This document shows positions 1 through 64,000 of a stretch of 64,000 bases of DNA, piece after piece. The stretch is from Numidum massiliense. Lineage in GTDB: Bacteria > Bacillota > Bacilli > Thermoactinomycetales > Novibacillaceae. The position numbers and the translations under genes are program-made. The notes under the pieces are model-generated. The model had not been told where the DNA came from. It made no database searches and was given only the letters and a program-made list of their open reading frames with translations. The DNA lies in the NCBI RefSeq assembly GCF_001375555.1, contig NZ_CTDZ01000009.1, positions 3,155,758 to 3,219,757 of the forward strand, written 5' to 3'. The first letter of the stretch is position 1; the number at the start of each line of letters is the position of its first letter.

Positions 1-742
1 AGGAGACGACTCCGTCCACGAGGCGCTCTTCCGCTAACAAGTCGACAAAGATGCCGACGCCGACGACTTCTGCGCGAAATTCGGCCAACAAGTCTTTAAT
101 TCCCCGTACCGTTCCACCTGCTTTCATAAAATCGTCAATGACGAGGACACGAGAACCTTCCGGAAGGTTCCGCCGCGCGAGGGACATCGTTTGGATGCGC
201 TTGGAAGAACCAGAGACGTAATTAATGCTGACAGCTGATCCTTCGATTACACGGCTATCTCTACGAGCAATGACGACGGGCACGTCGAGATAATGCGCTG
301 TAGCGTAGGCGAGTGGGATCCCTTTGGTTGCAACGGTCAGTACGGCGTCGATCGGTTGAGTAAAATGAGAAGCGAACATCAATCCCAAACAGTTTACGGT
401 TGCCGGCTGACCGAGAATATCGGACATGTACAAATACCCGCCCGGTAAGATCCGTTCGGCTTGGGCCAGTTGGTCGCATATGGCGTCGATTGTCGCCGCT
501 GCCGCTTCGCGGGAAATAGTCGGGATATAGTGAACCCCACCTGCCGCCCCCGCGATCGTTTGCAACTCGCCGTAACCGTCTTCTTGAAACACTTCTTGAA
601 TAATTGCCAAATCCTCACTCAAGGACGACTTTGCCGCCCCGTATTGCTCAGCAAACCGCGAAAGGGATATTACTTGTCGCGGACTAGCCAGCAACTGGCG
701 GGTCATGCCGACTAGACGCGCACTTCGCTTTCTTTTCTTCAT
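1..742 (-). CDS. purR: Purine operon repressor PurR (3' end cut off by window edge)
   Basis: Represses purine synthesis genes and is released from DNA by PRPP. Visible residues 1-247 hold the N-terminal winged-helix region (AKSSLSEDL) and a phosphoribosyltransferase-like domain with the PRPP-binding loop VLVIDDFMKAGGTV. Known PurR proteins are about 275-285 residues, so only the C-terminus is missing at position 1. Two ATG codons lie in tandem at 745 and 742 behind a GGAGGA ribosome site. I chose 742 because spacing to the first is too short. It follows ispE by 39 bp on the same strand with no terminator between, so the two are probably co-transcribed, as in B. subtilis. Confidence 0.95.
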   Translation of the reverse strand, partial: MKKRKRSARLVGMTRQLLASPRQVISLSRFAEQYGAAKSSLSEDLAIIQEVFQEDGYGELQTIAGAAGGVHYIPTISREAAAATIDAICDQLAQAERILPGGYLYMSDILGQPATVNCLGLMFASHFTQPIDAVLTVATKGIPLAYATAHYLDVPVVIARRDSRVIEGSAVSINYVSGSSKRIQTMSLARRNLPEGSRVLVIDDFMKAGGTVRGIKDLLAEFRAEVVGVGIFVDLLAEERLVDGVVS

Positions 743-781
743 CATATCCTCCACAGAACCGAATGTTATGGAGTTAATATA

Positions 782-1648
782 TCATTTTTGTACGCCTTCC
801 CGCAACATACGCACTGCATACACGTCGTTACAAAAGCCGCGTAACGCGTTAACGACGCGGTTAACACGCGTGTCCTGGTTCAGCAGAGCAAAAACTGTCG
901 GTCCGCTTCCCGACATAAGCGCCATATCGACACCAAACCTCAGCAAACAATTTTTGTACGCTTTAACTTCGGGGTGTTGTGCCATCGTCACACTTTCGAG
1001 GACGTTACACGAAAACTTGCACATCGCCTCGTAATTTTGTTCGCGCAGCGCCTGAACCATTAGTGGCGTGCGGGGGTGGTCGCGGATGTCCTCAACCTGC
1101 AGCGTTTGGAAGACTTCTTTCGTCGAGACACTTATCGGAGGCTTAGCGAGTACGACCCAACAAGGCGGCGGTGGGGGTAGTTGCTGCAATTTTTCGCCCC
1201 TGCCTCGTGCGAGCGCTGTTCCGCCATAAAGGCAAAACGGCACGTCCGAACCAATTTCCGCACCGATTACCGCAAGCTCGTCCAGCGTCAACCCGAGGTG
1301 CCACAAGCGATTTAAACCGCGCAGTGTCGCTGCAGCGTCACTACTACCGCCAGCGAGGCCAGCCGCAATCGGAATTTTCTTTTGGATATAGATCGATACG
1401 CCTTGCGAAATGCCGTAGCGTTCTTTTAGTCGAGCCGCAGCCAAATAGGCTAAATTCCGCTCATCGGAAGGAAGTACACCTGATGAACTGGCAACATGGA
1501 TGGCCGAATGTGCCGTTTCACACAAATCGATCCGGTCGGCGAGGTCGATCGTCGTCATAACCATTTCCAGTTCGTGAAAACCGTCACTCCGCTTGTTGAG
1601 TACGTCTAAACTGAGGTTGATTTTTGCCGGCGCCTTTTCTGATATCAT
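782..1648 (-). CDS. ispE: 4-diphosphocytidyl-2-C-methyl-D-erythritol kinase IspE
   Basis: GHMP-family kinase that phosphorylates CDP-methylerythritol in the MEP isoprenoid pathway, in the cytosol. The 288-residue product begins [16 protein letters not shown], the usual IspE start with the substrate-binding Lys-Ile-Asn. It carries the GHMP ATP loop [15 protein letters not shown] near residue 100 and the C-terminal GSGPTVFAL motif. The reading frame is open further upstream, but a GGAGG site precedes the ATG at 1648 and the family starts there. It lies between sspF and purR as in B. subtilis. A strong terminator separates it from sspF, so it probably has its own promoter in the short gap. Confidence 0.96.
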
Positions 1649-1705
1649 CTGCCTGCCCTCCTCATACCCGCTCATTTTATCATTTATTGCGGGATTAGTG
1701 GAAGG

Positions 1706-1734
1706 AAAAAAGCTAAGGGGGGACCCCCTTAGCT
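1706..1734 (-). terminator. Rho-independent terminator after sspF
   Basis: On the - strand, AGCTAAGGGGG pairs with CCCCCTTAGCT across a 2-base loop, followed by a run of T. It sits 15 bp past the sspF stop. Confidence 0.9.
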
Positions 1735-1748
1735 CGTGTCCCACAACC

Positions 1749-1925
1749 TTACTCCTCGCGCGCGGCTAACCTTTCTTCGGCGAGTTGGATCGCGCGCTTG
1801 ACCATATTTCCGGCGTCGCGCGTCGTAATCCCACCCCAACCTTCGCGTTGTACGACATCGTAAAATCCGAGGTCCTTCGCCAATTCTTCTTTAAACGCTG
1901 CGGACATAATCGATCGCCGTGCCAT
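1749..1925 (-). CDS. sspF: Small acid-soluble spore protein, alpha/beta type (SspF)
   Basis: A 58-residue DNA-coating protein of the dormant spore. The sequence contains the SASP signatures [12 protein letters not shown] and [16 protein letters not shown], including the germination-protease-type segment and the helix-turn-helix Gly residues. It starts MARRSIMS behind an AGGGGG site. Position between veg and ispE is the classic sspF location. It is expected to be made in the forespore under sigma-G. I looked upstream but did not find a convincing sigma-G promoter. Flanked by terminators on both sides, so it is monocistronic. Confidence 0.95.
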
Positions 1926-1997
1926 GTTGTAGCCCCCTTGGACGATGGTGATGAGACACCGTTAGTGTATGCAACGCGCGCTGTTTTTAAAGACCTG

Positions 1998-2028
1998 AAA
2001 AAAATAGAACACGGTAACCGTGTTCTAT
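1998..2028 (-). terminator. Rho-independent terminator overlapping the end of veg
   Basis: On the - strand TAGAACACGG and CCGTGTTCTA form a perfect stem with a tight TT-A-CC turn, followed by seven T. The stem begins within the veg stop codon region. Confidence 0.88.
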
Positions 2029-2306
2029 TGTGTAACATATTGTATTTTGACTTTTCCTTCGTTGCGATAGACGGTTAGTTCTACTGTCTCGGTGAGGATA
2101 TCGGCATAGCTGTAGGAAACACGATCAAACGCATGCAGGTCTTTGTCCAACTTTACAATAAAAACTGACGGGTACGTTTCTTCCAACACTCCCGTCCGCT
2201 CAACCGTTTTACGACGACCGCCGTTCACAATGAGTTTAATTTTTTCTCCAATGTGACGGTCCAAGTTACTTTTGATCTCCTGTAACGCATTTTTCGCCAC
2301 GGACAT
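2025..2306 (-). CDS. veg: Veg, biofilm-associated small protein
   Basis: A 93-residue protein of the Veg family (known in B. subtilis to stimulate biofilm matrix genes through SinR; mechanism incompletely known). Conserved blocks [20 protein letters not shown] and [15 protein letters not shown] are present. The ATG at 2306 was chosen because GAGGTGGTT precedes it. Ten upstream codons are open but lack a ribosome site. Two very strong consensus promoters lie just upstream, which fits the high expression known for veg. Confidence 0.95.
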
Positions 2307-2326
2307 AACCACCTCACTTGCTAAAT

Positions 2327-2355
2327 ATTTTAACACTTATTCGGTAGTATGTCAA
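2327..2355 (-). promoter_or_regulatory. veg proximal sigma-A promoter
   Basis: -35 TTGACA (2350-2355), 17-bp spacer, -10 TAAAAT (2327-2332) on the - strand. Confidence 0.8.
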
Positions 2356-2367
2356 ATGAAATAGTAA

Positions 2368-2397
2368 ATTATAGCAGTGCCGCGAGGTAGTTGTCAA
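2368..2397 (-). promoter_or_regulatory. veg distal sigma-A promoter
   Basis: Perfect -35 TTGACA (2392-2397) and perfect -10 TATAAT (2368-2373) with an 18-bp spacer on the - strand, in tandem with the proximal promoter. Confidence 0.85.
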
Positions 2398-2449
2398 TGG
2401 TAAAATTGTAATTCCCATTTTTACAAATCGGAGACAAGCGTTAACGATT

Positions 2450-2923
2450 TTATTTCGTAAAACGATCGGCGACCGCACTGGCACCGTATGCGTCCGGTTT
2501 AATTTTGACTGTGTAGCCGACCGCTGTCACCCAGCCGACCACTTCTTGAATTAATTTGCGCGATTCGCCTCTTTGTCCGACGTCCAAATGAATTTCTAGT
2601 GGTAAATCCAGGAGTTCTTCAAGAAATCCTTTCTCTTTTAGATGTTGCATTAAATCTAAACTGTATTCCGTTTCACGGTAAATGCGGTAACGCAGGTTGT
2701 GTAGCGGCTGCGACCGCATTTTACGCGTGTAGAAGCGCGCCCCTTTACCGATCCGGTGGACAATGACGGCTGTGACGAACAACGTCTGTTGCTGGGTCGT
2801 TTGCGAGTCAGTACCGATCACAATTTTGTAATGCGCATTTTCGTCTTCAGCCATAAACGATTGAATGTCGCGAATCATTTCTTCTAGCGTTATTTGGCCT
2901 TTGCGCGGATGCATAAAATCCAA
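2450..2923 (-). CDS. YkuK-like ribonuclease H-fold protein (DUF458)
   Basis: 157 residues resembling B. subtilis YkuK, a predicted RNase H-fold protein of unknown substrate. Supporting motifs are KIVIGTDSQTT near residue 36, HLDVGQRGESRKLI near 112 and the C-terminal VADRFTK ending. The Asp and Glu residues fit an acidic metal site, but that is inference. No catalytic activity can be claimed. It occupies the place where B. subtilis has yabG, between veg and rsmA. It starts with ATG at 2923 after a weak GGAGGG-type site and lies 37 bp from rsmA. Confidence 0.8.
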   Translation of the reverse strand: MDFMHPRKGQITLEEMIRDIQSFMAEDENAHYKIVIGTDSQTTQQQTLFVTAVIVHRIGKGARFYTRKMRSQPLHNLRYRIYRETEYSLDLMQHLKEKGFLEELLDLPLEIHLDVGQRGESRKLIQEVVGWVTAVGYTVKIKPDAYGASAVADRFTK

Positions 2924-2960
2924 GGCGGTTTCCCTCCTCGAAGGCGAGGTTTGCGAACCG

Positions 2961-3833
2961 TTAACTTATGTCGTCGAGAGCGTTGCTAATACGGGCAAAT
3001 TCGGCTTGTGACAGCGTCTCTGCCCGCCGCTGTGGATCGATGTCTAAACCAGTTAGCCATTCGTTAACTTGCGCTTTACTCCAGTCTGGGAGTAAATGTG
3101 TTTTTATATTATTCGCCAGCGTTTTGCGTCGCTCGCGAAAGCCACTCTGCACGACCGAAAAAAATGTTTCCTCCGACTGTACGGCAACTAGCGCCGTCTG
3201 ATGCGGTTCGAGACAGACGACAGCCGAATCGACTTTTGGACGGGGAATAAACACGTGTGCCGGTACGCGAGCGACTGTCTTTACGGAGGCGTAATACTGC
3301 ACCGCGACGGAGAGCATGCCGTAGTCTTTACCCCCTGGCTGGGCCGCCATCCGCTCGGCCACTTCTTTTTGCGTCATAAAGACGAGTCGCTCGAATGGCA
3401 CCCCTGCCGCTAGCACGTGCATAATGACCGCTGATGTAATGTAATAAGGCAAGTTAGCGACGACGACATATTTTTGCATACCGACTAAGCGCGTATGTAT
3501 TAAGTGTGCAACATCTAGCGCTAAAATATCCCCGTGCACGATTTGTACGTTCGCTGTGTCGGCGAAATTCTCTTGTAGGACGGGAACGAGGCGCCGATCG
3601 ATTTCGACGGCTAGCACAGCACCCGCCGCTGCCGATAGCCGCTCCGTGAGTGCCCCAACCCCAGGACCGACTTCAAGCACGCCTGTTTGTCGATCGAGCG
3701 CCGCCGCGGCGATCATTTTGTCGAGAACGTGTGGATCGGTTAAAAAGTTTTGCCCGAGCGATTTCTTCGGTTGTAAGGCGTGATCTCGTAACAGTTGACC
3801 CGTGCGTGCCGTAATCGGCCGTTCTCTTTCCAT
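2961..3833 (-). CDS. rsmA: 16S rRNA dimethyladenosine transferase RsmA (KsgA)
   Basis: Dimethylates the two adjacent adenines in the 3'-terminal helix of 16S rRNA using SAM. The 290 residues show KKSLGQNFL at the N-terminus, SAM motif LEVGPGVGALTERL near residue 53, and the catalytic N6-adenine motif NLPYYITS near 126. It lies between tatD and the ykuK-like gene. In most Bacillales an RNase M5 gene (rnmV) directly precedes rsmA. Here only 58 bp separate it from tatD. Confidence 0.97.
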   Translation of the reverse strand: MERERPITARTGQLLRDHALQPKKSLGQNFLTDPHVLDKMIAAAALDRQTGVLEVGPGVGALTERLSAAAGAVLAVEIDRRLVPVLQENFADTANVQIVHGDILALDVAHLIHTRLVGMQKYVVVANLPYYITSAVIMHVLAAGVPFERLVFMTQKEVAERMAAQPGGKDYGMLSVAVQYYASVKTVARVPAHVFIPRPKVDSAVVCLEPHQTALVAVQSEETFFSVVQSGFRERRKTLANNIKTHLLPDWSKAQVNEWLTGLDIDPQRRAETLSQAEFARISNALDDIS

Positions 3834-3891
3834 TGAATGCCTCCGTTTATGGCGTTTATTACAAGTTTAGCACAAAATTGTCGCCATATTG

Positions 3892-4665
3892 TTAAGGTAG
3901 CTTAAATAAACGTTTCGCGTTCGACGTCGTCTCTAATGCGAGCTGTTCCAAGCTGATCCCGCGCACTTCTGCCATTTTTTGCGCTACGTAATAGACGTAA
4001 CCCGTTTCGTTCCGCCGACCGCGTCGCGGTTCTGGAGCCAAGTACGGACAGTCGGTCTCGACGAGCAAGCGGTCGTACGGCACTTGACGAGCGATGTCAC
4101 GCACGTCGTCCGCTTTTTTGAACGTGAGCGGACCGCCTAAACCGATGTAAAAACCTAAGTCGAGTGCAGCGCGAGCGATTTTCCAGTCACCGCCGAAACA
4201 GTGCATCACCCCACCGACGTCAGCGGCTCCCTCTTCTTTTAAGATCGCCACGACGTCTCGGTACGATTCGCGAGCGTGGATGATAATCGGCAGGTGAAGT
4301 TTTTTTGCGAGCGCAATTTGCCGTCGGAAGACGTCTTTTTGCACATCGTGCGGCGAATGGTTGCGGTAGTAGTCTAAGCCCATCTCGCCGAGTGCGACGA
4401 CCTTCTCGTGCGCGGCGAGCTGTTCGATCCACACTAAATCTTCGTCCTGCATCGTTTGTGCGTCGTGCGGATGCCACCCGATCGCCGCATAAATAAAGTC
4501 GTACGCCTCCGCGAGCGCAAGAGTCGGCGGGATCGTCTCGCGGTTGTAGCCGACGTTGATCATGTGGGACACGTGAAATTCGCTCCGCGCACGGTGAATC
4601 ACTTCGTCGCCGTCTTCATCGAACTGTGAATCGTTTAAATGGGTGTGCGTATCAATCAATTGCAT
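3892..4665 (-). CDS. tatD: TatD-family metal-dependent deoxyribonuclease
   Basis: 257-residue TIM-barrel hydrolase of the TatD/YcfH family (YabD in B. subtilis), a Mg-dependent 3'-5' exonuclease in characterised members. Metal ligands are visible as DTHTHLND at the start, GEMGLDYYR near residue 92, IIHARES, MHCFGG and VETDCPYLAPEPRRG. It starts at the ATG at 4665 directly with MQLIDTHTHL. It lies downstream of metG as in B. subtilis, separated by 75 bp. Confidence 0.95.
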   Translation of the reverse strand: MQLIDTHTHLNDSQFDEDGDEVIHRARSEFHVSHMINVGYNRETIPPTLALAEAYDFIYAAIGWHPHDAQTMQDEDLVWIEQLAAHEKVVALGEMGLDYYRNHSPHDVQKDVFRRQIALAKKLHLPIIIHARESYRDVVAILKEEGAADVGGVMHCFGGDWKIARAALDLGFYIGLGGPLTFKKADDVRDIARQVPYDRLLVETDCPYLAPEPRRGRRNETGYVYYVAQKMAEVRGISLEQLALETTSNAKRLFKLP

Positions 4666-4740
4666 GTTACAAATACTCCCCCTTCCTCCGCCTATTTATC
4701 TTCGCCAATTCATGGACTGTTTCACTAGCTTCTGTTCCTG

Positions 4741-6795
4741 TTACTTCACTTTCGTCCCGTTCGGGATGTCGCCAGAGACGGTCGAGAGCACGAGGCGCTC
4801 ACCTTCCGCCGCCGCTAAAATCATCCCATTCGACAGTTCGCCGCGCAATTTCACCGGTTTTAAGTTAGTCACACAGACGACCTTTTGCCCGATGAGTTCC
4901 TCCGGCCGGTAATACTCAGCGATACCGGAGACGACTTGCCGCTGTTCATAGCCGAGGTCAAGTTGCAATTTTAACAGTTTGTCAGCTTTCTTCACTCGCT
5001 CGGCCTGCACAATTTCCGCGACGCGCAAATCGACTTTAAAGAAATCGTCGATCGTAATTTCCGTGGGACGACCTTCATCTTGTGGCGCATGTTCGTCAGC
5101 GGTAGCACTATTTTTTTCTGCCCCTACTTTCGCCTTGTCACTATGGGAAGCTCCCTGTTCGCGCGCTTCCCTGGCCAATTTATTTTGTTCAGCTTGCTTG
5201 CGCGCCGCTGCCGTCGACGCATCGATGACCGCAATTTCTTCTTCTAAGTCGAGGCGTGGAAACAGTGGCTCACCTTTCGTTACGCGTTGGCCGTCGGGAA
5301 GAAGTCCGAAGGTGGCACACGACTGCCAGTTCGTCAGCGAGTCGTCGCCAGCAATGCCTAACTGTTGCCACATGCGCTGCGGCGCCTTCGTCAAGAACGG
5401 CTGTAACAAGATCGATACGATGCGCAAGCTCTCCGCTAAATGGTATAGCACCGTCGCCAACCGGTCTTTCTTCGCCTCGTCTTTCGCTAGCGCCCATGGC
5501 ATCGTCTCATCAATGTATTTGTTTGCGCGGCCGACGAGGCGCCAAATGTGTTCTAGTGCGTTGCTGTACTCCAATTTTTCCATGTGTGCTTCGACCGCTT
5601 GCACCGTTTGTCCGGCGAGGGCGATCAGTTCGTCGTCCGGCGCTTCCCGCACGTCCCGCTTGACGATGTGTCCTTCAAAATATTTTTCGATCATGTTAAC
5701 GGTGCGGTGGAGTAAGTTGCCGAGGTCGTTGGCCAAGTCGAAATTGAGCCGCTGAATAAATGCCTCTGGCGTAAACACACCGTCGTGGCCGAATTGGATC
5801 TCCCTGAGCACGAAGTAGCGTACCGCGTCCGAACCGTATCGGTCGATGAGAAATTTCGGATCGATGACGTTGCCTTTCGATTTGGACATTTTACCGTCCG
5901 GCATGAGGAGCCATCCGTGACCGAACACTTTTTTCGGCAACGGCAAATCTAACGCCATGAGGAGCGCCGGCCAAATGATTGTATGGAAGCGGAGAATGTC
6001 TTTACCGATAATTTGCACGTCGGCTGGCCAGTACCGTTTGAACTTCGCATCGTCGTCCGACAAGTAGCCGAGCGCCGTCAAATAGTTCGTTAAGGCGTCA
6101 ATCCATACGTACACGACGTGCTCTGAATCGCCCGGCACTTTAATCCCCCAGTCGAACGTCGTGCGCGACACGCACAAGTCTTCCAGACCAGGCTTCAGGA
6201 AGTTATTGATCATCTCGTTCTTGCGCGATTCCGGTTGAATAAATTCCGGGTTCGCCTCGATGTACTGTAATAGGCGCTCCGTATACTTTGACAGGCGGAA
6301 AAAGTAACTCTGCTCGGTCACGTGGCTAATTTCGCGCTGGCAGTCGGGACAGGTGTAGCCGTGATCTGTCTTTGCCTGCCGCTCCGTCCAAAACGCCTCG
6401 CACTCGACACAGTAGTAACCGCTATATTCCCCTAAATAAATGTCGCCGTTGTCCCGCAAGCGCGTGAAAACCTTTTGCACGACTGCCTTGTGCCGCTCTT
6501 CCGTCGTACGGATGAAGTCGTCGTACGCAATATCGAGTTTCTCCCACAAATCTTGGATCCAGGCGACGATCGGATCGATAAATTCCCGCGGCGCTTTTCC
6601 TTCCTTTGCAGCGCGGCGCTGCAATTTTTGCCCGTGTTCGTCTGTCCCAGTTAAAAAGTACACATCGTAACCGGTCAGCCGCTTGAAGCGAGCAATCGTG
6701 TCAGCGGAAATCGTCGTATACGCATTACCGATGTGCAGTTTATTGCTCGGATAATAAATGGGCGTCGTCACATAAAACGTCTGCTGTTTGCTCAT
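4741..6795 (-). CDS. metG: Methionyl-tRNA synthetase
   Basis: Charges tRNA-Met. The 684-residue protein has the class I HIGH-like motif YPSNKLHIGNAY near residue 15, one zinc knuckle CVEC...CPDC at about 128-149, and KMSKSKGNVIDP near 300. A long Ala/Glu-rich linker leads to a C-terminal tRNA-binding OB domain (FFKVDLRVAEIV to the end) that dimerises the enzyme. Length and domain order fit the Bacillus MetS type. ATG at 6795 follows AGGAGG. Controlled by the T-box leader directly upstream. Confidence 0.97.
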   Translation of the reverse strand: MSKQQTFYVTTPIYYPSNKLHIGNAYTTISADTIARFKRLTGYDVYFLTGTDEHGQKLQRRAAKEGKAPREFIDPIVAWIQDLWEKLDIAYDDFIRTTEERHKAVVQKVFTRLRDNGDIYLGEYSGYYCVECEAFWTERQAKTDHGYTCPDCQREISHVTEQSYFFRLSKYTERLLQYIEANPEFIQPESRKNEMINNFLKPGLEDLCVSRTTFDWGIKVPGDSEHVVYVWIDALTNYLTALGYLSDDDAKFKRYWPADVQIIGKDILRFHTIIWPALLMALDLPLPKKVFGHGWLLMPDGKMSKSKGNVIDPKFLIDRYGSDAVRYFVLREIQFGHDGVFTPEAFIQRLNFDLANDLGNLLHRTVNMIEKYFEGHIVKRDVREAPDDELIALAGQTVQAVEAHMEKLEYSNALEHIWRLVGRANKYIDETMPWALAKDEAKKDRLATVLYHLAESLRIVSILLQPFLTKAPQRMWQQLGIAGDDSLTNWQSCATFGLLPDGQRVTKGEPLFPRLDLEEEIAVIDASTAAARKQAEQNKLAREAREQGASHSDKAKVGAEKNSATADEHAPQDEGRPTEITIDDFFKVDLRVAEIVQAERVKKADKLLKLQLDLGYEQRQVVSGIAEYYRPEELIGQKVVCVTNLKPVKLRGELSNGMILAAAEGERLVLSTVSGDIPNGTKVK

Positions 6796-6834
6796 ACCAT
6801 TTCCTCCTCGGGTTCATCGTTTCCTTTTCATTAA

Positions 6835-7125
6835 AAAAGCCCCCCGTCCAGTTGGGACGAGAGGCTTACTCACGCGGTACCACCCAAATTTAGCGCCGCA
6901 AATGCCGGCACTACGCTTTAACACGTGTCACTTATACCGTTAACGCAGGTTCACGGGACACCTTACTATACGGCGCCTTGCGCCGCAGTTCGTTCAGGTG
7001 ACCTTCTCCCGGGCCATGTTCACTGTATCTGCCTATGCCGGCTCGCACCTTCCCCGGCTCTCTGCTTTATAGGCAGAAGACAATTACTCTTCCGTTCATC
7101 GAATGTGATTTCCGTAGCAATGTTG
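6835..7125 (-). promoter_or_regulatory. T-box riboswitch controlling metG, Met (ATG) specifier
   Basis: The - strand leader between the metG promoter and the gene contains the T-box core GGGTGGTACCGCG (6873-6885), which binds the 3' end of uncharged tRNA. After it comes a terminator hairpin (6835-6867) with a poly-T tail. In stem I the AGAGAGCCGG element is followed by a specifier loop GTGAACATGGCC. The specifier ATG is at 7015-7017 and lines up with the TCC specifier of the serS T-box in this window. Uncharged tRNA-Met would prevent termination. Confidence 0.92.
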
Positions 7126-7131
7126 CCTTAT

Positions 7132-7161
7132 ATTGTAACGAAATTAATCCGTCTTTGTCAA
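7132..7161 (-). promoter_or_regulatory. metG sigma-A promoter
   Basis: -35 TTGACA (7156-7161), 18-bp spacer, -10 TACAAT (7132-7137) on the - strand, just ahead of the T-box leader. Confidence 0.8.
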
Positions 7162-7236
7162 CTTACCGTACACCACAATCCTATTATGATCTTCTTCTGA
7201 AGGATTAATAACTTGTCGCGAAGTTATAATTTATCA

Positions 7237-7265
7237 TTGACTGTAAATGGAAACATTGGTACGAT
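7237..7265 (+). promoter_or_regulatory. Probable abrB promoter
   Basis: -35 TTGACT (7237-7242), 17-bp spacer, -10 TACGAT (7260-7265) on the + strand. The AT-rich stretch from about 7266 to 7300 between it and the gene would suit AbrB autoregulation, but no defined operator can be read. Confidence 0.6.
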
Positions 7266-7323
7266 AAAATTGTATATATATAATTTGTCAATATATTGGG
7301 GAAATAAGGAGAGGTGACACAAG

Positions 7324-7581
7324 GTGATGAAGTCAACGGGGATTGTGCGCAAAGTAGATGAATTGGGACGTGTGGTGATCCCGATCGAACTACGCCGGAC
7401 AATGGGGATCGGCGAAAAAGATGCATTGGAAATTTATGTGGACAAAGATCGCGTCATTTTAAAGCGGTACGAGCCTTCCTGTGTTTTTTGCGGTAACGCC
7501 GATCGCACGGTAAACTTTAAAAATAAAATTGTGTGCAGCGATTGTATCGCCCAATTGCCGGCGCCAGTTGCCCAAGAATAA
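7324..7581 (+). CDS. AbrB-family transition-state regulator with Cys-rich C-terminus
   Basis: 85-residue dimeric DNA-binding protein. Residues 1-50 match the AbrB swapped-hairpin DNA-binding domain closely (STGIVRKVDELGRVVIPIEL, then EKDALEIYVD). The C-terminal half differs from B. subtilis AbrB: it has CVFCGN and CSDCIAQL, four Cys in two CxxC pairs, suggesting a small zinc-binding multimerisation module. GTG at 7324 or ATG at 7327 can serve as start, both behind AAGGAGAGG. It sits between metG and rsmI as abrB does in B. subtilis and is transcribed toward the fork. Orthology to abrB is likely by position, function by inference. Confidence 0.88.
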   Translation: MMKSTGIVRKVDELGRVVIPIELRRTMGIGEKDALEIYVDKDRVILKRYEPSCVFCGNADRTVNFKNKIVCSDCIAQLPAPVAQE

Positions 7582-7603
7582 TATAGAAATATAGGCGACA
7601 TTC

Positions 7604-7633
7604 ACGAGCGACCAGACGGCCGCTCGTTTTTTT
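7604..7633 (+). terminator. Rho-independent terminator after abrB-like gene
   Basis: ACGAGCG pairs with CGCTCGT across a 10-base loop, followed by eight T on the + strand. It ends just before the convergent rsmI stop. Confidence 0.85.
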
Positions 7634-7640
7634 GTGCATT

Positions 7641-8522
7641 CTATTCATGCCGCCGGTGATAGTAGTTGTAAACGTCGCGTTTTTTCATGTTTCTTTCCAC
7701 CGCTACTTTTTGTATCGCGTCCCGACTCGACGCGCCCTCGGCGATCCAGTGTGCGACGTGTGCCTCCAAAGAAAGCGCATGCCACCACGGCAACTCTTCC
7801 TCAGCCGCCACTTCGCTCGCGTTCCCTTCAATGGCAAGCGAACATTCGCCGCGCGGGGGATGCTGTTCAAACCACACGACCAATTCGTCAATTGTCCCCC
7901 GCAGCCACTCTTCGTGCCGTTTCGTCAATTCGCGGGCGACCGCTGCTTGGCGGTTGCCCCATTCATCGGCAATGAGCGCAAGCGTCGACAATAACCGATG
8001 CGGTGCTTCGTACAGCAACAGTGTGGCGCTGATGTCCCGCCACTGCTGCAACTCGCGGCGACACGCTTTCCGTTCGCGCGGCAAAAAACCGAGAAACAAA
8101 AAGTGGTCGGTCGGCAACCCCGAGGCGATCAACGCCGAAAGCGCCGCATTGGCTCCTGGAATGGGCACGACAGGTATGTCGTGAGCGATGGCAGTCGCTA
8201 CGAGGGCGCTCCCCGGGTCGGAGATGGCCGGCAAACCGGCATCGCTAACGAGCGCCACCGCTTCCCCTTGTAGCAGTCGCTTGAGCAAGACGTCCCCTTG
8301 CTTTTGTTGGTTATGTTCGTGATACGAAACGAGCGGCACATGAATGTCAAAGTAGTTCGTCAATTTTCGCGTGTGCCGCGTATCTTCAGCTGCAATAACG
8401 TCGACGGCTTGCAACGTGTGCACGGCGCGCACCGTCATATCCTCCAAGTTGCCGATCGGCGTCCCTACGAGATACAGCGTCCCCCTATTTTCTAACGGGG
8501 CAAACGACTTCTGCTGCTGCAC
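7641..8522 (-). CDS. rsmI: 16S rRNA 2'-O-ribose C1402 methyltransferase RsmI
   Basis: SAM-dependent tetrapyrrole-methylase-fold enzyme that methylates the ribose of C1402 in 16S rRNA. The 293-residue product begins [20 protein letters not shown], very like B. subtilis YabC/YraL-type RsmI. It has [22 protein letters not shown] and [13 protein letters not shown] motifs. The frame is open 90 codons upstream, but the GTG at 8522 follows AAAGGAG at good spacing and gives the family N-terminus. Its first 38 bases overlap the end of yazA. Confidence 0.93.
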
Positions 8523-8814
8523 GGCCGTCACTCTCCTTTCGCGTTGTCTCGCATTCGTTTCCTTGACGCACGAGCGCCAACTTTTCCTCCCGGGACATCC
8601 GTTTAATTTGTCGCTCACGCCGAAGACCCCAGGAGCGGCTCTCCCCCGCTTCGCAGTAGCGCAAGGTAACAGGTGTACGCCCGCGCGTGTATTTCGCCGC
8701 TTTACCCGCGTTGTGTGCGGCGAGCCGCTGCGCGATATCGACCGTGTATCCCGTGTACAACGTGTGGTCACTGCATTCGACGATGTATACAAAGTGCCCT
8801 TTAGCGTGCGTCAT
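8485..8814 (-). CDS. yazA: GIY-YIG domain protein YazA
   Basis: 109-residue single-domain GIY-YIG nuclease-fold protein of the UPF0213 family. The core motif appears as [18 protein letters not shown], followed by [17 protein letters not shown] and the conserved Arg and Glu further on. No cellular substrate is known for the family. Start at ATG 8814 lies inside the last codons of trmN6, and the stop overlaps rsmI, so the three genes are translationally coupled. The same order is found in B. subtilis (yabB-yazA-yabC). Confidence 0.9.
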
Positions 8815-9562
8815 CGGCAACACCTGCGTACACGTGGAGTAGATCTTCCGTATAAACGCCATCCCGCTCATAAACAACGAGCGGCGCCTCGACGTGTAGT
8901 TCCACGCCGCCGTCTTTCACTGCCTCGACGAGTACGGTGTGCGCCTCAGCATCGCTGTACGGATGGACGAAGCGCACCCGCTTCGGTTCAAACCGATACT
9001 TGCGCATAAACGCGACAATATCGTTAAAGCGCCACGCACGATGCACGAGTGCCAATTTACCGCCCGACGGGACGAGCCTCCGTGCCGTGGCTAGCACATC
9101 TTCCAACGTACAGTGTATTTCGTGCCGCGCAATCGCCACATACGGGTTCTCGCTCTTGTCGCTCCCGTTCAGCGGTATGTACGGGGGATTACACGTGACG
9201 AGTAGGTACTGCCCGTTCCACGCGGGCGGACAGCTGCGCAAATCGCCTTCGTACATGTGAATTTGCTTATCCAGCCCGTTCATGGCGACGCTGCGCCGCG
9301 CCATGTCCACTAGTCGCGCTTGAATGTCTAAGCCGTCTAGCGGGAGCGAGGTGCGCGTAGATAATAGCAACGGGATGACGCCGTTACCGCTGCCGAGATC
9401 GAGTATGCGTCCCCGGTGCGGCAAGCGGCAAAACCGCGCCAGCAGGATCGCGTCCATGGAAAAGCGGAACACGTGCGGACTTTGGATAATTCCTAGCTGT
9501 TCCGTTAATTGATCGATGCGTTCGTCAGCGCGAAGCACTACGTCATTTTTTGGTGTAAACAT
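8801..9562 (-). CDS. tRNA1(Val) adenine-N6 methyltransferase TrmN6 (YabB)
   Basis: 253-residue class I SAM methyltransferase. SAM motif [15 protein letters not shown] lies near residue 53 and the N6-adenine motif CNPPYIP near 130. Family members methylate A37 or nearby adenines of tRNA-Val; activity here is inferred. Start ATG at 9562 follows AGGGAC. First gene of the trmN6-yazA-rsmI overlapping cluster and separated from yabA by a terminator. Confidence 0.9.
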
Positions 9563-9594
9563 ATCGTCCCTGCCTTAAAAAGGATATAACATAA

Positions 9595-9632
9595 ACAAAA
9601 AAGCCGCCGGTCGGGTAACCGGCAGGCGCTTA
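9595..9632 (-). terminator. Terminator after yabA
   Basis: On the - strand a GC-rich imperfect hairpin (GCCGG/CCGGC core around a TTACCCGA loop) runs into TTTTTTGTTT, starting at the yabA stop codon. Confidence 0.75.
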
Positions 9633-9977
9633 TTTGTTTAAAAACGACATACAAAATAGACAATCCCCATCTTTACGAATGCTGCCGTAATGTAGATTAC
9701 AAATATGAAAACCTTCGTTATACAAACGCGCTAAGTTATCGTAACCTTCCCCGATTAATTTGGTGGACTTTCGCTTTTCGTGTGCCGCATCCACACCACT
9801 CTCTTGTGGCTCCTCAACGTGCATCCGTTCTCGCAAATGCCGATTCTCAATACTAAGCTGTTGGTTTTCTTCGATGAGGGAAGCAATTTGTGACTTCAGT
9901 CCACCTAACTCTTTATACAACTCTCCGATTCTTTGTTCCATCTGAGCTACCTGGGTGAAAATATTCGCTTTGTCCAC
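9630..9977 (-). CDS. yabA: Replication initiation control protein YabA
   Basis: Negative regulator of replication initiation that bridges DnaA and DnaN. The 115 residues form an N-terminal coiled coil (residues 1-55, tetramerisation) and a C-terminal zinc domain with ligands in HICNLHYG and CLFC. Length matches B. subtilis YabA. It follows ricT by 9 bp, in the order holB-ricT-yabA as in B. subtilis, and ends at a terminator. Confidence 0.96.
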
Positions 9978-9986
9978 CGTCTCACC

Positions 9987-10802
9987 TCAACTCAGTTGTT
10001 TCATTTGTCGGTTGACTTCACCTATGTCGTATTCTACAATGCGTTCTGCGTTTTGTAACTCTACTTTAATTCTGCGTTCTAACAAATTTAAGCCGATGAC
10101 GCGCCCCGCGCCATCCGGTGTGCGCACGCGGTCTCCCATATCGGGCATTTCCCGTTTTGCCTCTTCGTAATGCCCATTTTCATATTTTAAACAGCACATG
10201 AGACGACCGCACAAACCTGATATTTTTATAGGGTTTAAGGACAAATTTTGGTCTTTTGCCATTTTAATCGACACAGGTTCGAAATCGCCCAAAAACGATG
10301 AGCAACAAAGGACTCGCCCGCAAGGGCCGATGCCGCCTAACATTTTTGCTTCATCGCGAACGCCGATTTGCCGCAGTTCGATCCGCGTACGGAAAACAGC
10401 TGCCAAGTCTTTCACTAGTTCCCGGAAATCGACCCGCCCATCTGCTGTGAAGTAAAAGATGACTTTATTGCGGTCAAATGTGTATTCGACATCGATCAGC
10501 TTCATATCTAAGCCGTGTGCGTTCACTTTTTGCTGACAAATGACGAGCGCTTCCTGTGCTCGCGCTTCGTTTTCCTGAACTTGGCGGCGATCGTCAGCTG
10601 TCGCGACACGAAGGACAGGCTTTAACGGTAGAACGACTTCCCCTTCGTGAACGTATCTTTTGCCGATGACGACGCTCCCGTACTCGACGCCCCGTGCCGT
10701 TTCCACAATGACGTCCTGATCCTTGCCGATTTCAAGATCGCACGGATCAAAATAATATATTTTACCCGCTTGTTTAAAGCGAACGCCAACTACAGCGTAC
10801 AT
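9987..10802 (-). CDS. ricT: RicT (YaaT), PSP1-domain component of the RNase Y-associated Ric complex
   Basis: 271-residue PSP1-family protein. In B. subtilis RicT with RicA and RicF forms an iron-sulfur complex that modulates RNase Y and phosphorelay/competence. The C-terminal half has the Cys cluster GPCGRVLCC and SGLCGRLMCCLKYE, candidate FeS ligands. The frame extends 11 codons upstream, but ATG 10802 with GGGAGGG gives the family start MYAVVGVRF. It lies 5 bp after holB, so it is translationally linked. Confidence 0.94.
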   Translation of the reverse strand: MYAVVGVRFKQAGKIYYFDPCDLEIGKDQDVIVETARGVEYGSVVIGKRYVHEGEVVLPLKPVLRVATADDRRQVQENEARAQEALVICQQKVNAHGLDMKLIDVEYTFDRNKVIFYFTADGRVDFRELVKDLAAVFRTRIELRQIGVRDEAKMLGGIGPCGRVLCCSSFLGDFEPVSIKMAKDQNLSLNPIKISGLCGRLMCCLKYENGHYEEAKREMPDMGDRVRTPDGAGRVIGLNLLERRIKVELQNAERIVEYDIGEVNRQMKQLS

Positions 10803-10807
10803 ATAGT

Positions 10808-11788
10808 TTATCCCTCCCGAACGGATAATACCCACCCTTCTAACGCTAATTGAGGTGGAACATGTTGCTTCAATTGTCGCTTGACAAACAACATGTGTTC
10901 TATTGCCTGTACTAAACGACTGATCGTCCAGTTAGTCGCTTGTCGTTGCAGGACTTCTTTCTGTTCAGAGAAGGTCAGCGGTTGACGACAACCTAGCATT
11001 ATATTAAGCATATCTTTATACCACAAGATCATCAAGTCTATAAATTCGTTTAGATGGTCGCGACTAACATCCGACGCCATCACTTTTTCCTGAATGGCGA
11101 CGACGGCTTGACCACTGGACACACGCGTTGCCTCGCTTAGCTGTTGGACGAGCTTAATCGCCTCGCGAAACGACTCGGAGTGGGCTAACTGACGCGCTGC
11201 TTCTAACCCGTCGGCGACATGGGCGACGACGCGCGCCGTTTGCGGAAGGATACCTTCCGCCTCTAATTGCTCACTCACTTTTTCCGCAGAGAGCACGCGA
11301 AACGGTACGAGTTGGCAACGCGAAACGACGGTAGGCAATAAATTGTGGACGTGATCCGCTAGGAGGATCGCGACGACGCCGTCCGCAGGTTCCTCCAAAA
11401 ATTTCAATAAGCTGTTGGCCGCTTGCCCCGTCATCGTTTCCGCTGCTTCGACGATAAACACACTTACCTTGGACTCTAAGGTACGGTAAGCAAATTTCTT
11501 TTGCAGGCCGCGGATTTGTTCAATTTTTACCGATTTCCCTTCCGGTTGCACCCAATGGACGTCAGGGTAATTGCCGTGCGCGATGCGCGTACACGTCGTA
11601 CAACTGCCACATGCGTCGGCGGTTTGTCGTTCACAGTTAAGCGCCTTGGCCAGTTCCAACGCCATCTGTTTTTTACCCGCTCGGTCCGGTCCGAAAAAAA
11701 TGTAGGCGTGTGCCAACCGCTCGCGACGCAGCGCGTTTTGTAGCATTGTCGCTACTCTTTCTTGCCCTAGCACATCGTGAAAGGCCAC
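10808..11788 (-). CDS. holB: DNA polymerase III delta' subunit HolB
   Basis: Clamp-loader subunit that, with DnaX and delta, opens the beta clamp. The 326-residue AAA+ protein has a degenerate P-loop GPDRAGKKQ near residue 34, a zinc module with Cys in NCERQTADACGSCTTC, and the SRC motif VVSRCQ. The loss of a canonical Walker A is normal for delta'. It follows darA by 23 bp and precedes ricT, as in B. subtilis. Confidence 0.95.
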   Translation of the reverse strand: MAFHDVLGQERVATMLQNALRRERLAHAYIFFGPDRAGKKQMALELAKALNCERQTADACGSCTTCTRIAHGNYPDVHWVQPEGKSVKIEQIRGLQKKFAYRTLESKVSVFIVEAAETMTGQAANSLLKFLEEPADGVVAILLADHVHNLLPTVVSRCQLVPFRVLSAEKVSEQLEAEGILPQTARVVAHVADGLEAARQLAHSESFREAIKLVQQLSEATRVSSGQAVVAIQEKVMASDVSRDHLNEFIDLMILWYKDMLNIMLGCRQPLTFSEQKEVLQRQATNWTISRLVQAIEHMLFVKRQLKQHVPPQLALEGWVLSVREG

Positions 11789-11811
11789 CTGTCGCTCACC
11801 CTTTTCTCCGC

Positions 11812-12781
<970 letters not shown>

Positions 12782-12932
12782 AGATGCTCCTCCATTTGTG
12801 TTGTGCATTTATTTTATCACGTCTACCCTGCAGAAATCACTACAGCGGGCATTCGGTTTATAAAACTGCAATTTGCACGATTCATCTACCGTTATCATAT
12901 CACATAATGTAATGCGTCATATTGTCCGTCAA

Positions 12933-12963
12933 TAAAAAAAACAGAGATGTGCCATCTCTGTTT
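12933..12963 (-). terminator. Rho-independent terminator after csfB
   Basis: On the - strand AAACAGAGATG pairs with CATCTCTGTTT around a 3-base loop, followed by a T run (12933-12940). It starts 19 bp past the csfB stop. Confidence 0.9.
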
Positions 12964-12982
12964 ACGATTGCGATGTGCCAAC

Positions 12983-13174
12983 TTATGCATCTTTAAGCCA
13001 TATACGGCGCAGCCGCTGCACAAATAGTGGATACTTCGCTTCTTTCACATCCGTTTTTATCATTTCACGCTCACACGAGTCGCAAATGAATTGGTCACAT
13101 ACGGTTATACCGCTATCTTTCATGTGGTCGCACACAATGCATTGACGCTCGTTTAATGCATCTTTATGTTCCAT
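12983..13174 (-). CDS. csfB: Anti-sigma-G factor Gin (CsfB)
   Basis: 63-residue zinc protein that inhibits sigma-G (and sigma-E) to keep compartment timing during sporulation. Two CxxC pairs, CIVCDH and CDSCERE, match the Gin zinc finger, followed by the conserved YPLFVQRL. ATG at 13174 has a GAGGT ribosome site. A sigma-F-type promoter match upstream agrees with the known forespore control of csfB. Confidence 0.92.
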   Translation of the reverse strand: MEHKDALNERQCIVCDHMKDSGITVCDQFICDSCEREMIKTDVKEAKYPLFVQRLRRIWLKDA

Positions 13175-13207
13175 ACGATCAACCTCGATCTGCATGTGTT
13201 CTTGTTA

Positions 13208-13237
13208 CATTTTTTACAACTATGCCATTATATATAC
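13208..13237 (-). promoter_or_regulatory. Candidate sigma-F promoter for csfB
   Basis: On the - strand GTATA (13233-13237), a 15-bp spacer and GTAAAAAATG (13208-13217) match the forespore consensus GYWTA-N15-GGNRANANTN at all but one defined position, about 34 bp before the csfB start. Confidence 0.65.
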
Positions 13238-13267
13238 TTGACTCGATAAAAGGAGTTACGCTGCCGT

Positions 13268-13295
13268 CGACATTCATTATATTAAATGAATGTCG
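13268..13295. repeat. Perfect 11-bp inverted repeat upstream of csfB
   Basis: CGACATTCATT and AATGAATGTCG separated by ATATTA. There is no T-run on either side, so it is not a typical terminator. It lies between the amidase terminator and the csfB promoter and could be an operator. Confidence 0.8.
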
Positions 13296-13316
13296 TATTC
13301 AAAGCGGAACTTGTCC

Positions 13317-13342
13317 AAAAAAAAGCGCCTCATTCCGAGGCG
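13317..13342 (-). terminator. Rho-independent terminator after the amidase gene
   Basis: On the - strand GCGCCTC pairs with GAGGCGC around GGAAT, followed by eight T. Confidence 0.92.
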
Positions 13343-13364
13343 CATCTAATATAAAGACAGTTAC

Positions 13365-15089
13365 TCATTTCGAGTCCGTAAAATATTGCTTTAACCCTTG
13401 CACGATCGCTTCAGCGGCTTTCGCGTGATAACTACTCGTGCGGATGATTTGTTCTTCTTGCGAATTCGATAAAAAACCGAGTTCCACTAATACACTCGTC
13501 TGACGGTTTTCCCGCAACACGTGTAGATCGCCAAATTTCACGCCCCGGTTGTAAAGTCCCGTCAGATTAGCCAAATTTGACTGAATGAGCGTCGCGAGTG
13601 TTAAGGATTTTCCTGTATAGTAATAATATGTTTCAATCCCGTGAGCACTGTCGAGCGTTGCGGAATTGTAGTGGATGCTCACAAACGCGTCTGCATTGTA
13701 CTGGTGGCTAATGTCTACGCGGTTAGCCAAATCCGGGTTTGTATCACCTGTACGGGTCATGATGACACGAGCCCCTGCCTCGCGCAACAATTGTTCCACG
13801 TAATGCGCTGTCGACAAGGTGATGTCTTTTTCCCTTGTCCCGTGTTGCCCGATCGCCCCAGGATCGCTACCGCCATGTCCAGGATCGATCACAATCGTTT
13901 TACCTTGGAATACAGACGGCGGTGTCGGCTTTGGCTTCGCTGCCGCTCCTATGACCACGTATCCGGCCGACACCCACCCTTTACCATTATTAAAGGCAAT
14001 GCGATGCCAACCGTTTTTCGTCTCGTAAATCGACACTGTCGCACCGTACTTCAATGTCCCAATCACGCTAGCACTCAAACCCGGGCCACTCCGCACGTTA
14101 AGCACATCGGCAGTCACACTGCCTTGCTTTGGTTTCGGCGCGGGCTTTGGCTTCGGTGCTGGTTTCGGTGCTGGCTTCGGTTTTGGCTTCGGTGCTGGTT
14201 TTGGCTTCGGTGCTGGCTTCGGTTTTGGCTTTGGTGCTGGTTTTGGCTTCGGTTTAGCCTTCGTTACTTTAAGGTAGTCGCCAGACACCCACCCGCGCAA
14301 CTTTTTGTACTCGATTTGATACCAGCCTTTACTTTTTTTCAGCACCTTTACTTTGGTACCCTTCAGGAGCGTGCCGTCGACTAGCGCCTTCGTCGACGCT
14401 GACCGGCGCACGTTTAGAACCGATGCAGTTACGGTGCCATTACCGTAGGTAGGGGACGGCTTTTTTGGCTTCGGTTTCGGTTTTGGCTTTGGTGCTGGTT
14501 TTGGCTTCGGTTTAGCCTTCGTTACTTTAAGGTAGTCGCCAGACACCCACCCACGCAACTTTTTGTACTCAATTTGATACCAGCCTTTACTTTTTTTCAG
14601 CACCTTTACTTTGGTACCCTTCAGGAGCGCGCCGTCGACTAGCGCCTTCGTCGACGCTGACCGGCGCACGTTTAGAACCGATGCAGTTACGGTGCCGTTA
14701 CCGTAGGTAGGGGACGGCTTTTTTGGCTTCGGCTTCGGTTTTGGCGCAGGCTTCGATTTAGCTGCAGACGTTTTAGCCTTCGTCACTTTAAGGTAGTCGC
14801 CAGACACCCACCCGCGTAACTTTTTGAACTCAATTTGGTACCAGCCTTTGCTTTTCTTCAGCACTTTCACAGTCGTACCCTTTAAGAGCTGACCGTCAAT
14901 CATCGCCTTCGTCGACGCCGTTCGGCGGACGTTTAAGACTGATGCAGTTACCGTGCCTTTACCGTATGTAGGAGACGGTTTTTTAGCCGCTTCAGCAACT
15001 GAAATAGGGTCCACAGAAAAAAGTGCCGTTACATTTAATAGCGCAATTGCTAGTACAACGGCAATTAATCGTTTGCTTTTTTTTACCAA
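13365..15089 (-). CDS. Secreted N-acetylmuramoyl-L-alanine amidase with four SH3 repeats
   Basis: Cleaves the lactyl-amide bond of peptidoglycan outside the cell. The 574-residue product has a signal peptide ([16 protein letters not shown], cut near AEAA), four bacterial SH3 wall-binding repeats joined by Lys-Pro-Ala-rich linkers, and a C-terminal Amidase_3 domain. Zinc and catalytic residues appear in [22 protein letters not shown] and VELGFLSN. The TTG at 15089 is preferred to GTG 15104 because GAGGAGG overlaps the latter. SH3 units 2 and 3 are nearly identical in DNA. The gene is inserted between the rRNA operon and csfB and is not in the B. subtilis order. A role in sporulation or germination is possible but not shown. 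Confidence 0.93.
14253..14768 (-). repeat. Two tandem 258-bp repeats inside the amidase gene
   Basis: Copies begin at 14253 and 14511 (both start TTTAGCCTTCGTTACTTTAA on the + strand) and stay almost identical for about 225 bp, covering one SH3 domain plus part of a Lys-Pro linker each. The third copy toward 14780-14970 is clearly diverged. Confidence 0.85.
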
Positions 15090-15353
15090 TTTAAGCCTCC
15101 TCACCCTTAATTTTTGGGTTGTTCCCTACTAAGAACCAAATATACCATCAATTTAATATTAATGAAAGGCAAACTGTATATTTCTAATGAGTAAGAAGAT
15201 AAAGTTCGCCAATATTTGTTAATATAGGTGGATAAGGAGTATAGAAAGGACAAATGTAGCGCATAAAACGTTTCCTAATAGTAACCAAGCCATCCATTTC
15301 GTAAAGCGTCATTGAGATAATAATATTTCTGCTGAAGGCATTAATGAAGTCAT

Positions 15354-15378
15354 TAAAAAAAAAGCCTGAATAAGGCTC
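15354..15378 (-). terminator. rRNA operon terminator after 5S
   Basis: AGCCTTATTCAGGCT-type stem followed by a long T run on the - strand; T on the other side too, so it may work in both directions. Between 15090 and 15353 I see only AT-rich sequence with a weak possible amidase promoter (TATATT near 15140) and no gene. Confidence 0.85.
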
Positions 15379-15395
15379 TTTTTTACTATGTATCC

Positions 15396-15512
15396 GTCTG
15401 GCAACGTCCTACTCTTCCAAGGGCTCGCGCCCTAAGTACCATCGGCGCTGGAGGGCTTAACGGTCGTGTTCGGGATGGGAACGCGTGTGTCCCCTCCGCT
15501 CTCGTCACCAGA
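15396..15512 (-). rRNA. rrf: 5S ribosomal RNA
   Basis: About 117 bases with complementary ends (TCTGGTGACG ... GTTGCCAGA) and the conserved CCCATCCCGAACACG and GTAGGACG segments. Last gene of the operon, 70 bp after 23S. Confidence 0.95.
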
Positions 15513-15581
15513 CAGGAGATGTCGTATGAAGTTGTTTCCTTCAAAACTAGATGGAAGCATTCCCAGTTACTTACTTATATT

Positions 15582-18513
<2,932 letters not shown>

Positions 18514-18689
18514 CTTATTCTTTCATTCTGGAATGATACATCTTACGATCATCCCGGTGAATGCTTCCTATCCAGTTTTCAAGGAACAAATGCCGCGCAA
18601 GCTAACGTGTCTCGCTAACTTCCGCAGCTGTTTGAAGGAATGTTCCTTCAAAACCAAACGAACACTGCCAACGTGCCTTATATACTCCG

Positions 18690-20256
<1,567 letters not shown>

Positions 20257-20386
20257 AGGTAAGTTTGTTATTCCTAACTGTTGTCCATCAAGTGAATGAT
20301 GGGTTCCTCGCACGTTGGCTTGTTCGTTCAGTTTTCAAGGAACATTCTCGTTCTTTGCTGCCGCGCTCTCTCGAGGCGACTTTCTT

Positions 20387-20415
20387 ATCTTATCACGCAG
20401 CTGAGCGTTTGTCAA
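20387..20415 (-). promoter_or_regulatory. rRNA operon promoter P2
   Basis: -35 TTGACA (20410-20415), 17-bp spacer, -10 TAAGAT (20387-20392) on the - strand, about 130 bp before 16S. Confidence 0.82.
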
Positions 20416-20528
20416 CAACTTTTTTTAAGTTATTTTCGCTCGAACCCGTGCCCGCCGCGGCTATCTTATCTTGCCGCTTTGGCTGTCGCTGGCGTTCGCG
20501 GTAACCCGCTCTCACGGCGACAAGTTAT

Positions 20529-20558
20529 ATACTATCACGGATCGACGGCTCACGTCAA
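20529..20558 (-). promoter_or_regulatory. rRNA operon promoter P1
   Basis: -35 TTGACG (20553-20558), 18-bp spacer, -10 TAGTAT (20529-20534) on the - strand, preceded by an A/T-tract (20560-20578) that resembles an UP element. Tandem promoters are usual for Bacillus rrn operons. Confidence 0.75.
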
Positions 20559-20583
20559 CACCTTTTTTTAAAAAAAATCGCTG

Positions 20584-20808
20584 TTATACAATCCACAGCT
20601 TGACGATCGTCAAACAAACTAGTCCCGGCAAGCCTAAAACACCCGTCACAAAAGCCGTCACTGGATTGATCGGCAAGTGAAAGTCCCATAACCCGCCCAA
20701 TAAATTGATAAGAAAAAGGACGATACCGCCAATCGCCGTATAAAGCAAACCTAGCCAAATCCATTTGAGTGGTTTCGCTGCGTAGGCTGTCAGTAGAAGC
20801 ACTGTCAC
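20584..20808 (-). CDS. bofA: BofA, inhibitor of pro-sigma-K processing
   Basis: 74-residue membrane protein that holds the SpoIVFB protease inactive until the forespore signal arrives. It has two or three hydrophobic segments and the family C-terminus INPVTAFVTGVLGLPGLV. Several GTG codons are possible starts. 20808 has the best spacing to AAGGAGG, while 20814 overlaps that site. Located between yaaL and the rRNA operon exactly as in B. subtilis. Confidence 0.88.
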   Translation of the reverse strand: MTVLLLTAYAAKPLKWIWLGLLYTAIGGIVLFLINLLGGLWDFHLPINPVTAFVTGVLGLPGLVCLTIVKLWIV

Positions 20809-20937
20809 CTCCACCTCCTTCCTGTTTCGTGCCTATCTTACTATATCGTTTTCTGCTGCAGTCCTTCGTCGCCGCGCTTTCGCCCCTTGCTGCCCCAAAC
20901 TAGGGGGGCAGAAAAAGCTGGTGCTTTTTCGCGGGAC

Positions 20938-21252
20938 TTATCGTCCGTCGACGTTGTGCGCCACTCCGTCGGACTCGGTCATCCCACACAGTTCTACATC
21001 TATAGCGACGTATTCCTTTGTGGTGTGTCCTTTCTTTTTTGCCTGCTTGATTAAATAGGCGTACATAACTTCGGCCGCTTGAAGCCGATACACAGCGAAG
21101 TCGATCAGTTCGGGTTCGCGAGCCCAATTTAAGGTGCTGTGTGCCGAGCGCCATTCGCGACGTGTCCGCGCGAGCGCGAGCAATAAATCGTCTGCTTGCT
21201 CCTCGCCATTTTGTCCGGCGTGCACTTGGCGACTAAAACGAAAGCGAGCCAT
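20938..21252 (-). CDS. YaaL family protein (DUF2508)
   Basis: 104 residues, mostly helical and charged, with the family pattern of a central ELIDFAVYRLQAAEVMYAYL helix followed by a basic segment. Function unknown. The C-terminal 25 residues extend beyond the 74-residue B. subtilis YaaL. ATG at 21252 follows GGAGG. Sits between recR and bofA as expected. Between it and bofA two small hairpins (20890-20910 and 20911-20930) are visible without a clean T tail. Confidence 0.8.
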   Translation of the reverse strand: MARFRFSRQVHAGQNGEEQADDLLLALARTRREWRSAHSTLNWAREPELIDFAVYRLQAAEVMYAYLIKQAKKKGHTTKEYVAIDVELCGMTESDGVAHNVDGR

Positions 21253-21331
21253 CCGGATTCCGCCTCCCTCGGGACAAGTCAGTTAATACATGTATAGTCC
21301 CGGGATGGATCCAGTATGACTCGCTTTTTAC

Positions 21332-21928
21332 TTACAGTTCACGCCGGCCTTCCAGCGCTCGCGTCAACGTCACTTCATCTGCATACTCTAGATCGCCGCC
21401 GACAGGTAGCCCGTGGGCGATCCGCGTCACTTTAATGCCGAAAGGGCGCACTAATTTGGAAATGTACATGGCCGTCGCTTCCCCTTCGATGTTCGGGTCT
21501 GTCGCTAAAATGAGCTCCTGCACTTCATCGTTCTCCAACCGCCGCAAAAGTTCGGCGATGTACAGCTCCTGCGGTCCGATGCCGTCCATCGGGGAAATAG
21601 CGCCGTGCAATACGTGATACAACCCGTTAAATTCGCGCGTTCGTTCCATTGCGATCAAGTCCCGCGGGTCTTGCACGACACAAATGACCGAGCGATCCCG
21701 TTTGCTATCCGCGCAAATCGCACACGGATCGCGGTCCGTAATGTTGTAGCAAACGGAACAGTAGTGTAGGTCGCGCTTGACGCCGACGAGTGCCTTCGCA
21801 AAATCGGTCACATCGTCGTCTTCCATCGTCAAAACATGAAAGGCCAAGCGCTGTGCCGTTTTCGGGCCTATGCCGGGCAAGCGCATAAACCCTTCAATTA
21901 ACTTGGCGATCGGTGCTGGATAATGCAT
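21332..21928 (-). CDS. recR: Recombination protein RecR
   Basis: 198-residue protein of RecFOR-dependent gap repair. It shows the helix-hairpin-helix [15 protein letters not shown], a four-Cys zinc finger CSVCYNIT...CAIC near residues 57-72, and a Toprim domain with [15 protein letters not shown]. Its start codon overlaps the yaaK stop by one base, so translation is coupled. Confidence 0.97.
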
Positions 21929-22239
21929 TAAAACAATCCGGGGATGTTTAAACCGCCGGTAAATTTCCCCATATCTTTAGCGACGAGTTCGTCCACTTGC
22001 TTTAACGCTTCGTTAACAGCCGCAGTCACTAAATCTTGCAACATTTCAACGTCGTCCGGATCGACTGCTTCCGGCGCAATCTCGACACTCAAAATTTGCT
22101 TATGCCCGTTAGCCGTCACCTTCACGACGCCACCGCCAACTGTCGCCTCGACGGTCTTTTCGGCTAATTCCGCCTGTGCCTTCTCCATTTGCGCCTGCAT
22201 TTTCTTTACTTGTTTCATCATTTGATTCATGTTTTTCAT
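21928..22239 (-). CDS. YbaB/EbfC nucleoid-associated protein (YaaK)
   Basis: 103-residue DNA-binding protein of the YbaB/EbfC family. Begins with [19 protein letters not shown], then [16 protein letters not shown] and the conserved [16 protein letters not shown]. It lies between dnaX and recR, the standard arrangement dnaX-ybaB-recR found across bacteria. Confidence 0.95.
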
Positions 22240-22251
22240 GCGGTTATCCCC

Positions 22252-23964
22252 CTAGTCTTTGATCTCGACCAAATCTTCGCCAAACCACTCTAACGCCTTC
22301 TGCACGTGATCATCTTCGCCACCTTCAGCAGCAACCGCTTGTTCACGCGCGCCGCCTTGTGCTTCTAACTGTTGCCAGTCGCTCTTCATACACGTCACGA
22401 GCTCACTGTCGCTTCCTGTAATCGCGGCGACCACTTCTTCAATTAACTGCTTGTGACTCGGTTTCTCGGTCGTTTCCCGGTGAATGGCACTTTTAAAAGC
22501 GACGACGATGTGACTGCCGTCGGCGGCTACCGGTTCACCGTCCATGAGCCAAGCGTGTACGCGGACGTTTTTTTCCTTTATATGCGAAAGGACGTCTGGC
22601 CATTTCGCTTGTACAGCCGACCGCTGCTGAATGCTTCCCGTTTGCCACACCGTCTGCAGTTTTTGCCGCTCCGCACTCGTCAATCCGCTTTGTTGTCTTT
22701 TTCCGTACGCTTTTCCCGTTGCCGCTACTTTGGGAGTAGTTGTCCCCTCTTGTTTTTGCACGGGGACGCGTACGATTTCGCCAGAAAGTCGCTTTAACTC
22801 CCGTTCCAACGTTTGCACCCGTTTAACGAGCGGGGCGAGCGCATCACTCGGCACCTCGGGCGCGGGCGCGCTACTTTGCTCGCGGGCGTGGGTGAGCTTC
22901 AAAAGCAACATCTCTAACAGGACGCGTGGCTGTGACGTCCACTTCATCTGTTGCAACGTCTCATTCGTCTGTTCCATCATGGCAAAAAGATCGTCTTCTG
23001 TAAACAGTGGCGCCACCCGGCCGAGGGATTGGTGCGCTCGCAATCGCGCCTCGGTTTCCGCTAAGTGTGGCGCTGTTTTAACGAGTAACAAATCGCGAAA
23101 GTAGCATAATAAATCGTGGGTGAACTTTTCCGGGTCATACCCTTCCTGCATCAACTCCGCGGTAACGTCCAACACGCGCGACGCCTCGCGTTTCGCGGCG
23201 AGCGACATAATTTTATCAAAAAAGGAATCGGCTACCGTTCCGATGACAGCGCGAATGTCTGCCTCGGTGATGCGGTCATCGCCAAACGCGTACACTTGAT
23301 CCAGTAAACTCAGAGCGTCCCGCAGCCCACCTTCCGCCACTTGGGCAATTAAGTACAGCGCCGCCTCTTCGATCGCCATGCGTTCACTTTCGCAGATGGC
23401 AGCGAGCAACGTCACAATTTCGTCCGCCGCGACGCGGTGGAAGTCGAAGCGCTGACAGCGAGAAATGATCGTTAGCGGCAATTTGTACGGCTCCGTCGTC
23501 GCCAAAATAAACAAGACGTGCTCCGGCGGTTCTTCCAACGTTTTCAGTAGAGCGTTAAAAGCTTCCGTCGTCAGCATGTGAACTTCGTCGATAATATATA
23601 CTTTTTTGCGAACTTCAGTCGGGGCATATTTAACTTTTTCCCGCAGGTCGCGAATTTCTTCGACGCCGCGGTTGGATGCCGCGTCAATCTCGACGACGTC
23701 TAGCACAGCGCCTTGCGCAATTTGCCGACAGGCTGTACAGTCGTTGCACGGCTCAGCTGCTGGCCCCCGCTCACAGTTGACCGCCTTGGCCATTACTCTT
23801 GCTGCACTCGTCTTTCCCGTCCCCCGCGGACCGGAAAAAAGATACGCGTGAGAGAGGCGCCCCTGTTTGATCGCGTTTTGCAAGGTACGCGTAATGTGCT
23901 GTTGTCCGACGATATCTGCAAAGGTTTGCGGCCGCCACACCCGGTAGAGTGCACGATAAGTCAT
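22252..23964 (-). CDS. dnaX: DNA polymerase III gamma/tau subunit DnaX
   Basis: Motor subunit of the clamp loader. 570 residues: AAA+ domain with Walker A GPRGTGKTSAAR near residue 44, zinc module Cys in CERGPAAEPCNDCTAC, Walker B VYIIDEVHML, sensor SRC motif. A tau-like C-terminal region follows from about 380. ATG at 23964 behind AGGAGG gives the usual MTYRALYRVWRPQTF start. No clear frameshift signal for a short gamma form was seen. Confidence 0.96.
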   Translation of the reverse strand: MTYRALYRVWRPQTFADIVGQQHITRTLQNAIKQGRLSHAYLFSGPRGTGKTSAARVMAKAVNCERGPAAEPCNDCTACRQIAQGAVLDVVEIDAASNRGVEEIRDLREKVKYAPTEVRKKVYIIDEVHMLTTEAFNALLKTLEEPPEHVLFILATTEPYKLPLTIISRCQRFDFHRVAADEIVTLLAAICESERMAIEEAALYLIAQVAEGGLRDALSLLDQVYAFGDDRITEADIRAVIGTVADSFFDKIMSLAAKREASRVLDVTAELMQEGYDPEKFTHDLLCYFRDLLLVKTAPHLAETEARLRAHQSLGRVAPLFTEDDLFAMMEQTNETLQQMKWTSQPRVLLEMLLLKLTHAREQSSAPAPEVPSDALAPLVKRVQTLERELKRLSGEIVRVPVQKQEGTTTPKVAATGKAYGKRQQSGLTSAERQKLQTVWQTGSIQQRSAVQAKWPDVLSHIKEKNVRVHAWLMDGEPVAADGSHIVVAFKSAIHRETTEKPSHKQLIEEVVAAITGSDSELVTCMKSDWQQLEAQGGAREQAVAAEGGEDDHVQKALEWFGEDLVEIKD

Positions 23965-24002
23965 GAGTTTGCCTCCTGTAGGATCAAGCACTTTTCCTGT
24001 AT

Positions 24003-24033
24003 ATTATACACGATTCCCCCCCCGTCCGGGCAA
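24003..24033 (-). promoter_or_regulatory. Probable dnaX promoter with a poly-G spacer
   Basis: -10 TATAAT (24003-24008) and a -35-like TTGCCC (24028-24033) with a 19-bp spacer that contains eight G in a row on the - strand (24016-24023), about 38 bp before the gene. Confidence 0.6.
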
Positions 24034-24137
24034 CAAACGACGTAGCCCTTCGCCTGCGTACACGTGTCGCGGCATCCGCTTGGAGACAAACGTTGCAACA
24101 CCCCTGCTCAATAGGATTAACGATGTAACGTCGGTTG

Positions 24138-25562
24138 TCAGTACAGCTTTAAACCGCTGTAGCGGCAAGGAATAAACACACTAAACGTCGTCCCGAATCC
24201 TTTCGTCGATGCGCGAATGTTCCCACCGATGTCGTGAATAATGCGCTGGCACACCGGGAGTCCGAGACCTGTCCCGTTCTCCTTCGTCGTAAAAAACGGA
24301 TCAAATATTTTATCGATGACGTAGTATGGGATACCGGGGCCTGTATCTTGAATATCGATGACGACCTCTTGCCCAGAAGAGGCAAGCCGTTCCCGCACGG
24401 TCAACTTTCCGCCTTCGACCATCGCTTCAATCCCATTTTTACACAAATTAAGGAAAACTTGTTTTAACAATTCACTGTCCGCAATGACAGGCGGTACGTT
24501 TTCCTCGCGTTCATAATGAACGTCGACATTATGTAGTAAGGCTTCATTGCGAATAATCGGTAGCAATTCGGAAAAAACCGCGGCAACATCCACTTCTTCG
24601 TAACTTGCGTGACGCGGTTTGCTCAATAACAGGAATTCACTCACAAGATCGTTAATACGATCGATTTCTTTGAGCATAATATCTGTATATTCTTGTTCCT
24701 TTAGTAAGCCCTTTTCTACTAGCCCGTACTTTAGCACTTGTAAAAACCCTTTAATTGACGTTAACGGATTGCGAATTTCATGTGCTGTACCAGCAGCAAT
24801 TTGTCCGATCATCGCGAGGCGGTCGCTGCGCTGAATTTGTTCGTCCAACGAACGTAGCTGGGTAATGTCTTTAAAAATGACATATGCTCCAACTGTATGA
24901 CCCATTTCGTCAAATAACAAGTTAGAGTCTAACAACAATTCATAGCGCTGCTTACCGTTCGTCCACGAAGTCACTTTGTTGCGTACAGTCACCCCGTCCA
25001 ACAAGTTTTTTTGAATCAGTTGCTGTTCGTTCGGTATTTCTGGGAACACTTCTGCGAGTGACTTATGGAGCACATCTTCACGTGTCACCCCGAGTAATCG
25101 GCACGCTAAATCGCTCAGCGCCACAAGGCGACCCTCCTGGTCGACCACCAAAACACCTAAATCGATATCCGAAATCAAGCTATTCGCAAAGCGCTGTACT
25201 AAATGATACGTATGTACATGCATGACGTTGACAAAGTGGAACAAATAAAAGCAATCTTCACCGTCGCGCCATCGCTGGTACCCGACCGTGCTGAAAAGTC
25301 GCTGCTTGTTAGCCGTCACAATTTCCCCTTCTAGCAGTGTAAACGGTTTTAACGAACACAATGGCGGTTCACCGAAAAGCGTGACGTACCGACTGCGATG
25401 TTCTCCTTTTAATTGCGAAAGACTCGCCCCTGTAGCCTGCATAAAAATCTCGTTTACGTGAATGATGTTTTCGTGATCGTCCACGAAGAGCGCCGCAAAG
25501 GGAAGCTGTCCCATAAGTTGGAATAGATCCGTTAACGACGTTTGTGAGGAAAAATGGATCAA
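24138..25562 (-). CDS. Soluble PAS-PAS histidine kinase, candidate sporulation kinase
   Basis: 474 residues with no membrane segment. Two PAS-like regions (about 10-110 and 125-235) precede a HisKA domain with phospho-acceptor His261 in AAGTAHEIRNPLTSIKGF, then an ATPase domain with N-box LCKNGIEAM, IQDTGPGIP and TGLGLPVCQRI. The H-box is of the KinA/KinE type that feeds Spo0F. There is no cognate response regulator nearby, as for sporulation kinases. TTG start at 25562 follows AAAGGGGTGA. A sigma-H promoter match lies upstream. Target Spo0F is inference. Confidence 0.88.
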   Translation of the reverse strand: MIHFSSQTSLTDLFQLMGQLPFAALFVDDHENIIHVNEIFMQATGASLSQLKGEHRSRYVTLFGEPPLCSLKPFTLLEGEIVTANKQRLFSTVGYQRWRDGEDCFYLFHFVNVMHVHTYHLVQRFANSLISDIDLGVLVVDQEGRLVALSDLACRLLGVTREDVLHKSLAEVFPEIPNEQQLIQKNLLDGVTVRNKVTSWTNGKQRYELLLDSNLLFDEMGHTVGAYVIFKDITQLRSLDEQIQRSDRLAMIGQIAAGTAHEIRNPLTSIKGFLQVLKYGLVEKGLLKEQEYTDIMLKEIDRINDLVSEFLLLSKPRHASYEEVDVAAVFSELLPIIRNEALLHNVDVHYEREENVPPVIADSELLKQVFLNLCKNGIEAMVEGGKLTVRERLASSGQEVVIDIQDTGPGIPYYVIDKIFDPFFTTKENGTGLGLPVCQRIIHDIGGNIRASTKGFGTTFSVFIPCRYSGLKLY

Positions 25563-25612
25563 CTGCCGTCACCCCTTTAATTTACGCCGAACTGCAGCGC
25601 TTTTTGTTACAT

Positions 25613-25637
25613 ATTCGCCTTAAGGGTAGGCATTCCT
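25613..25637 (-). promoter_or_regulatory. Candidate sigma-H promoter for the PAS kinase
   Basis: On the - strand AGGAATG (25631-25637), exactly 14 bp, then GAAT (25613-25616), the arrangement of sigma-H promoters (AGGANNT-N14-GAAT, one mismatch). It ends about 50 bp before the TTG start. Confidence 0.6.
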
Positions 25638-25703
25638 GCTAACGGGCGTAATTTCGTCGACAGTTTGACACCTGCTACGAAAGAATTTTTTCTTGTCACA
25701 ACA

Positions 25704-25737
25704 AAAAAACACGCCTCATCCGAAAGTGCGTGTTTTG
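25704..25737 (-). terminator. Terminator after SRP RNA
   Basis: AAACACGC and GCGTGTTT stem with T runs on both ends; on the - strand it follows the SRP RNA 3' end by about 20 bp. Confidence 0.85.
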
Positions 25738-25756
25738 ATCGAATATTAAGTAAAAG

Positions 25757-26023
25757 CCGTACACCCGCCCTTGACTAACGCTCACCGAGCGTATCCGAAC
25801 AGTTAGCTCGAATCGGGCCACCCTGCGGCACACGAAAGGATTCACTTACCGCTGCTTCCTTCCGGACCTGACGGGGTTCATGAAATTCCGTTGCGCAGGA
25901 CCCGACTGTCAACACCACTTATTCGAACCAGACCTCGACAAACGTATAGCCGCAAACAGGAATTCGACCCCGCTACAGCGGATTGCGGGTACAGGGCACC
26001 GCTACCTCCCCGTCTAGTACGGC
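25757..26023 (-). ncRNA. ffs: Signal recognition particle RNA (large Bacillus type)
   Basis: About 267 bases, the long form with an Alu domain. The 5' part has GACGGGGAGGTAGCGGTGCC. The S domain has the universally conserved GTCAGGTCCGGAAGGAAGCA and the GGGTCCTGCGCAACGG segment. The 5' and 3' ends (CCGTAC.. / ..GTACGG) pair. Located near dnaX and tadA as scr is in B. subtilis. It scaffolds Ffh in membrane targeting. Confidence 0.95.
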
Positions 26024-26030
26024 ATCTAAT

Positions 26031-26060
26031 ATTGTAACATATATGCATCTGCCGCCGCAA
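26031..26060 (-). promoter_or_regulatory. SRP RNA promoter
   Basis: -10 TACAAT (26031-26036), 18-bp spacer, -35 TTGCGG (26055-26060) on the - strand, placing the start of transcription next to the RNA 5' end. Confidence 0.6.
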
Positions 26061-26066
26061 TGCAAA

Positions 26067-27512
26067 TTACGAAAAAAACGCGACTTCCTCATAGTCAATC
26101 TGAGAAATAACAGTTTCGATGGCGCTGAGCCGCTCTTTGCTTAAACGTTGCAAAAAATGAACATAATGCGTTTTCCATTCAGCATCGGTCTCTGTGCTGT
26201 CCCACACGATCACATCAAATTGTACGGAGCTGTTCCGTAGCTCTTCATAAAACACGATTTTTGCAAAGATGGCAAGTTCCGTATCGCCAAAAGTCGCAAA
26301 CAACGCCTCATACTCCTCCGCGAACAAACAATCGGCATCGAGTAAATCCAAATAATCGTACAACGAATGGAAGTTTTCCCTAATGAGTTGAACCTTCGCT
26401 TCTGTTTGGTCACAGCGCACAATTTTTTCAATCAATACGCGCAAGCGTACATCGCTCATTTTGTCGGCTTCGTTCACTAACAGCACCTTCTGTTTCGGCT
26501 GCTCTTCTATTTCCGTAATGATGACCGACTCCAAGCTGTCGTGATTAGCAGCCCCCGCGACGCGCTGTACAAGGTCGTTTCGGCATTCGTTCATGTAAGC
26601 TGTGAGGGAAGGATCCGTCTGTAACTCTTGTTGCAGTCGAGCCATCGCGCGGTGAATGGCAGATCTGATTTCAGCGTCACTTGAGCGGGCGAACGACAAT
26701 CGCAGTCGGTTAAATTGCTCAGCTGTTAGGGTGACCTTATTCGCATCCCCACCAGACAAAACCGAGAAAACGGCATGGTCCAGTACTAATCTAAAAATGT
26801 TAAACAGCTCAATCCGGTAATCAAAGCGGCACACTTTTCCGTAGTCGGACAATAACTGTCGCACGTCCTGTTCGGCAAACTGGTGGCAAAATCGCGTCTC
26901 GATGGCAAGGTGCTCCAAATATTGCTTCATGTAAAATACACCTTGCAAGCGCATGTCGTCAATCGCCAGTGGATAATCAATGCTCGCCATCGTATGGTGC
27001 GCCTCAAAAACAATACCGTATTTTCTCATAAACACGGGAAACGCTTCATCAATCGTTAAGTTGTAGGCGTCTACCGGGACAGCTAATTTATTTTTTTTGA
27101 TCTCTTTGTAGAGCTGTTTCGTTTCTATGAAGCATTGGCTGACTAGGGCAAGCCCCTCTTCGTACACATTTCTGACGTCGTTGCCTTTCAAACACTGAAC
27201 AGCCGCGTCTGGTTGGGCAAAGCTTAGCGTATAAGCGTCAACCGCGTACATGATGGAGGCCATGATTCCTTCAGCCGTGTCGGTCGCAACCGAGGAACTT
27301 TCCCCTTTCGTGTACCGACTGATCAACTCTCGCAGGATCGACATTAGCCCGTGTTGGACGTTGTAAACGTCCTCGCTGCTTAACATCCCCGTACGCAGCC
27401 CTTCATTCAGGAGAGAGACGGTGTATGCGTTGCGCTGTAGATTCGCCTCATTTATTTTACTCCGTGCAGCTAATGCCGAATCGTCGTTTAAGTTCTCACA
27501 ATCCAAACTCAT
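26067..27512 (-). CDS. DUF6179-family protein of unknown function
   Basis: 481 residues, predominantly helical and acidic, with no signal peptide, no membrane segment and no enzyme motif I recognise. I assign DUF6179 from overall resemblance and from its pairing with a DUF6323 gene. Of tandem ATGs at 27515 and 27512, the second is better spaced from GGAGAGG. It overlaps the end of the DUF6323 gene by 17 bases, so translation is coupled. The C-terminal 150 residues (LLVNEADKMSDVRLRVLIEK onwards) look like a separate domain. It ends just upstream of the SRP RNA promoter and has no visible terminator of its own. Confidence 0.7.
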   Translation of the reverse strand: MSLDCENLNDDSALAARSKINEANLQRNAYTVSLLNEGLRTGMLSSEDVYNVQHGLMSILRELISRYTKGESSSVATDTAEGIMASIMYAVDAYTLSFAQPDAAVQCLKGNDVRNVYEEGLALVSQCFIETKQLYKEIKKNKLAVPVDAYNLTIDEAFPVFMRKYGIVFEAHHTMASIDYPLAIDDMRLQGVFYMKQYLEHLAIETRFCHQFAEQDVRQLLSDYGKVCRFDYRIELFNIFRLVLDHAVFSVLSGGDANKVTLTAEQFNRLRLSFARSSDAEIRSAIHRAMARLQQELQTDPSLTAYMNECRNDLVQRVAGAANHDSLESVIITEIEEQPKQKVLLVNEADKMSDVRLRVLIEKIVRCDQTEAKVQLIRENFHSLYDYLDLLDADCLFAEEYEALFATFGDTELAIFAKIVFYEELRNSSVQFDVIVWDSTETDAEWKTHYVHFLQRLSKERLSAIETVISQIDYEEVAFFS

Positions 27513-27969
27513 CATCCTCTCCGAACAGAGATTCACTGTGCAATGCGCGCCTTCTGAATTGCTCTGCAAACTCCTCCAGCGTGCTCTTTAACAGCTCTAA
27601 CGAACCGGCACATTCATTGTCAAAGTAATCTTTCATCAAGCCGATCAGCTTCGCGTCGCCGATCTTATCTTCCGTTTCGTTTCTTAAATAATAAAAGATC
27701 TCGTGCAACTCATGCAGCGTAGTTGCATAATTTTCATTATTGATATAAGGGGACGCGCAAAACAGTTCCATTAGTTGTTTCGTTACCTCAAAACCCAGTT
27801 CGACCCGTCCATAATCGCGGAGCACTTTATTTCTAGCAGTGATCATCTGTTGTATTTGCGCGGGAGTTAAGGTTAGACCGAACGCTTGCGTCTTCTGATT
27901 CATTTCGAGTAATTCATTCACAACCTTTTCCGGAACCGGAAAGTTGTAAACGCGGAATAACGAGGACAA
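27496..27969 (-). CDS. DUF6323-family protein of unknown function
   Basis: 157 residues, helical, cytosolic by appearance. The segments LMELFCASPYINNENYATTL and FYYLRNETEDKIGDAKLI are what lead me to DUF6323. TTG at 27969 is the best start (AAGGGGGG seven bases before) and gives the usual short N-terminus before NFPVPEKVV. First gene of a two-gene operon with the DUF6179 gene. A strong promoter and a 200-base leader carrying a tiny ORF lie upstream. No function is known. Confidence 0.72.
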   Translation of the reverse strand: MSSLFRVYNFPVPEKVVNELLEMNQKTQAFGLTLTPAQIQQMITARNKVLRDYGRVELGFEVTKQLMELFCASPYINNENYATTLHELHEIFYYLRNETEDKIGDAKLIGLMKDYFDNECAGSLELLKSTLEEFAEQFRRRALHSESLFGEDDEFGL

Positions 27970-28017
27970 TTCCCTTCCCCCCTTCAATCGATCGGCATCG
28001 GCGACCTGTTCGCTCGG

Positions 28018-28053
28018 CTACTCAGCCTGTGTACAGTGTAGACGTTTTTCCAT
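28018..28053 (-). CDS. Putative 11-residue leader peptide ahead of the DUF6323 gene
   Basis: ATG-led MEKRLHCTQAE followed by TAG, directly behind the unusually strong ribosome site GGAGGAGGG (28057-28065). It is in frame with the DUF6323 gene 48 bases downstream and no other stop intervenes. It may be a regulatory leader, or the remains of an N-terminal extension cut by an amber codon. Translation is inferred only from the ribosome site. Confidence 0.45.
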   Translation of the reverse strand: MEKRLHCTQAE

Positions 28054-28063
28054 TTTCCCTCCT

Positions 28064-28112
28064 CCGATCTTTAGAGGTCGGTTTTGCTAAAAAAAACTGT
28101 TGACACCGATCT
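28064..28112 (-). promoter_or_regulatory. Leader segment with mutually exclusive pairings
   Basis: On the - strand transcript AGATCGGT (28105-28112) and AGATCGG (28064-28070) can each pair with ACCGACCT (28075-28082) between them, each pairing with one A-C mismatch. The proximal copy runs into the leader-ORF ribosome site, so the two folds would differ in its accessibility. Confidence 0.4.
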
Positions 28113-28174
28113 TTTTTTATGGTATGTTATAGATGGGAGATTATAAATGATGACATAATGCTAATCCCAATTAT

Positions 28175-28204
28175 TATATACCATAACCGTGACTTCCGTG
28201 TCAA
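28175..28204 (-). promoter_or_regulatory. Probable promoter of the DUF6323-DUF6179 operon
   Basis: -35 TTGACA (28199-28204), 18-bp spacer, -10 TATATA (28175-28180) on the - strand; an overlapping TATAAT gives a 20-bp spacer. Confidence 0.6.
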
Positions 28205-28334
28205 ATATATGTTTTCGAGTATAAATAACTTACTATTCGGAAATTAACTTACGCACTCGTTCGTATCGGTCAAAAGGACTGATCGGTGCCTGATGTGCAG
28301 GATGACACAATATGCACGTTGCGTGTAGATGTAA

Positions 28335-28362
28335 AAAGAAGCTGCCCGAATGTCGGACAGCT
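28335..28362 (-). terminator. Terminator after tRNA-Ser(CGA)
   Basis: AGCTGTCCGAC and GTCGGGCAGCT-like stem (28340-28362) followed by TCTTTTT on the - strand, 15 bp past the tRNA. Confidence 0.85.
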
Positions 28363-28375
28363 CTCTCTTTATTCG

Positions 28376-28468
<93 letters not shown>

Positions 28469-28499
28469 ATCTGAGTGCTTATTTTATCAAACAAACAAT

Positions 28500-28528
28500 A
28501 TTGTACCATGAATGTCGTCGCATCTCAA
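28500..28528 (-). promoter_or_regulatory. tRNA-Ser(CGA) promoter
   Basis: -35 TTGAGA (28523-28528), 17-bp spacer, -10 TACAAT (28500-28505) on the - strand, about 30 bp before the tRNA. Confidence 0.75.
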
Positions 28529-28630
28529 TAGGCATTCGCGGGAAAAATTAAGAAAAACGGATAAAACGCCCGTCATCCATTTCGCACATCGTCACTTGCT
28601 GCAATCGCACAGCCGGCGGTAACCCGCTTT

Positions 28631-29914
28631 CTACGGCACGGCGTCAGCTAGCGGTAATACGATCGTAAACGTACTCCCTCTACTGTCACTGTTTACAGTA
28701 ATCGTCCCTTCATGCCGCTCCACAATTAGTTTAGCGATAGCGAGCCCGAGGCCGGTTCCCCCAGAGTGGCGTGCTCGCGAACGGTCGGCGCGGTAAAACG
28801 GCTCAAAAACGACACGCACATCGTCAGCGGGAATACCGACACCGGTGTCGCTAATTGTCAGAAGCAACTGCTTACGCTCCCGTTGGCACTTTACCGTAAT
28901 CGTCACCTTACCGTTCAGTCGGTTGTAGCAAATGGCATTTTCGACGATGTTGCTTAGCGCGCGATTGAGTAAATCGCGTTGTCCTAAACAGACGGCAGCC
29001 TCGTCCGCATGCAAGGAAACGTCCACTTGTCGTTCAGCCGCAAGCGGCGCTAACTCTGTCGTCACTTCCGCCAGCATCTGTGCTATGTCGATCCTTTGTT
29101 TGCGGCGAATGATGTCGCGGCGCGACAAGTGCAACAGTTCGTCGACTAAGCAGTTTAAGCGGGCAACTTGTCGTTTTAACACGTATAGCGTTGCGCGATA
29201 GTCTTCCGCCGTCGCCTCATCGTCGTCGAGTTGCACCTCTACATTCGTCTGCATAACCGACAACGGCGTACGTAATTCGTGCGACGCACTGGACACAAAT
29301 TGATACTGGTGCTGAAACACATCTTCCAACCGGGTTAACATCGCGTTGAACGATTGCGCCAACTGCTTCATCTCGTCGTCCGGTCCGTCAGTCGGCAAGA
29401 GTTGTTCGTCAAGGCGGGTAAAGCTGTCGGGGCGAATGTGAGCGATCGTCTCACTCAACTGTTTGATCGGCTTTAGTGGCTTTTTAGCTAGCCAGTACGC
29501 GCCTGCGCTACCCAACACGACGACACCGCTCAAACTAACGACGGAAATGACGATTAAATCGTCCAACGCTTTTTCTATCGTTTGTTGTTGTACAGCTTCC
29601 TGAGGAACAAGCTCAAACGAATGATCGTTAGTCAATTCCATTTGGTGCGGGGTTAACAATGGTGCTGAAGCTGTTTCGCTTTCCTGAAGAGGCAGCTGTG
29701 AACTCTCGTGTAACTCTTTTTGTTGTGTATCCCGCTGTGCCTCCCGATTGAGAGATCCCTCATTCACGATCGATACAGTAGGAAAAACTGCCACAGCTAA
29801 CCCGTTGATGGACGCGATTAATGCGATGCCCGAGAGCGACAACATCGTTGCTGTCCATAGTGCAAGGCGCCATCGCAACGTCAAACGGAATCTTTTTCGC
29901 TTCATTTTGCTCAT
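28631..29914 (-). CDS. Membrane sensor histidine kinase
   Basis: 427 residues: transmembrane segment about 15-48, an extracytoplasmic stretch of about 75 residues (Gln/Glu-rich), second membrane segment about 121-143, HAMP linker, HisKA with His212 in SSASHELRTPLSV, ATPase with VENAICYN, ISDTGVGIP and GGTGLGLAIAKL. It overlaps the response regulator gene by four bases (ATGA) and is its partner. The small sensor domain suggests an envelope or metal-type signal, but the ligand is unknown. Confidence 0.92.
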   Translation of the reverse strand: MSKMKRKRFRLTLRWRLALWTATMLSLSGIALIASINGLAVAVFPTVSIVNEGSLNREAQRDTQQKELHESSQLPLQESETASAPLLTPHQMELTNDHSFELVPQEAVQQQTIEKALDDLIVISVVSLSGVVVLGSAGAYWLAKKPLKPIKQLSETIAHIRPDSFTRLDEQLLPTDGPDDEMKQLAQSFNAMLTRLEDVFQHQYQFVSSASHELRTPLSVMQTNVEVQLDDDEATAEDYRATLYVLKRQVARLNCLVDELLHLSRRDIIRRKQRIDIAQMLAEVTTELAPLAAERQVDVSLHADEAAVCLGQRDLLNRALSNIVENAICYNRLNGKVTITVKCQRERKQLLLTISDTGVGIPADDVRVVFEPFYRADRSRARHSGGTGLGLAIAKLIVERHEGTITVNSDSRGSTFTIVLPLADAVP

Positions 29915-30645
29915 CGCCGCACTTCCCTTGACTCGTCATTGTCCGTCACCGTAGGCGTTCCGTTTACATGCCCCTTTACATTTAAGCGGTACCCGACGCC
30001 GTGAACCGTTTCGAACGTAACCGGCTGTGCGACCCGTTGCCCGAGCTTACGCCGCAAGGCATTAATGTGGACGCGAACGACATTTGTAAACGGATTCACC
30101 GACTCGTCCCACAAACTTTCTAACAACTCCTCTTGGCTAACGACGACGCCGGGACGCATAAGAAAGTATTGCAACAAGGCAAATTCCTTCCGCGTCACCG
30201 TTAGCGGCTGTCCGCCGTACGTCACCGTTTGCTTCGCTGGATCGACCGTTAACGAGCCGCAGCGGAGCACGGGCTGCTGTAACTCGAAGCGTCGCCGCGT
30301 CAAGGCGCGAATTCGCGCGCGCAACTCGGTAAAGGCAAACGGCTTCGTCACATAATCACACGCCCCTAGATCGAGTCCTTGCACCCGTTCCGCCACTTCC
30401 GTTCGTGCGCTTAAAATAAGTACTTTGCTTTGCGGCCGTTCCTCGAGTACGCGTGCGAGCACGTCCAAACCGTCCATGCCCGGTAAATTGAGATCCAACA
30501 ACATTAAATCGTAGGTGTTTACTTCTACGTAATAAAGTGCCTCTTCTCCGTCTAACGCCACGTCTACCGCATAGCCGTCTTTGCGCAAACCTTTGGCTAA
30601 GGCGTGCACTAGATCCACTTCATCCTCCACGATTAACAGCCGCAA
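29911..30645 (-). CDS. OmpR-family response regulator
   Basis: 244 residues: receiver domain with acidic pocket ED (7-8), phospho-acceptor Asp51 in LLDLNLPGMDG and Lys in VTKPFAF; C-terminal winged helix ending GVGYRLNVKG, followed by a 20-residue tail. Sits directly upstream of its kinase. The upstream secreted-protein gene is on the same strand 144 bp away and is a likely target or operon member. Confidence 0.93.
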   Translation of the reverse strand: MRLLIVEDEVDLVHALAKGLRKDGYAVDVALDGEEALYYVEVNTYDLMLLDLNLPGMDGLDVLARVLEERPQSKVLILSARTEVAERVQGLDLGACDYVTKPFAFTELRARIRALTRRRFELQQPVLRCGSLTVDPAKQTVTYGGQPLTVTRKEFALLQYFLMRPGVVVSQEELLESLWDESVNPFTNVVRVHINALRRKLGQRVAQPVTFETVHGVGYRLNVKGHVNGTPTVTDNDESREVRR

Positions 30646-30672
30646 AGCTTTTCCCCCTTAATCTGTTGAACA

Positions 30673-30712
30673 GTAGCGGTCACCCGGATCTTCCGCCCGG
30701 GCATTCCGCTAC
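30673..30712 (-). promoter_or_regulatory. Large nested hairpin before the response regulator gene
   Basis: GTAGCGG and CCGCTAC enclose a second stem CCCGG/CCGGG. There is no T-run after it on the - strand. It lies between the secreted-protein gene and the regulator, so it could be a processing site or attenuator. Confidence 0.5.
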
Positions 30713-30789
30713 AATCAATCCAAACGCGAGTACGCACGTCTAGATAACAACATTACCCGCGGTTACACAGTTATGTCCAATGAAGCCAG

Positions 30790-31449
30790 TTAGATCGTGA
30801 TATAGCCGTTGTAGTTAATCCCGTGTGGCCCGATATTCCAAACCATGATCCGATAGTTACCCGTTTTATTCACTTTAAAGTTAGCTTTACCCGAACCGCC
30901 GCTTAGCGTCGTATAGTAAAACGTTCCCGAACTGTCCAGTAAGCCGACTCTTACTTTGGACGCCCCCGGTACCCAAGTGAGTGAGATTGACCCAGTTTCA
31001 CCAGTTACAAAGCTCCAAGGGCCGTATTGATGCGCATAGTTTACACCGAGTGACCCACTAACGCGGTAAGTCGCTTCCTTTCCGTTGTCGTCTCCCGCCA
31101 CTTTGTCAGCCTCTGTTAAGGTAATATTCTGGACATTCTTCGGTAGCTGCTTCGTCACATTGGCGGGAGCCCCGTTAATAGTAACCGTATTCGATTGCTC
31201 TGCCTTTTTATCCTTAGTCGCATTCGCCGGGGGATCATCAACGATCTCCATCGTCACGTCAGCAGAAGCGTCCTTTGTCACATCGACCAGTTTAAACTGC
31301 TCACTAGGATTCTTAATCGCCTTCTCGGACGGGTTTAACGACATCACACCGGAGTTTACATCCGATCCATTCGCAGCGACGACCACCGTAGACACCCCTA
31401 ACACGACGACGAGGATAGCAACGCCAACTAACCACTTCTTTTTACTCAT
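30790..31449 (-). CDS. Secreted protein of unknown function with C-terminal beta-sandwich-like domain
   Basis: 219 residues. An N-terminal hydrophobic segment (KKKWLVGVAILVVVLGV, possible cut after VVVAA) directs export. Residues 30-125 are polar with Lys/Asp/Thr and look disordered. Residues 130-219 alternate in a beta-rich pattern, with two Gly-Pro-Trp/His motifs (YGPWSFVTG and WNIGPHGINYNG), similar in style to pre-peptidase C-terminal-type domains. I do not recognise the family. ATG 31449 has AAGGAGG. Likely forms an operon with the two-component genes downstream. Confidence 0.75.
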   Translation of the reverse strand: MSKKKWLVGVAILVVVLGVSTVVVAANGSDVNSGVMSLNPSEKAIKNPSEQFKLVDVTKDASADVTMEIVDDPPANATKDKKAEQSNTVTINGAPANVTKQLPKNVQNITLTEADKVAGDDNGKEATYRVSGSLGVNYAHQYGPWSFVTGETGSISLTWVPGASKVRVGLLDSSGTFYYTTLSGGSGKANFKVNKTGNYRIMVWNIGPHGINYNGYITI

Positions 31450-31541
31450 TTTTCGTATACCTCCTTCAAAAATCGTGGCATAACTGTGTAACCACTTTTA
31501 TTGTAGGACGGAAGGTATAAATAATTTGTTAAGTTTAATCA

Positions 31542-32006
31542 TTACTTGTTGCGTTGCCGTAGCGAGCGAAAGAAGTTGCTGAGGCGCGCGGCACACTCTG
31601 CCTGCAATACACCACTTTCGACGTGTACGCGGTGATTAAAGCGTGGCTCGGTTAGCAAATTCATTAACGTCCCAGCACAACCCGCTTTCGGATCTGGCGT
31701 GCCGTATACGACTCGTTTAAGGCGCGACTGTACGATTGCCCCCGCACACATCGGGCACGGTTCAAGCGTGACGACGAGGGTACAACCAGGCAACCGCCAA
31801 CCGCCTAACTGCGCACTAGCGGCTCGAATCGCTACCATCTCCGCGTGGTTCGTCGGATCTTTCGTCGTTTCGCGCAAATTATAGCCGGTAGCGATAATAT
31901 CACCGTCTCGTACGATCACGGCGCCGATCGGTACTTCCCCGATCGCTTCCGCGCGATCGGCCTGTTCTAAAGCAACTTTCATATAAGGGATCCATTCGTT
32001 CTCCAC
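31542..32006 (-). CDS. tadA: tRNA-specific adenosine deaminase TadA
   Basis: Converts A34 to inosine in tRNA-Arg(ACG). 154 residues with zinc-site motifs NHAEMVAI (catalytic Glu) and LEPCPMCAGAI, and the RVVYGTPDPKAGCAG loop. Length and motifs match B. subtilis YaaJ. Position between serS and the SRP RNA is conserved in outline, although accessory genes have been inserted. Confidence 0.95.
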   Translation of the reverse strand: MENEWIPYMKVALEQADRAEAIGEVPIGAVIVRDGDIIATGYNLRETTKDPTNHAEMVAIRAASAQLGGWRLPGCTLVVTLEPCPMCAGAIVQSRLKRVVYGTPDPKAGCAGTLMNLLTEPRFNHRVHVESGVLQAECAARLSNFFRSLRQRNK

Positions 32007-32082
32007 GTAAATCGTTCATCCTCAACTTAGTAGTATCATTAATAAAAGTTACCACTCGACAACGGAGGGTGTCAAACAGAAG

Positions 32083-32112
32083 CGACCGCCATCCATTTAT
32101 GGGTGGCGGTCG
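32083..32112. repeat. 12-bp inverted repeat
   Basis: CGACCGCCATCC / GGGTGGCGGTCG with one mismatch around a 6-base loop (ATTTAT). No T-run on either side. Lies downstream of the gene remnant. Confidence 0.7.
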
Positions 32113-32191
32113 TGTGAATTGGTGGTCGTCCTTCGTGCCGACTCACACTTCTCTTGGTGGATATCGGTCGTTTTTCCTCGCAAATAATGCC

Positions 32192-32476
32192 TTACGAAAA
32201 GTGAACGCTAAGGAAATTCCAGTAATATAAAAACACCGAATATGTCAGCCCCAACACGATGACGGTCGCGAAACCAGCCTTCCGCCACCAGTTAACGACT
32301 GCACGTACTCTTTTCCAAAGACCGATTAACCAGAAAGAAAGGATAAACGAAAGGATCGGAAGTGAGCATACGATGTCGTTATACCAAGCCGGAAACCCAT
32401 ACATGATCTCCAGACCACCACTTTTGGCAATTAAACGAAATGTAACGACAAAAAACAGACTGTTCAGTACCTCCCG
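32192..32476 (-). pseudogene. C-terminal membrane remnant of a serine-hydrolase/class C PBP-like gene
   Basis: The frame is open from a TGA at 32477 to a stop at 32192. The translated end (GFPAWYNDIV then two hydrophobic helices, ending YYWNFL) resembles the membrane tail found at the C-terminus of beta-lactamase-like serine hydrolases that accompany bacitracin-type ABC transporters. Upstream to about 32640 the frame is broken and no catalytic SxxK domain remains. The 745-bp gap between tadA and the permease otherwise holds no gene. Confidence 0.5.
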
Positions 32477-32751
32477 TCACTCACTGCTTCGAGTCGGAAA
32501 GGATCGGCCAAAAATGCGAACCATTTCCCATACCCGTAGGTGGGATGTCGGCTAATCATGTAATTCCAGGCGAATAAATAACATGAATACTATAGAAAAT
32601 TTTCTCCAGTTCAATTGAATACTCCTCTCGGTACGATAATCCGTAGAATACGCAGGATTAGTTCCGTGTGAATGTGCCGATGGCAAAGCGTAAAAGATTA
32701 ACAATTAGTGCGCAAACGAGGAGCGGCTTAACTGGGGCGACCGAGACCCGT

Positions 32752-33441
32752 TTAAAGGACGTCGGTCGTTTCCACTTTGCGGATGGCCAAAACGGCAATC
32801 GCAATCCCGACGGCTGCGAGCGATAACGGAATGTAAATAATTGAGGCTACAGAAAACACCGGATTGTGTGAGCTGATGAGCACGACGAGTAAGAGGGCGG
32901 AAACGATCGTCGCTGGGACAGATTGTTTTCGCATCCCGAAGTATAAAGGAATTAAGCTCGTCCCCGTCGCGGCAAAGGCAAAGGCGACGATGCTTAGCAA
33001 TTGCTGCCCGATCGTATCAGCTAACGTGCCCGGAATAAACGGAACGTATGTGTTCAATCCGAAAGCGACACCCATGACGAACAAGTTGGAAATGACCATC
33101 GTGAAGAACGTGAGCCCACTGACGATCAATAGTTTGGCGGCCATGAGCTTCTTCCGTCTGATCGGGTACATGAACGTAATGAACACCGTTTTGTTTTTAT
33201 ATTCTTCGATGACGAGTTTGGCAATGAGTACAGCGGCAAAAATAGTAAACGTTGCCCGTACGATCGCTCCCATCACGACAATAGCTTCCTCAGCACTAGC
33301 AAATGCCGCAGTTTGTTCTATTTTTTCGATATAGCCGATAAAACATACTAACGCCGCAATGAGCACATTCGCAATGACCGCTCCACTGACATACCAACCT
33401 AATTTCACTTTCTGCAATTCCAATTTTATTAATTTCATCAT
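32752..33441 (-). CDS. ABC transporter permease, module A
   Basis: 229 residues with about six hydrophobic segments, an ABC-2-type permease like those of bacitracin and lantibiotic resistance transporters (BcrB/LanE-G style). ATG 33441 follows GAGGTG; the frame is open further upstream but overlaps the ATPase end. Fourth gene of the regulator-kinase-ATPase-permease module A. Substrate unknown; export or removal of a membrane-active peptide is inferred. Confidence 0.85.
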   Translation of the reverse strand: MMKLIKLELQKVKLGWYVSGAVIANVLIAALVCFIGYIEKIEQTAAFASAEEAIVVMGAIVRATFTIFAAVLIAKLVIEEYKNKTVFITFMYPIRRKKLMAAKLLIVSGLTFFTMVISNLFVMGVAFGLNTYVPFIPGTLADTIGQQLLSIVAFAFAATGTSLIPLYFGMRKQSVPATIVSALLLVVLISSHNPVFSVASIIYIPLSLAAVGIAIAVLAIRKVETTDVL

Positions 33442-33496
33442 TTGATGGCACACCTCGTTTGATCGTTCCTCTTGTTTGATCGTACACCCCTGTTTT

Positions 33497-34423
33497 TTAC
33501 GAAACGTCTCTCTGTCCCTCATGAATTAAGTTCAAAAAATACTCCTCTAAAGAAGTAACCTTTTTGTTAATCCCTTCAATCGCGACGTCGTTTAGAACGA
33601 GCGTTTTAGAGATTTCTGCCTGGGACACTCGCGCGTCGTAAATGCGGACGATTTTCTCATTAACCGTTTTGAAGTTGGATATATGGAGTTGATCGGCGAG
33701 CACAACACACGCTTTACGTTGATGGGCAGTCACTAATTCGATGTATTCCGTATGTTGCCCTCTTATGTTGTCCATCGTCACTTCCTCAATCAGCCGACCG
33801 TCGCTAATCACGCCGATCGTATCGGCAATTTGCTCGATTTCCGCGATGATGTGACTCGAAATCAATAGCGTGATTCCGTATTCTTTACTTAACATGTCGA
33901 GCACGTGGCGAATCTCTTTAATACCTACAGGGTCGAGGCCATTAATCGGTTCATCTAAAATTAGCAATTCCGGTTTCGTTATAATCGCTCGCGCAATACC
34001 TAACCGTTGTTTCATTCCGAGAGAAAAGTTTTTTACCATCTCGTCCTCGATATTTTTTAGGTTGACTAATTTTAGCGCGTCATCGATCGCACCTTTGTCG
34101 TAGTAGCCCATGTATTCACAATGCAGCGCTAAATTTTCTCCCGCCGTTAGCCTTTCATAAAAAATAGGGTATTCGATGATACTACCTATTCGTCCTAAAT
34201 AGTCGTATGAAGTAGGCGTTACCTTTTCCCCAAAAATTTCAATTTCCCCTGCGGTCGGTTTGACGAGGTTCGTGAGCATTTTCATGACTGTCGTTTTACC
34301 AGCGCCGTTCGGACCGAGAAAGCCGTAAATTTCTCCTTTGCGAATGTGCATATTAACGTTCGACACCACTTCCTTTCCTTGAAAGGACTTCGTCAAACCA
34401 TTCGTCGTTACAACGTACGCCAC
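33497..34423 (-). CDS. ABC transporter ATP-binding protein, module A
   Basis: 308 residues with Walker A GPNGAGKTT near residue 37, signature SLGMKQRLGIA, Walker B LLILDEPINGLDP and the H-loop ISSHI. The extra C-terminal region of about 90 residues is typical of BcrA-type ATPases. Partner of the adjacent permease; paralogue of the ATPase in module B. Confidence 0.93.
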   Translation of the reverse strand: MAYVVTTNGLTKSFQGKEVVSNVNMHIRKGEIYGFLGPNGAGKTTVMKMLTNLVKPTAGEIEIFGEKVTPTSYDYLGRIGSIIEYPIFYERLTAGENLALHCEYMGYYDKGAIDDALKLVNLKNIEDEMVKNFSLGMKQRLGIARAIITKPELLILDEPINGLDPVGIKEIRHVLDMLSKEYGITLLISSHIIAEIEQIADTIGVISDGRLIEEVTMDNIRGQHTEYIELVTAHQRKACVVLADQLHISNFKTVNEKIVRIYDARVSQAEISKTLVLNDVAIEGINKKVTSLEEYFLNLIHEGQRDVS

Positions 34424-34524
34424 CCGTCATCACCTTTCTTCCTGTCGCTTACGCGTACTATCTTCTATTGTAGCTATGAACCGTTTCTTTTTTGTTTCTC
34501 AATTCTTAAGAAAACCTTACGTCG

Positions 34525-35460
34525 TCAATACGTCAACCGGTTTAACTTAATCGTGAACGTCGTTTGACGATACGGCTCACTCTGTAAGGTAATCGTCCCT
34601 CCCATTTCTTCAACGAGCTTTTTCGTAATCGTCAAACCGAGCCCGCTACCTTGAAACGTTTTGTTTCGAGACTCCTCAAGTGTATACATGCGCTCAAAAA
34701 CACGCGCTTGTTCGCGTTCGTCGATTCCCTTCCCGCGATCCCACACGGCGACAGACACGTGCGTGTTATCGTATGTCAAGGAGAGGCCGACTACTTTTCC
34801 GTCAGCGCCGTATTGAATCGCGTTGGACAATAAATTGTGTAACACGCGGTTAAGCGCCTCCGCGTTAGCGACGGCGTACACGGGGACGTCGGGAATTTGA
34901 ATCGCCACGTCAAAACCTTTCGCTTGTAGCGTATCGTAAAATGAGAGCATATTGTTTTTGCAGCATTCGTTCATTGACACCCGCGTTAAAGGGATCTCTT
35001 TATCCCCGGACTCCAACTTAGCTAAATCAAAAAATGTATTGATCAACTTAATAATTTCCACTGTTTTATTGTAAACGTTATCGAGCAGTCTTTCCCTCTC
35101 TACAGCGGCCATCCCGTGGTCGTGCTGCATCATTTCGATATACCCTAATACGACGGTCAACGGCGTTTTTAAGTCGTGGGAAATGTTCGCTAGCATTTTT
35201 TTCATTGAACGTTCCGTTCGCGTGAACTGGGCGAGGTTTTGCTGGGTGACGTCCAACAACCGGTTGATCTCAACTAACAGAAGCTGCAGTTGTTTGTCAT
35301 CCGTCACGTGTAACAACTTCTCAGCTGACTCTTGCTTCAATATGCGTCGCAGCTTGGCGGATAAGGCATCTAGCTCTACATCCCTCCGCTTCTTTAGCCG
35401 GTATTGCCCGATATTGACGGTAGCTAGCACAACGATGACACTGACGAGGAGAATCGTCAT
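34525..35460 (-). CDS. Sensor histidine kinase, module A
   Basis: 311 residues. A single N-terminal membrane segment (2-18) and no extracellular domain. HisKA His95 in NISHDLKTPLTVVLGY, then LLSNAIQYGADG, WDRGKGI and GSGLGLTITKKL. ATG 35460 overlaps the regulator stop (ATGA). The lack of a sensor domain fits kinases that sense through a partner ABC transporter or within the membrane. Confidence 0.92.
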   Translation of the reverse strand: MTILLVSVIVVLATVNIGQYRLKKRRDVELDALSAKLRRILKQESAEKLLHVTDDKQLQLLLVEINRLLDVTQQNLAQFTRTERSMKKMLANISHDLKTPLTVVLGYIEMMQHDHGMAAVERERLLDNVYNKTVEIIKLINTFFDLAKLESGDKEIPLTRVSMNECCKNNMLSFYDTLQAKGFDVAIQIPDVPVYAVANAEALNRVLHNLLSNAIQYGADGKVVGLSLTYDNTHVSVAVWDRGKGIDEREQARVFERMYTLEESRNKTFQGSGLGLTITKKLVEEMGGTITLQSEPYRQTTFTIKLNRLTY

Positions 35461-36173
35461 TGTTCGAATTCCCCCAAGCGATAGCCGATCCCCCACAACG
35501 TTTTTATATACTTAGGCGACGACGGGTCATCTTCTATTTTTTCGCGCAACCGACTCATGTGGACGTTAATAATGTTTTCGTCGCCGTAATAATCGTCCTG
35601 CCAAACCGCGCGGTAAATCTGCTCTTTCGTAAACACTCGCTCGGGATTTGTAAAAAACAACTTCAATATTTGCCACTCTTTTGCCGTGAGCTTAATCTCT
35701 TCCCCGTTTTTCTTCACGCGCATATTTTCAATGTCGAGCGCAATGTCCCGTATGTGAATCACCTGGTGCTGTACATCCTTATCGCCGTCTTTTGGGCTGC
35801 CGGTATACTGTGTCGCGCGGCGGATCGCTGCTTTCACACGCGCCGTCAGCTCAATTAAGGAAAACGGTTTGGTCACGTAATCGTCTGCTCCAAACCCGAG
35901 ACCTAACGCTTTTTCCACATCGCCGTCTTTGGCAGAAACGATCAACACAGGAACGGTACTTTTTTCGCGAACAGCTTTTAAAAAGTCCATGCCGTTAAGC
36001 TTCGGCAACATCAAATCGAGCAGAATTAAATCAAAAGACTCCCGCGCAAACGCACGCAATGCTTCTTTGCCGTCACACGCGTGTGCGACGCGGAATCCTT
36101 CCTTCGTTAGATGGTTTCCTACCATGTCACTAATCGCTGGATCGTCTTCTACGAGTAAAATGTAATGATGCAT
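35457..36173 (-). CDS. OmpR-family response regulator, module A
   Basis: 238 residues: receiver with ED-D (9-11), Asp53 in LLDLMLPKLNG and Lys in VTKPFSL, and a C-terminal winged helix ending WGIGYRLGEF. First gene of module A. It is divergent from the Crp/Fnr gene with a 125-bp gap that must hold both promoters. Expected to control the downstream transporter genes. Confidence 0.93.
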   Translation of the reverse strand: MHHYILLVEDDPAISDMVGNHLTKEGFRVAHACDGKEALRAFARESFDLILLDLMLPKLNGMDFLKAVREKSTVPVLIVSAKDGDVEKALGLGFGADDYVTKPFSLIELTARVKAAIRRATQYTGSPKDGDKDVQHQVIHIRDIALDIENMRVKKNGEEIKLTAKEWQILKLFFTNPERVFTKEQIYRAVWQDDYYGDENIINVHMSRLREKIEDDPSSPKYIKTLWGIGYRLGEFEQ

Positions 36174-36298
36174 GTTGCGTCACCGGCCTTATCGTGTAGT
36201 CATTTTAGCTATATGTTTTATGTTATCCTATTGTTGAGATGTGTGACAGGATCGTTTAGATTATACATCATTGAGCAACGTGAAAGGGGATCGTCCAA

Positions 36299-36946
36299 GT
36301 GGCATCAAGACAGCAACCGCTCCAACTGTTTCCGGAAACAATCCGGCGCGAGTGGTTGAACAGACCACAAAAAAGCTTTGCGAAAGGACAGATGATTGTC
36401 ACGCCCGGTGACTCGTCCGCCTATTTGTACTTAATCGTCGCGGGGAACGCCCGCCTGTTCCATTTACACCTCGATGGCAAAGAATGCACGCTCGACATTT
36501 TGTCTGCTGGCGATTTTATTAACTGGCTCAACTTATTTATCGATAGTGAAAAAGAGTCCTTTTGTCGGGGGTTAACGGATGTTACCGTCGTTTCCGTTCC
36601 TAAAAAGGAAATATTCGCGGTAATTGAATCGACGCCGCCAGGACTAGCCATGTCGTTGCTAAAAGACATGGCGCTGCGCTTGCACGAGACGACGGCGATT
36701 TTGGAACAAGTCGCTTACGGAAAAGTAGAAGAGCGGATCGTGTTTTTGTTTGAAAAACTGACAGAAGGGCGTGGACAAGCAGGAGAATGTGTGCCTTTAC
36801 CGCCATTTTTAACACATAAAGACCTCGCTGGGATGATCGGCTCAACGCGAGAGACGGTCACGTTTTTACTTAATAAGTTGCAACAAGAAGGAGTGGTTGT
36901 ACAAAAGGACAACCAGCTCTTGTTTCGCAAGGGAGCGCAAAATTGA
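36299..36946 (+). CDS. Crp/Fnr-family transcriptional regulator
   Basis: 215 residues: cyclic-nucleotide-binding-type beta barrel (about 25-115) and C-terminal winged helix with LTHKDLAGMIGSTRETVTFL. It lacks the N-terminal Cys cluster of FeS Fnr proteins and the residues typical for cAMP binding are not evident, so the effector is unknown. GTG start with AAAGGGGATC. It precedes the OsmC-like gene on the same strand, and an inverted repeat between them is a possible operator. A possible promoter is TTGAGA/TAGATT at about 36235-36263. Confidence 0.9.
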   Translation: MASRQQPLQLFPETIRREWLNRPQKSFAKGQMIVTPGDSSAYLYLIVAGNARLFHLHLDGKECTLDILSAGDFINWLNLFIDSEKESFCRGLTDVTVVSVPKKEIFAVIESTPPGLAMSLLKDMALRLHETTAILEQVAYGKVEERIVFLFEKLTEGRGQAGECVPLPPFLTHKDLAGMIGSTRETVTFLLNKLQQEGVVVQKDNQLLFRKGAQN

Positions 36947-36951
36947 TGATG

Positions 36952-36967
36952 TGTAAGCTCCCTTACA
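36952..36967. promoter_or_regulatory. Candidate Crp/Fnr operator between the regulator and osmC-like genes
   Basis: TGTAAG-CTCC-CTTACA, a perfect 6-4-6 inverted repeat with the shape of Crp/Fnr half-sites, 62 bp before the osmC-like start. Confidence 0.45.
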
Positions 36968-37029
36968 TACAAAAGAAGGACACCTTGTTACGATGGGATT
37001 ATCAAACATCCTAACGAAAGGTGAATGAC

Positions 37030-37521
37030 GTGAACAACATTAACTTTACAGCAGTGAAACAAATGGCAGCAGCGATTCAGTCCAACCCCGAGTTAAAAAT
37101 GCGCAACTGGCAGGCGAAAGTGACTTGGAAAGACGGCGTGCAAAACGACGTACAAATTAGGGAGTTCGCCCCTTTCCGTACGGACGAACCAGCACCGTTA
37201 GGCGGGACCGATGTGGCACCGAACCCCGTCGAATATTTAATCGCCGCAGCAGCGAGTTGCTTTACGATTACGTTCGAAGTGCTCGCTAGTGAACAAGGGA
37301 TTCGATTGAATGACGTAGAAGTGGAGATTGAAGCGGATTTAAATGCGGCCGTCTTTCTCGGCTTAGAATCAGGGGATGGCGGAATTTTAAATCCCGTCAT
37401 TCATTTGAAGGCTGACACTTCCGCGTCGCCTGAAGCAGTAGAAAAAATTGCTCGTACAGCATTGGAAAAATCGCCGGTGCTGGCTAGTTTGAAAATGGAA
37501 ATCGGTTTACAAGTTCATTAA
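37030..37521 (+). CDS. OsmC/Ohr-fold protein with a single cysteine
   Basis: 163 residues with the OsmC fold: PNPVEYLIAAAASCFTITFE holds the first catalytic Cys on the central helix. The second Cys of OsmC/Ohr peroxidases is replaced (LEKSPVLASLK where a Cys-Pro is usual), so thiol peroxidase activity with an intramolecular disulfide is unlikely. GTG 37030 is preferred over GTG 37021 on spacing to AAAGGTG. Transcribed after the Crp/Fnr gene, ends at a strong terminator. Confidence 0.85.
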   Translation: MNNINFTAVKQMAAAIQSNPELKMRNWQAKVTWKDGVQNDVQIREFAPFRTDEPAPLGGTDVAPNPVEYLIAAAASCFTITFEVLASEQGIRLNDVEVEIEADLNAAVFLGLESGDGGILNPVIHLKADTSASPEAVEKIARTALEKSPVLASLKMEIGLQVH

Positions 37522-37528
37522 TTAAGTG

Positions 37529-37557
37529 AAGGTCAGCTGGATCGAGCTGACCTTTTG
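37529..37557 (+). terminator. Terminator after the osmC-like gene
   Basis: AAGGTCAGCT and AGCTGACCTT perfect stem with a 6-base loop, then a short T-run. Confidence 0.85.
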
Positions 37558-37674
37558 ACTGCAAGAAAACATAAAACCGTTAAGGGCGATGCACCTTCCG
37601 AACAATTATACGAGCTTAACCCCAAAATACATCGGTTTTTATTAATTCCAAAATATCCATTAATAAGCCCCCTT

Positions 37675-38409
37675 TTACATATCCTGTTTCTTAAAATATA
37701 CAAAACTAGCGGAAACGCCGAGGAGGAAAACTAAGCATATAATCATAAGAGCTGTTTCAGTCGGATAGTGAAATTTTGCAATATCCCCACTTGCAATCAA
37801 ATAAGGAGACGACCATGGAAACAGCACCGCTAAGTCTTCATTGGCAAGTGCAACATTACAAAGAACGACTGCTGCAGCGACAATCATCGGTGTCACTAAG
37901 TTTTTAAGCCAAAGTGTTATAAATACGAAAGGCGACATGGTAAAATACAATAATAAAACGCCTAAAAAATACTCCTTTAGCGACTGCGTAATAACGTCAA
38001 CGCTAAATGCCGCGGCATTGCCGACAACACTTAAAATCAACGTGGATCCCCATGCTACTGCTGTTAAAAGGATCATCCACACAAACAGCATCAGGAATTT
38101 CGCTGTTAAAAAAGCTTCTTTTGAAACAGGAACAGTTAGTATGGACTTCATTGTTTTTTCAGCAAACTCTCGGCTTAAGAGATGGGCAGCGATCACGCCG
38201 TAAACGATCACCCCAAACAAAAGCAATACATACAAGTTTGTCTGCTCTAACATGTCCCAGTAAGTAATAACCTTATCAGGTTTTGTAATTTTTGCCTTTA
38301 TAAGCCCTGCAAAAACCATTACAGGCGCTACAAGTGCACCTAGAGCACTAATAAAAAACATCTTTGAACGTTTTAGTTTTAAAAATTCACAGTAAAGCAG
38401 ATTGAGCAA
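37675..38409 (-). CDS. ABC transporter permease, module B
   Basis: About 244 residues with six hydrophobic segments, ABC-2/BcrB type, containing the EFAEKTMKSILTVPVSKEAF cytoplasmic loop common in lantibiotic-type permeases. Start is uncertain: TTG 38409 or GTG 38418 behind GGGGGTGGGG. It overlaps the ATPase stop by about 23 bases. Codon use is visibly more AT-rich than in core genes. Last gene of module B. Confidence 0.85.
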   Translation of the reverse strand: MLNLLYCEFLKLKRSKMFFISALGALVAPVMVFAGLIKAKITKPDKVITYWDMLEQTNLYVLLLFGVIVYGVIAAHLLSREFAEKTMKSILTVPVSKEAFLTAKFLMLFVWMILLTAVAWGSTLILSVVGNAAAFSVDVITQSLKEYFLGVLLLYFTMSPFVFITLWLKNLVTPMIVAAAVVLCNVALANEDLAVLFPWSSPYLIASGDIAKFHYPTETALMIICLVFLLGVSASFVYFKKQDM

Positions 38410-39325
38410 GATCCCCACCCCCAATCAAGTTTGAGAAGTAATCTTCCAGCTTTTCTTCACTAATATTGATTTTTGATACTAATATACCGTTTTCTACAAA
38501 ATAGCGATTAACTGTTGATCTCATCTCTAAATGAGAATACAGGCGAATACTTCCCTTATCATGTACACTATAATCAGTTAGTCCAAACTTTTGCTCAAGC
38601 AGAAGACAAGCTTTGTTTTCATCTGACACGACAAACTCAACATACTGTCTGTTTCGCTCATGCAGTTCCTGCATGGATACTTCCTCAATAAGCTGACCTT
38701 TGTTCATAACCCCGATAATATGTGCAAGCTGTTCAATCTCGCTTAAAATATGACTTGAAATGAGTATGGTGATACCTTTTTCAACACTAAGCGTTTCTAG
38801 GTATTTCCGCACTTCCCGTATACCTACTGGGTCAAGACCGTTAATTGGCTCATCCAAGATGAGTAACTCCGGTTCGTGCATAATTGCCGCCGCTATGCCA
38901 AGACGCTGTTTCATCCCAAGAGAATAATTGCCAAAGGTCTTTTTTGTTTCCTGGTCAAGGCCGACGATTTTAAGTGCATGTTGGACGCTGTTTGGATCGT
39001 GCTGTCCTCTAAGGCGAGCAAAGATTTGTAAATTCTCTGCCCCTGTTAGGTTTTCATAAAAACCCGGTGTTTCAATCATTGAGCCAATACGGCGGTAAGT
39101 TTCCTTTCGGTTTTTTCTGTAATCCTCCCCGAACAATGAGATTTCTCCACTCGTAGGAGTTGCAAGGTTTAACAACATCCGCAACGTCGTCGTTTTGCCC
39201 GCACCGTTTCTGCCCAGTAGCCCATAAATTTTACCCTGTGGGACGTGCATATTTACACTGTCCACACCTTTTTGTTCGCCAAATTGTTTTGTCAGCTTTG
39301 TTGTTTTAATGACGTACTCGGTCAT
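38387..39325 (-). CDS. ABC transporter ATP-binding protein, module B
   Basis: 312 residues: Walker A GRNGAGKTTT, signature SLGMKQRLGIA, Walker B LLILDEPINGLDP, H-loop ISSHI, plus a BcrA-type C-terminal extension. Clearly paralogous to the module A ATPase. ATG 39325 has the correct spacing to GGGAGG; an ATG two codons earlier is too close. Confidence 0.93.
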   Translation of the reverse strand: MTEYVIKTTKLTKQFGEQKGVDSVNMHVPQGKIYGLLGRNGAGKTTTLRMLLNLATPTSGEISLFGEDYRKNRKETYRRIGSMIETPGFYENLTGAENLQIFARLRGQHDPNSVQHALKIVGLDQETKKTFGNYSLGMKQRLGIAAAIMHEPELLILDEPINGLDPVGIREVRKYLETLSVEKGITILISSHILSEIEQLAHIIGVMNKGQLIEEVSMQELHERNRQYVEFVVSDENKACLLLEQKFGLTDYSVHDKGSIRLYSHLEMRSTVNRYFVENGILVSKINISEEKLEDYFSNLIGGGDLAQSALL

Positions 39326-39438
39326 TTGCATAACCTCCCACTCCTTACGACACTTATTATATCAAGCAATACTGACCCTCCCCTTACGCAAGTCTTACTT
39401 CTTCCTTACTTGCACAAAAAAAGAGATGACAAAGGCAT

Positions 39439-40347
39439 TCATCTCTTAACGAGCGGCAGCTTAATGGTAAATTGTGTGTACTCATCCACTTGGCTTTGTA
39501 CGAGCACCTTACCACCCTGCATCTGTGCAAGCTCTTTAACAATATAAAGGCCAAGACCACTGCTGCACTTGCTTCTTGCCTTGTCCACTTTATATAGTCG
39601 TTCGAAAATATGAGGTTGTTTATTTTTGGCTATACCAATCCCGTTATCTTTTACTGTGATGCTAATTGTATCGCTATACTGGTTTATGGCGACCTCTAAA
39701 CAGCTGCAACCGCTATGCTCTACTGCGTTTTGAATGAGGTTTGATACCATTCGTTCATATGCTACGACATCGAGGGCAACGATCCATTCCTCATCTGGAA
39801 TTTCTATTTTGGGGGTAATTTCTTTTTGTTCTAATGTAGGCAGCCAATCAATAACGATCTCCTTAGTCCTTTCGCAAATATCGGTATTCTGCATGGACAG
39901 CTGCATTTCTTTAGAATCAATCTTGAACCAGTCAAACAGCGTATCTACAAGCCCCTTTAAGTCATATGCCTTTTTTCTTGCAATTTTTGTGTACTCTTCT
40001 CTTTCGTCACCTTGGACAATACCACTTTCCAGTGCATCTAAATAACCGAGCAATGATGTTAGGGGCGTCCTGACATCGTGTGAAAAGCTTATGAGCAATT
40101 CTTTATTGGCTTTTTCCAGCTTTTTCAACCGAGATAATTCTTTATTATGGGAATAAATGAGGGCATTAACTTCATATCCTAATTTGGAAACTGCTCCGTT
40201 GCCTTTCATAAATACCTTTTTGTTATCTCCGCGCTTAGCTGCTGCGAGCGCATCAAGGATCTGTCTTAACTGTTTCCTCTGCTTAACGAACAGAAATATT
40301 AACAGGCCGCAAACGAGTACGAGGATCACTATAATATAACCGGTCAT
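39439..40347 (-). CDS. Sensor histidine kinase, module B
   Basis: 302 residues with one N-terminal membrane helix (4-21) and no sensor domain. His90 in ISFSHDVRTPLTSLLGYL, N-box LIQNAVEHSG, VKDNGIGI and SSGLGLYIVKEL. It overlaps the regulator by four bases. Same architecture as the module A kinase, but diverged. Confidence 0.92.
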   Translation of the reverse strand: MTGYIIVILVLVCGLLIFLFVKQRKQLRQILDALAAAKRGDNKKVFMKGNGAVSKLGYEVNALIYSHNKELSRLKKLEKANKELLISFSHDVRTPLTSLLGYLDALESGIVQGDEREEYTKIARKKAYDLKGLVDTLFDWFKIDSKEMQLSMQNTDICERTKEIVIDWLPTLEQKEITPKIEIPDEEWIVALDVVAYERMVSNLIQNAVEHSGCSCLEVAINQYSDTISITVKDNGIGIAKNKQPHIFERLYKVDKARSKCSSGLGLYIVKELAQMQGGKVLVQSQVDEYTQFTIKLPLVKR

Positions 40348-41051
40348 TTGCTTTCCCCACCGTTAAATTTATAACCAACGCCCCAAACAGTCTGAATAAA
40401 TTGTGGCTGGTCAGGATTAGGCTCGATTTTTTTACGAACCCTGCGAATATGCACCATAATGTTATTATCATCAAAGGCATAGTCATCCTTCCATACGGCG
40501 CGATAAATTTGTTTTTTTGTAAAAACCTTGCCATTGTTGTTTGCGAGGAAATAAAGCAAATCAAATTCTTTTGCTGTAAGTTCAACGGACGCCCCAGAAA
40601 CTAAAACTTCTCTTTTATCCGCATTGATTGAGAGGTTTTCAAATGTTAACATAAGTTGACTTTGTATATGACTCTCGCCACCTAAGGCGGTGTAGCGCCG
40701 AATGAGCGATTGAACTCTTGCAACAAATTCATTCATGCTAAATGGTTTTGTGAGATAATCGTCCGCACCGAGCCGAAGACCCAAAACAGTGTCGATTTCT
40801 CCATCCTTTGCAGTTAGCATAAGTACCGGTACGCGACTTGTTTTACGCAAATCTGAAAGCACGTCAAAGCCGTTTTTCTGTGGGAGCATGACATCAAGCA
40901 CAATAAGTTGATATCCATTCGTTAAACCTTCTGTAAGACCGTCAGCGCCATTATGTTTGACTGCAACGCTATAGCCCTCTGTTTCAAGGTATTTTTTAAC
41001 AAGAAGACAAAGATCTACATCATCGTCTACGATTAATATTTTTTTCTTCAA
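40344..41051 (-). CDS. OmpR-family response regulator, module B
   Basis: 235 residues: receiver DDD (9-11), Asp53 in VLDVMLPQKNG, Lys in LTKPFSM, winged helix ending WGVGYKFNGG. The TTG start at 41051 is set by GGAGGTGA; upstream codons to 41123 run through a terminator and tRNA. First gene of module B, immediately downstream of the tRNA-Arg terminator with no room for a standard promoter between. Confidence 0.92.
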   Translation of the reverse strand: MKKKILIVDDDVDLCLLVKKYLETEGYSVAVKHNGADGLTEGLTNGYQLIVLDVMLPQKNGFDVLSDLRKTSRVPVLMLTAKDGEIDTVLGLRLGADDYLTKPFSMNEFVARVQSLIRRYTALGGESHIQSQLMLTFENLSINADKREVLVSGASVELTAKEFDLLYFLANNNGKVFTKKQIYRAVWKDDYAFDDNNIMVHIRRVRKKIEPNPDQPQFIQTVWGVGYKFNGGESK

Positions 41052-41066
41052 GATGTCACCTCCACT

Positions 41067-41108
41067 AAAAATGGCGCGGTTTCTCAAGTAATCGAAAAAC
41101 CGCGCCAT
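41067..41108 (-). terminator. Terminator or attenuator between tRNA-Arg and module B
   Basis: ATGGCGCGGTTT and AAACCGCGCCAT form a 12-bp stem followed by TTTTT on the - strand. Its T-run ends only a few bases before the ribosome site of the regulator gene. Confidence 0.88.
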
Positions 41109-41122
41109 ATCAACGTTTTTCA

Positions 41123-41199
41123 TGGCGCGCCCGGCAGGATTCGAACCTGCGACACCCAGTTTAGGAAACTGGTGCTCTATCCTGCTGAGCTACGGGCGC
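41123..41199 (-). tRNA. tRNA-Arg, anticodon CCT
   Basis: 77 bases with encoded CCA, acceptor GCGCCCG/CGGGCGC, anticodon stem CCAGT/ACTGG around TTCCTAA (anticodon CCT, reads AGG), T-arm GCAGGTTCGAATCCTGC. Confidence 0.95.
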
Positions 41200-41340
41200 C
41201 CAATAATTGGCACCGCAATTAATATCAGAAATATGCAAATACGCGATCAGGCATGATTGCGATCGCCATTGGAACATATGTCGTCAATAACCTTAACGAC
41301 TTCGTAAGCGCTACGCTATGTTATTCATGAAAAGGAATTG

Positions 41341-41430
41341 TGGCGGAGAGGGTGGGATTCGAACCCACGGAGGACGCAAGCCCTCTACGGTTTTCAAGAC
41401 CGTCGCCTTCAACCACTCGACCACCTCTCC
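41341..41430 (-). tRNA. tRNA-Ser, anticodon TGA
   Basis: 90 bases, long variable arm, encoded CCA, anticodon stem ACGGT/ACCGT around CTTGAAA (anticodon TGA, reads TCN). Probably co-transcribed with tRNA-Arg(CCT); the 141-bp gap shows no clear terminator. Confidence 0.95.
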
Positions 41431-41447
41431 AAAACAGTAACGAATTA

Positions 41448-41477
41448 ATGATAGCACATTTCCGCTCGCCCCTTCAA
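41448..41477 (-). promoter_or_regulatory. Promoter of the tRNA-Ser(TGA)/tRNA-Arg unit
   Basis: -35 TTGAAG (41472-41477), 18-bp spacer, -10 TATCAT (41448-41453) on the - strand. Confidence 0.6.
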
Positions 41478-41617
41478 GAGGAAAAAAAGGGCGGAGCTCG
41501 CTGTATGCCCTTTTAACAGTAGCATACCCCCGCCCCATCTTCCCCAGTCCCCTCTCCTGTAGCACTAATTTATCCGCTTTTTGGCATGCTGTTACACATG
41601 CTGCCGGGGAAGTGGTG

Positions 41618-42895
41618 TCAATTTGCGATAACCGTCTTGCCGCCCATATAAGGCTGCAAAACGTCGGGAATGGCCACGCTGCCATCTTCCTGTTGGTAGT
41701 ATTCCAAGAGGGCGGCAATCGTGCGGTCGATCGCGAGACCCGATCCGTTTAGCGTGTGCACGAATTCCGGCTTTCCTTTCGATCCGCGCCGAAAGCGGAT
41801 GTTGGCGCGGCGCGCTTGAAAATCTTCGAAGTTGCTACAGGAGGAAATTTCTCGATATGCACCGCTTCCGGCCATCCACACTTCGAGGTCGTACGTTTTC
41901 GCTGCTGAAAAGCCGAGATCGCCCGTGCACAAGTTGACGACGCGGTAAGGGAGTCCCAACAACTCGAGCACCCGTTCCGCTTGTCCGACTAACGTTTCCA
42001 ACTCAGCATACGAGTCCTCCGGTTTCACGAACCGCACCAGCTCGACTTTATGAAATTGGTGCAGGCGGATTAACCCGCGCGTATCGCGGCCGTGCGCACC
42101 CGCCTCAGAGCGAAAACAGGAGCTGTAGGCGGTAAAGCAGCTTGGCAAATCTTTTTCGGCCAACACGTCGTCACGGTAGTAATTCGTGACAGGTACTTCC
42201 GCCGTAGGGATTAAGTAGTAGTTGCTGTCCTCTAATTTAAACGCGTCTTCCGCAAATTTCGGTAACTGCCCCGTCCCGGTCATACTTTGCCGATTGACGA
42301 TGTACGGCGGTACGAGTTCCTTATACCCGTGCGCATCCACGTGCAAATCGAGCATAAAGTTGACGAGCGCGCGCTCTAGCCGTGCCCCTGCTCCTGTATA
42401 AAATACGAAGCGCGAACCAGTCACTTTACCCGCCCGTTCCCAATCGCAGATTCCTAACTCAGCTGCGATGTCCCAATGCATTTTCGGCGCAAAGCTGCGC
42501 TCGGCGGGTTCGCCGACGTAGCGCACGGGGACGTTGTCGGCATCGGACTCCCCGTCGGGGACACTGTCGTGGGGTACGTTCGGGATCCCCAGTAACACCT
42601 GTTGTAACTTAGCTTCCGCCTCCCGCAACTGTTCATCTAACCGCTTAATTTGTTCCCCGACTTCGCGCATTGCGCGAATGTCCGCTTCCGCGTCTTCGCC
42701 TGCTTTTTTCTTCTGGGCAATTTGCTGTGAGACGCTGTTACGTTCACTCTTCAATTGTTCACTTTCTTTTAGCAGTTTGCGCCGCTGCACATCTAAGCTA
42801 GAAAACTGCTCCAGTGCCTCGGCTGCTTCGCCGCGCCGGGATAACCGCTCTTTGTACGCCGCAAAATGTTGCCGCAGCTTCTTCATATCCAACAC
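41618..42895 (-). CDS. serS: Seryl-tRNA synthetase
   Basis: 425-residue class II synthetase: N-terminal helical arm (30-105) that contacts the long variable arm of tRNA-Ser, motif 2 [21 protein letters not shown] and motif 3 [16 protein letters not shown] 42895 follows AAAGGAG. It lies near tRNA-Ser(TGA) and is controlled by its own T-box leader. Confidence 0.97.
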
Positions 42896-42913
42896 GACAC
42901 ACCACTCCTTTCA

Positions 42914-43152
42914 AAAAAGTAAAAGGCCCTTCCACCCCGTAAAAGGGACGGAAGGACCGCGTTGCCACCCTAATTGGCAGAATTGTTTCCTGCCCACTTT
43001 CGTTTCGATAACGGTGAATGCCGTCTTCGCGCTCAGAGGTGGATTCGCCTTTTTACCTGCACCGGTTCACAGCGACCACCGGCTCTCTGCAGCAGTATAT
43101 AAAAGGTTACTCGGTCTCGTCATCGCGTGTTAATGTATAATCCTTTAAGTCA
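42914..43152 (-). promoter_or_regulatory. T-box riboswitch controlling serS, Ser (TCC) specifier
   Basis: On the - strand the T-box core AGGGTGGCAACGCGG (42957-42971) is followed by a terminator hairpin (CCTTCC/GGAAGG, T-run at 42914-42919). Stem I has AGAGAGCCGG and the specifier loop GGCGAATCCACC with TCC at 43041-43043. Aligned against the metG leader the two specifiers fall at the same place. Confidence 0.92.
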
Positions 43153-43158
43153 CCTTAT

Positions 43159-43187
43159 ATTTTACAGTAACCATTTCCTGTTGACAA
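43159..43187 (-). promoter_or_regulatory. serS promoter
   Basis: -35 TTGTCA (43182-43187), 17-bp spacer, -10 TAAAAT (43159-43164) on the - strand. The rest of the gap up to 43365 shows no gene. Confidence 0.7.
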
Positions 43188-43365
43188 CTCACCTGCTATT
43201 TAGGAATACGAACAAATGATGTGCTGTCATTCGTTTTACCCATAAGCAGAGGCATTTATACGTTATAGCTACGACTTTGGCGACATGTTCAGCGACTGAA
43301 GAGCCGTTGCCAGCAAGCGTACACCTTACATTAAACAGTCGTAGAAACGCGGTTAACTAAGCCAA

Positions 43366-44649
43366 CTAGGAGAACAGCCCTTTGATGCTGTCGGCAATTC
43401 CGTTGAAGAAGTTGACGAAAATGTCCTTGATGCTGCGGAAAAATAGCCGCAGCCAACTCGCTTCTTCGACATCGTCTTTCGCGACGAGCTTTACCGGCTC
43501 AATGTTCGGAACCGGCTTTCCGTTTATAGTATAAGTGACTTCCCCGACGACATCACCTTTTTTAATTGGGGCTTGCAAATCGCCTTTCAACGTCACTTGC
43601 GGTTTGTACTTCTTCTCTGCAGACGTTTTGTAAGCCATGCGCACCCGCGCCGCCGTCGTGACGCCGACTTCTGTTTCCGTGCCACCCGTCACTTCAACTG
43701 TCTCGAAACCTTTTACTGTAGCGTTTTTCTTCATAAATTCTTTCACTTTGAAGTTAGAAAAACCGTAGTCTAGCAGCTTTTTCGTCTCTTCAAAGCGCGT
43801 GTTGCGCGACTTTGTCCCCATGACGACTGTAATGAGACGCATCTTACCCCGCTTGGCCGTTCCAGTAAAGCAAGCGCCAGCGGCATCCGTTTCGCCCGTT
43901 TTAAGGCCATCGACACCTTCGTACTCAAAATCGAGACCTTTAATCATCCAGTTCCAGTTGACCATATCGATCGCACCCGGTTCTCCTTTGCGGAACGTTT
44001 GCTCCGGAATCGTGGAGAACTCCGTAATTTCTGGGTAATCCTGCAGTAAATGTCGTGCGAGCGTCGCGCTGTCCTTCGCCGACATATAATGCTTGCCGCC
44101 TACTTTTGGCGGATCGGGATACATGTTTTGCGGCAAACCGGTACTGTTGCGAAAATGGGTATTTATTAACCCCATTTTTTTCGCTTTGGCGTTCATCTGC
44201 TCGACGAAAGCCGTCTCGTCGCCAGCGAGTAACTCCGCCAAGGCGACGGTGGCGTCGTTCGCGGAATAGACGGACATGGCGGTAAACAGTTCTTTCACCG
44301 TACGTACTTCTTTTTCCGCTAACCACACTTGTGAGCCTTCAATTTTTGACGCGTTCGCGCTCACCTTTACTTTTTGATCCCAACTGATGTCACCTTTTTT
44401 AATCGCTTCGAGCACCAAATACTCGGCCATCATTTTTGTCATACTGGCGGGAGGTAAGGGCGTATCTTCCTTCTTTGCAAGCAAAATACTACCGGATTCC
44501 GCATCCATTACAACGTATGATTTTGCCTTGATCTTTGGTGTTTTTTCCGCCGCCTGTGCACGCGGAGCAAATCCTCCGCTTACGAGCAGCAAGATGAAGG
44601 CGAGAATTGTCATTCGCCACAACCACGGCTTTGCCTTCTCTTTAATCAC
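43366..44649 (-). CDS. dacA: D-alanyl-D-alanine carboxypeptidase (PBP5, DacA)
   Basis: Trims the terminal D-Ala of peptidoglycan stem peptides. 427 residues: signal peptide ending ASGFAPRAQAA-like region near residue 33, SxxK motif PASMTK, SxN in VYSAND, KTG in LKTGETD, then the PBP5 C-terminal domain and an amphipathic anchor helix (WLRLFFRSIKDIFVNFF). GTG 44649 is chosen from GGGAGGTGG. Downstream of guaB as in B. subtilis. Confidence 0.95.
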   Translation of the reverse strand: MIKEKAKPWLWRMTILAFILLLVSGGFAPRAQAAEKTPKIKAKSYVVMDAESGSILLAKKEDTPLPPASMTKMMAEYLVLEAIKKGDISWDQKVKVSANASKIEGSQVWLAEKEVRTVKELFTAMSVYSANDATVALAELLAGDETAFVEQMNAKAKKMGLINTHFRNSTGLPQNMYPDPPKVGGKHYMSAKDSATLARHLLQDYPEITEFSTIPEQTFRKGEPGAIDMVNWNWMIKGLDFEYEGVDGLKTGETDAAGACFTGTAKRGKMRLITVVMGTKSRNTRFEETKKLLDYGFSNFKVKEFMKKNATVKGFETVEVTGGTETEVGVTTAARVRMAYKTSAEKKYKPQVTLKGDLQAPIKKGDVVGEVTYTINGKPVPNIEPVKLVAKDDVEEASWLRLFFRSIKDIFVNFFNGIADSIKGLFS

Positions 44650-44717
44650 GAGGCCACCTCCCGAGTCACTCTCCCAATATGTACAAGCCGTAAATATTGT
44701 ATCACAAGCGCACACAC

Positions 44718-44743
44718 AAAAGAAGACAGGGAATACATCCCTG
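44718..44743 (-). terminator. Probable guaB terminator
   Basis: CAGGGA and TCCCTG stem (44727-44743) followed by TCTTCTTTTG on the - strand; short and imperfect T-run. Confidence 0.55.
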
Positions 44744-44806
44744 CCCTCGTTGACCGCTCCAATTTATGCCATGCAAACAAATTCCCGTTTATGCAGGCTT
44801 ACTTCC

Positions 44807-46279
<1,473 letters not shown>

Positions 46280-46302
46280 TTAGACGTCGTCTTATTTTAT
46301 GC

Positions 46303-46332
46303 AGTGTAACAAAACGTATAAAAGCCTGTCAA
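46303..46332 (-). promoter_or_regulatory. guaB promoter
   Basis: -35 TTGACA (46327-46332), 18-bp spacer, -10 TACACT (46303-46308) on the - strand. Confidence 0.75.
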
Positions 46333-46365
46333 GGTAATAAAAATAGGCGTTAAGGAGGCAATCGT

Positions 46366-47505
46366 GTGACGCGTTCGAACCGTTACGTTTTCGCTGAACA
46401 ACCAGAGCAAAAAATGTGGGATACACTTTTGTTTTTAGAGGGTGAAACGGCCGCGCGGCAGCTACTCGAGCACCGCTATAGCACACGCGAGATAAACGAC
46501 GCCTCAAGGTTAGCTTTTCAAAACAGCGCGCCATTTATATATTATTTAAAGCAAGCTCGCGCATATTTCCTCACCGCCCAGTCGGCGAGCTTACTCGTTA
46601 AACCGCCGCTGCTCTACTACGGCATGATGGGGCTGACGAAGGCGTACGTGCTCACACTCGACCCGTTCTACCCCAACCAGACGAGCTTGCTTAAACACGG
46701 TATGACGACGCGCAAATTGAAAAAGCGCGCCTACGATTTACTCGCGGACAGCGTAAAAGTACAAAAAGAAGGCTTATTACCGCACGTGTTGCGTTTACTC
46801 GGGCTAAGACAAGCGCTAGAGGAAAAGTTTGAGCTCCACCACTTGTTCGGCCAACTACCGCATTTGTACGACGTATGCGCTCAAGTGGCATGCCCTTCGT
46901 ACCTCGAACCGCTCGTCGTCGAAGGGGTACCTTCCACTCGTGAGAGTGGCAGCAGCAATGAAAACAGCGGCACAAGTAGCAGGCACGGTACCTCGATCTT
47001 AGTGCAACAAACGGTCCTCGACCACTTTCACTTAAGTGCCGCAAGTTTTGTACACCTGCTCAACCGACACCATACGACGCTGGAGGGCGGCCAGTTCCAA
47101 TTACAAGTGGGCGAAGAGGCTGTGCGCGAAGGAAGGGCGCAATGCGCTTCACGCGGATCATACGTGTCCCTCGTATGGTATCATCCCCACGTTAGCCACG
47201 TCTCGGAGTCCGGCAGTGGCTTTCAAAACGATTTGATCGTCGGCGATTCGTCGAGCCGCTTCTTTTTGCGGTTGCTCACTGAGCGTAAGTTCCACCTACC
47301 GGAATTTTCCTATTACCTGCTGTTAGTGTTCCATCTCGGGATGCTCGCCCGCTACGAACCCGAGCGGTGGGGTGAAATCGTCCTCGGCTTCGGCAGTGAC
47401 GAGTTATACGTCGTGCACGCGATCGTGCAAGCGGCGGAACAGCATTTTCCGAATTTATTAGTAAGTGAGCTGCTGCAGGAACGATTCGTTTTTCGCCACA
47501 TGTAA
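46366..47505 (+). CDS. YaaC-like protein of unknown function
   Basis: 379 residues, cytosolic, no known catalytic motif. Resembles B. subtilis YaaC in length, in the opening (MWDTLLFLEGETAARQLL) and in the LLYYGMMGLTKAY motif. It has a Ser-rich insertion near residues 190-205 (ESGSSNENSGTSSRHG). It is on the + strand, opposite its neighbours, between gyrA and guaB, the same place and orientation relation as in B. subtilis apart from the missing rRNA operon. GTG start with AAGGAGG. Confidence 0.85.
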   Translation: MTRSNRYVFAEQPEQKMWDTLLFLEGETAARQLLEHRYSTREINDASRLAFQNSAPFIYYLKQARAYFLTAQSASLLVKPPLLYYGMMGLTKAYVLTLDPFYPNQTSLLKHGMTTRKLKKRAYDLLADSVKVQKEGLLPHVLRLLGLRQALEEKFELHHLFGQLPHLYDVCAQVACPSYLEPLVVEGVPSTRESGSSNENSGTSSRHGTSILVQQTVLDHFHLSAASFVHLLNRHHTTLEGGQFQLQVGEEAVREGRAQCASRGSYVSLVWYHPHVSHVSESGSGFQNDLIVGDSSSRFFLRLLTERKFHLPEFSYYLLLVFHLGMLARYEPERWGEIVLGFGSDELYVVHAIVQAAEQHFPNLLVSELLQERFVFRHM

Positions 47506-47666
47506 GCGGGCTTGCAGCTACCGAAAACGAACGCTGACGAGATCAGAAAGGATAAGAATAGAGCCGGCCAACATCGCTGCAGGGCCGCCCCCTATGACTA
47601 ACACCCGTTCTTTTGTCCCCCAGCGGTTTGTTTTCCGCTCACGACTACATCTCCGTTAATGACAAT

Positions 47667-50213
47667 CTACTCGTCGCGGTCGGATCCGTCCTCATACCGA
47701 GACTGTTCCCCGTCAATCGGATCTTCTTCGTCCTGTTCGCCTTCACTTACGTCTTTACCGTCATGGGCGTTCGCCTCTTCCACCCGATTGTCCATCTCTT
47801 CAACGCGAGCAATCGTCGCAACCTGTTCCTCGTCTTTCAGGGCGATCAACTTCACCCCTTGCGTATTGCGGCCCATGACAGAAATTCCGTTCACTGACTG
47901 TCGAATGATAACGCCCGCTTCAGTGACGATCATTAAATCGTCGTCTTCTAAAATGACCTTTATCCCGACGATTTCACCGTTACGTTTGGTGATGTTGAGT
48001 GTTTTGATCCCTTTACCTCCGCGCGTTTGCAAACGGTACTCGTCCAAAGACGTCCGCTTGCCGTAACCGCCTGTAGTGACGACGAGGACGTGTGCGTCTT
48101 CTTTGACGATATCCATCCCGACGACTTTGTCTCCAGCGGACAAAGTAATCCCTTTGACGCCCGTTGCGTTGCGGCCCATCGTGCGCACGTTTTTTTCCGA
48201 GAAGCGAATCGATTGCCCGTGCGCCGTACCCATAATGATTTCTCGGTCGCCGTCCGTGAGTCGCACGTCGATCAGTTCGTCGCCTTCGCGCAAGTTGATC
48301 GCAATGAGGCCTGCTTTGCGGATATTCGTATAGTCGACGAGCCGCGTTTTTTTCACGATACCGTGACGGGTAGCGAAAAACAAGAACAGCTCCTCAGAGA
48401 ATTGGGTGACGGGAATAATTGCTTCGATGTATTCACCACGCTCGATTTGAATTAAGTTGATAATCGGCGTGCCGCGCGCAGCGCGCCCCATCTCCGGTAT
48501 TTCGTACGCCTTTAGGCGGTATACCTTGCCGAGGTTTGAGAAAAATAAAATGTAATTGTGCGAGTTGGTAATGATCATCTGTTCGACGAAGTCGTCTTCT
48601 TTCGTTCCCATCCCGCTCATGCCGCGCCCGCCGCGCTTCTGACTGCGGTACGTCGATAGCGGCATCCGCTTCGTATAGCCGCTGTGAGTCAGAAGAACGG
48701 CGACTTCCTCTTCCGGTATGAGGTCTTCCATCTCGATGTCGCCTGGATCGTACGTAATACGCGTGCGCCGCTCATCCGCGTACTGTTCCTTAACGGCGAG
48801 TAATTCTTCGCGGATGACGGCGAGGATCTTCAGTTCGTCAGCGAGAATCGCCCGTAATTCGCTAATCGTTTGTTGCAGTTCGGCGTATTCCGCTTCGATT
48901 TTTTCCCGCTCCAGGCCTGTTAGGCGCTGCAACCGCATGTCGAGAATCGCTTGTGCTTGTTTTTCCGACAAATCGAAGCGATTCATTAAGACTGTTCTCG
49001 CTTCTTCCGTCGTCTTAGAGCCGCGAATTAAGCGAATCACTTCGTCCAAGTTATCGAGCGCGATGCGCAAGCCTTCTAAAATGTGGGCGCGTGCGAGTGC
49101 TTTATCGAGATCGAATTGCGTACGCCGCCGGATGACGTCTTTTTGGTGCTCCAAATAGTGGTAGAGAGCGTCGCGCAAGTTCAACATGCGAGGTTCGCCG
49201 TTTACGAGAGCGATCATGTTGACGCCGAAACTCGATTGTAACGCCGTTTGCTTATACAAGTTATTGAGCACGACTTGCGGGTTGGCGTCACGTCGCACTT
49301 CGATGACAATGCGGAGTCCGTCGCGGTCCGATTCATCGCGCAAGTCGGTAATATCTTCTATCTTTTTCTCGCGCACGAGTTCGGCAATCCGCTCAATGAG
49401 ACGCGCTTTATTCACTAGGTACGGGATTTCTTCGACAATGATCTTGCTTTTACCGCTCTTCGCCTCTTCGATAAACGCCTTAGCGCGCATGACGATACTA
49501 CCGCGCCCGGTAGCGTACGCTTCGCGAATCCCCTTCATACCGAGAATGAGAGCCCCGGTAGGAAAGTCTGGCCCTTTAATATGTTTGGCCAATTCGTCGA
49601 CCGTCGCATCCGGGGCGTCGATGAGGTGGACGACTCCGTCGATCACTTCACCTAAATTGTGTGGTGGAATGTTTGTCGCCATGCCGACGGCGATTCCCGA
49701 CGTCCCGTTGACGAGTAAGTTTGGAAAGCGCGCCGGCAGTACGTGTGGTTCTCGCTCCTCACCGTCGTAGTTAGGACCGAAATCGACGGTGTTTTTGCCA
49801 ATATCCCTTAGTAGTTCGGTGGCAATTTTTTCTAAGCGCGCTTCGGTGTAACGGGGGGCCGCAGCGGCATCTCCGTCGATCGAGCCAAAGTTGCCGTGCC
49901 CGTCAACTAACGTGTACCGTTGAGAAAAATCTTGCGCCAAGCGCACCATCGTTTCATAAGCGGGACCGTCGCCGTGCGGATGGTATTTCCCGATGACCTC
50001 CCCGACGATACGCGCCGATTTTTTGTATGGCTTATCCGGGGTCACCCCCAATTCGTTCATCGCGTGCAAAATACGGCGGTGGACCGGCTTAAGGCCGTCG
50101 CGCACGTCGGGGAGCGCCCGACTGACGATGACACTCATCGCGTAGTCCATGAACGAATGGCGCATTTCTTGACTTATATTTACTTCGAGAATTCGCTCGT
50201 TACGTTCCGACAT
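47667..50213 (-). CDS. gyrA: DNA gyrase subunit A
   Basis: Breakage-reunion subunit, catalytic Tyr122 (PRYTEARL). 848 residues, longer than the 821 of B. subtilis because of an acidic tail. C-terminal beta-pinwheel with GyrA-box QKRGGRG. Odd features: the quinolone-resistance-determining region reads HGDGPAYET, i.e. Gly83 and Pro84 in place of the usual Ser-Ala, and residue 116 is Ala and 120 Pro (usually Ser, Met). The rest of the core is ordinary. 24 bp after gyrB, so co-transcribed. Confidence 0.97.
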
Positions 50214-50237
50214 GAAATAATCCTCCGCTCATTCGTA

Positions 50238-52172
<1,935 letters not shown>

Positions 52173-52193
52173 TCACCTACTCCATATCATTTG

Positions 52194-52427
52194 TCAGTAA
52201 ATGGATGATTCCAATCGGCGCTTTAACGTGAAAGATGAAATGGGTGAATAGTACAACCCTCGCTTCGTCACCACGATTGACTTTATTTCTTCCGCTTCCG
52301 CTAAATACCGATACCGTTCGCCAAACGCGTGCCGTGGCAGCGGCGCTGTCTTTTCGATATCGATCGAGAGCACAGCAATAACAGCATCTGCTTGGATGAC
52401 GGTCGTCCCGCCGATATCGACATACAT
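52194..52427 (-). CDS. remB: Extracellular matrix regulator RemB (YaaB)
   Basis: 77-residue DUF370 protein; in B. subtilis RemB helps activate matrix genes. Motifs MYVDIGGTTVIQADAVIAVL and KSIVVTKRGLYYSPISS. Its ATG overlaps the recF stop by one base, so translation is coupled. Position recF-remB-gyrB is conserved. Confidence 0.93.
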   Translation of the reverse strand: MYVDIGGTTVIQADAVIAVLSIDIEKTAPLPRHAFGERYRYLAEAEEIKSIVVTKRGLYYSPISSFTLKRRLESSIY

Positions 52428-53536
52428 TACGCTTTCCTCACCTTTCCACTCTCCACGTCGTAAATAGCGGCTTGCTTGAGCGCGCCGACGTGGATGTCCG
52501 CAGTACTCGTCGTCGTCACGAATGTTTGCACTTTTTGCCGAATCGTTTGCAGTAAATGCGTTTGCCGCGATTCGTCTAGCTCAGATAATACGTCGTCTAA
52601 AAGTAAAATCGGGTACTCGCCAATCTCTTCAAAAATAAGTTCTATTTCAGCTAGCTTTAAGGAAAGGGCGGTCGTCCGCTGTTGCCCTTGCGAACCGAAC
52701 GTCTGTACATCGATGCCGTTGACCGCAAAGGCGACGTCGTCGCGGTGTGGCCCGACGAGTGTCAGCCCCCGTTCCCGCTCGCTCGCTCGGCGTTTTTTCA
52801 GTTGTTCGTGGTACATATCTGCTAATTCGGTTGGCTCTATTTCGTCCTCTGCGAGAAACGTCCGGTAGGTGAGTGCAAGTGTTTCTTGTTCATTCGTAAT
52901 TTGTGACTGGATCGTTTGTGCCCAAGTTTCTAGTTTACGAATAAAGTGCCTTCTTTTCAAGAAAACCTCCACGCCGGATGCGACGAGCTGCTCGTTTAAC
53001 ACTTCTAACAAAACCTCGCCGCCGGACGTGCGCCGCAAATTTTTGAGCAAGTTGTTGCGCTGCGCGAGTATTTGATTGTACCGCGATAAATGATGGACGT
53101 ATGCCGGCTTTACTTGACTAATGGCGACGTCGAGAAAGCGGCGGCGCATGCCCGGACTCCCTTTGACGATAGCCAAGTCCTCTGGCGCGAACATGACCGC
53201 GTTCAGCGTGCCGATATAGTCCGATAGCCGGCGTTGTTCCACTCCGTTCCGCTTTACTTTTTTACCTTTGCCCGAAAGCACGACTTCCAAACGGTGTGTG
53301 CGACCGTCGCGCGCCATTTCCGCCTTCAGAATACTAAAAGGGGTCTGCCAGCGAATCAGTTCGCGTTCGCGGTGCGTCCGATGCGATTTGCCTAAGGCGA
53401 GCAAATAAAGCGCTTCTAGTACGTTCGTTTTTCCTTGCGCATTCGCACCGCGAAAGATGACAACCTGTTCGGGAAACGCGCCACAAAACGACTCGTAGTT
53501 GCGGAAATCAGTGAGTTGTAAGCTGTTCACGCGCAA
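52427..53536 (-). CDS. recF: DNA replication/repair protein RecF
   Basis: SMC-like ATPase that loads RecA at gaps with RecO and RecR. 369 residues: Walker A GANAQGKTNVLEAL, signature FGSQGQQRTTAL, Walker B LLLDDVLSELD. TTG 53536 chosen because GTAGGAGG is seven bases upstream and the product then matches the 370-residue family length; an upstream open stretch runs into rlbA. Confidence 0.95.
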   Translation of the reverse strand: MRVNSLQLTDFRNYESFCGAFPEQVVIFRGANAQGKTNVLEALYLLALGKSHRTHRERELIRWQTPFSILKAEMARDGRTHRLEVVLSGKGKKVKRNGVEQRRLSDYIGTLNAVMFAPEDLAIVKGSPGMRRRFLDVAISQVKPAYVHHLSRYNQILAQRNNLLKNLRRTSGGEVLLEVLNEQLVASGVEVFLKRRHFIRKLETWAQTIQSQITNEQETLALTYRTFLAEDEIEPTELADMYHEQLKKRRASERERGLTLVGPHRDDVAFAVNGIDVQTFGSQGQQRTTALSLKLAEIELIFEEIGEYPILLLDDVLSELDESRQTHLLQTIRQKVQTFVTTTSTADIHVGALKQAAIYDVESGKVRKA

Positions 53537-53547
53537 AGCGATTCCTC

Positions 53548-53766
53548 CTACGACGGTGCGACGACGGAAACTGTCCCCCAACCGTCAACTGTTACGACAT
53601 CTCCGGCGACAAGTTTACGACCGCGCCGGGATTCCGTCTCACCGTTAACAAGTACTTCTCGCTCTTGGAGAAACCACTTAGCTTGTCCCCCTGTTTGAAT
53701 AATATCGAGCCGTTTCAATAGTTGCCCTAGCGTGATGTGTGCAGTCTCCAATACAAATTGTTCCAC
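53548..53766 (-). CDS. rlbA: S4-domain RNA-binding protein YaaA/RlbA
   Basis: 72-residue S4-like protein: LGQLLKRLDIIQTGGQAKWF then VLVNGETESRRGRKLVAGD. The B. subtilis protein is linked to ribosome assembly. GTG 53766 with AGGAG. Between dnaN and recF, conserved order. Confidence 0.92.
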   Translation of the reverse strand: MEQFVLETAHITLGQLLKRLDIIQTGGQAKWFLQEREVLVNGETESRRGRKLVAGDVVTVDGWGTVSVVAPS

Positions 53767-53779
53767 TTTGCGCTCACTC

Positions 53780-54916
53780 CTAATACGTGCGAACAGGCAA
53801 GATTAAGTAAAGGCAATGGTCGCCGTCGGTTGGTACAATGACGAAAGGCGCCATCGGACCGATAAATTCGATGCGGATCTGCCCACTGTCAAGCACGCGC
53901 AGTACATCCATCATAAATTTGGCGTTAAAGGAGATGTGTAACGGTTCGCCTTCGATCTCCTTCACTTGCACCGATTCCGATACTCTGCCGATTTCCGGTG
54001 TATGAGCCGAGATTTCGACTTTCTGATCGTCTGTCTCTAATTTTACCACATTATCTTTGCCCGCTTTCGTTAAAACAGCTGCGCGGTCGATCGAATTGAG
54101 TAATTCGCGCGTATCGAGCACCATTTTTATTTTACCCGATTGGGGAATAATGCGCGACGTGTCGGGATAATTCCCCTCTAACAAACGCGAATAAAACAAA
54201 ATGTGTTTCGATTTAACCAATAGTTGGTTATCGGCGACAACGACGTCGGCGAGCTCATCGTCGTCTTCCAATATTTTGTTTAAATCCGACAAACTTTTTC
54301 CCGGTACGACGACGTTGTGAAAACTGTGCTCGCCCGTTACTTCTACTTGTGCGTCTCGCTGCGCCAAGCGGTGACTGTCAGTGGCGACAAACCGCAGGTT
54401 TCCTTCCTCAAGCTGCCAAAGTACGCCCGTTAAAATCGGGCGCGATTCCGTTGTCGACACGGCAAATGACGTCTGCCGGATCATTGCCTTGAGTAGACGG
54501 TTGGGGAGGCTGAATACTTTGTCTTCGACCAGCCGCGGCAAGCGCGGAAATTCATTCGCGTTCATGCCGTTTAGCTGAAAATCTGCTTGGCCAGAGCGAA
54601 TGGTCGTCGTATATTGCGGATGTACTTCGATTTCCACCGTATGCCCCGGCAGCTTGCGGACGATTTCCGAAAACAGGCGCGCTGGAAGGACGATACTTCC
54701 CGTTTGTTCAACTTCGAGTACAGGATCGTCATCAATCGTTTGCGGTATTTCCACTTGTACAGAAATGTTTGAATCACTAGCCGTCAATGTGCAGTGTGAC
54801 TCTTCGACTGTCAGTTTAATCCCGGTCAAGATCGGTGTCGTCGTCTGCGCGGATACGGCAATTGTTACGTGGGATACAGCTTCGACGAGCGGTTGTTTTC
54901 GTATCGAGAATTTCAT
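53780..54916 (-). CDS. dnaN: DNA polymerase III beta sliding clamp
   Basis: 378-residue processivity clamp with three similar domains; the C-terminal LYLILPVRTY is the usual end. ATG 54916 preferred over TTG 54919, giving MKFSIRKQPLVEAV. Shares the oriC-proximal promoter region with the unwinding element and is expected to be transcribed with dnaA or alone. Confidence 0.97.
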   Translation of the reverse strand: MKFSIRKQPLVEAVSHVTIAVSAQTTTPILTGIKLTVEESHCTLTASDSNISVQVEIPQTIDDDPVLEVEQTGSIVLPARLFSEIVRKLPGHTVEIEVHPQYTTTIRSGQADFQLNGMNANEFPRLPRLVEDKVFSLPNRLLKAMIRQTSFAVSTTESRPILTGVLWQLEEGNLRFVATDSHRLAQRDAQVEVTGEHSFHNVVVPGKSLSDLNKILEDDDELADVVVADNQLLVKSKHILFYSRLLEGNYPDTSRIIPQSGKIKMVLDTRELLNSIDRAAVLTKAGKDNVVKLETDDQKVEISAHTPEIGRVSESVQVKEIEGEPLHISFNAKFMMDVLRVLDSGQIRIEFIGPMAPFVIVPTDGDHCLYLILPVRTY

Positions 54917-55182
54917 CAAAAAAAGAGCCTCCTAATAATGAATGATCGCGACATATATTAATAAATCTTTAATAAAACAGTAGTAATAGTCATAGGCGCT
55001 GTGAGTATGTGGATAACACGCAAAATGCTAGGAAATGCCGATATACACAGGCTGGGGATAACCTGTGTATAAAAGTGCGTGCTTATGCACATTTTCCGAC
55101 TTGTGCATAACGCCGTCCGGTGGCGTCGGGCACGTACATCACCTTTTAAAAGTGTTGCCCGGTTACCCGGTTACCTAGCCTT
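54917..55182. other. oriC: oriC, dnaA-dnaN intergenic part: DnaA boxes, DnaA-trios and AT-rich unwinding element
   Basis: DnaA boxes TGTGGATAA (55008-55016), TGTGTATAA (55064-55072), TTATGCACA (55083-55091) and TGTGCATAA (55102-55110). Read on the - strand, the box at 55016 is followed by a GC-rich patch, then trinucleotide repeats CTATGACTATTACTACTG (54979-54995) of DnaA-trio type, then AT-rich DNA (54951-54978). This is the same order as the B. subtilis basal unwinding system. Confidence 0.88.
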
Positions 55183-56538
55183 TTAGCCGTTTTTAATACT
55201 TTCGGTCAACGTGTGGATCGCCTGGTTCAATTCCGCATCGCTCTGACGTTGTTTAGCGATCTTGTCATACGCGTGAATAACGGTCGTATGGTCGCGTCCG
55301 CCGAATTCTTCCCCGATTTTCGGCAAGGAAAAGTCGGTCAACTCGCGCGAGAGATACATCGCGATTTGCCGTGGGAAAACGACGGTACGCGTGCGCCGCT
55401 TCGCCTTCATGTCTTCGACGCGCAGTTTGTAGTAGTCACTCACGACACGTTGAATGTCGTGAATGGTAACTACTTTCGGCCGATTTGCCGGGATAATATC
55501 TTTAAGTGCTTCGGCGGCGAGCTCGACGTTGATCTCCCGGTTGGTGAGCGAAGAATAGGCGACGATGCGAATAAGTGCTCCCTCGAGTTCGCGAATGTTC
55601 GTGTCGATTTGATTGGCGATGTACACCATGACGTCGTTAGAAATAACGAATCCTTCCGCTTTTGCCTTCTTGCGCAAGATAGCGATGCGCGTCTCTAAGT
55701 CTGGGGGCTGGATATCGGTAATGAGTCCCCATTCGAACCGGGAGCGTAACCGATCCTCTAATGTCGGGATTTCCTTCGGTGGACGGTCGCTCGAGATGAC
55801 GATTTGTTTTCCTTCCTCGTGCAACGTATTAAACGTATGGAAAAATTCCTCTTGCGTTTGCTCTTTGCCAGCGAGAAATTGAATGTCGTCGATCAACAAG
55901 ACGTCGATGTTGCGGTATTTGTTGCGAAACTCGACCGGATTGTTGTCGCGGATGGCGTTAATAAATTCGTTCGTAAATTTTTCCGACGACAAGTACACGA
56001 TTTTCGCTTCCGGGGTGTGGTCGCGCACGTAATGGCCGATCGCGTGCATGAGATGCGTTTTTCCAAGTCCGACTCCGCCGTAAATAAAGAGCGGGTTGTA
56101 CGATTTTGCCGGCGCCTCTGCGACAGCGAGGGAGGCGGCGTGCGCGAAAATATTTCCGTCGCCGACGACAAACGTATCGAACGTATACTTAGAGTTAAAC
56201 ATGTTGCGGTGTTCGTCGTCCGGTAGCGGGCGCGGCGGCAGTTGTGGTTTCGAGCGCTCAGTTTGTGGCGACGTTTCTTCTTCCGGAATGATAAATTTGA
56301 TGTCGATTTTCATGCCGGTCAATTCTTCGATCGTGTCTTGAATAAACGCGATGTAATGTTTCGCTAACCAATTGCGTACAAATATATTCGGCGTTCCGAT
56401 AATGAGGGTGCCGTCTTCGTACGTGACTACTTTCGTTTGCGCGAGCCACGTATCGAAACTCGGTTTACTCACCTTACCTTCAATGGCCTGTAACGTTTCA
56501 TGCCACAGCTGTTCAACTGTTTCGGCCATAGGTTGCAT
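55183..56538 (-). CDS. dnaA: Chromosomal replication initiator DnaA
   Basis: 451 residues: domain I (1-85), linker rich in Pro/Glu, AAA+ domain with Walker [16 protein letters not shown] and Walker [10 protein letters not shown], and the DNA-binding domain with signature [18 protein letters not shown] 56538 after AAAGGAG; ten upstream codons are open but not needed. DnaA boxes on both sides. Confidence 0.98.
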
Positions 56539-56768
56539 GTGCCTTGCTCCTTTCCCCAATTTTCCCATGAAGAATTAAGCCGCAGCGTGCGGCTTACGAT
56601 TTAGGAGTGTCACCCAAATATGTAGTAACTAACTGCGGCCGTAAAATATTTTTACTTTCAGTGCCAATCCAGTGCCGATCGGAATGGCGGTTACGTTTAT
56701 ATAGTGTATCGAAATATGCACATAGTGTGCCTCAAAATATACACATCCCGCCGCACTTGTCCACAACG

Positions 56769-56936
56769 TTATCCACAGCCTGTGAATAAAAGCAGGTATT
56801 TTCCGGTTTTCCACATGGCAAAAGTAAGTTAATCATATCAGATTAACCTTGCTGCTGCAATGAATACACCTGTTCTCGTACAGTTATCTACAAGTAGTGG
56901 GCGCGCGTTATCCACACCACTATATTTTGTGAATAA
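56769..56936. other. oriC: oriC, upstream DnaA-box cluster (rpmH-dnaA gap)
   Basis: TTATCCACA (56769-56777), TGTGAATAA (56781-56789), TTATCTACA (56884-56892), TTATCCACA (56908-56916) and TGTGAATAA (56928-56936). The cluster overlaps the dnaA promoter and so allows autoregulation. The whole 56539-57147 gap holds no protein gene. Confidence 0.88.
56832..56860 (-). promoter_or_regulatory. Probable dnaA promoter
   Basis: -35 TTGCAG (56855-56860), 17-bp spacer, -10 TATGAT (56832-56837) on the - strand, flanked by DnaA boxes. Confidence 0.65.
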
Positions 56937-57040
56937 CTGTTTGACTAGCTGTCGAAAATGAGGAAAGGGTGTCGAAGATTGTCCACAAGAGGAAAAGTAA
57001 GGTGTCAATAAATTGTGGGTGGCAAGGGAGGTCGCTTGCC

Positions 57041-57070
57041 TTGACAAAGAAAAAGTATGCTCGTTATAAT
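57041..57070 (+). promoter_or_regulatory. rpmH operon promoter
   Basis: -35 TTGACA (57041-57046), 18-bp spacer, perfect -10 TATAAT (57065-57070) on the + strand, about 75 bp before rpmH. Confidence 0.85.
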
Positions 57071-57147
57071 ATGTGAGACTGTCTACTGAAAATGTATGAT
57101 ACGTTCATATTGGATTTTTAGTGTCGACGAGGGAGGTGCCGACCCAG

Positions 57148-57282
57148 GTGAAACGCACATTTCAGCCGAATGTACGGAAGCGTCACAAAGTACACGGTTT
57201 TCGCAAGCGGATGAGTACAAAAAACGGTCGTAAAGTCATTAAGAACCGTCGCCGCAAAGGAAGAAAAGTGTTATCTGCCTAG
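57148..57282 (+). CDS. rpmH: Ribosomal protein bL34
   Basis: 44-residue basic protein [18 protein letters not shown]... ending GRKVLSA, a perfect L34 pattern. GTG start, GGGAGGTG ribosome site. First gene of the rpmH-rnpA-yidD-yidC-jag operon, divergent from dnaA, marking the switch of transcription at the origin. Confidence 0.97.
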
Positions 57283-57335
57283 GCCACCGTTTTTAAGTGG
57301 CCTATTTTCATTTTGTGTGAGGATGACGATCGTTC

Positions 57336-57686
57336 ATGCAGCAGCAATATCGCCTCAGAAAACGGCGTGATTTTCAGCGCGTGTTTAAATACGGAAGATC
57401 GGTTGCCAACCGTCACTTTGTCGTGTACGCCCTGAAAAAGAATGGTCAAACGTCAGTGCGGGTCGGTGTTTCCGTCAGTAAAAAGGTCGCAAAGCGCGCC
57501 GTCGACCGCAACCGCGTGAAGCGTTTGGTGAAAGAGGTCGTGCGGCAGTGGGTGGGGCAACTCGCGCCTGAATACGACATTGTCGTCATTGCCCGCGGTG
57601 CTGCGGTCGACTTAAGCTACGGGCGCGTCGAGCAAAGTTTACACCATGTATTGAAGAAATCCCTACTTTTTACACGTGGGAAGTGA
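57336..57686 (+). CDS. rnpA: Ribonuclease P protein component
   Basis: 116-residue basic cofactor of the RNase P ribozyme that matures tRNA 5' ends. N-terminal LRKRRDFQRVFKYGRS and the RNR motif KRAVDRNRVKRLVKE. 53 bp after rpmH. Confidence 0.96.
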   Translation: MQQQYRLRKRRDFQRVFKYGRSVANRHFVVYALKKNGQTSVRVGVSVSKKVAKRAVDRNRVKRLVKEVVRQWVGQLAPEYDIVVIARGAAVDLSYGRVEQSLHHVLKKSLLFTRGK

Positions 57687-57695
57687 GGGGTTTTT

Positions 57696-57905
57696 ATGCG
57701 TACTGTCATGCTTCTGCTCATTAACTTTTACCGCAAAGTGCTCTCACCGTTAAAACCGCCGACATGTCGGTTTTATCCGACGTGTTCCGCGTACGCTTAT
57801 GAAGCGATTGCGCGCTACGGCGCGTTCAAAGGCGGTTGGCTAGCTTTTAAGCGGATTTGTAAGTGTCACCCGTTTCATCCGGGCGGAATAGATCGTGTAC
57901 CTTAA
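57696..57905 (+). CDS. yidD: Membrane protein insertion efficiency factor YidD
   Basis: 69 residues with the invariant [15 protein letters not shown] and the C-terminal [14 protein letters not shown]. Amphipathic, membrane-peripheral. Between rnpA and yidC as in most bacteria. Confidence 0.95.
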
Positions 57906-57921
57906 CGAGGAGTGGTGACTT

Positions 57922-58674
57922 TTGTTACGACGAAAGCGGTATGTCGCGATTACACTCATTATTTGCTTCGCCGTCGTTATGGCAGGGTGTTCGACGGCAG
58001 ATTTGCAGAAGAAAGAAATTGACCCGAACAACGGTTTTTGGGATCGCTTTTTCGTTTACCCGTTAAACTTAGCTTTAGAATGGTTTGCCAAATTACTGTT
58101 TAACATATACGGGCTTTCCATTTTAGTTGTCACGATTATATTACGGTTGCTTATATTGCCGCTGACGGTAAAGCAACTAAAAAGTTCAAAGGCAATGCAG
58201 GCGATTCAGCCGGAAATGAAAAAGATTCAGGAGAAATACCGGAACAACCAGCAGAAAATGCAAGAAGAGACGATGAAGTTGATGCAAAAGCATAACGTCA
58301 ATCCGCTCGCCGGCTGTTTACCGCTCCTCGTGCAAATGCCGATTTTAATCGCTTTTTACCAAGCGATTATGCGTAATGCACACATTAGTGAAGCGAGTTT
58401 TCTCTGGTTACAACTCGGGAGTCCGGACCCGTACTATATTTTGCCCGTCGTCGCTGGGATCACGACGTACTTACAGCAAAAGTTAATTACCGTCAATACG
58501 AACCCACAAATGAAGGCGATGCTAACGATCATGCCGCTGTTCATCGTGTTCGTAGCCATTAACTTGCCGTCTGCCCTTGCGCTTTACTGGGTATATGGTA
58601 ACCTATTCACAATGGTGCAATCTTACTTTCTCCGGGACATGTACAATGGACGTAAGGAAGGTGCTGTCAAGTGA
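57922..58674 (+). CDS. yidC: Membrane protein insertase YidC (SpoIIIJ type)
   Basis: 250-residue lipoprotein-type insertase: signal with lipobox VMAGC (Cys22), five transmembrane segments, and the cytoplasmic coil KKIQEKYRNNQQKMQEE. TTG start with GAGGAG. In B. subtilis SpoIIIJ is required for sigma-G activation in the forespore. Stop overlaps the jag start. Confidence 0.95.
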   Translation: MLRRKRYVAITLIICFAVVMAGCSTADLQKKEIDPNNGFWDRFFVYPLNLALEWFAKLLFNIYGLSILVVTIILRLLILPLTVKQLKSSKAMQAIQPEMKKIQEKYRNNQQKMQEETMKLMQKHNVNPLAGCLPLLVQMPILIAFYQAIMRNAHISEASFLWLQLGSPDPYYILPVVAGITTYLQQKLITVNTNPQMKAMLTIMPLFIVFVAINLPSALALYWVYGNLFTMVQSYFLRDMYNGRKEGAVK

Positions 58675-59297
58675 ATAAAGTGACGGCCTCAGGGAAAACG
58701 GTGGAAGAAGCGATCGAACGGGCACTGGCCCAATTAAATACAGTCCGCGAGAAGGTCGAAGTACACGTCATCGAAGAGCCTTCTCGCGGCTTCCTCGGTT
58801 TTTTCGGCAGTAAGGAAGCGAAAGTGGAAGTCGTGCGCATCGCCGACCCGCTGCATGATGCGATCGCATTTTTGAAGGATGTAACGTCGAAGATGAACTT
58901 AGCGATCGATGTGTCCGCTGAAGATAACGACGCGCACACGGTCTTACATCTGCGAGGAGACAATATTGGCATGGTGATTGGCCGCCGCGGCCAGACGTTA
59001 GACGCGCTCCAGTACTTAACGAATATCGTCGCCAACCGGGCACATGCGCGGCGCATGCGCTTTGTACTCGACGCCGAGAACTATCGCCAGCGGCGCCTAG
59101 AGGCGTTGGAAAAGCTGGCCGACCGCCTCGTGGAAAAAGTTAAGCGTTACCGCCGCGAAATACGGTTAGAGCCGATGAATCCGCTCGAGCGGAAAATCAT
59201 TCACACGCAAGTACAAAAGCACAGCGGAGTGACCACGTACAGCGAAGGAGACGAACCGTACCGCCGGGTTGTCATCGCGCCGCGGGAAGGGAAGTAA
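58671..59297 (+). CDS. jag: RNA-binding protein Jag/KhpB
   Basis: 208 residues: N-terminal Jag_N (ASGKTVEEAIERALAQL), KH domain with GMVIGRRGQTLDALQ, R3H domain ending HSGVTTYSEGDEPYRRVVI. GTG overlaps the yidC stop (GTGA). Last gene of the operon. The gap 59298-59991 that follows has a terminator, a cre-like site at 59470-59483 and DnaA boxes, but no gene I can support. Confidence 0.95.
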   Translation: MNKVTASGKTVEEAIERALAQLNTVREKVEVHVIEEPSRGFLGFFGSKEAKVEVVRIADPLHDAIAFLKDVTSKMNLAIDVSAEDNDAHTVLHLRGDNIGMVIGRRGQTLDALQYLTNIVANRAHARRMRFVLDAENYRQRRLEALEKLADRLVEKVKRYRREIRLEPMNPLERKIIHTQVQKHSGVTTYSEGDEPYRRVVIAPREGK

Positions 59298-59778
59298 GGG
59301 CAAGCCGATTTAAGGGAAAGCGGAGGTTGTGAGGGAGTAAGTGTACACACGCGGTAACATTTTTTGTAAGTCACAGGGGCTAAAGGGCTATCTTACGTGT
59401 CTTGTCTCTCCGCTTGTTTAATGCGCGGCGTTGTCGTTTTATGCGACGGCCAAATGTGTATCATTAGAATGAAAGCGCTGTAATACCGAAGACTCGTCGG
59501 GGATTTTCTTCGGCAAAGAATGTGAAGAGGTGATCAAAAGGGCTTTTTTACTAAGGAAATATTGAAATTATTAATCGTCCAATAAGAACGACTAGCAGCC
59601 CTTGTCTCCTCGATTAGTATACACAAGGGAGAATTGACTAAAAGTGTTTCATCCAGTTCACTGGTCTAGTCTTGTTACGGTTGCCGCCCATGCCGCTTTT
59701 TGTCAATAGAAGTTGCGACCATCACAAGCGATCTGATCGATTATTTAGCGGCCGTTACCGTAAAGCCCACCATACAAA

Positions 59779-59801
59779 AAAAAACCTTGCGCAGGTTTTT
59801 T
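59779..59801 (+). terminator. Rho-independent terminator between jag and mnmE
   Basis: AAAAAACCT and AGGTTTTTT perfect stem around TGCGC; T-tracts on both ends so it may work in either direction. Confidence 0.8.
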
Positions 59802-59877
59802 CTTCGCCACTCAGTTAGACAAAGCACGCTAACCGCTGCTACGCGCCCCCAGAGGAAAAGATTTTAGCAGACCGCCC

Positions 59878-59919
59878 TGTGGATAAAATAGCGCTTGTAC
59901 ATGGTAATTGTTATCCACA
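59878..59919. promoter_or_regulatory. Pair of perfect DnaA boxes upstream of mnmE
   Basis: TGTGGATAA (59878-59886) and TTATCCACA (59911-59919) in inverted orientation, with degenerate boxes further on (TGTGGATCG near 59961, TTATCCACT at 60118). Confidence 0.75.
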
Positions 59920-59991
59920 TGTGTTAATCTTTACTGTTAGGAAAAACTAATATCAACAGTTGTGGATCGTTTGAATGTGGAGTGAATACGA

Positions 59992-61374
59992 ATGTTAGAT
60001 ACAGATACGATTGCGGCTGTCGCCACTCCGATGGGAGAGGGAGGCATCGCGATCATTCGCGTAAGCGGAGCGGAAGCGATCGCCGTCGTGGATTGCGTGT
60101 TCCGAGGGAAACAACGCTTATCCACTGTGGACAGCCACACGATTCATTATGGGCATATCTGTGCGACAGAGAGCGGGGAAACGTTGGACGAAGTGATGGT
60201 GACGGTGATGAAGAGTCCGAAGACGTTTACGCGCGAAGATGTCGTTGAAATAAATTGTCACGGGGGCGTTATTCCCGTGAAGCGCGTCTTAGAGGAAGTG
60301 CTCCGCGCGGGGGCGCGTTTGGCGGAACCGGGCGAATTCACGAAGCGCGCTTTTTTAAACGGGCGCATCGATTTGTCGCAGGCGGAGGCGGTCATTGACT
60401 TAATTCGCGCGAAGACCGACCGGGCGGCGAAACAAGCAGTCGGACAGATGGAAGGGAAGCTGTCGCGCATGGTTCAGCCGTTGCGACAGCGCATTCTCGA
60501 GCTGTTGGCAGCGATTGAAGTGAATATCGACTACCCGGAATACGATGCGGAACAAGTGACGTTCGAGTTAGTGTTAACGGCCGGAGAAGAGATCCAAGCC
60601 CACATCGGCCGTTTACTTCGTACGGCAGAACAAGGTAAAATTTTAAGAGAAGGTATTCAAACGGCAATCATCGGCAGACCGAACGTCGGGAAGTCGTCGT
60701 TGCTCAACGCGTTAGTGCAGGAAAATAGGGCGATTGTAACCGATATTCCCGGAACGACGCGGGACGTCATTGAAGAATACGTCAACGTGCGCGGCGTGCC
60801 GCTGCACCTAGTCGATACGGCCGGGATCCGCAAAACGGAAGACGTCGTCGAGCGGATCGGCGTCGAACGGTCCGAGCGCGCGCTCGAGGTCGCCGATTTG
60901 TTACTAGTGGTCGTCGATAGCAGTGCACCGCTCAACGCTGAAGACGAGCGACTGCTCACTTTGACGCGCGAACGGAAAGGGATTGTCATCGCAAATAAAA
61001 TGGACTTGCCACAGGCGCTCAGCGATGCGGACATTAAGCAGTACACCGGGGAGACAACGCCGCTCGTCCACCTATCGCTACGCCGCGAAGAAGGGATCGA
61101 AGAATTGGAAAAGGCGGTCGCCGCATTGTTCTTCGGCGGTGAATTAGCGGCTGACGATGCGGTTTACGTTAGCAACGTGCGCCATATTCACTTGTTGGAG
61201 CAGGCTTTAGACAGCTTACAGGAAGCGTTAGCTGCTGCCGGGCAAGAGATGCCGATTGACATGGTGCAAATCGATTTGCGGCGCACGTGGGAATTACTCG
61301 GCGAAATCATTGGCGATACAGTGGCCGAAGATCTCGTCGACCAACTGTTTTCTCAATTTTGTCTCGGGAAATAA
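59992..61374 (+). CDS. mnmE: tRNA modification GTPase MnmE
   Basis: 460 residues: N-terminal folate-binding domain, helical domain, inserted G domain (G1 [15 protein letters not shown]2 TDIPGTT, G3 DTAGI, G4 NKMD) and the C-terminal CLGK. With MnmG it makes cmnm5U34 in tRNA. Ahead of mnmG by 12 bp. Confidence 0.97.
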
Positions 61375-61386
61375 GGGGGCTTTACG

Positions 61387-63273
61387 ATGTCATACGAAGG
61401 TGGCCATTTTGACGTCATCGTCATCGGCGCTGGCCACGCCGGGTGCGAATCTGCCCTGGCGGCGGCGCGCATGGGCTGCTCGACCTTGCTATTGACACTC
61501 AGTTTAGACACGATAGCGTTCATGCCGTGTAACCCGTCGATCGGCGGTCCGGCGAAAGGGCACGTCGTGCGCGAAATTGATGCGCTCGGCGGCGAGATGG
61601 CGCGCAATATCGACCAGACATATATTCAAATTCGCATGCTCAACACCGGTAAAGGGCCAGCAGTGCGCGCCTTGCGCGCCCAGGCGGATAAATTTTTGTA
61701 TCAACAGGTGATGAAAGGGACGCTGGAAAGCGAACCTAATTTGTTGTTGCGGCAAGCGATGGTCGAAGAGTTAATTGTCGAGGACGGTACCGTGAAAGGA
61801 GTCCTTACGAAGACAGGTGCGACGTACACAGCGGAAGCGGTCGTATTAACGACGGGCACGTACTTGCGCGGCAAGGTGATTCTCGGGGAATTGGCCTACG
61901 AAAGCGGCCCAAACAACCAGCAGCCTTCGATTAATTTATCGTATAATTTACAGGCGCTCGGTTTTGACCTCGTCCGCTTTAAGACGGGGACGCCGCCGCG
62001 CGTGCATCGGGACAGTATCGATTTTGATAAAATGGAGGTTCAGCCAGGGGACGAGGAACCGCGCGCGTTTTCTTATGAGACGACGACGTTCAATCAAGAC
62101 CAGTTGCCGTGTTGGCTCACGTTTACGAAAGAGGAAACGCACCAAGTCATTCGCGATAATTTGCATCGCGCGCCGATGTATTCCGGTATTATTGAAGGGA
62201 CGGGACCGCGCTACTGCCCGTCGATCGAAGATAAGATCGTCCGCTTCGCCGACAAAAACCGGCACCAAGTATTTTTGGAACCGGAAGGGCGCCATACGGC
62301 AGAAATGTACGTGCAAGGGCTGTCGACGAGCTTGCCGGAAGAAGTGCAACAGCGCATGTTGCGCACCGTCCCCGGTATGGAGGACGTGCGTATGATGCGC
62401 GCTGGCTACGCGATTGAGTACGACGCAATCGTACCGACGCAACTGTGGCCGTCGCTAGAGACGAAACGGGTGAAAAACTTGTTTACTGCCGGACAAATCA
62501 ACGGTACGTCAGGTTATGAAGAGGCGGCCGGACAAGGGATTATGGCGGGCATTAACGCCGCGCGCCGAGTACAGAAGCAAGAACCGCTCGTCCTTGACCG
62601 TTCCGAGGCGTACATCGGCGTTATGATTGACGACCTCGTGACCAAAGGGACGAATGAGCCGTACCGACTGTTGACGTCGCGTGCCGAATTTCGCCTGTTG
62701 CTCCGGCACGATAACGCCGACTGGCGCCTGACGGACATCGGCTATCGGATCGGCTTAATTAAAGAAGAGCGCTACGTGCGCTTTCAGCAAAAGAAGGCGG
62801 CAGTTGAGGCGGAACTTCAGCGACTGCAAGAGACGAAAGTGCGTCCGGAGCCGGAAGTACAAGCGATTTTGGAAAGAATTGATTCCAAACGGTTGGACAA
62901 CGCTGTCCCTCTGGCGAGCCTGCTCAGGCGGCCAGAAGTGAAATACACGCACATCGCGCAAATGAGTCCGCCAGAGCAACCACTCGGTGACGACGTACAA
63001 GAACAAGTAGAAGTACAGATCAAATACGAAGGGTACATCCGTAAATCGTTGCTGCAAGTGGAGCGGATGAAAAAGCTAGAGAACAAGCGGATTCCGGATT
63101 GGGTTGACTATGACCGCATTTCCGGACTCGCCTCGGAATCGCGAGAGAAACTGAAGAGGATCCAACCGGTGTCGATCGGCCAAGCGAGCCGCATTTCCGG
63201 CGTTAATCCGGCTGACATCTCCATCCTGCTCGTATATATTGAACAAGGTGGGCGTATTCACAATGCGACATGA
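61387..63273 (+). CDS. mnmG: tRNA uridine 5-carboxymethylaminomethyl modification enzyme MnmG (GidA)
   Basis: 628-residue FAD enzyme: FAD motif [31 protein letters not shown] near residue 47, and the C-terminal helical domain that contacts MnmE ([15 protein letters not shown]). Middle gene of mnmE-mnmG-rsmG. Confidence 0.97.
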
Positions 63274-63988
63274 CGATTTAGAAGAACGATTTGCTGCGCG
63301 ACTGAAAGAGCAAGGGATTCAGTTATCTGCTCTACAGCGCGACCAGTTTGCGCGTTATTACGAACTGCTCGTCCAGTGGAACAAAAAAATGAACTTGACG
63401 GCGATTACGGAGCGGCCAGACGTGTATTGGAAACATTTTTACGATTCCCTGACGCTCGCCTTTGGGCAAGGCGTAAGCGACGTACGTTACGTGATCGATG
63501 TCGGCTCGGGAGCTGGATTTCCTAGCTTGCCGTTGAAAATTGCATTCCCTCACCTGCAAGTAACGATTGTCGACTCGTTAAACAAACGGCTCACTTTTTT
63601 GCGCGAGCTGTGTACGGAGTTGCTTTTAAGTGATGTACAGACAGTACACGCGCGCGCAGAAGCGCTCGGGCAAGACGGCGATTACCGCGAGGCGTTTGAC
63701 CTCGTCACCGCGCGTGCCGTCGCACGGTTGAACGTGTTAAGTGAATACTGTCTGCCCTTTGCTCGCGTCGGTGGCCAGTTTGTAGCGATGAAAGCGGACG
63801 CTTATGAAGAAGAATTGCACGAAGCGGAGCGGGCGATTGCGCGACTCGGCGGCCGGGTGAGCAACACGCAAACTCTTGCGTTGCCGGAACAGCTCGGTAG
63901 CCGAGCAATCATTACGATTACAAAGGAGCACGTCACGCCGAAAAAATATCCACGCCAACCGGGTACGCCAGCGAAATCGCCACTGTAA
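63263..63988 (+). CDS. rsmG: 16S rRNA 7-methylguanosine methyltransferase RsmG (GidB)
   Basis: 241 residues; methylates G527 of 16S rRNA. SAM motif [16 protein letters not shown] and [17 protein letters not shown] 63263 overlaps the mnmG stop by 11 bases; an earlier TTG frame start lacks a ribosome site. Ends with the family tail [15 protein letters not shown]. Last gene in the window. Confidence 0.95.
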
Positions 63989-64000
63989 TAAAAAAAAACA

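Follow-up and report, generated by a model that had tools for sequence, protein, structure and literature searches.

Two-gene phage-defence and toxin-antitoxin cassettes are small and scattered, and their genes overlap. In P2-like phages, the lytic and lysogenic promoters stand face to face, 40–60 bp apart, and in phage 186, as described in the parts of the source cited here, pR inhibits the facing pL by interference and not the reverse (PMC7498355). In a model of a cis-antisense switch, in the excerpt of that paper on which we draw, bistability arises only with antisense pairing and none comes from interference alone (PMC4519249). The locus described here lies in the window, the whole stretch of 64,000 nucleotides of Numidum massiliense DNA that was analysed, and consists of a DUF6323 gene, a DUF6179 gene and the DNA upstream of them. 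The linkage of the pair, its upstream element and its spread are without description in the literature searched; no paper there was found to name DUF6323 or DUF6179, and the Pfam descriptions of PF19848 and PF19677 both read "unknown function". The main new point is a conserved duel of two predicted promoters upstream of the pair.

On the minus strand of the window, the order is tRNA-Ser(CGA), DUF6323, DUF6179 and the gene of the large SRP RNA (Table 1). Both proteins clear their Pfam cut-offs, with the frame at 27496–27987(-) matching PF19848 (E 2.8e-49, 166.5 bits, cut-off 30.6) and the frame at 26067–27569(-) matching PF19677 over residues 78–352 (E 9.9e-94, 313.9 bits, cut-off 25). The likely start of DUF6323 is the TTG behind AAGGGGGG, in agreement with the end at 27969 given in the preliminary description, which had also set the positions of the genes, named both families, noted a tight overlap and placed the pair between the SRP RNA and tRNA-Ser(CGA), all of which our analysis bears out. 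The overlap amounts to 20, 17 or 11 nt for a DUF6179 start at 27515, 27512 or 27506, respectively, and the two genes are probably translationally coupled.

Table 1. Coordinates, within the window, of the gene pair, its flanks and the elements upstream of it
Feature	Position	Strand	Details
DUF6323 gene	27496..27969	-	PF19848; likely start TTG 27969, frame open back to 27987
DUF6179 gene	26067..27515	-	PF19677; start ATG 27515/27512 or TTG 27506, frame open to 27569
Large SRP RNA (ffs)	25757..26022	-	Directly downstream flank of the pair; RF01854, 230.8 bits
tRNA-Ser(CGA)	28378..28468	-	Flank upstream of the DUF6323-DUF6179 pair
Predicted promoter F, towards the pair	28173..28204	-	-35 TTGACA 28204–28199; -10 TATATA/TATAAT within 28180–28173, spacer 18 or 20
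Predicted promoter R, away from the pair	28100..28128	+	TTGACA, 17 nt, TGg-TATGTT; 10/12 matches in a simple scan
A-tract, UP-like, just upstream of the R -35 hexamer	28089..28096	+	Seen in the sequence
Inverted repeat (I1) of the two -10 regions	Arms 28117–28138, 28165–28186		22 nt, 82% complementary

AlphaFold2 models, built from alignments of 68 sequences, are confident and all-helical for both DUF6323 (163-residue frame, pLDDT 87.1, pTM 0.78) and DUF6179 (479-residue form, pLDDT 89.3, pTM 0.83), consistent with an earlier characterisation as helical proteins with no recognised motif. Foldseek gave no match at E ≤ 0.001 for either model in the PDB, or for DUF6179 in BFVD, and the best VIA-align Z scores against the PDB, 6.7 for DUF6323 and 5.3 for DUF6179, mean little because the proteins are helical. 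By single stretch, neither protein has a sequence relative in the PDB. Matches of DUF6179 to designer PPR/alpha-solenoid proteins in a PDB sequence-profile search (E down to 2.8e-10) sum tiny repeats, no single stretch of which passes; the assignment was rejected, and the matches may be taken as a sign of helical repeats only. A two-protein complex of DUF6323 and DUF6179 is plausible.

No firm NCBIfam, PADLOC or PHROG family was found for either protein. In PADLOC-DB 2.0.0, the DUF6323 of the window matches NsnC alone (18.8 bits, E 2.5e-4) and its DUF6179 matches nothing. At E ≤ 0.01, NsnC (PDLC03895) is matched by 3 of 68 DUF6323 homologues and six other models by one each, and four models are each matched by one of the 68 DUF6179 homologues. 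A match to PDC-M33C (one of the 68 DUF6179 homologues, L162, 26.4 bits) was dropped because the genes at the four places with stronger matches (4 of 239 genomes) look by eye unlike DUF6323 and DUF6179. The proteins encoded near the pair were sampled as 142 of the 270 listed, from loci L097–L142, after six short ones of the first 148 had been dropped. They match 59 PADLOC families at E ≤ 1e-5, with 1–8 members each and with mad3 (8) and mad8 (6) in the lead, and their Pfam families are led by ABC_tran (8) and MFS_1 (5); both tallies look generic.

Among 398 genomes of the phylum, DUF6179 is over its cut-off in 25 and DUF6323 in 23, and every one of the 23 DUF6323 genomes has both genes, adjacent to each other, as expected from the co-occurrence stated in the preliminary description. 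In the two genomes with DUF6179 alone, the contig begins inside the gene (G134) or the match is a short remnant (G228). Within the order, DUF6179 is over its cut-off in 10 of 42 genomes. Neither family has a match in any of 14 named control genomes, one of them B. subtilis, where a counterpart had indeed been said to be lacking. Copies of the pair are found in records titled B. inaquosorum, B. sonorensis, B. paralicheniformis (broken) and B. subtilis DE0224. In B. inaquosorum, a gene that is patatin-like by eye (L127, 5734–6735) adjoins the pair.

A scan of one genome per species returned 82 relatives, of which 80 were kept; since the scan used one conserved peptide pattern, this is an under-count. 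The record titles include Paenibacillus, Bacillus, Virgibacillus, Oceanobacillus, Thermoactinomyces, Alicyclobacillus, Clostridium, Desulfosporosinus and Syntrophomonas, among others. Together with two viral contigs, the 80 relatives make up loci L097–L178 (n = 82), in 81 of which DUF6323 lies ahead of DUF6179; in the exception, L176, the contig starts inside DUF6179, and the DUF6323 of L103, overlooked by the ORF script, is intact by tblastn. Wherever both frames were called (110 loci, with some genomes counted twice), the genes are on the same strand with DUF6323 first, and the longest DUF6179 frame starts no more than 30 nt from the DUF6323 stop in 87 of these loci and no more than 10 nt from it in 49. 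No gene besides the pair is conserved across the 82 loci. The commonest immediate neighbour family on either side occurs in three of them, and the wider neighbour families, by eye ABC transporters, response regulators and kinases, occur in 26, 14 and 12. By these comparisons, the pair is a self-contained unit of two genes that travel together. Five loci (L076, L077, L079, L081, L082) have a short DUF6179 (236–307 residues) that lacks the C-terminal part and still has DUF6323 as its partner; all five are without the promoter element.

The site of the pair can be compared with its equivalent in a genome of the window's own family (G415), where homologues of tadA, tRNA-Ser(CGA), ffs and a kinase gene are contiguous. 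The tadA and kinase genes, both named by eye, have their window counterparts at 31542–32006 and 24138–25562, respectively. The interval from tRNA to ffs, which holds no pair in G415, is 59 nt there versus 2355 nt in the window, and the insertion beside ffs proposed earlier is thereby supported. The tRNA lies within 200 nt of ffs in five more loci (L198, L199, L200, L202 and L204), among 30 ffs loci of 42 found. The copy of the pair in G415 sits elsewhere and is 50% identical to that of the window, and a copy from another family (G410) is 69% identical. In a quick tree with SH-aLRT support only, where finding more than one change does not prove transfer, Kroppenstedtia stands beside Bacillaceae, and the window's group does not include G415. 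With no conserved neighbour, a site that is empty in a relative and a tree that crosses families, the pair therefore appears to be horizontally mobile. Broken copies are present in L139, L141, L146 and L164, and the copy in L178 is truncated; remnants comprise, besides the DUF6179 of G228, a DUF6323 with two stops, below the cut-off, in G195. DUF6179 has one match in 72,556 plasmid records, on a replicon of 2.6 Mb, and DUF6323 has none in 50,697 phage records.

Among the IMG/VR contigs scanned, two (L097 and L098) carry the pair at their ends; the genes beside it there are not clearly phage genes by eye, and a link to prophages was discarded. A gene that by eye resembles an LXG toxin (L097, 440–1969) lies near the pair in this Bacillus-like contig. 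The copy in L157, a Desulfuromonadales MAG contig that is probably mis-binned, groups with the Clostridia copies in the tree. On the other side of tRNA-Ser(CGA), the stretch of the window that leads to tadA (28631–31449) encodes a 219-residue protein as well as a histidine kinase and a response regulator, named by eye. This set is absent from the same interval in G415, and in L197 a gap of 54 nt separates the end of the tadA homologue from the tRNA; 28631–31449 is probably a second insertion at the same spot as the pair.

Upstream of the pair in the window, two promoter-like sequences of the sigma-A type, F and R, face each other (Table 1). The -10 hexamer of R matches the consensus at four of six positions and is preceded by TG. 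A simple scan of the window, which returned 5 promoter-like sites versus 3.8 expected, lists R and, because of its rule on the spacer and the last T, misses F; the same scan, which misses F too, finds no minus-strand promoter site between R and DUF6323. F is the only promoter evident upstream of the pair in this DNA. No Rfam match was found upstream of the pair in the window, and a candidate leader peptide (ATG GAA AAA CGT...) is not seen by eye in L143. The dedicated leader of the preliminary description is not supported as worded; the part conserved in relatives is the face-to-face promoter pair, which had escaped that description. Elsewhere, the window has two T-box leaders, at 6850–7108 and 42941–43132, both on the minus strand.

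The element was followed through the relatives in 100 unique upstream regions (111 before identical ones were removed), 96 of which have 420 nt of real upstream DNA; L139 and L162 were left out of the 96 because DUF6323 there starts at the contig edge, and the shuffle and back-to-back figures rest on 98 regions. The typical layout before DUF6323 is F (TTGACA-17-TAWAAT), then the facing R (TTGAC-17-TATAAT on the other strand), then the ribosome-binding site. A convergent F/R pair is found in 74 of the 96 regions by a loose rule and in 68 by a strict one, which for R demands TTGAC, a 17-nt spacer and TG before the -10, although related species are not independent and these counts overstate the number of events; a first, looser promoter rule had given 75 of 81. 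In 20 dinucleotide shuffles of the 98 regions, the loose rule was satisfied by 5.35 regions on average (maximum 9) and the strict rule by none. Upstream of other genes in L097–L178, the counts were 43 of 831 (loose) and 4 of 831 (strict), and the back-to-back arrangement occurred in 31 (loose) and 9 (strict) of the same 98 regions. Both deep branches of the tree, the Bacilli type and the Clostridia type, include loci with the element.

In the logo of R (66 loci, from a thinned set of 69, with a small bonus for TG and 17 nt in the choice of sites), TTGAC stands at 98–100%, and the -10 is preceded by T (89%), A or G (in 70 of 71), T (98%) and G (95%); A makes up 65–81% at positions -9 to -5 of R. 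The R spacer is 17 nt in 71 of 74 loci, a length slightly favoured by the score of the script, and the -10 to -10 distance is 26–43 bp in 57 of 74 and 50–59 bp in 17. No TRTG-like motif was found in the F promoters (61 loci). For B. subtilis promoters, TRTG is named as the -16 consensus, with a reported stabilising effect on the open complex; in the same engineering study, in the excerpt cited, changing the authors' own promoter to TRTG gave no activity (PMC6570832).

The loose rule misses 22 of the 96 regions (L073, L076, L077, L079–L082, L092, L102, L117, L128, L129, L133, L141, L149, L151, L152, L154, L163, L168, L169 and L175) and the strict rule 28, so that the cassette can do without the element. 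Five of the misses (L117, L128, L133, L151 and L154) lie in one clade of the tree, Oceanobacillus/Metabacillus. L102, missed by the loose rule, does match the exact pattern described below, and in L129 one base within the element was not read. The Kroppenstedtia locus L103, outside the 96, is by eye without the element.

Whole genomes were searched with an exact pattern (TTGAC, 17–21, TAWWWT, 20–50, AWNWTANCA, 14, WGTCAA), for which the match in the window, G000:C9:3183857-3183961, corresponds to 28100–28204. In the 42 genomes of the order, there are six matches (G000, G403, G405, G410, G433 and G435), each just upstream of DUF6323; the 32 genomes of the order without DUF6179 over the cut-off have none, and the reversed-pattern control also gave none. 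In the 398 genomes of the phylum, the pattern occurs in 12 and the reversed control in none. Six of these matches lie upstream of DUF6323 (G000, G061, G309, G311, G330 and G352) and six elsewhere (G046, G072, G269, G293, G342 and G377), those of G377 and G072 between repressor-like and dinB-like genes, named by eye. The pattern finds 6 of 10 carriers in the order and 6 of 23 in the phylum, and thus misses many true copies. Within the order, and by this exact pattern, the element appears nearly exclusive to the DUF6323-DUF6179 operon.

A similar convergent promoter pattern was noticed in L185, L186 and L189 (position 1501–1586); by eye, L186 and L189 have a repressor-like gene, followed by a metalloprotease-like one, on one side and a dinB-like gene on the other, and the pattern of these three loci is possibly an SOS-linked switch. 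In viral contigs, a stricter pattern gave 94 stretches (L234–L327), a raw count in which many match on both strands; genes with repressor-like starts lie beside some of them, by eye. The frames flanking the 94 stretches have no match to DUF6323 (best E 0.80). The face-to-face layout itself therefore occurs in phages too, and near-consensus facing promoters in viral contigs offer a possible route to finding phage switches.

The reading that we favour, with slightly better than an even chance of being right, is that of a horizontally moving cassette in which F is opposed by R as a brake and the coupled proteins act in one complex that confers an accessory trait. The activity of F and R as promoters, and the interference between them, we infer from their consensus. 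F, the cassette's only evident promoter, would meet R head-on over 26–59 bp from -10 to -10, and R would lie between F and the ribosome-binding site, firing away from the genes. If transcription starts 7 nt past each -10, the starts of F and R would be about 8–41 bp apart. Two initiating polymerases cannot sit as close as this, so that two RNA polymerases should not occupy or clear the element together. Since R has more features of a strong promoter than F, it should hold the operon low, repressing F through transcriptional interference for as long as R is neither blocked nor outcompeted. Production of DUF6323 and DUF6179 would be coupled, and the two proteins would most likely work as a single complex. 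We speak of a brake and not of a switch because, in the model cited above from an excerpt (PMC4519249), interference alone gives no bistability; antisense pairing, or feedback by the DUF6323 and DUF6179 proteins, would be required for a true switch. As to the trait, which we take to be accessory, we would guess conditional stress or phage defence as the likeliest class; phage defence as the role is a first guess, and a doubtful one, to which the neighbours seen lend no support.

If the favoured reading is right, the locus would be a naturally occurring example of control by competing promoters, with no linked repressor, tied to one scattered operon. Two unnamed families become a defined unit, a promoter element and two genes, with a control that can be tested, and the element can serve as a marker with which to find the system and test it in laboratory Bacillus.

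Of the other explanations, the one that survives best, although unlikely, is that the R transcript is itself functional: as an antisense or small RNA, it would pair with the mRNA of the operon, the way type I toxin-antitoxin systems work, or bind both proteins in an RNA-protein complex. R is close to the promoter consensus, and pairing is what the modelling paper, in the excerpt cited, requires for a bistable switch (PMC4519249). Similar hairpins of the GTATCTTC..GAAGATAC type, in four Clostridium loci (L166, L171, L172 and L174) and by eye in L170, would terminate transcription from R at about +88 to +103, and L173 has another hairpin at +132. However, only 34 of 74 loci have a terminator-like hairpin in the first 420 nt from the R start, with mixed sequences, and the Bacillus loci L121, L127 and L146 have none; the overlap with the mRNA would be just about 8–41 nt, and the lack of an Rfam match upstream of the pair in the window also tells against such an RNA. 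A conserved small RNA from R, sought as a general rule among the 74 loci, was not found.

A toxin-antitoxin module, in which DUF6323 would be the antitoxin and DUF6179 the toxin, is also unlikely. The small gene comes first, the genes overlap and the pair is scattered, as such a module would have it, but DUF6179 is a large protein with conservation along most of its sequence, no fold match was found, and the counts in phage and plasmid records given above are against it.

A further, improbable reading makes the opposing promoters themselves a sensor, in a stand-alone phage-defence cassette that watches the host RNA polymerase. With normal sigma-A polymerase, the strong R, dependent on its A-tract and TRTGn, would outcompete F; once a phage or stress alters the polymerase, R would weaken more than F, F would be freed and the complex would be made. 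Such a device would work without a sensor or repressor gene of its own; this would account for the absence of any linked one and for the finding that, within the order, the exact pattern occurs only at this operon.

Alternatively, the inverted promoter-like sequences might be an operator for a DNA-binding regulator and not two working promoters. The element is dyad-like, and in some Clostridium loci F contains, by eye, a dyad of the CATTGAC..GTCAATG type, perfect in L174. Against this, the 17-nt spacing of R with TRTGn and a -10 is the arrangement of a sigma-A promoter, and the two halves stand at distances that span a range of 33 bp; moreover, since the exact pattern marks no other gene within the order, no shared regulator is evident, and we consider an operator quite improbable. 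The four Clostridium copies with the dyad inside F (L166, L171, L172 and L174) have hairpins that resemble one another further upstream, in neighbourhoods that differ, and this dyad and hairpin may be a lineage-specific operator and the end of a small RNA. Finally, it is very improbable that the pair is a sporulation or housekeeping set of spore formers with an incidental upstream element, for Spo0A_C, present in 22 of 23 phylum carriers, is found in 345 of 398 genomes regardless and is thus uninformative, G030 has the pair without it, just 10 of the 42 order genomes have the pair, its surroundings differ between genomes, and broken copies exist.

Comparison of the favoured cassette with the systems described at the outset reveals both differences and common features. 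In P2-like phages, regulators and operators are found at the promoters, whereas here a conserved gene set lies on one side only: no linked regulator genes driven by each promoter, nor any conserved gene besides the pair, were found in the 82 loci. Unlike two-gene defence cassettes, the pair has only stray weak matches in PADLOC and generic neighbours, although it resembles both these and toxin-antitoxin cassettes in being small, scattered and built of overlapping genes. Set against Pfam, both proteins are clear members of their profiles, DUF6323 of PF19848 and DUF6179 of PF19677. With the pR–pL arrangement of phage 186 and its relatives, in turn, the locus shares two vegetative promoters, recognised here by consensus only, that face each other at a short distance at which interference would be expected.
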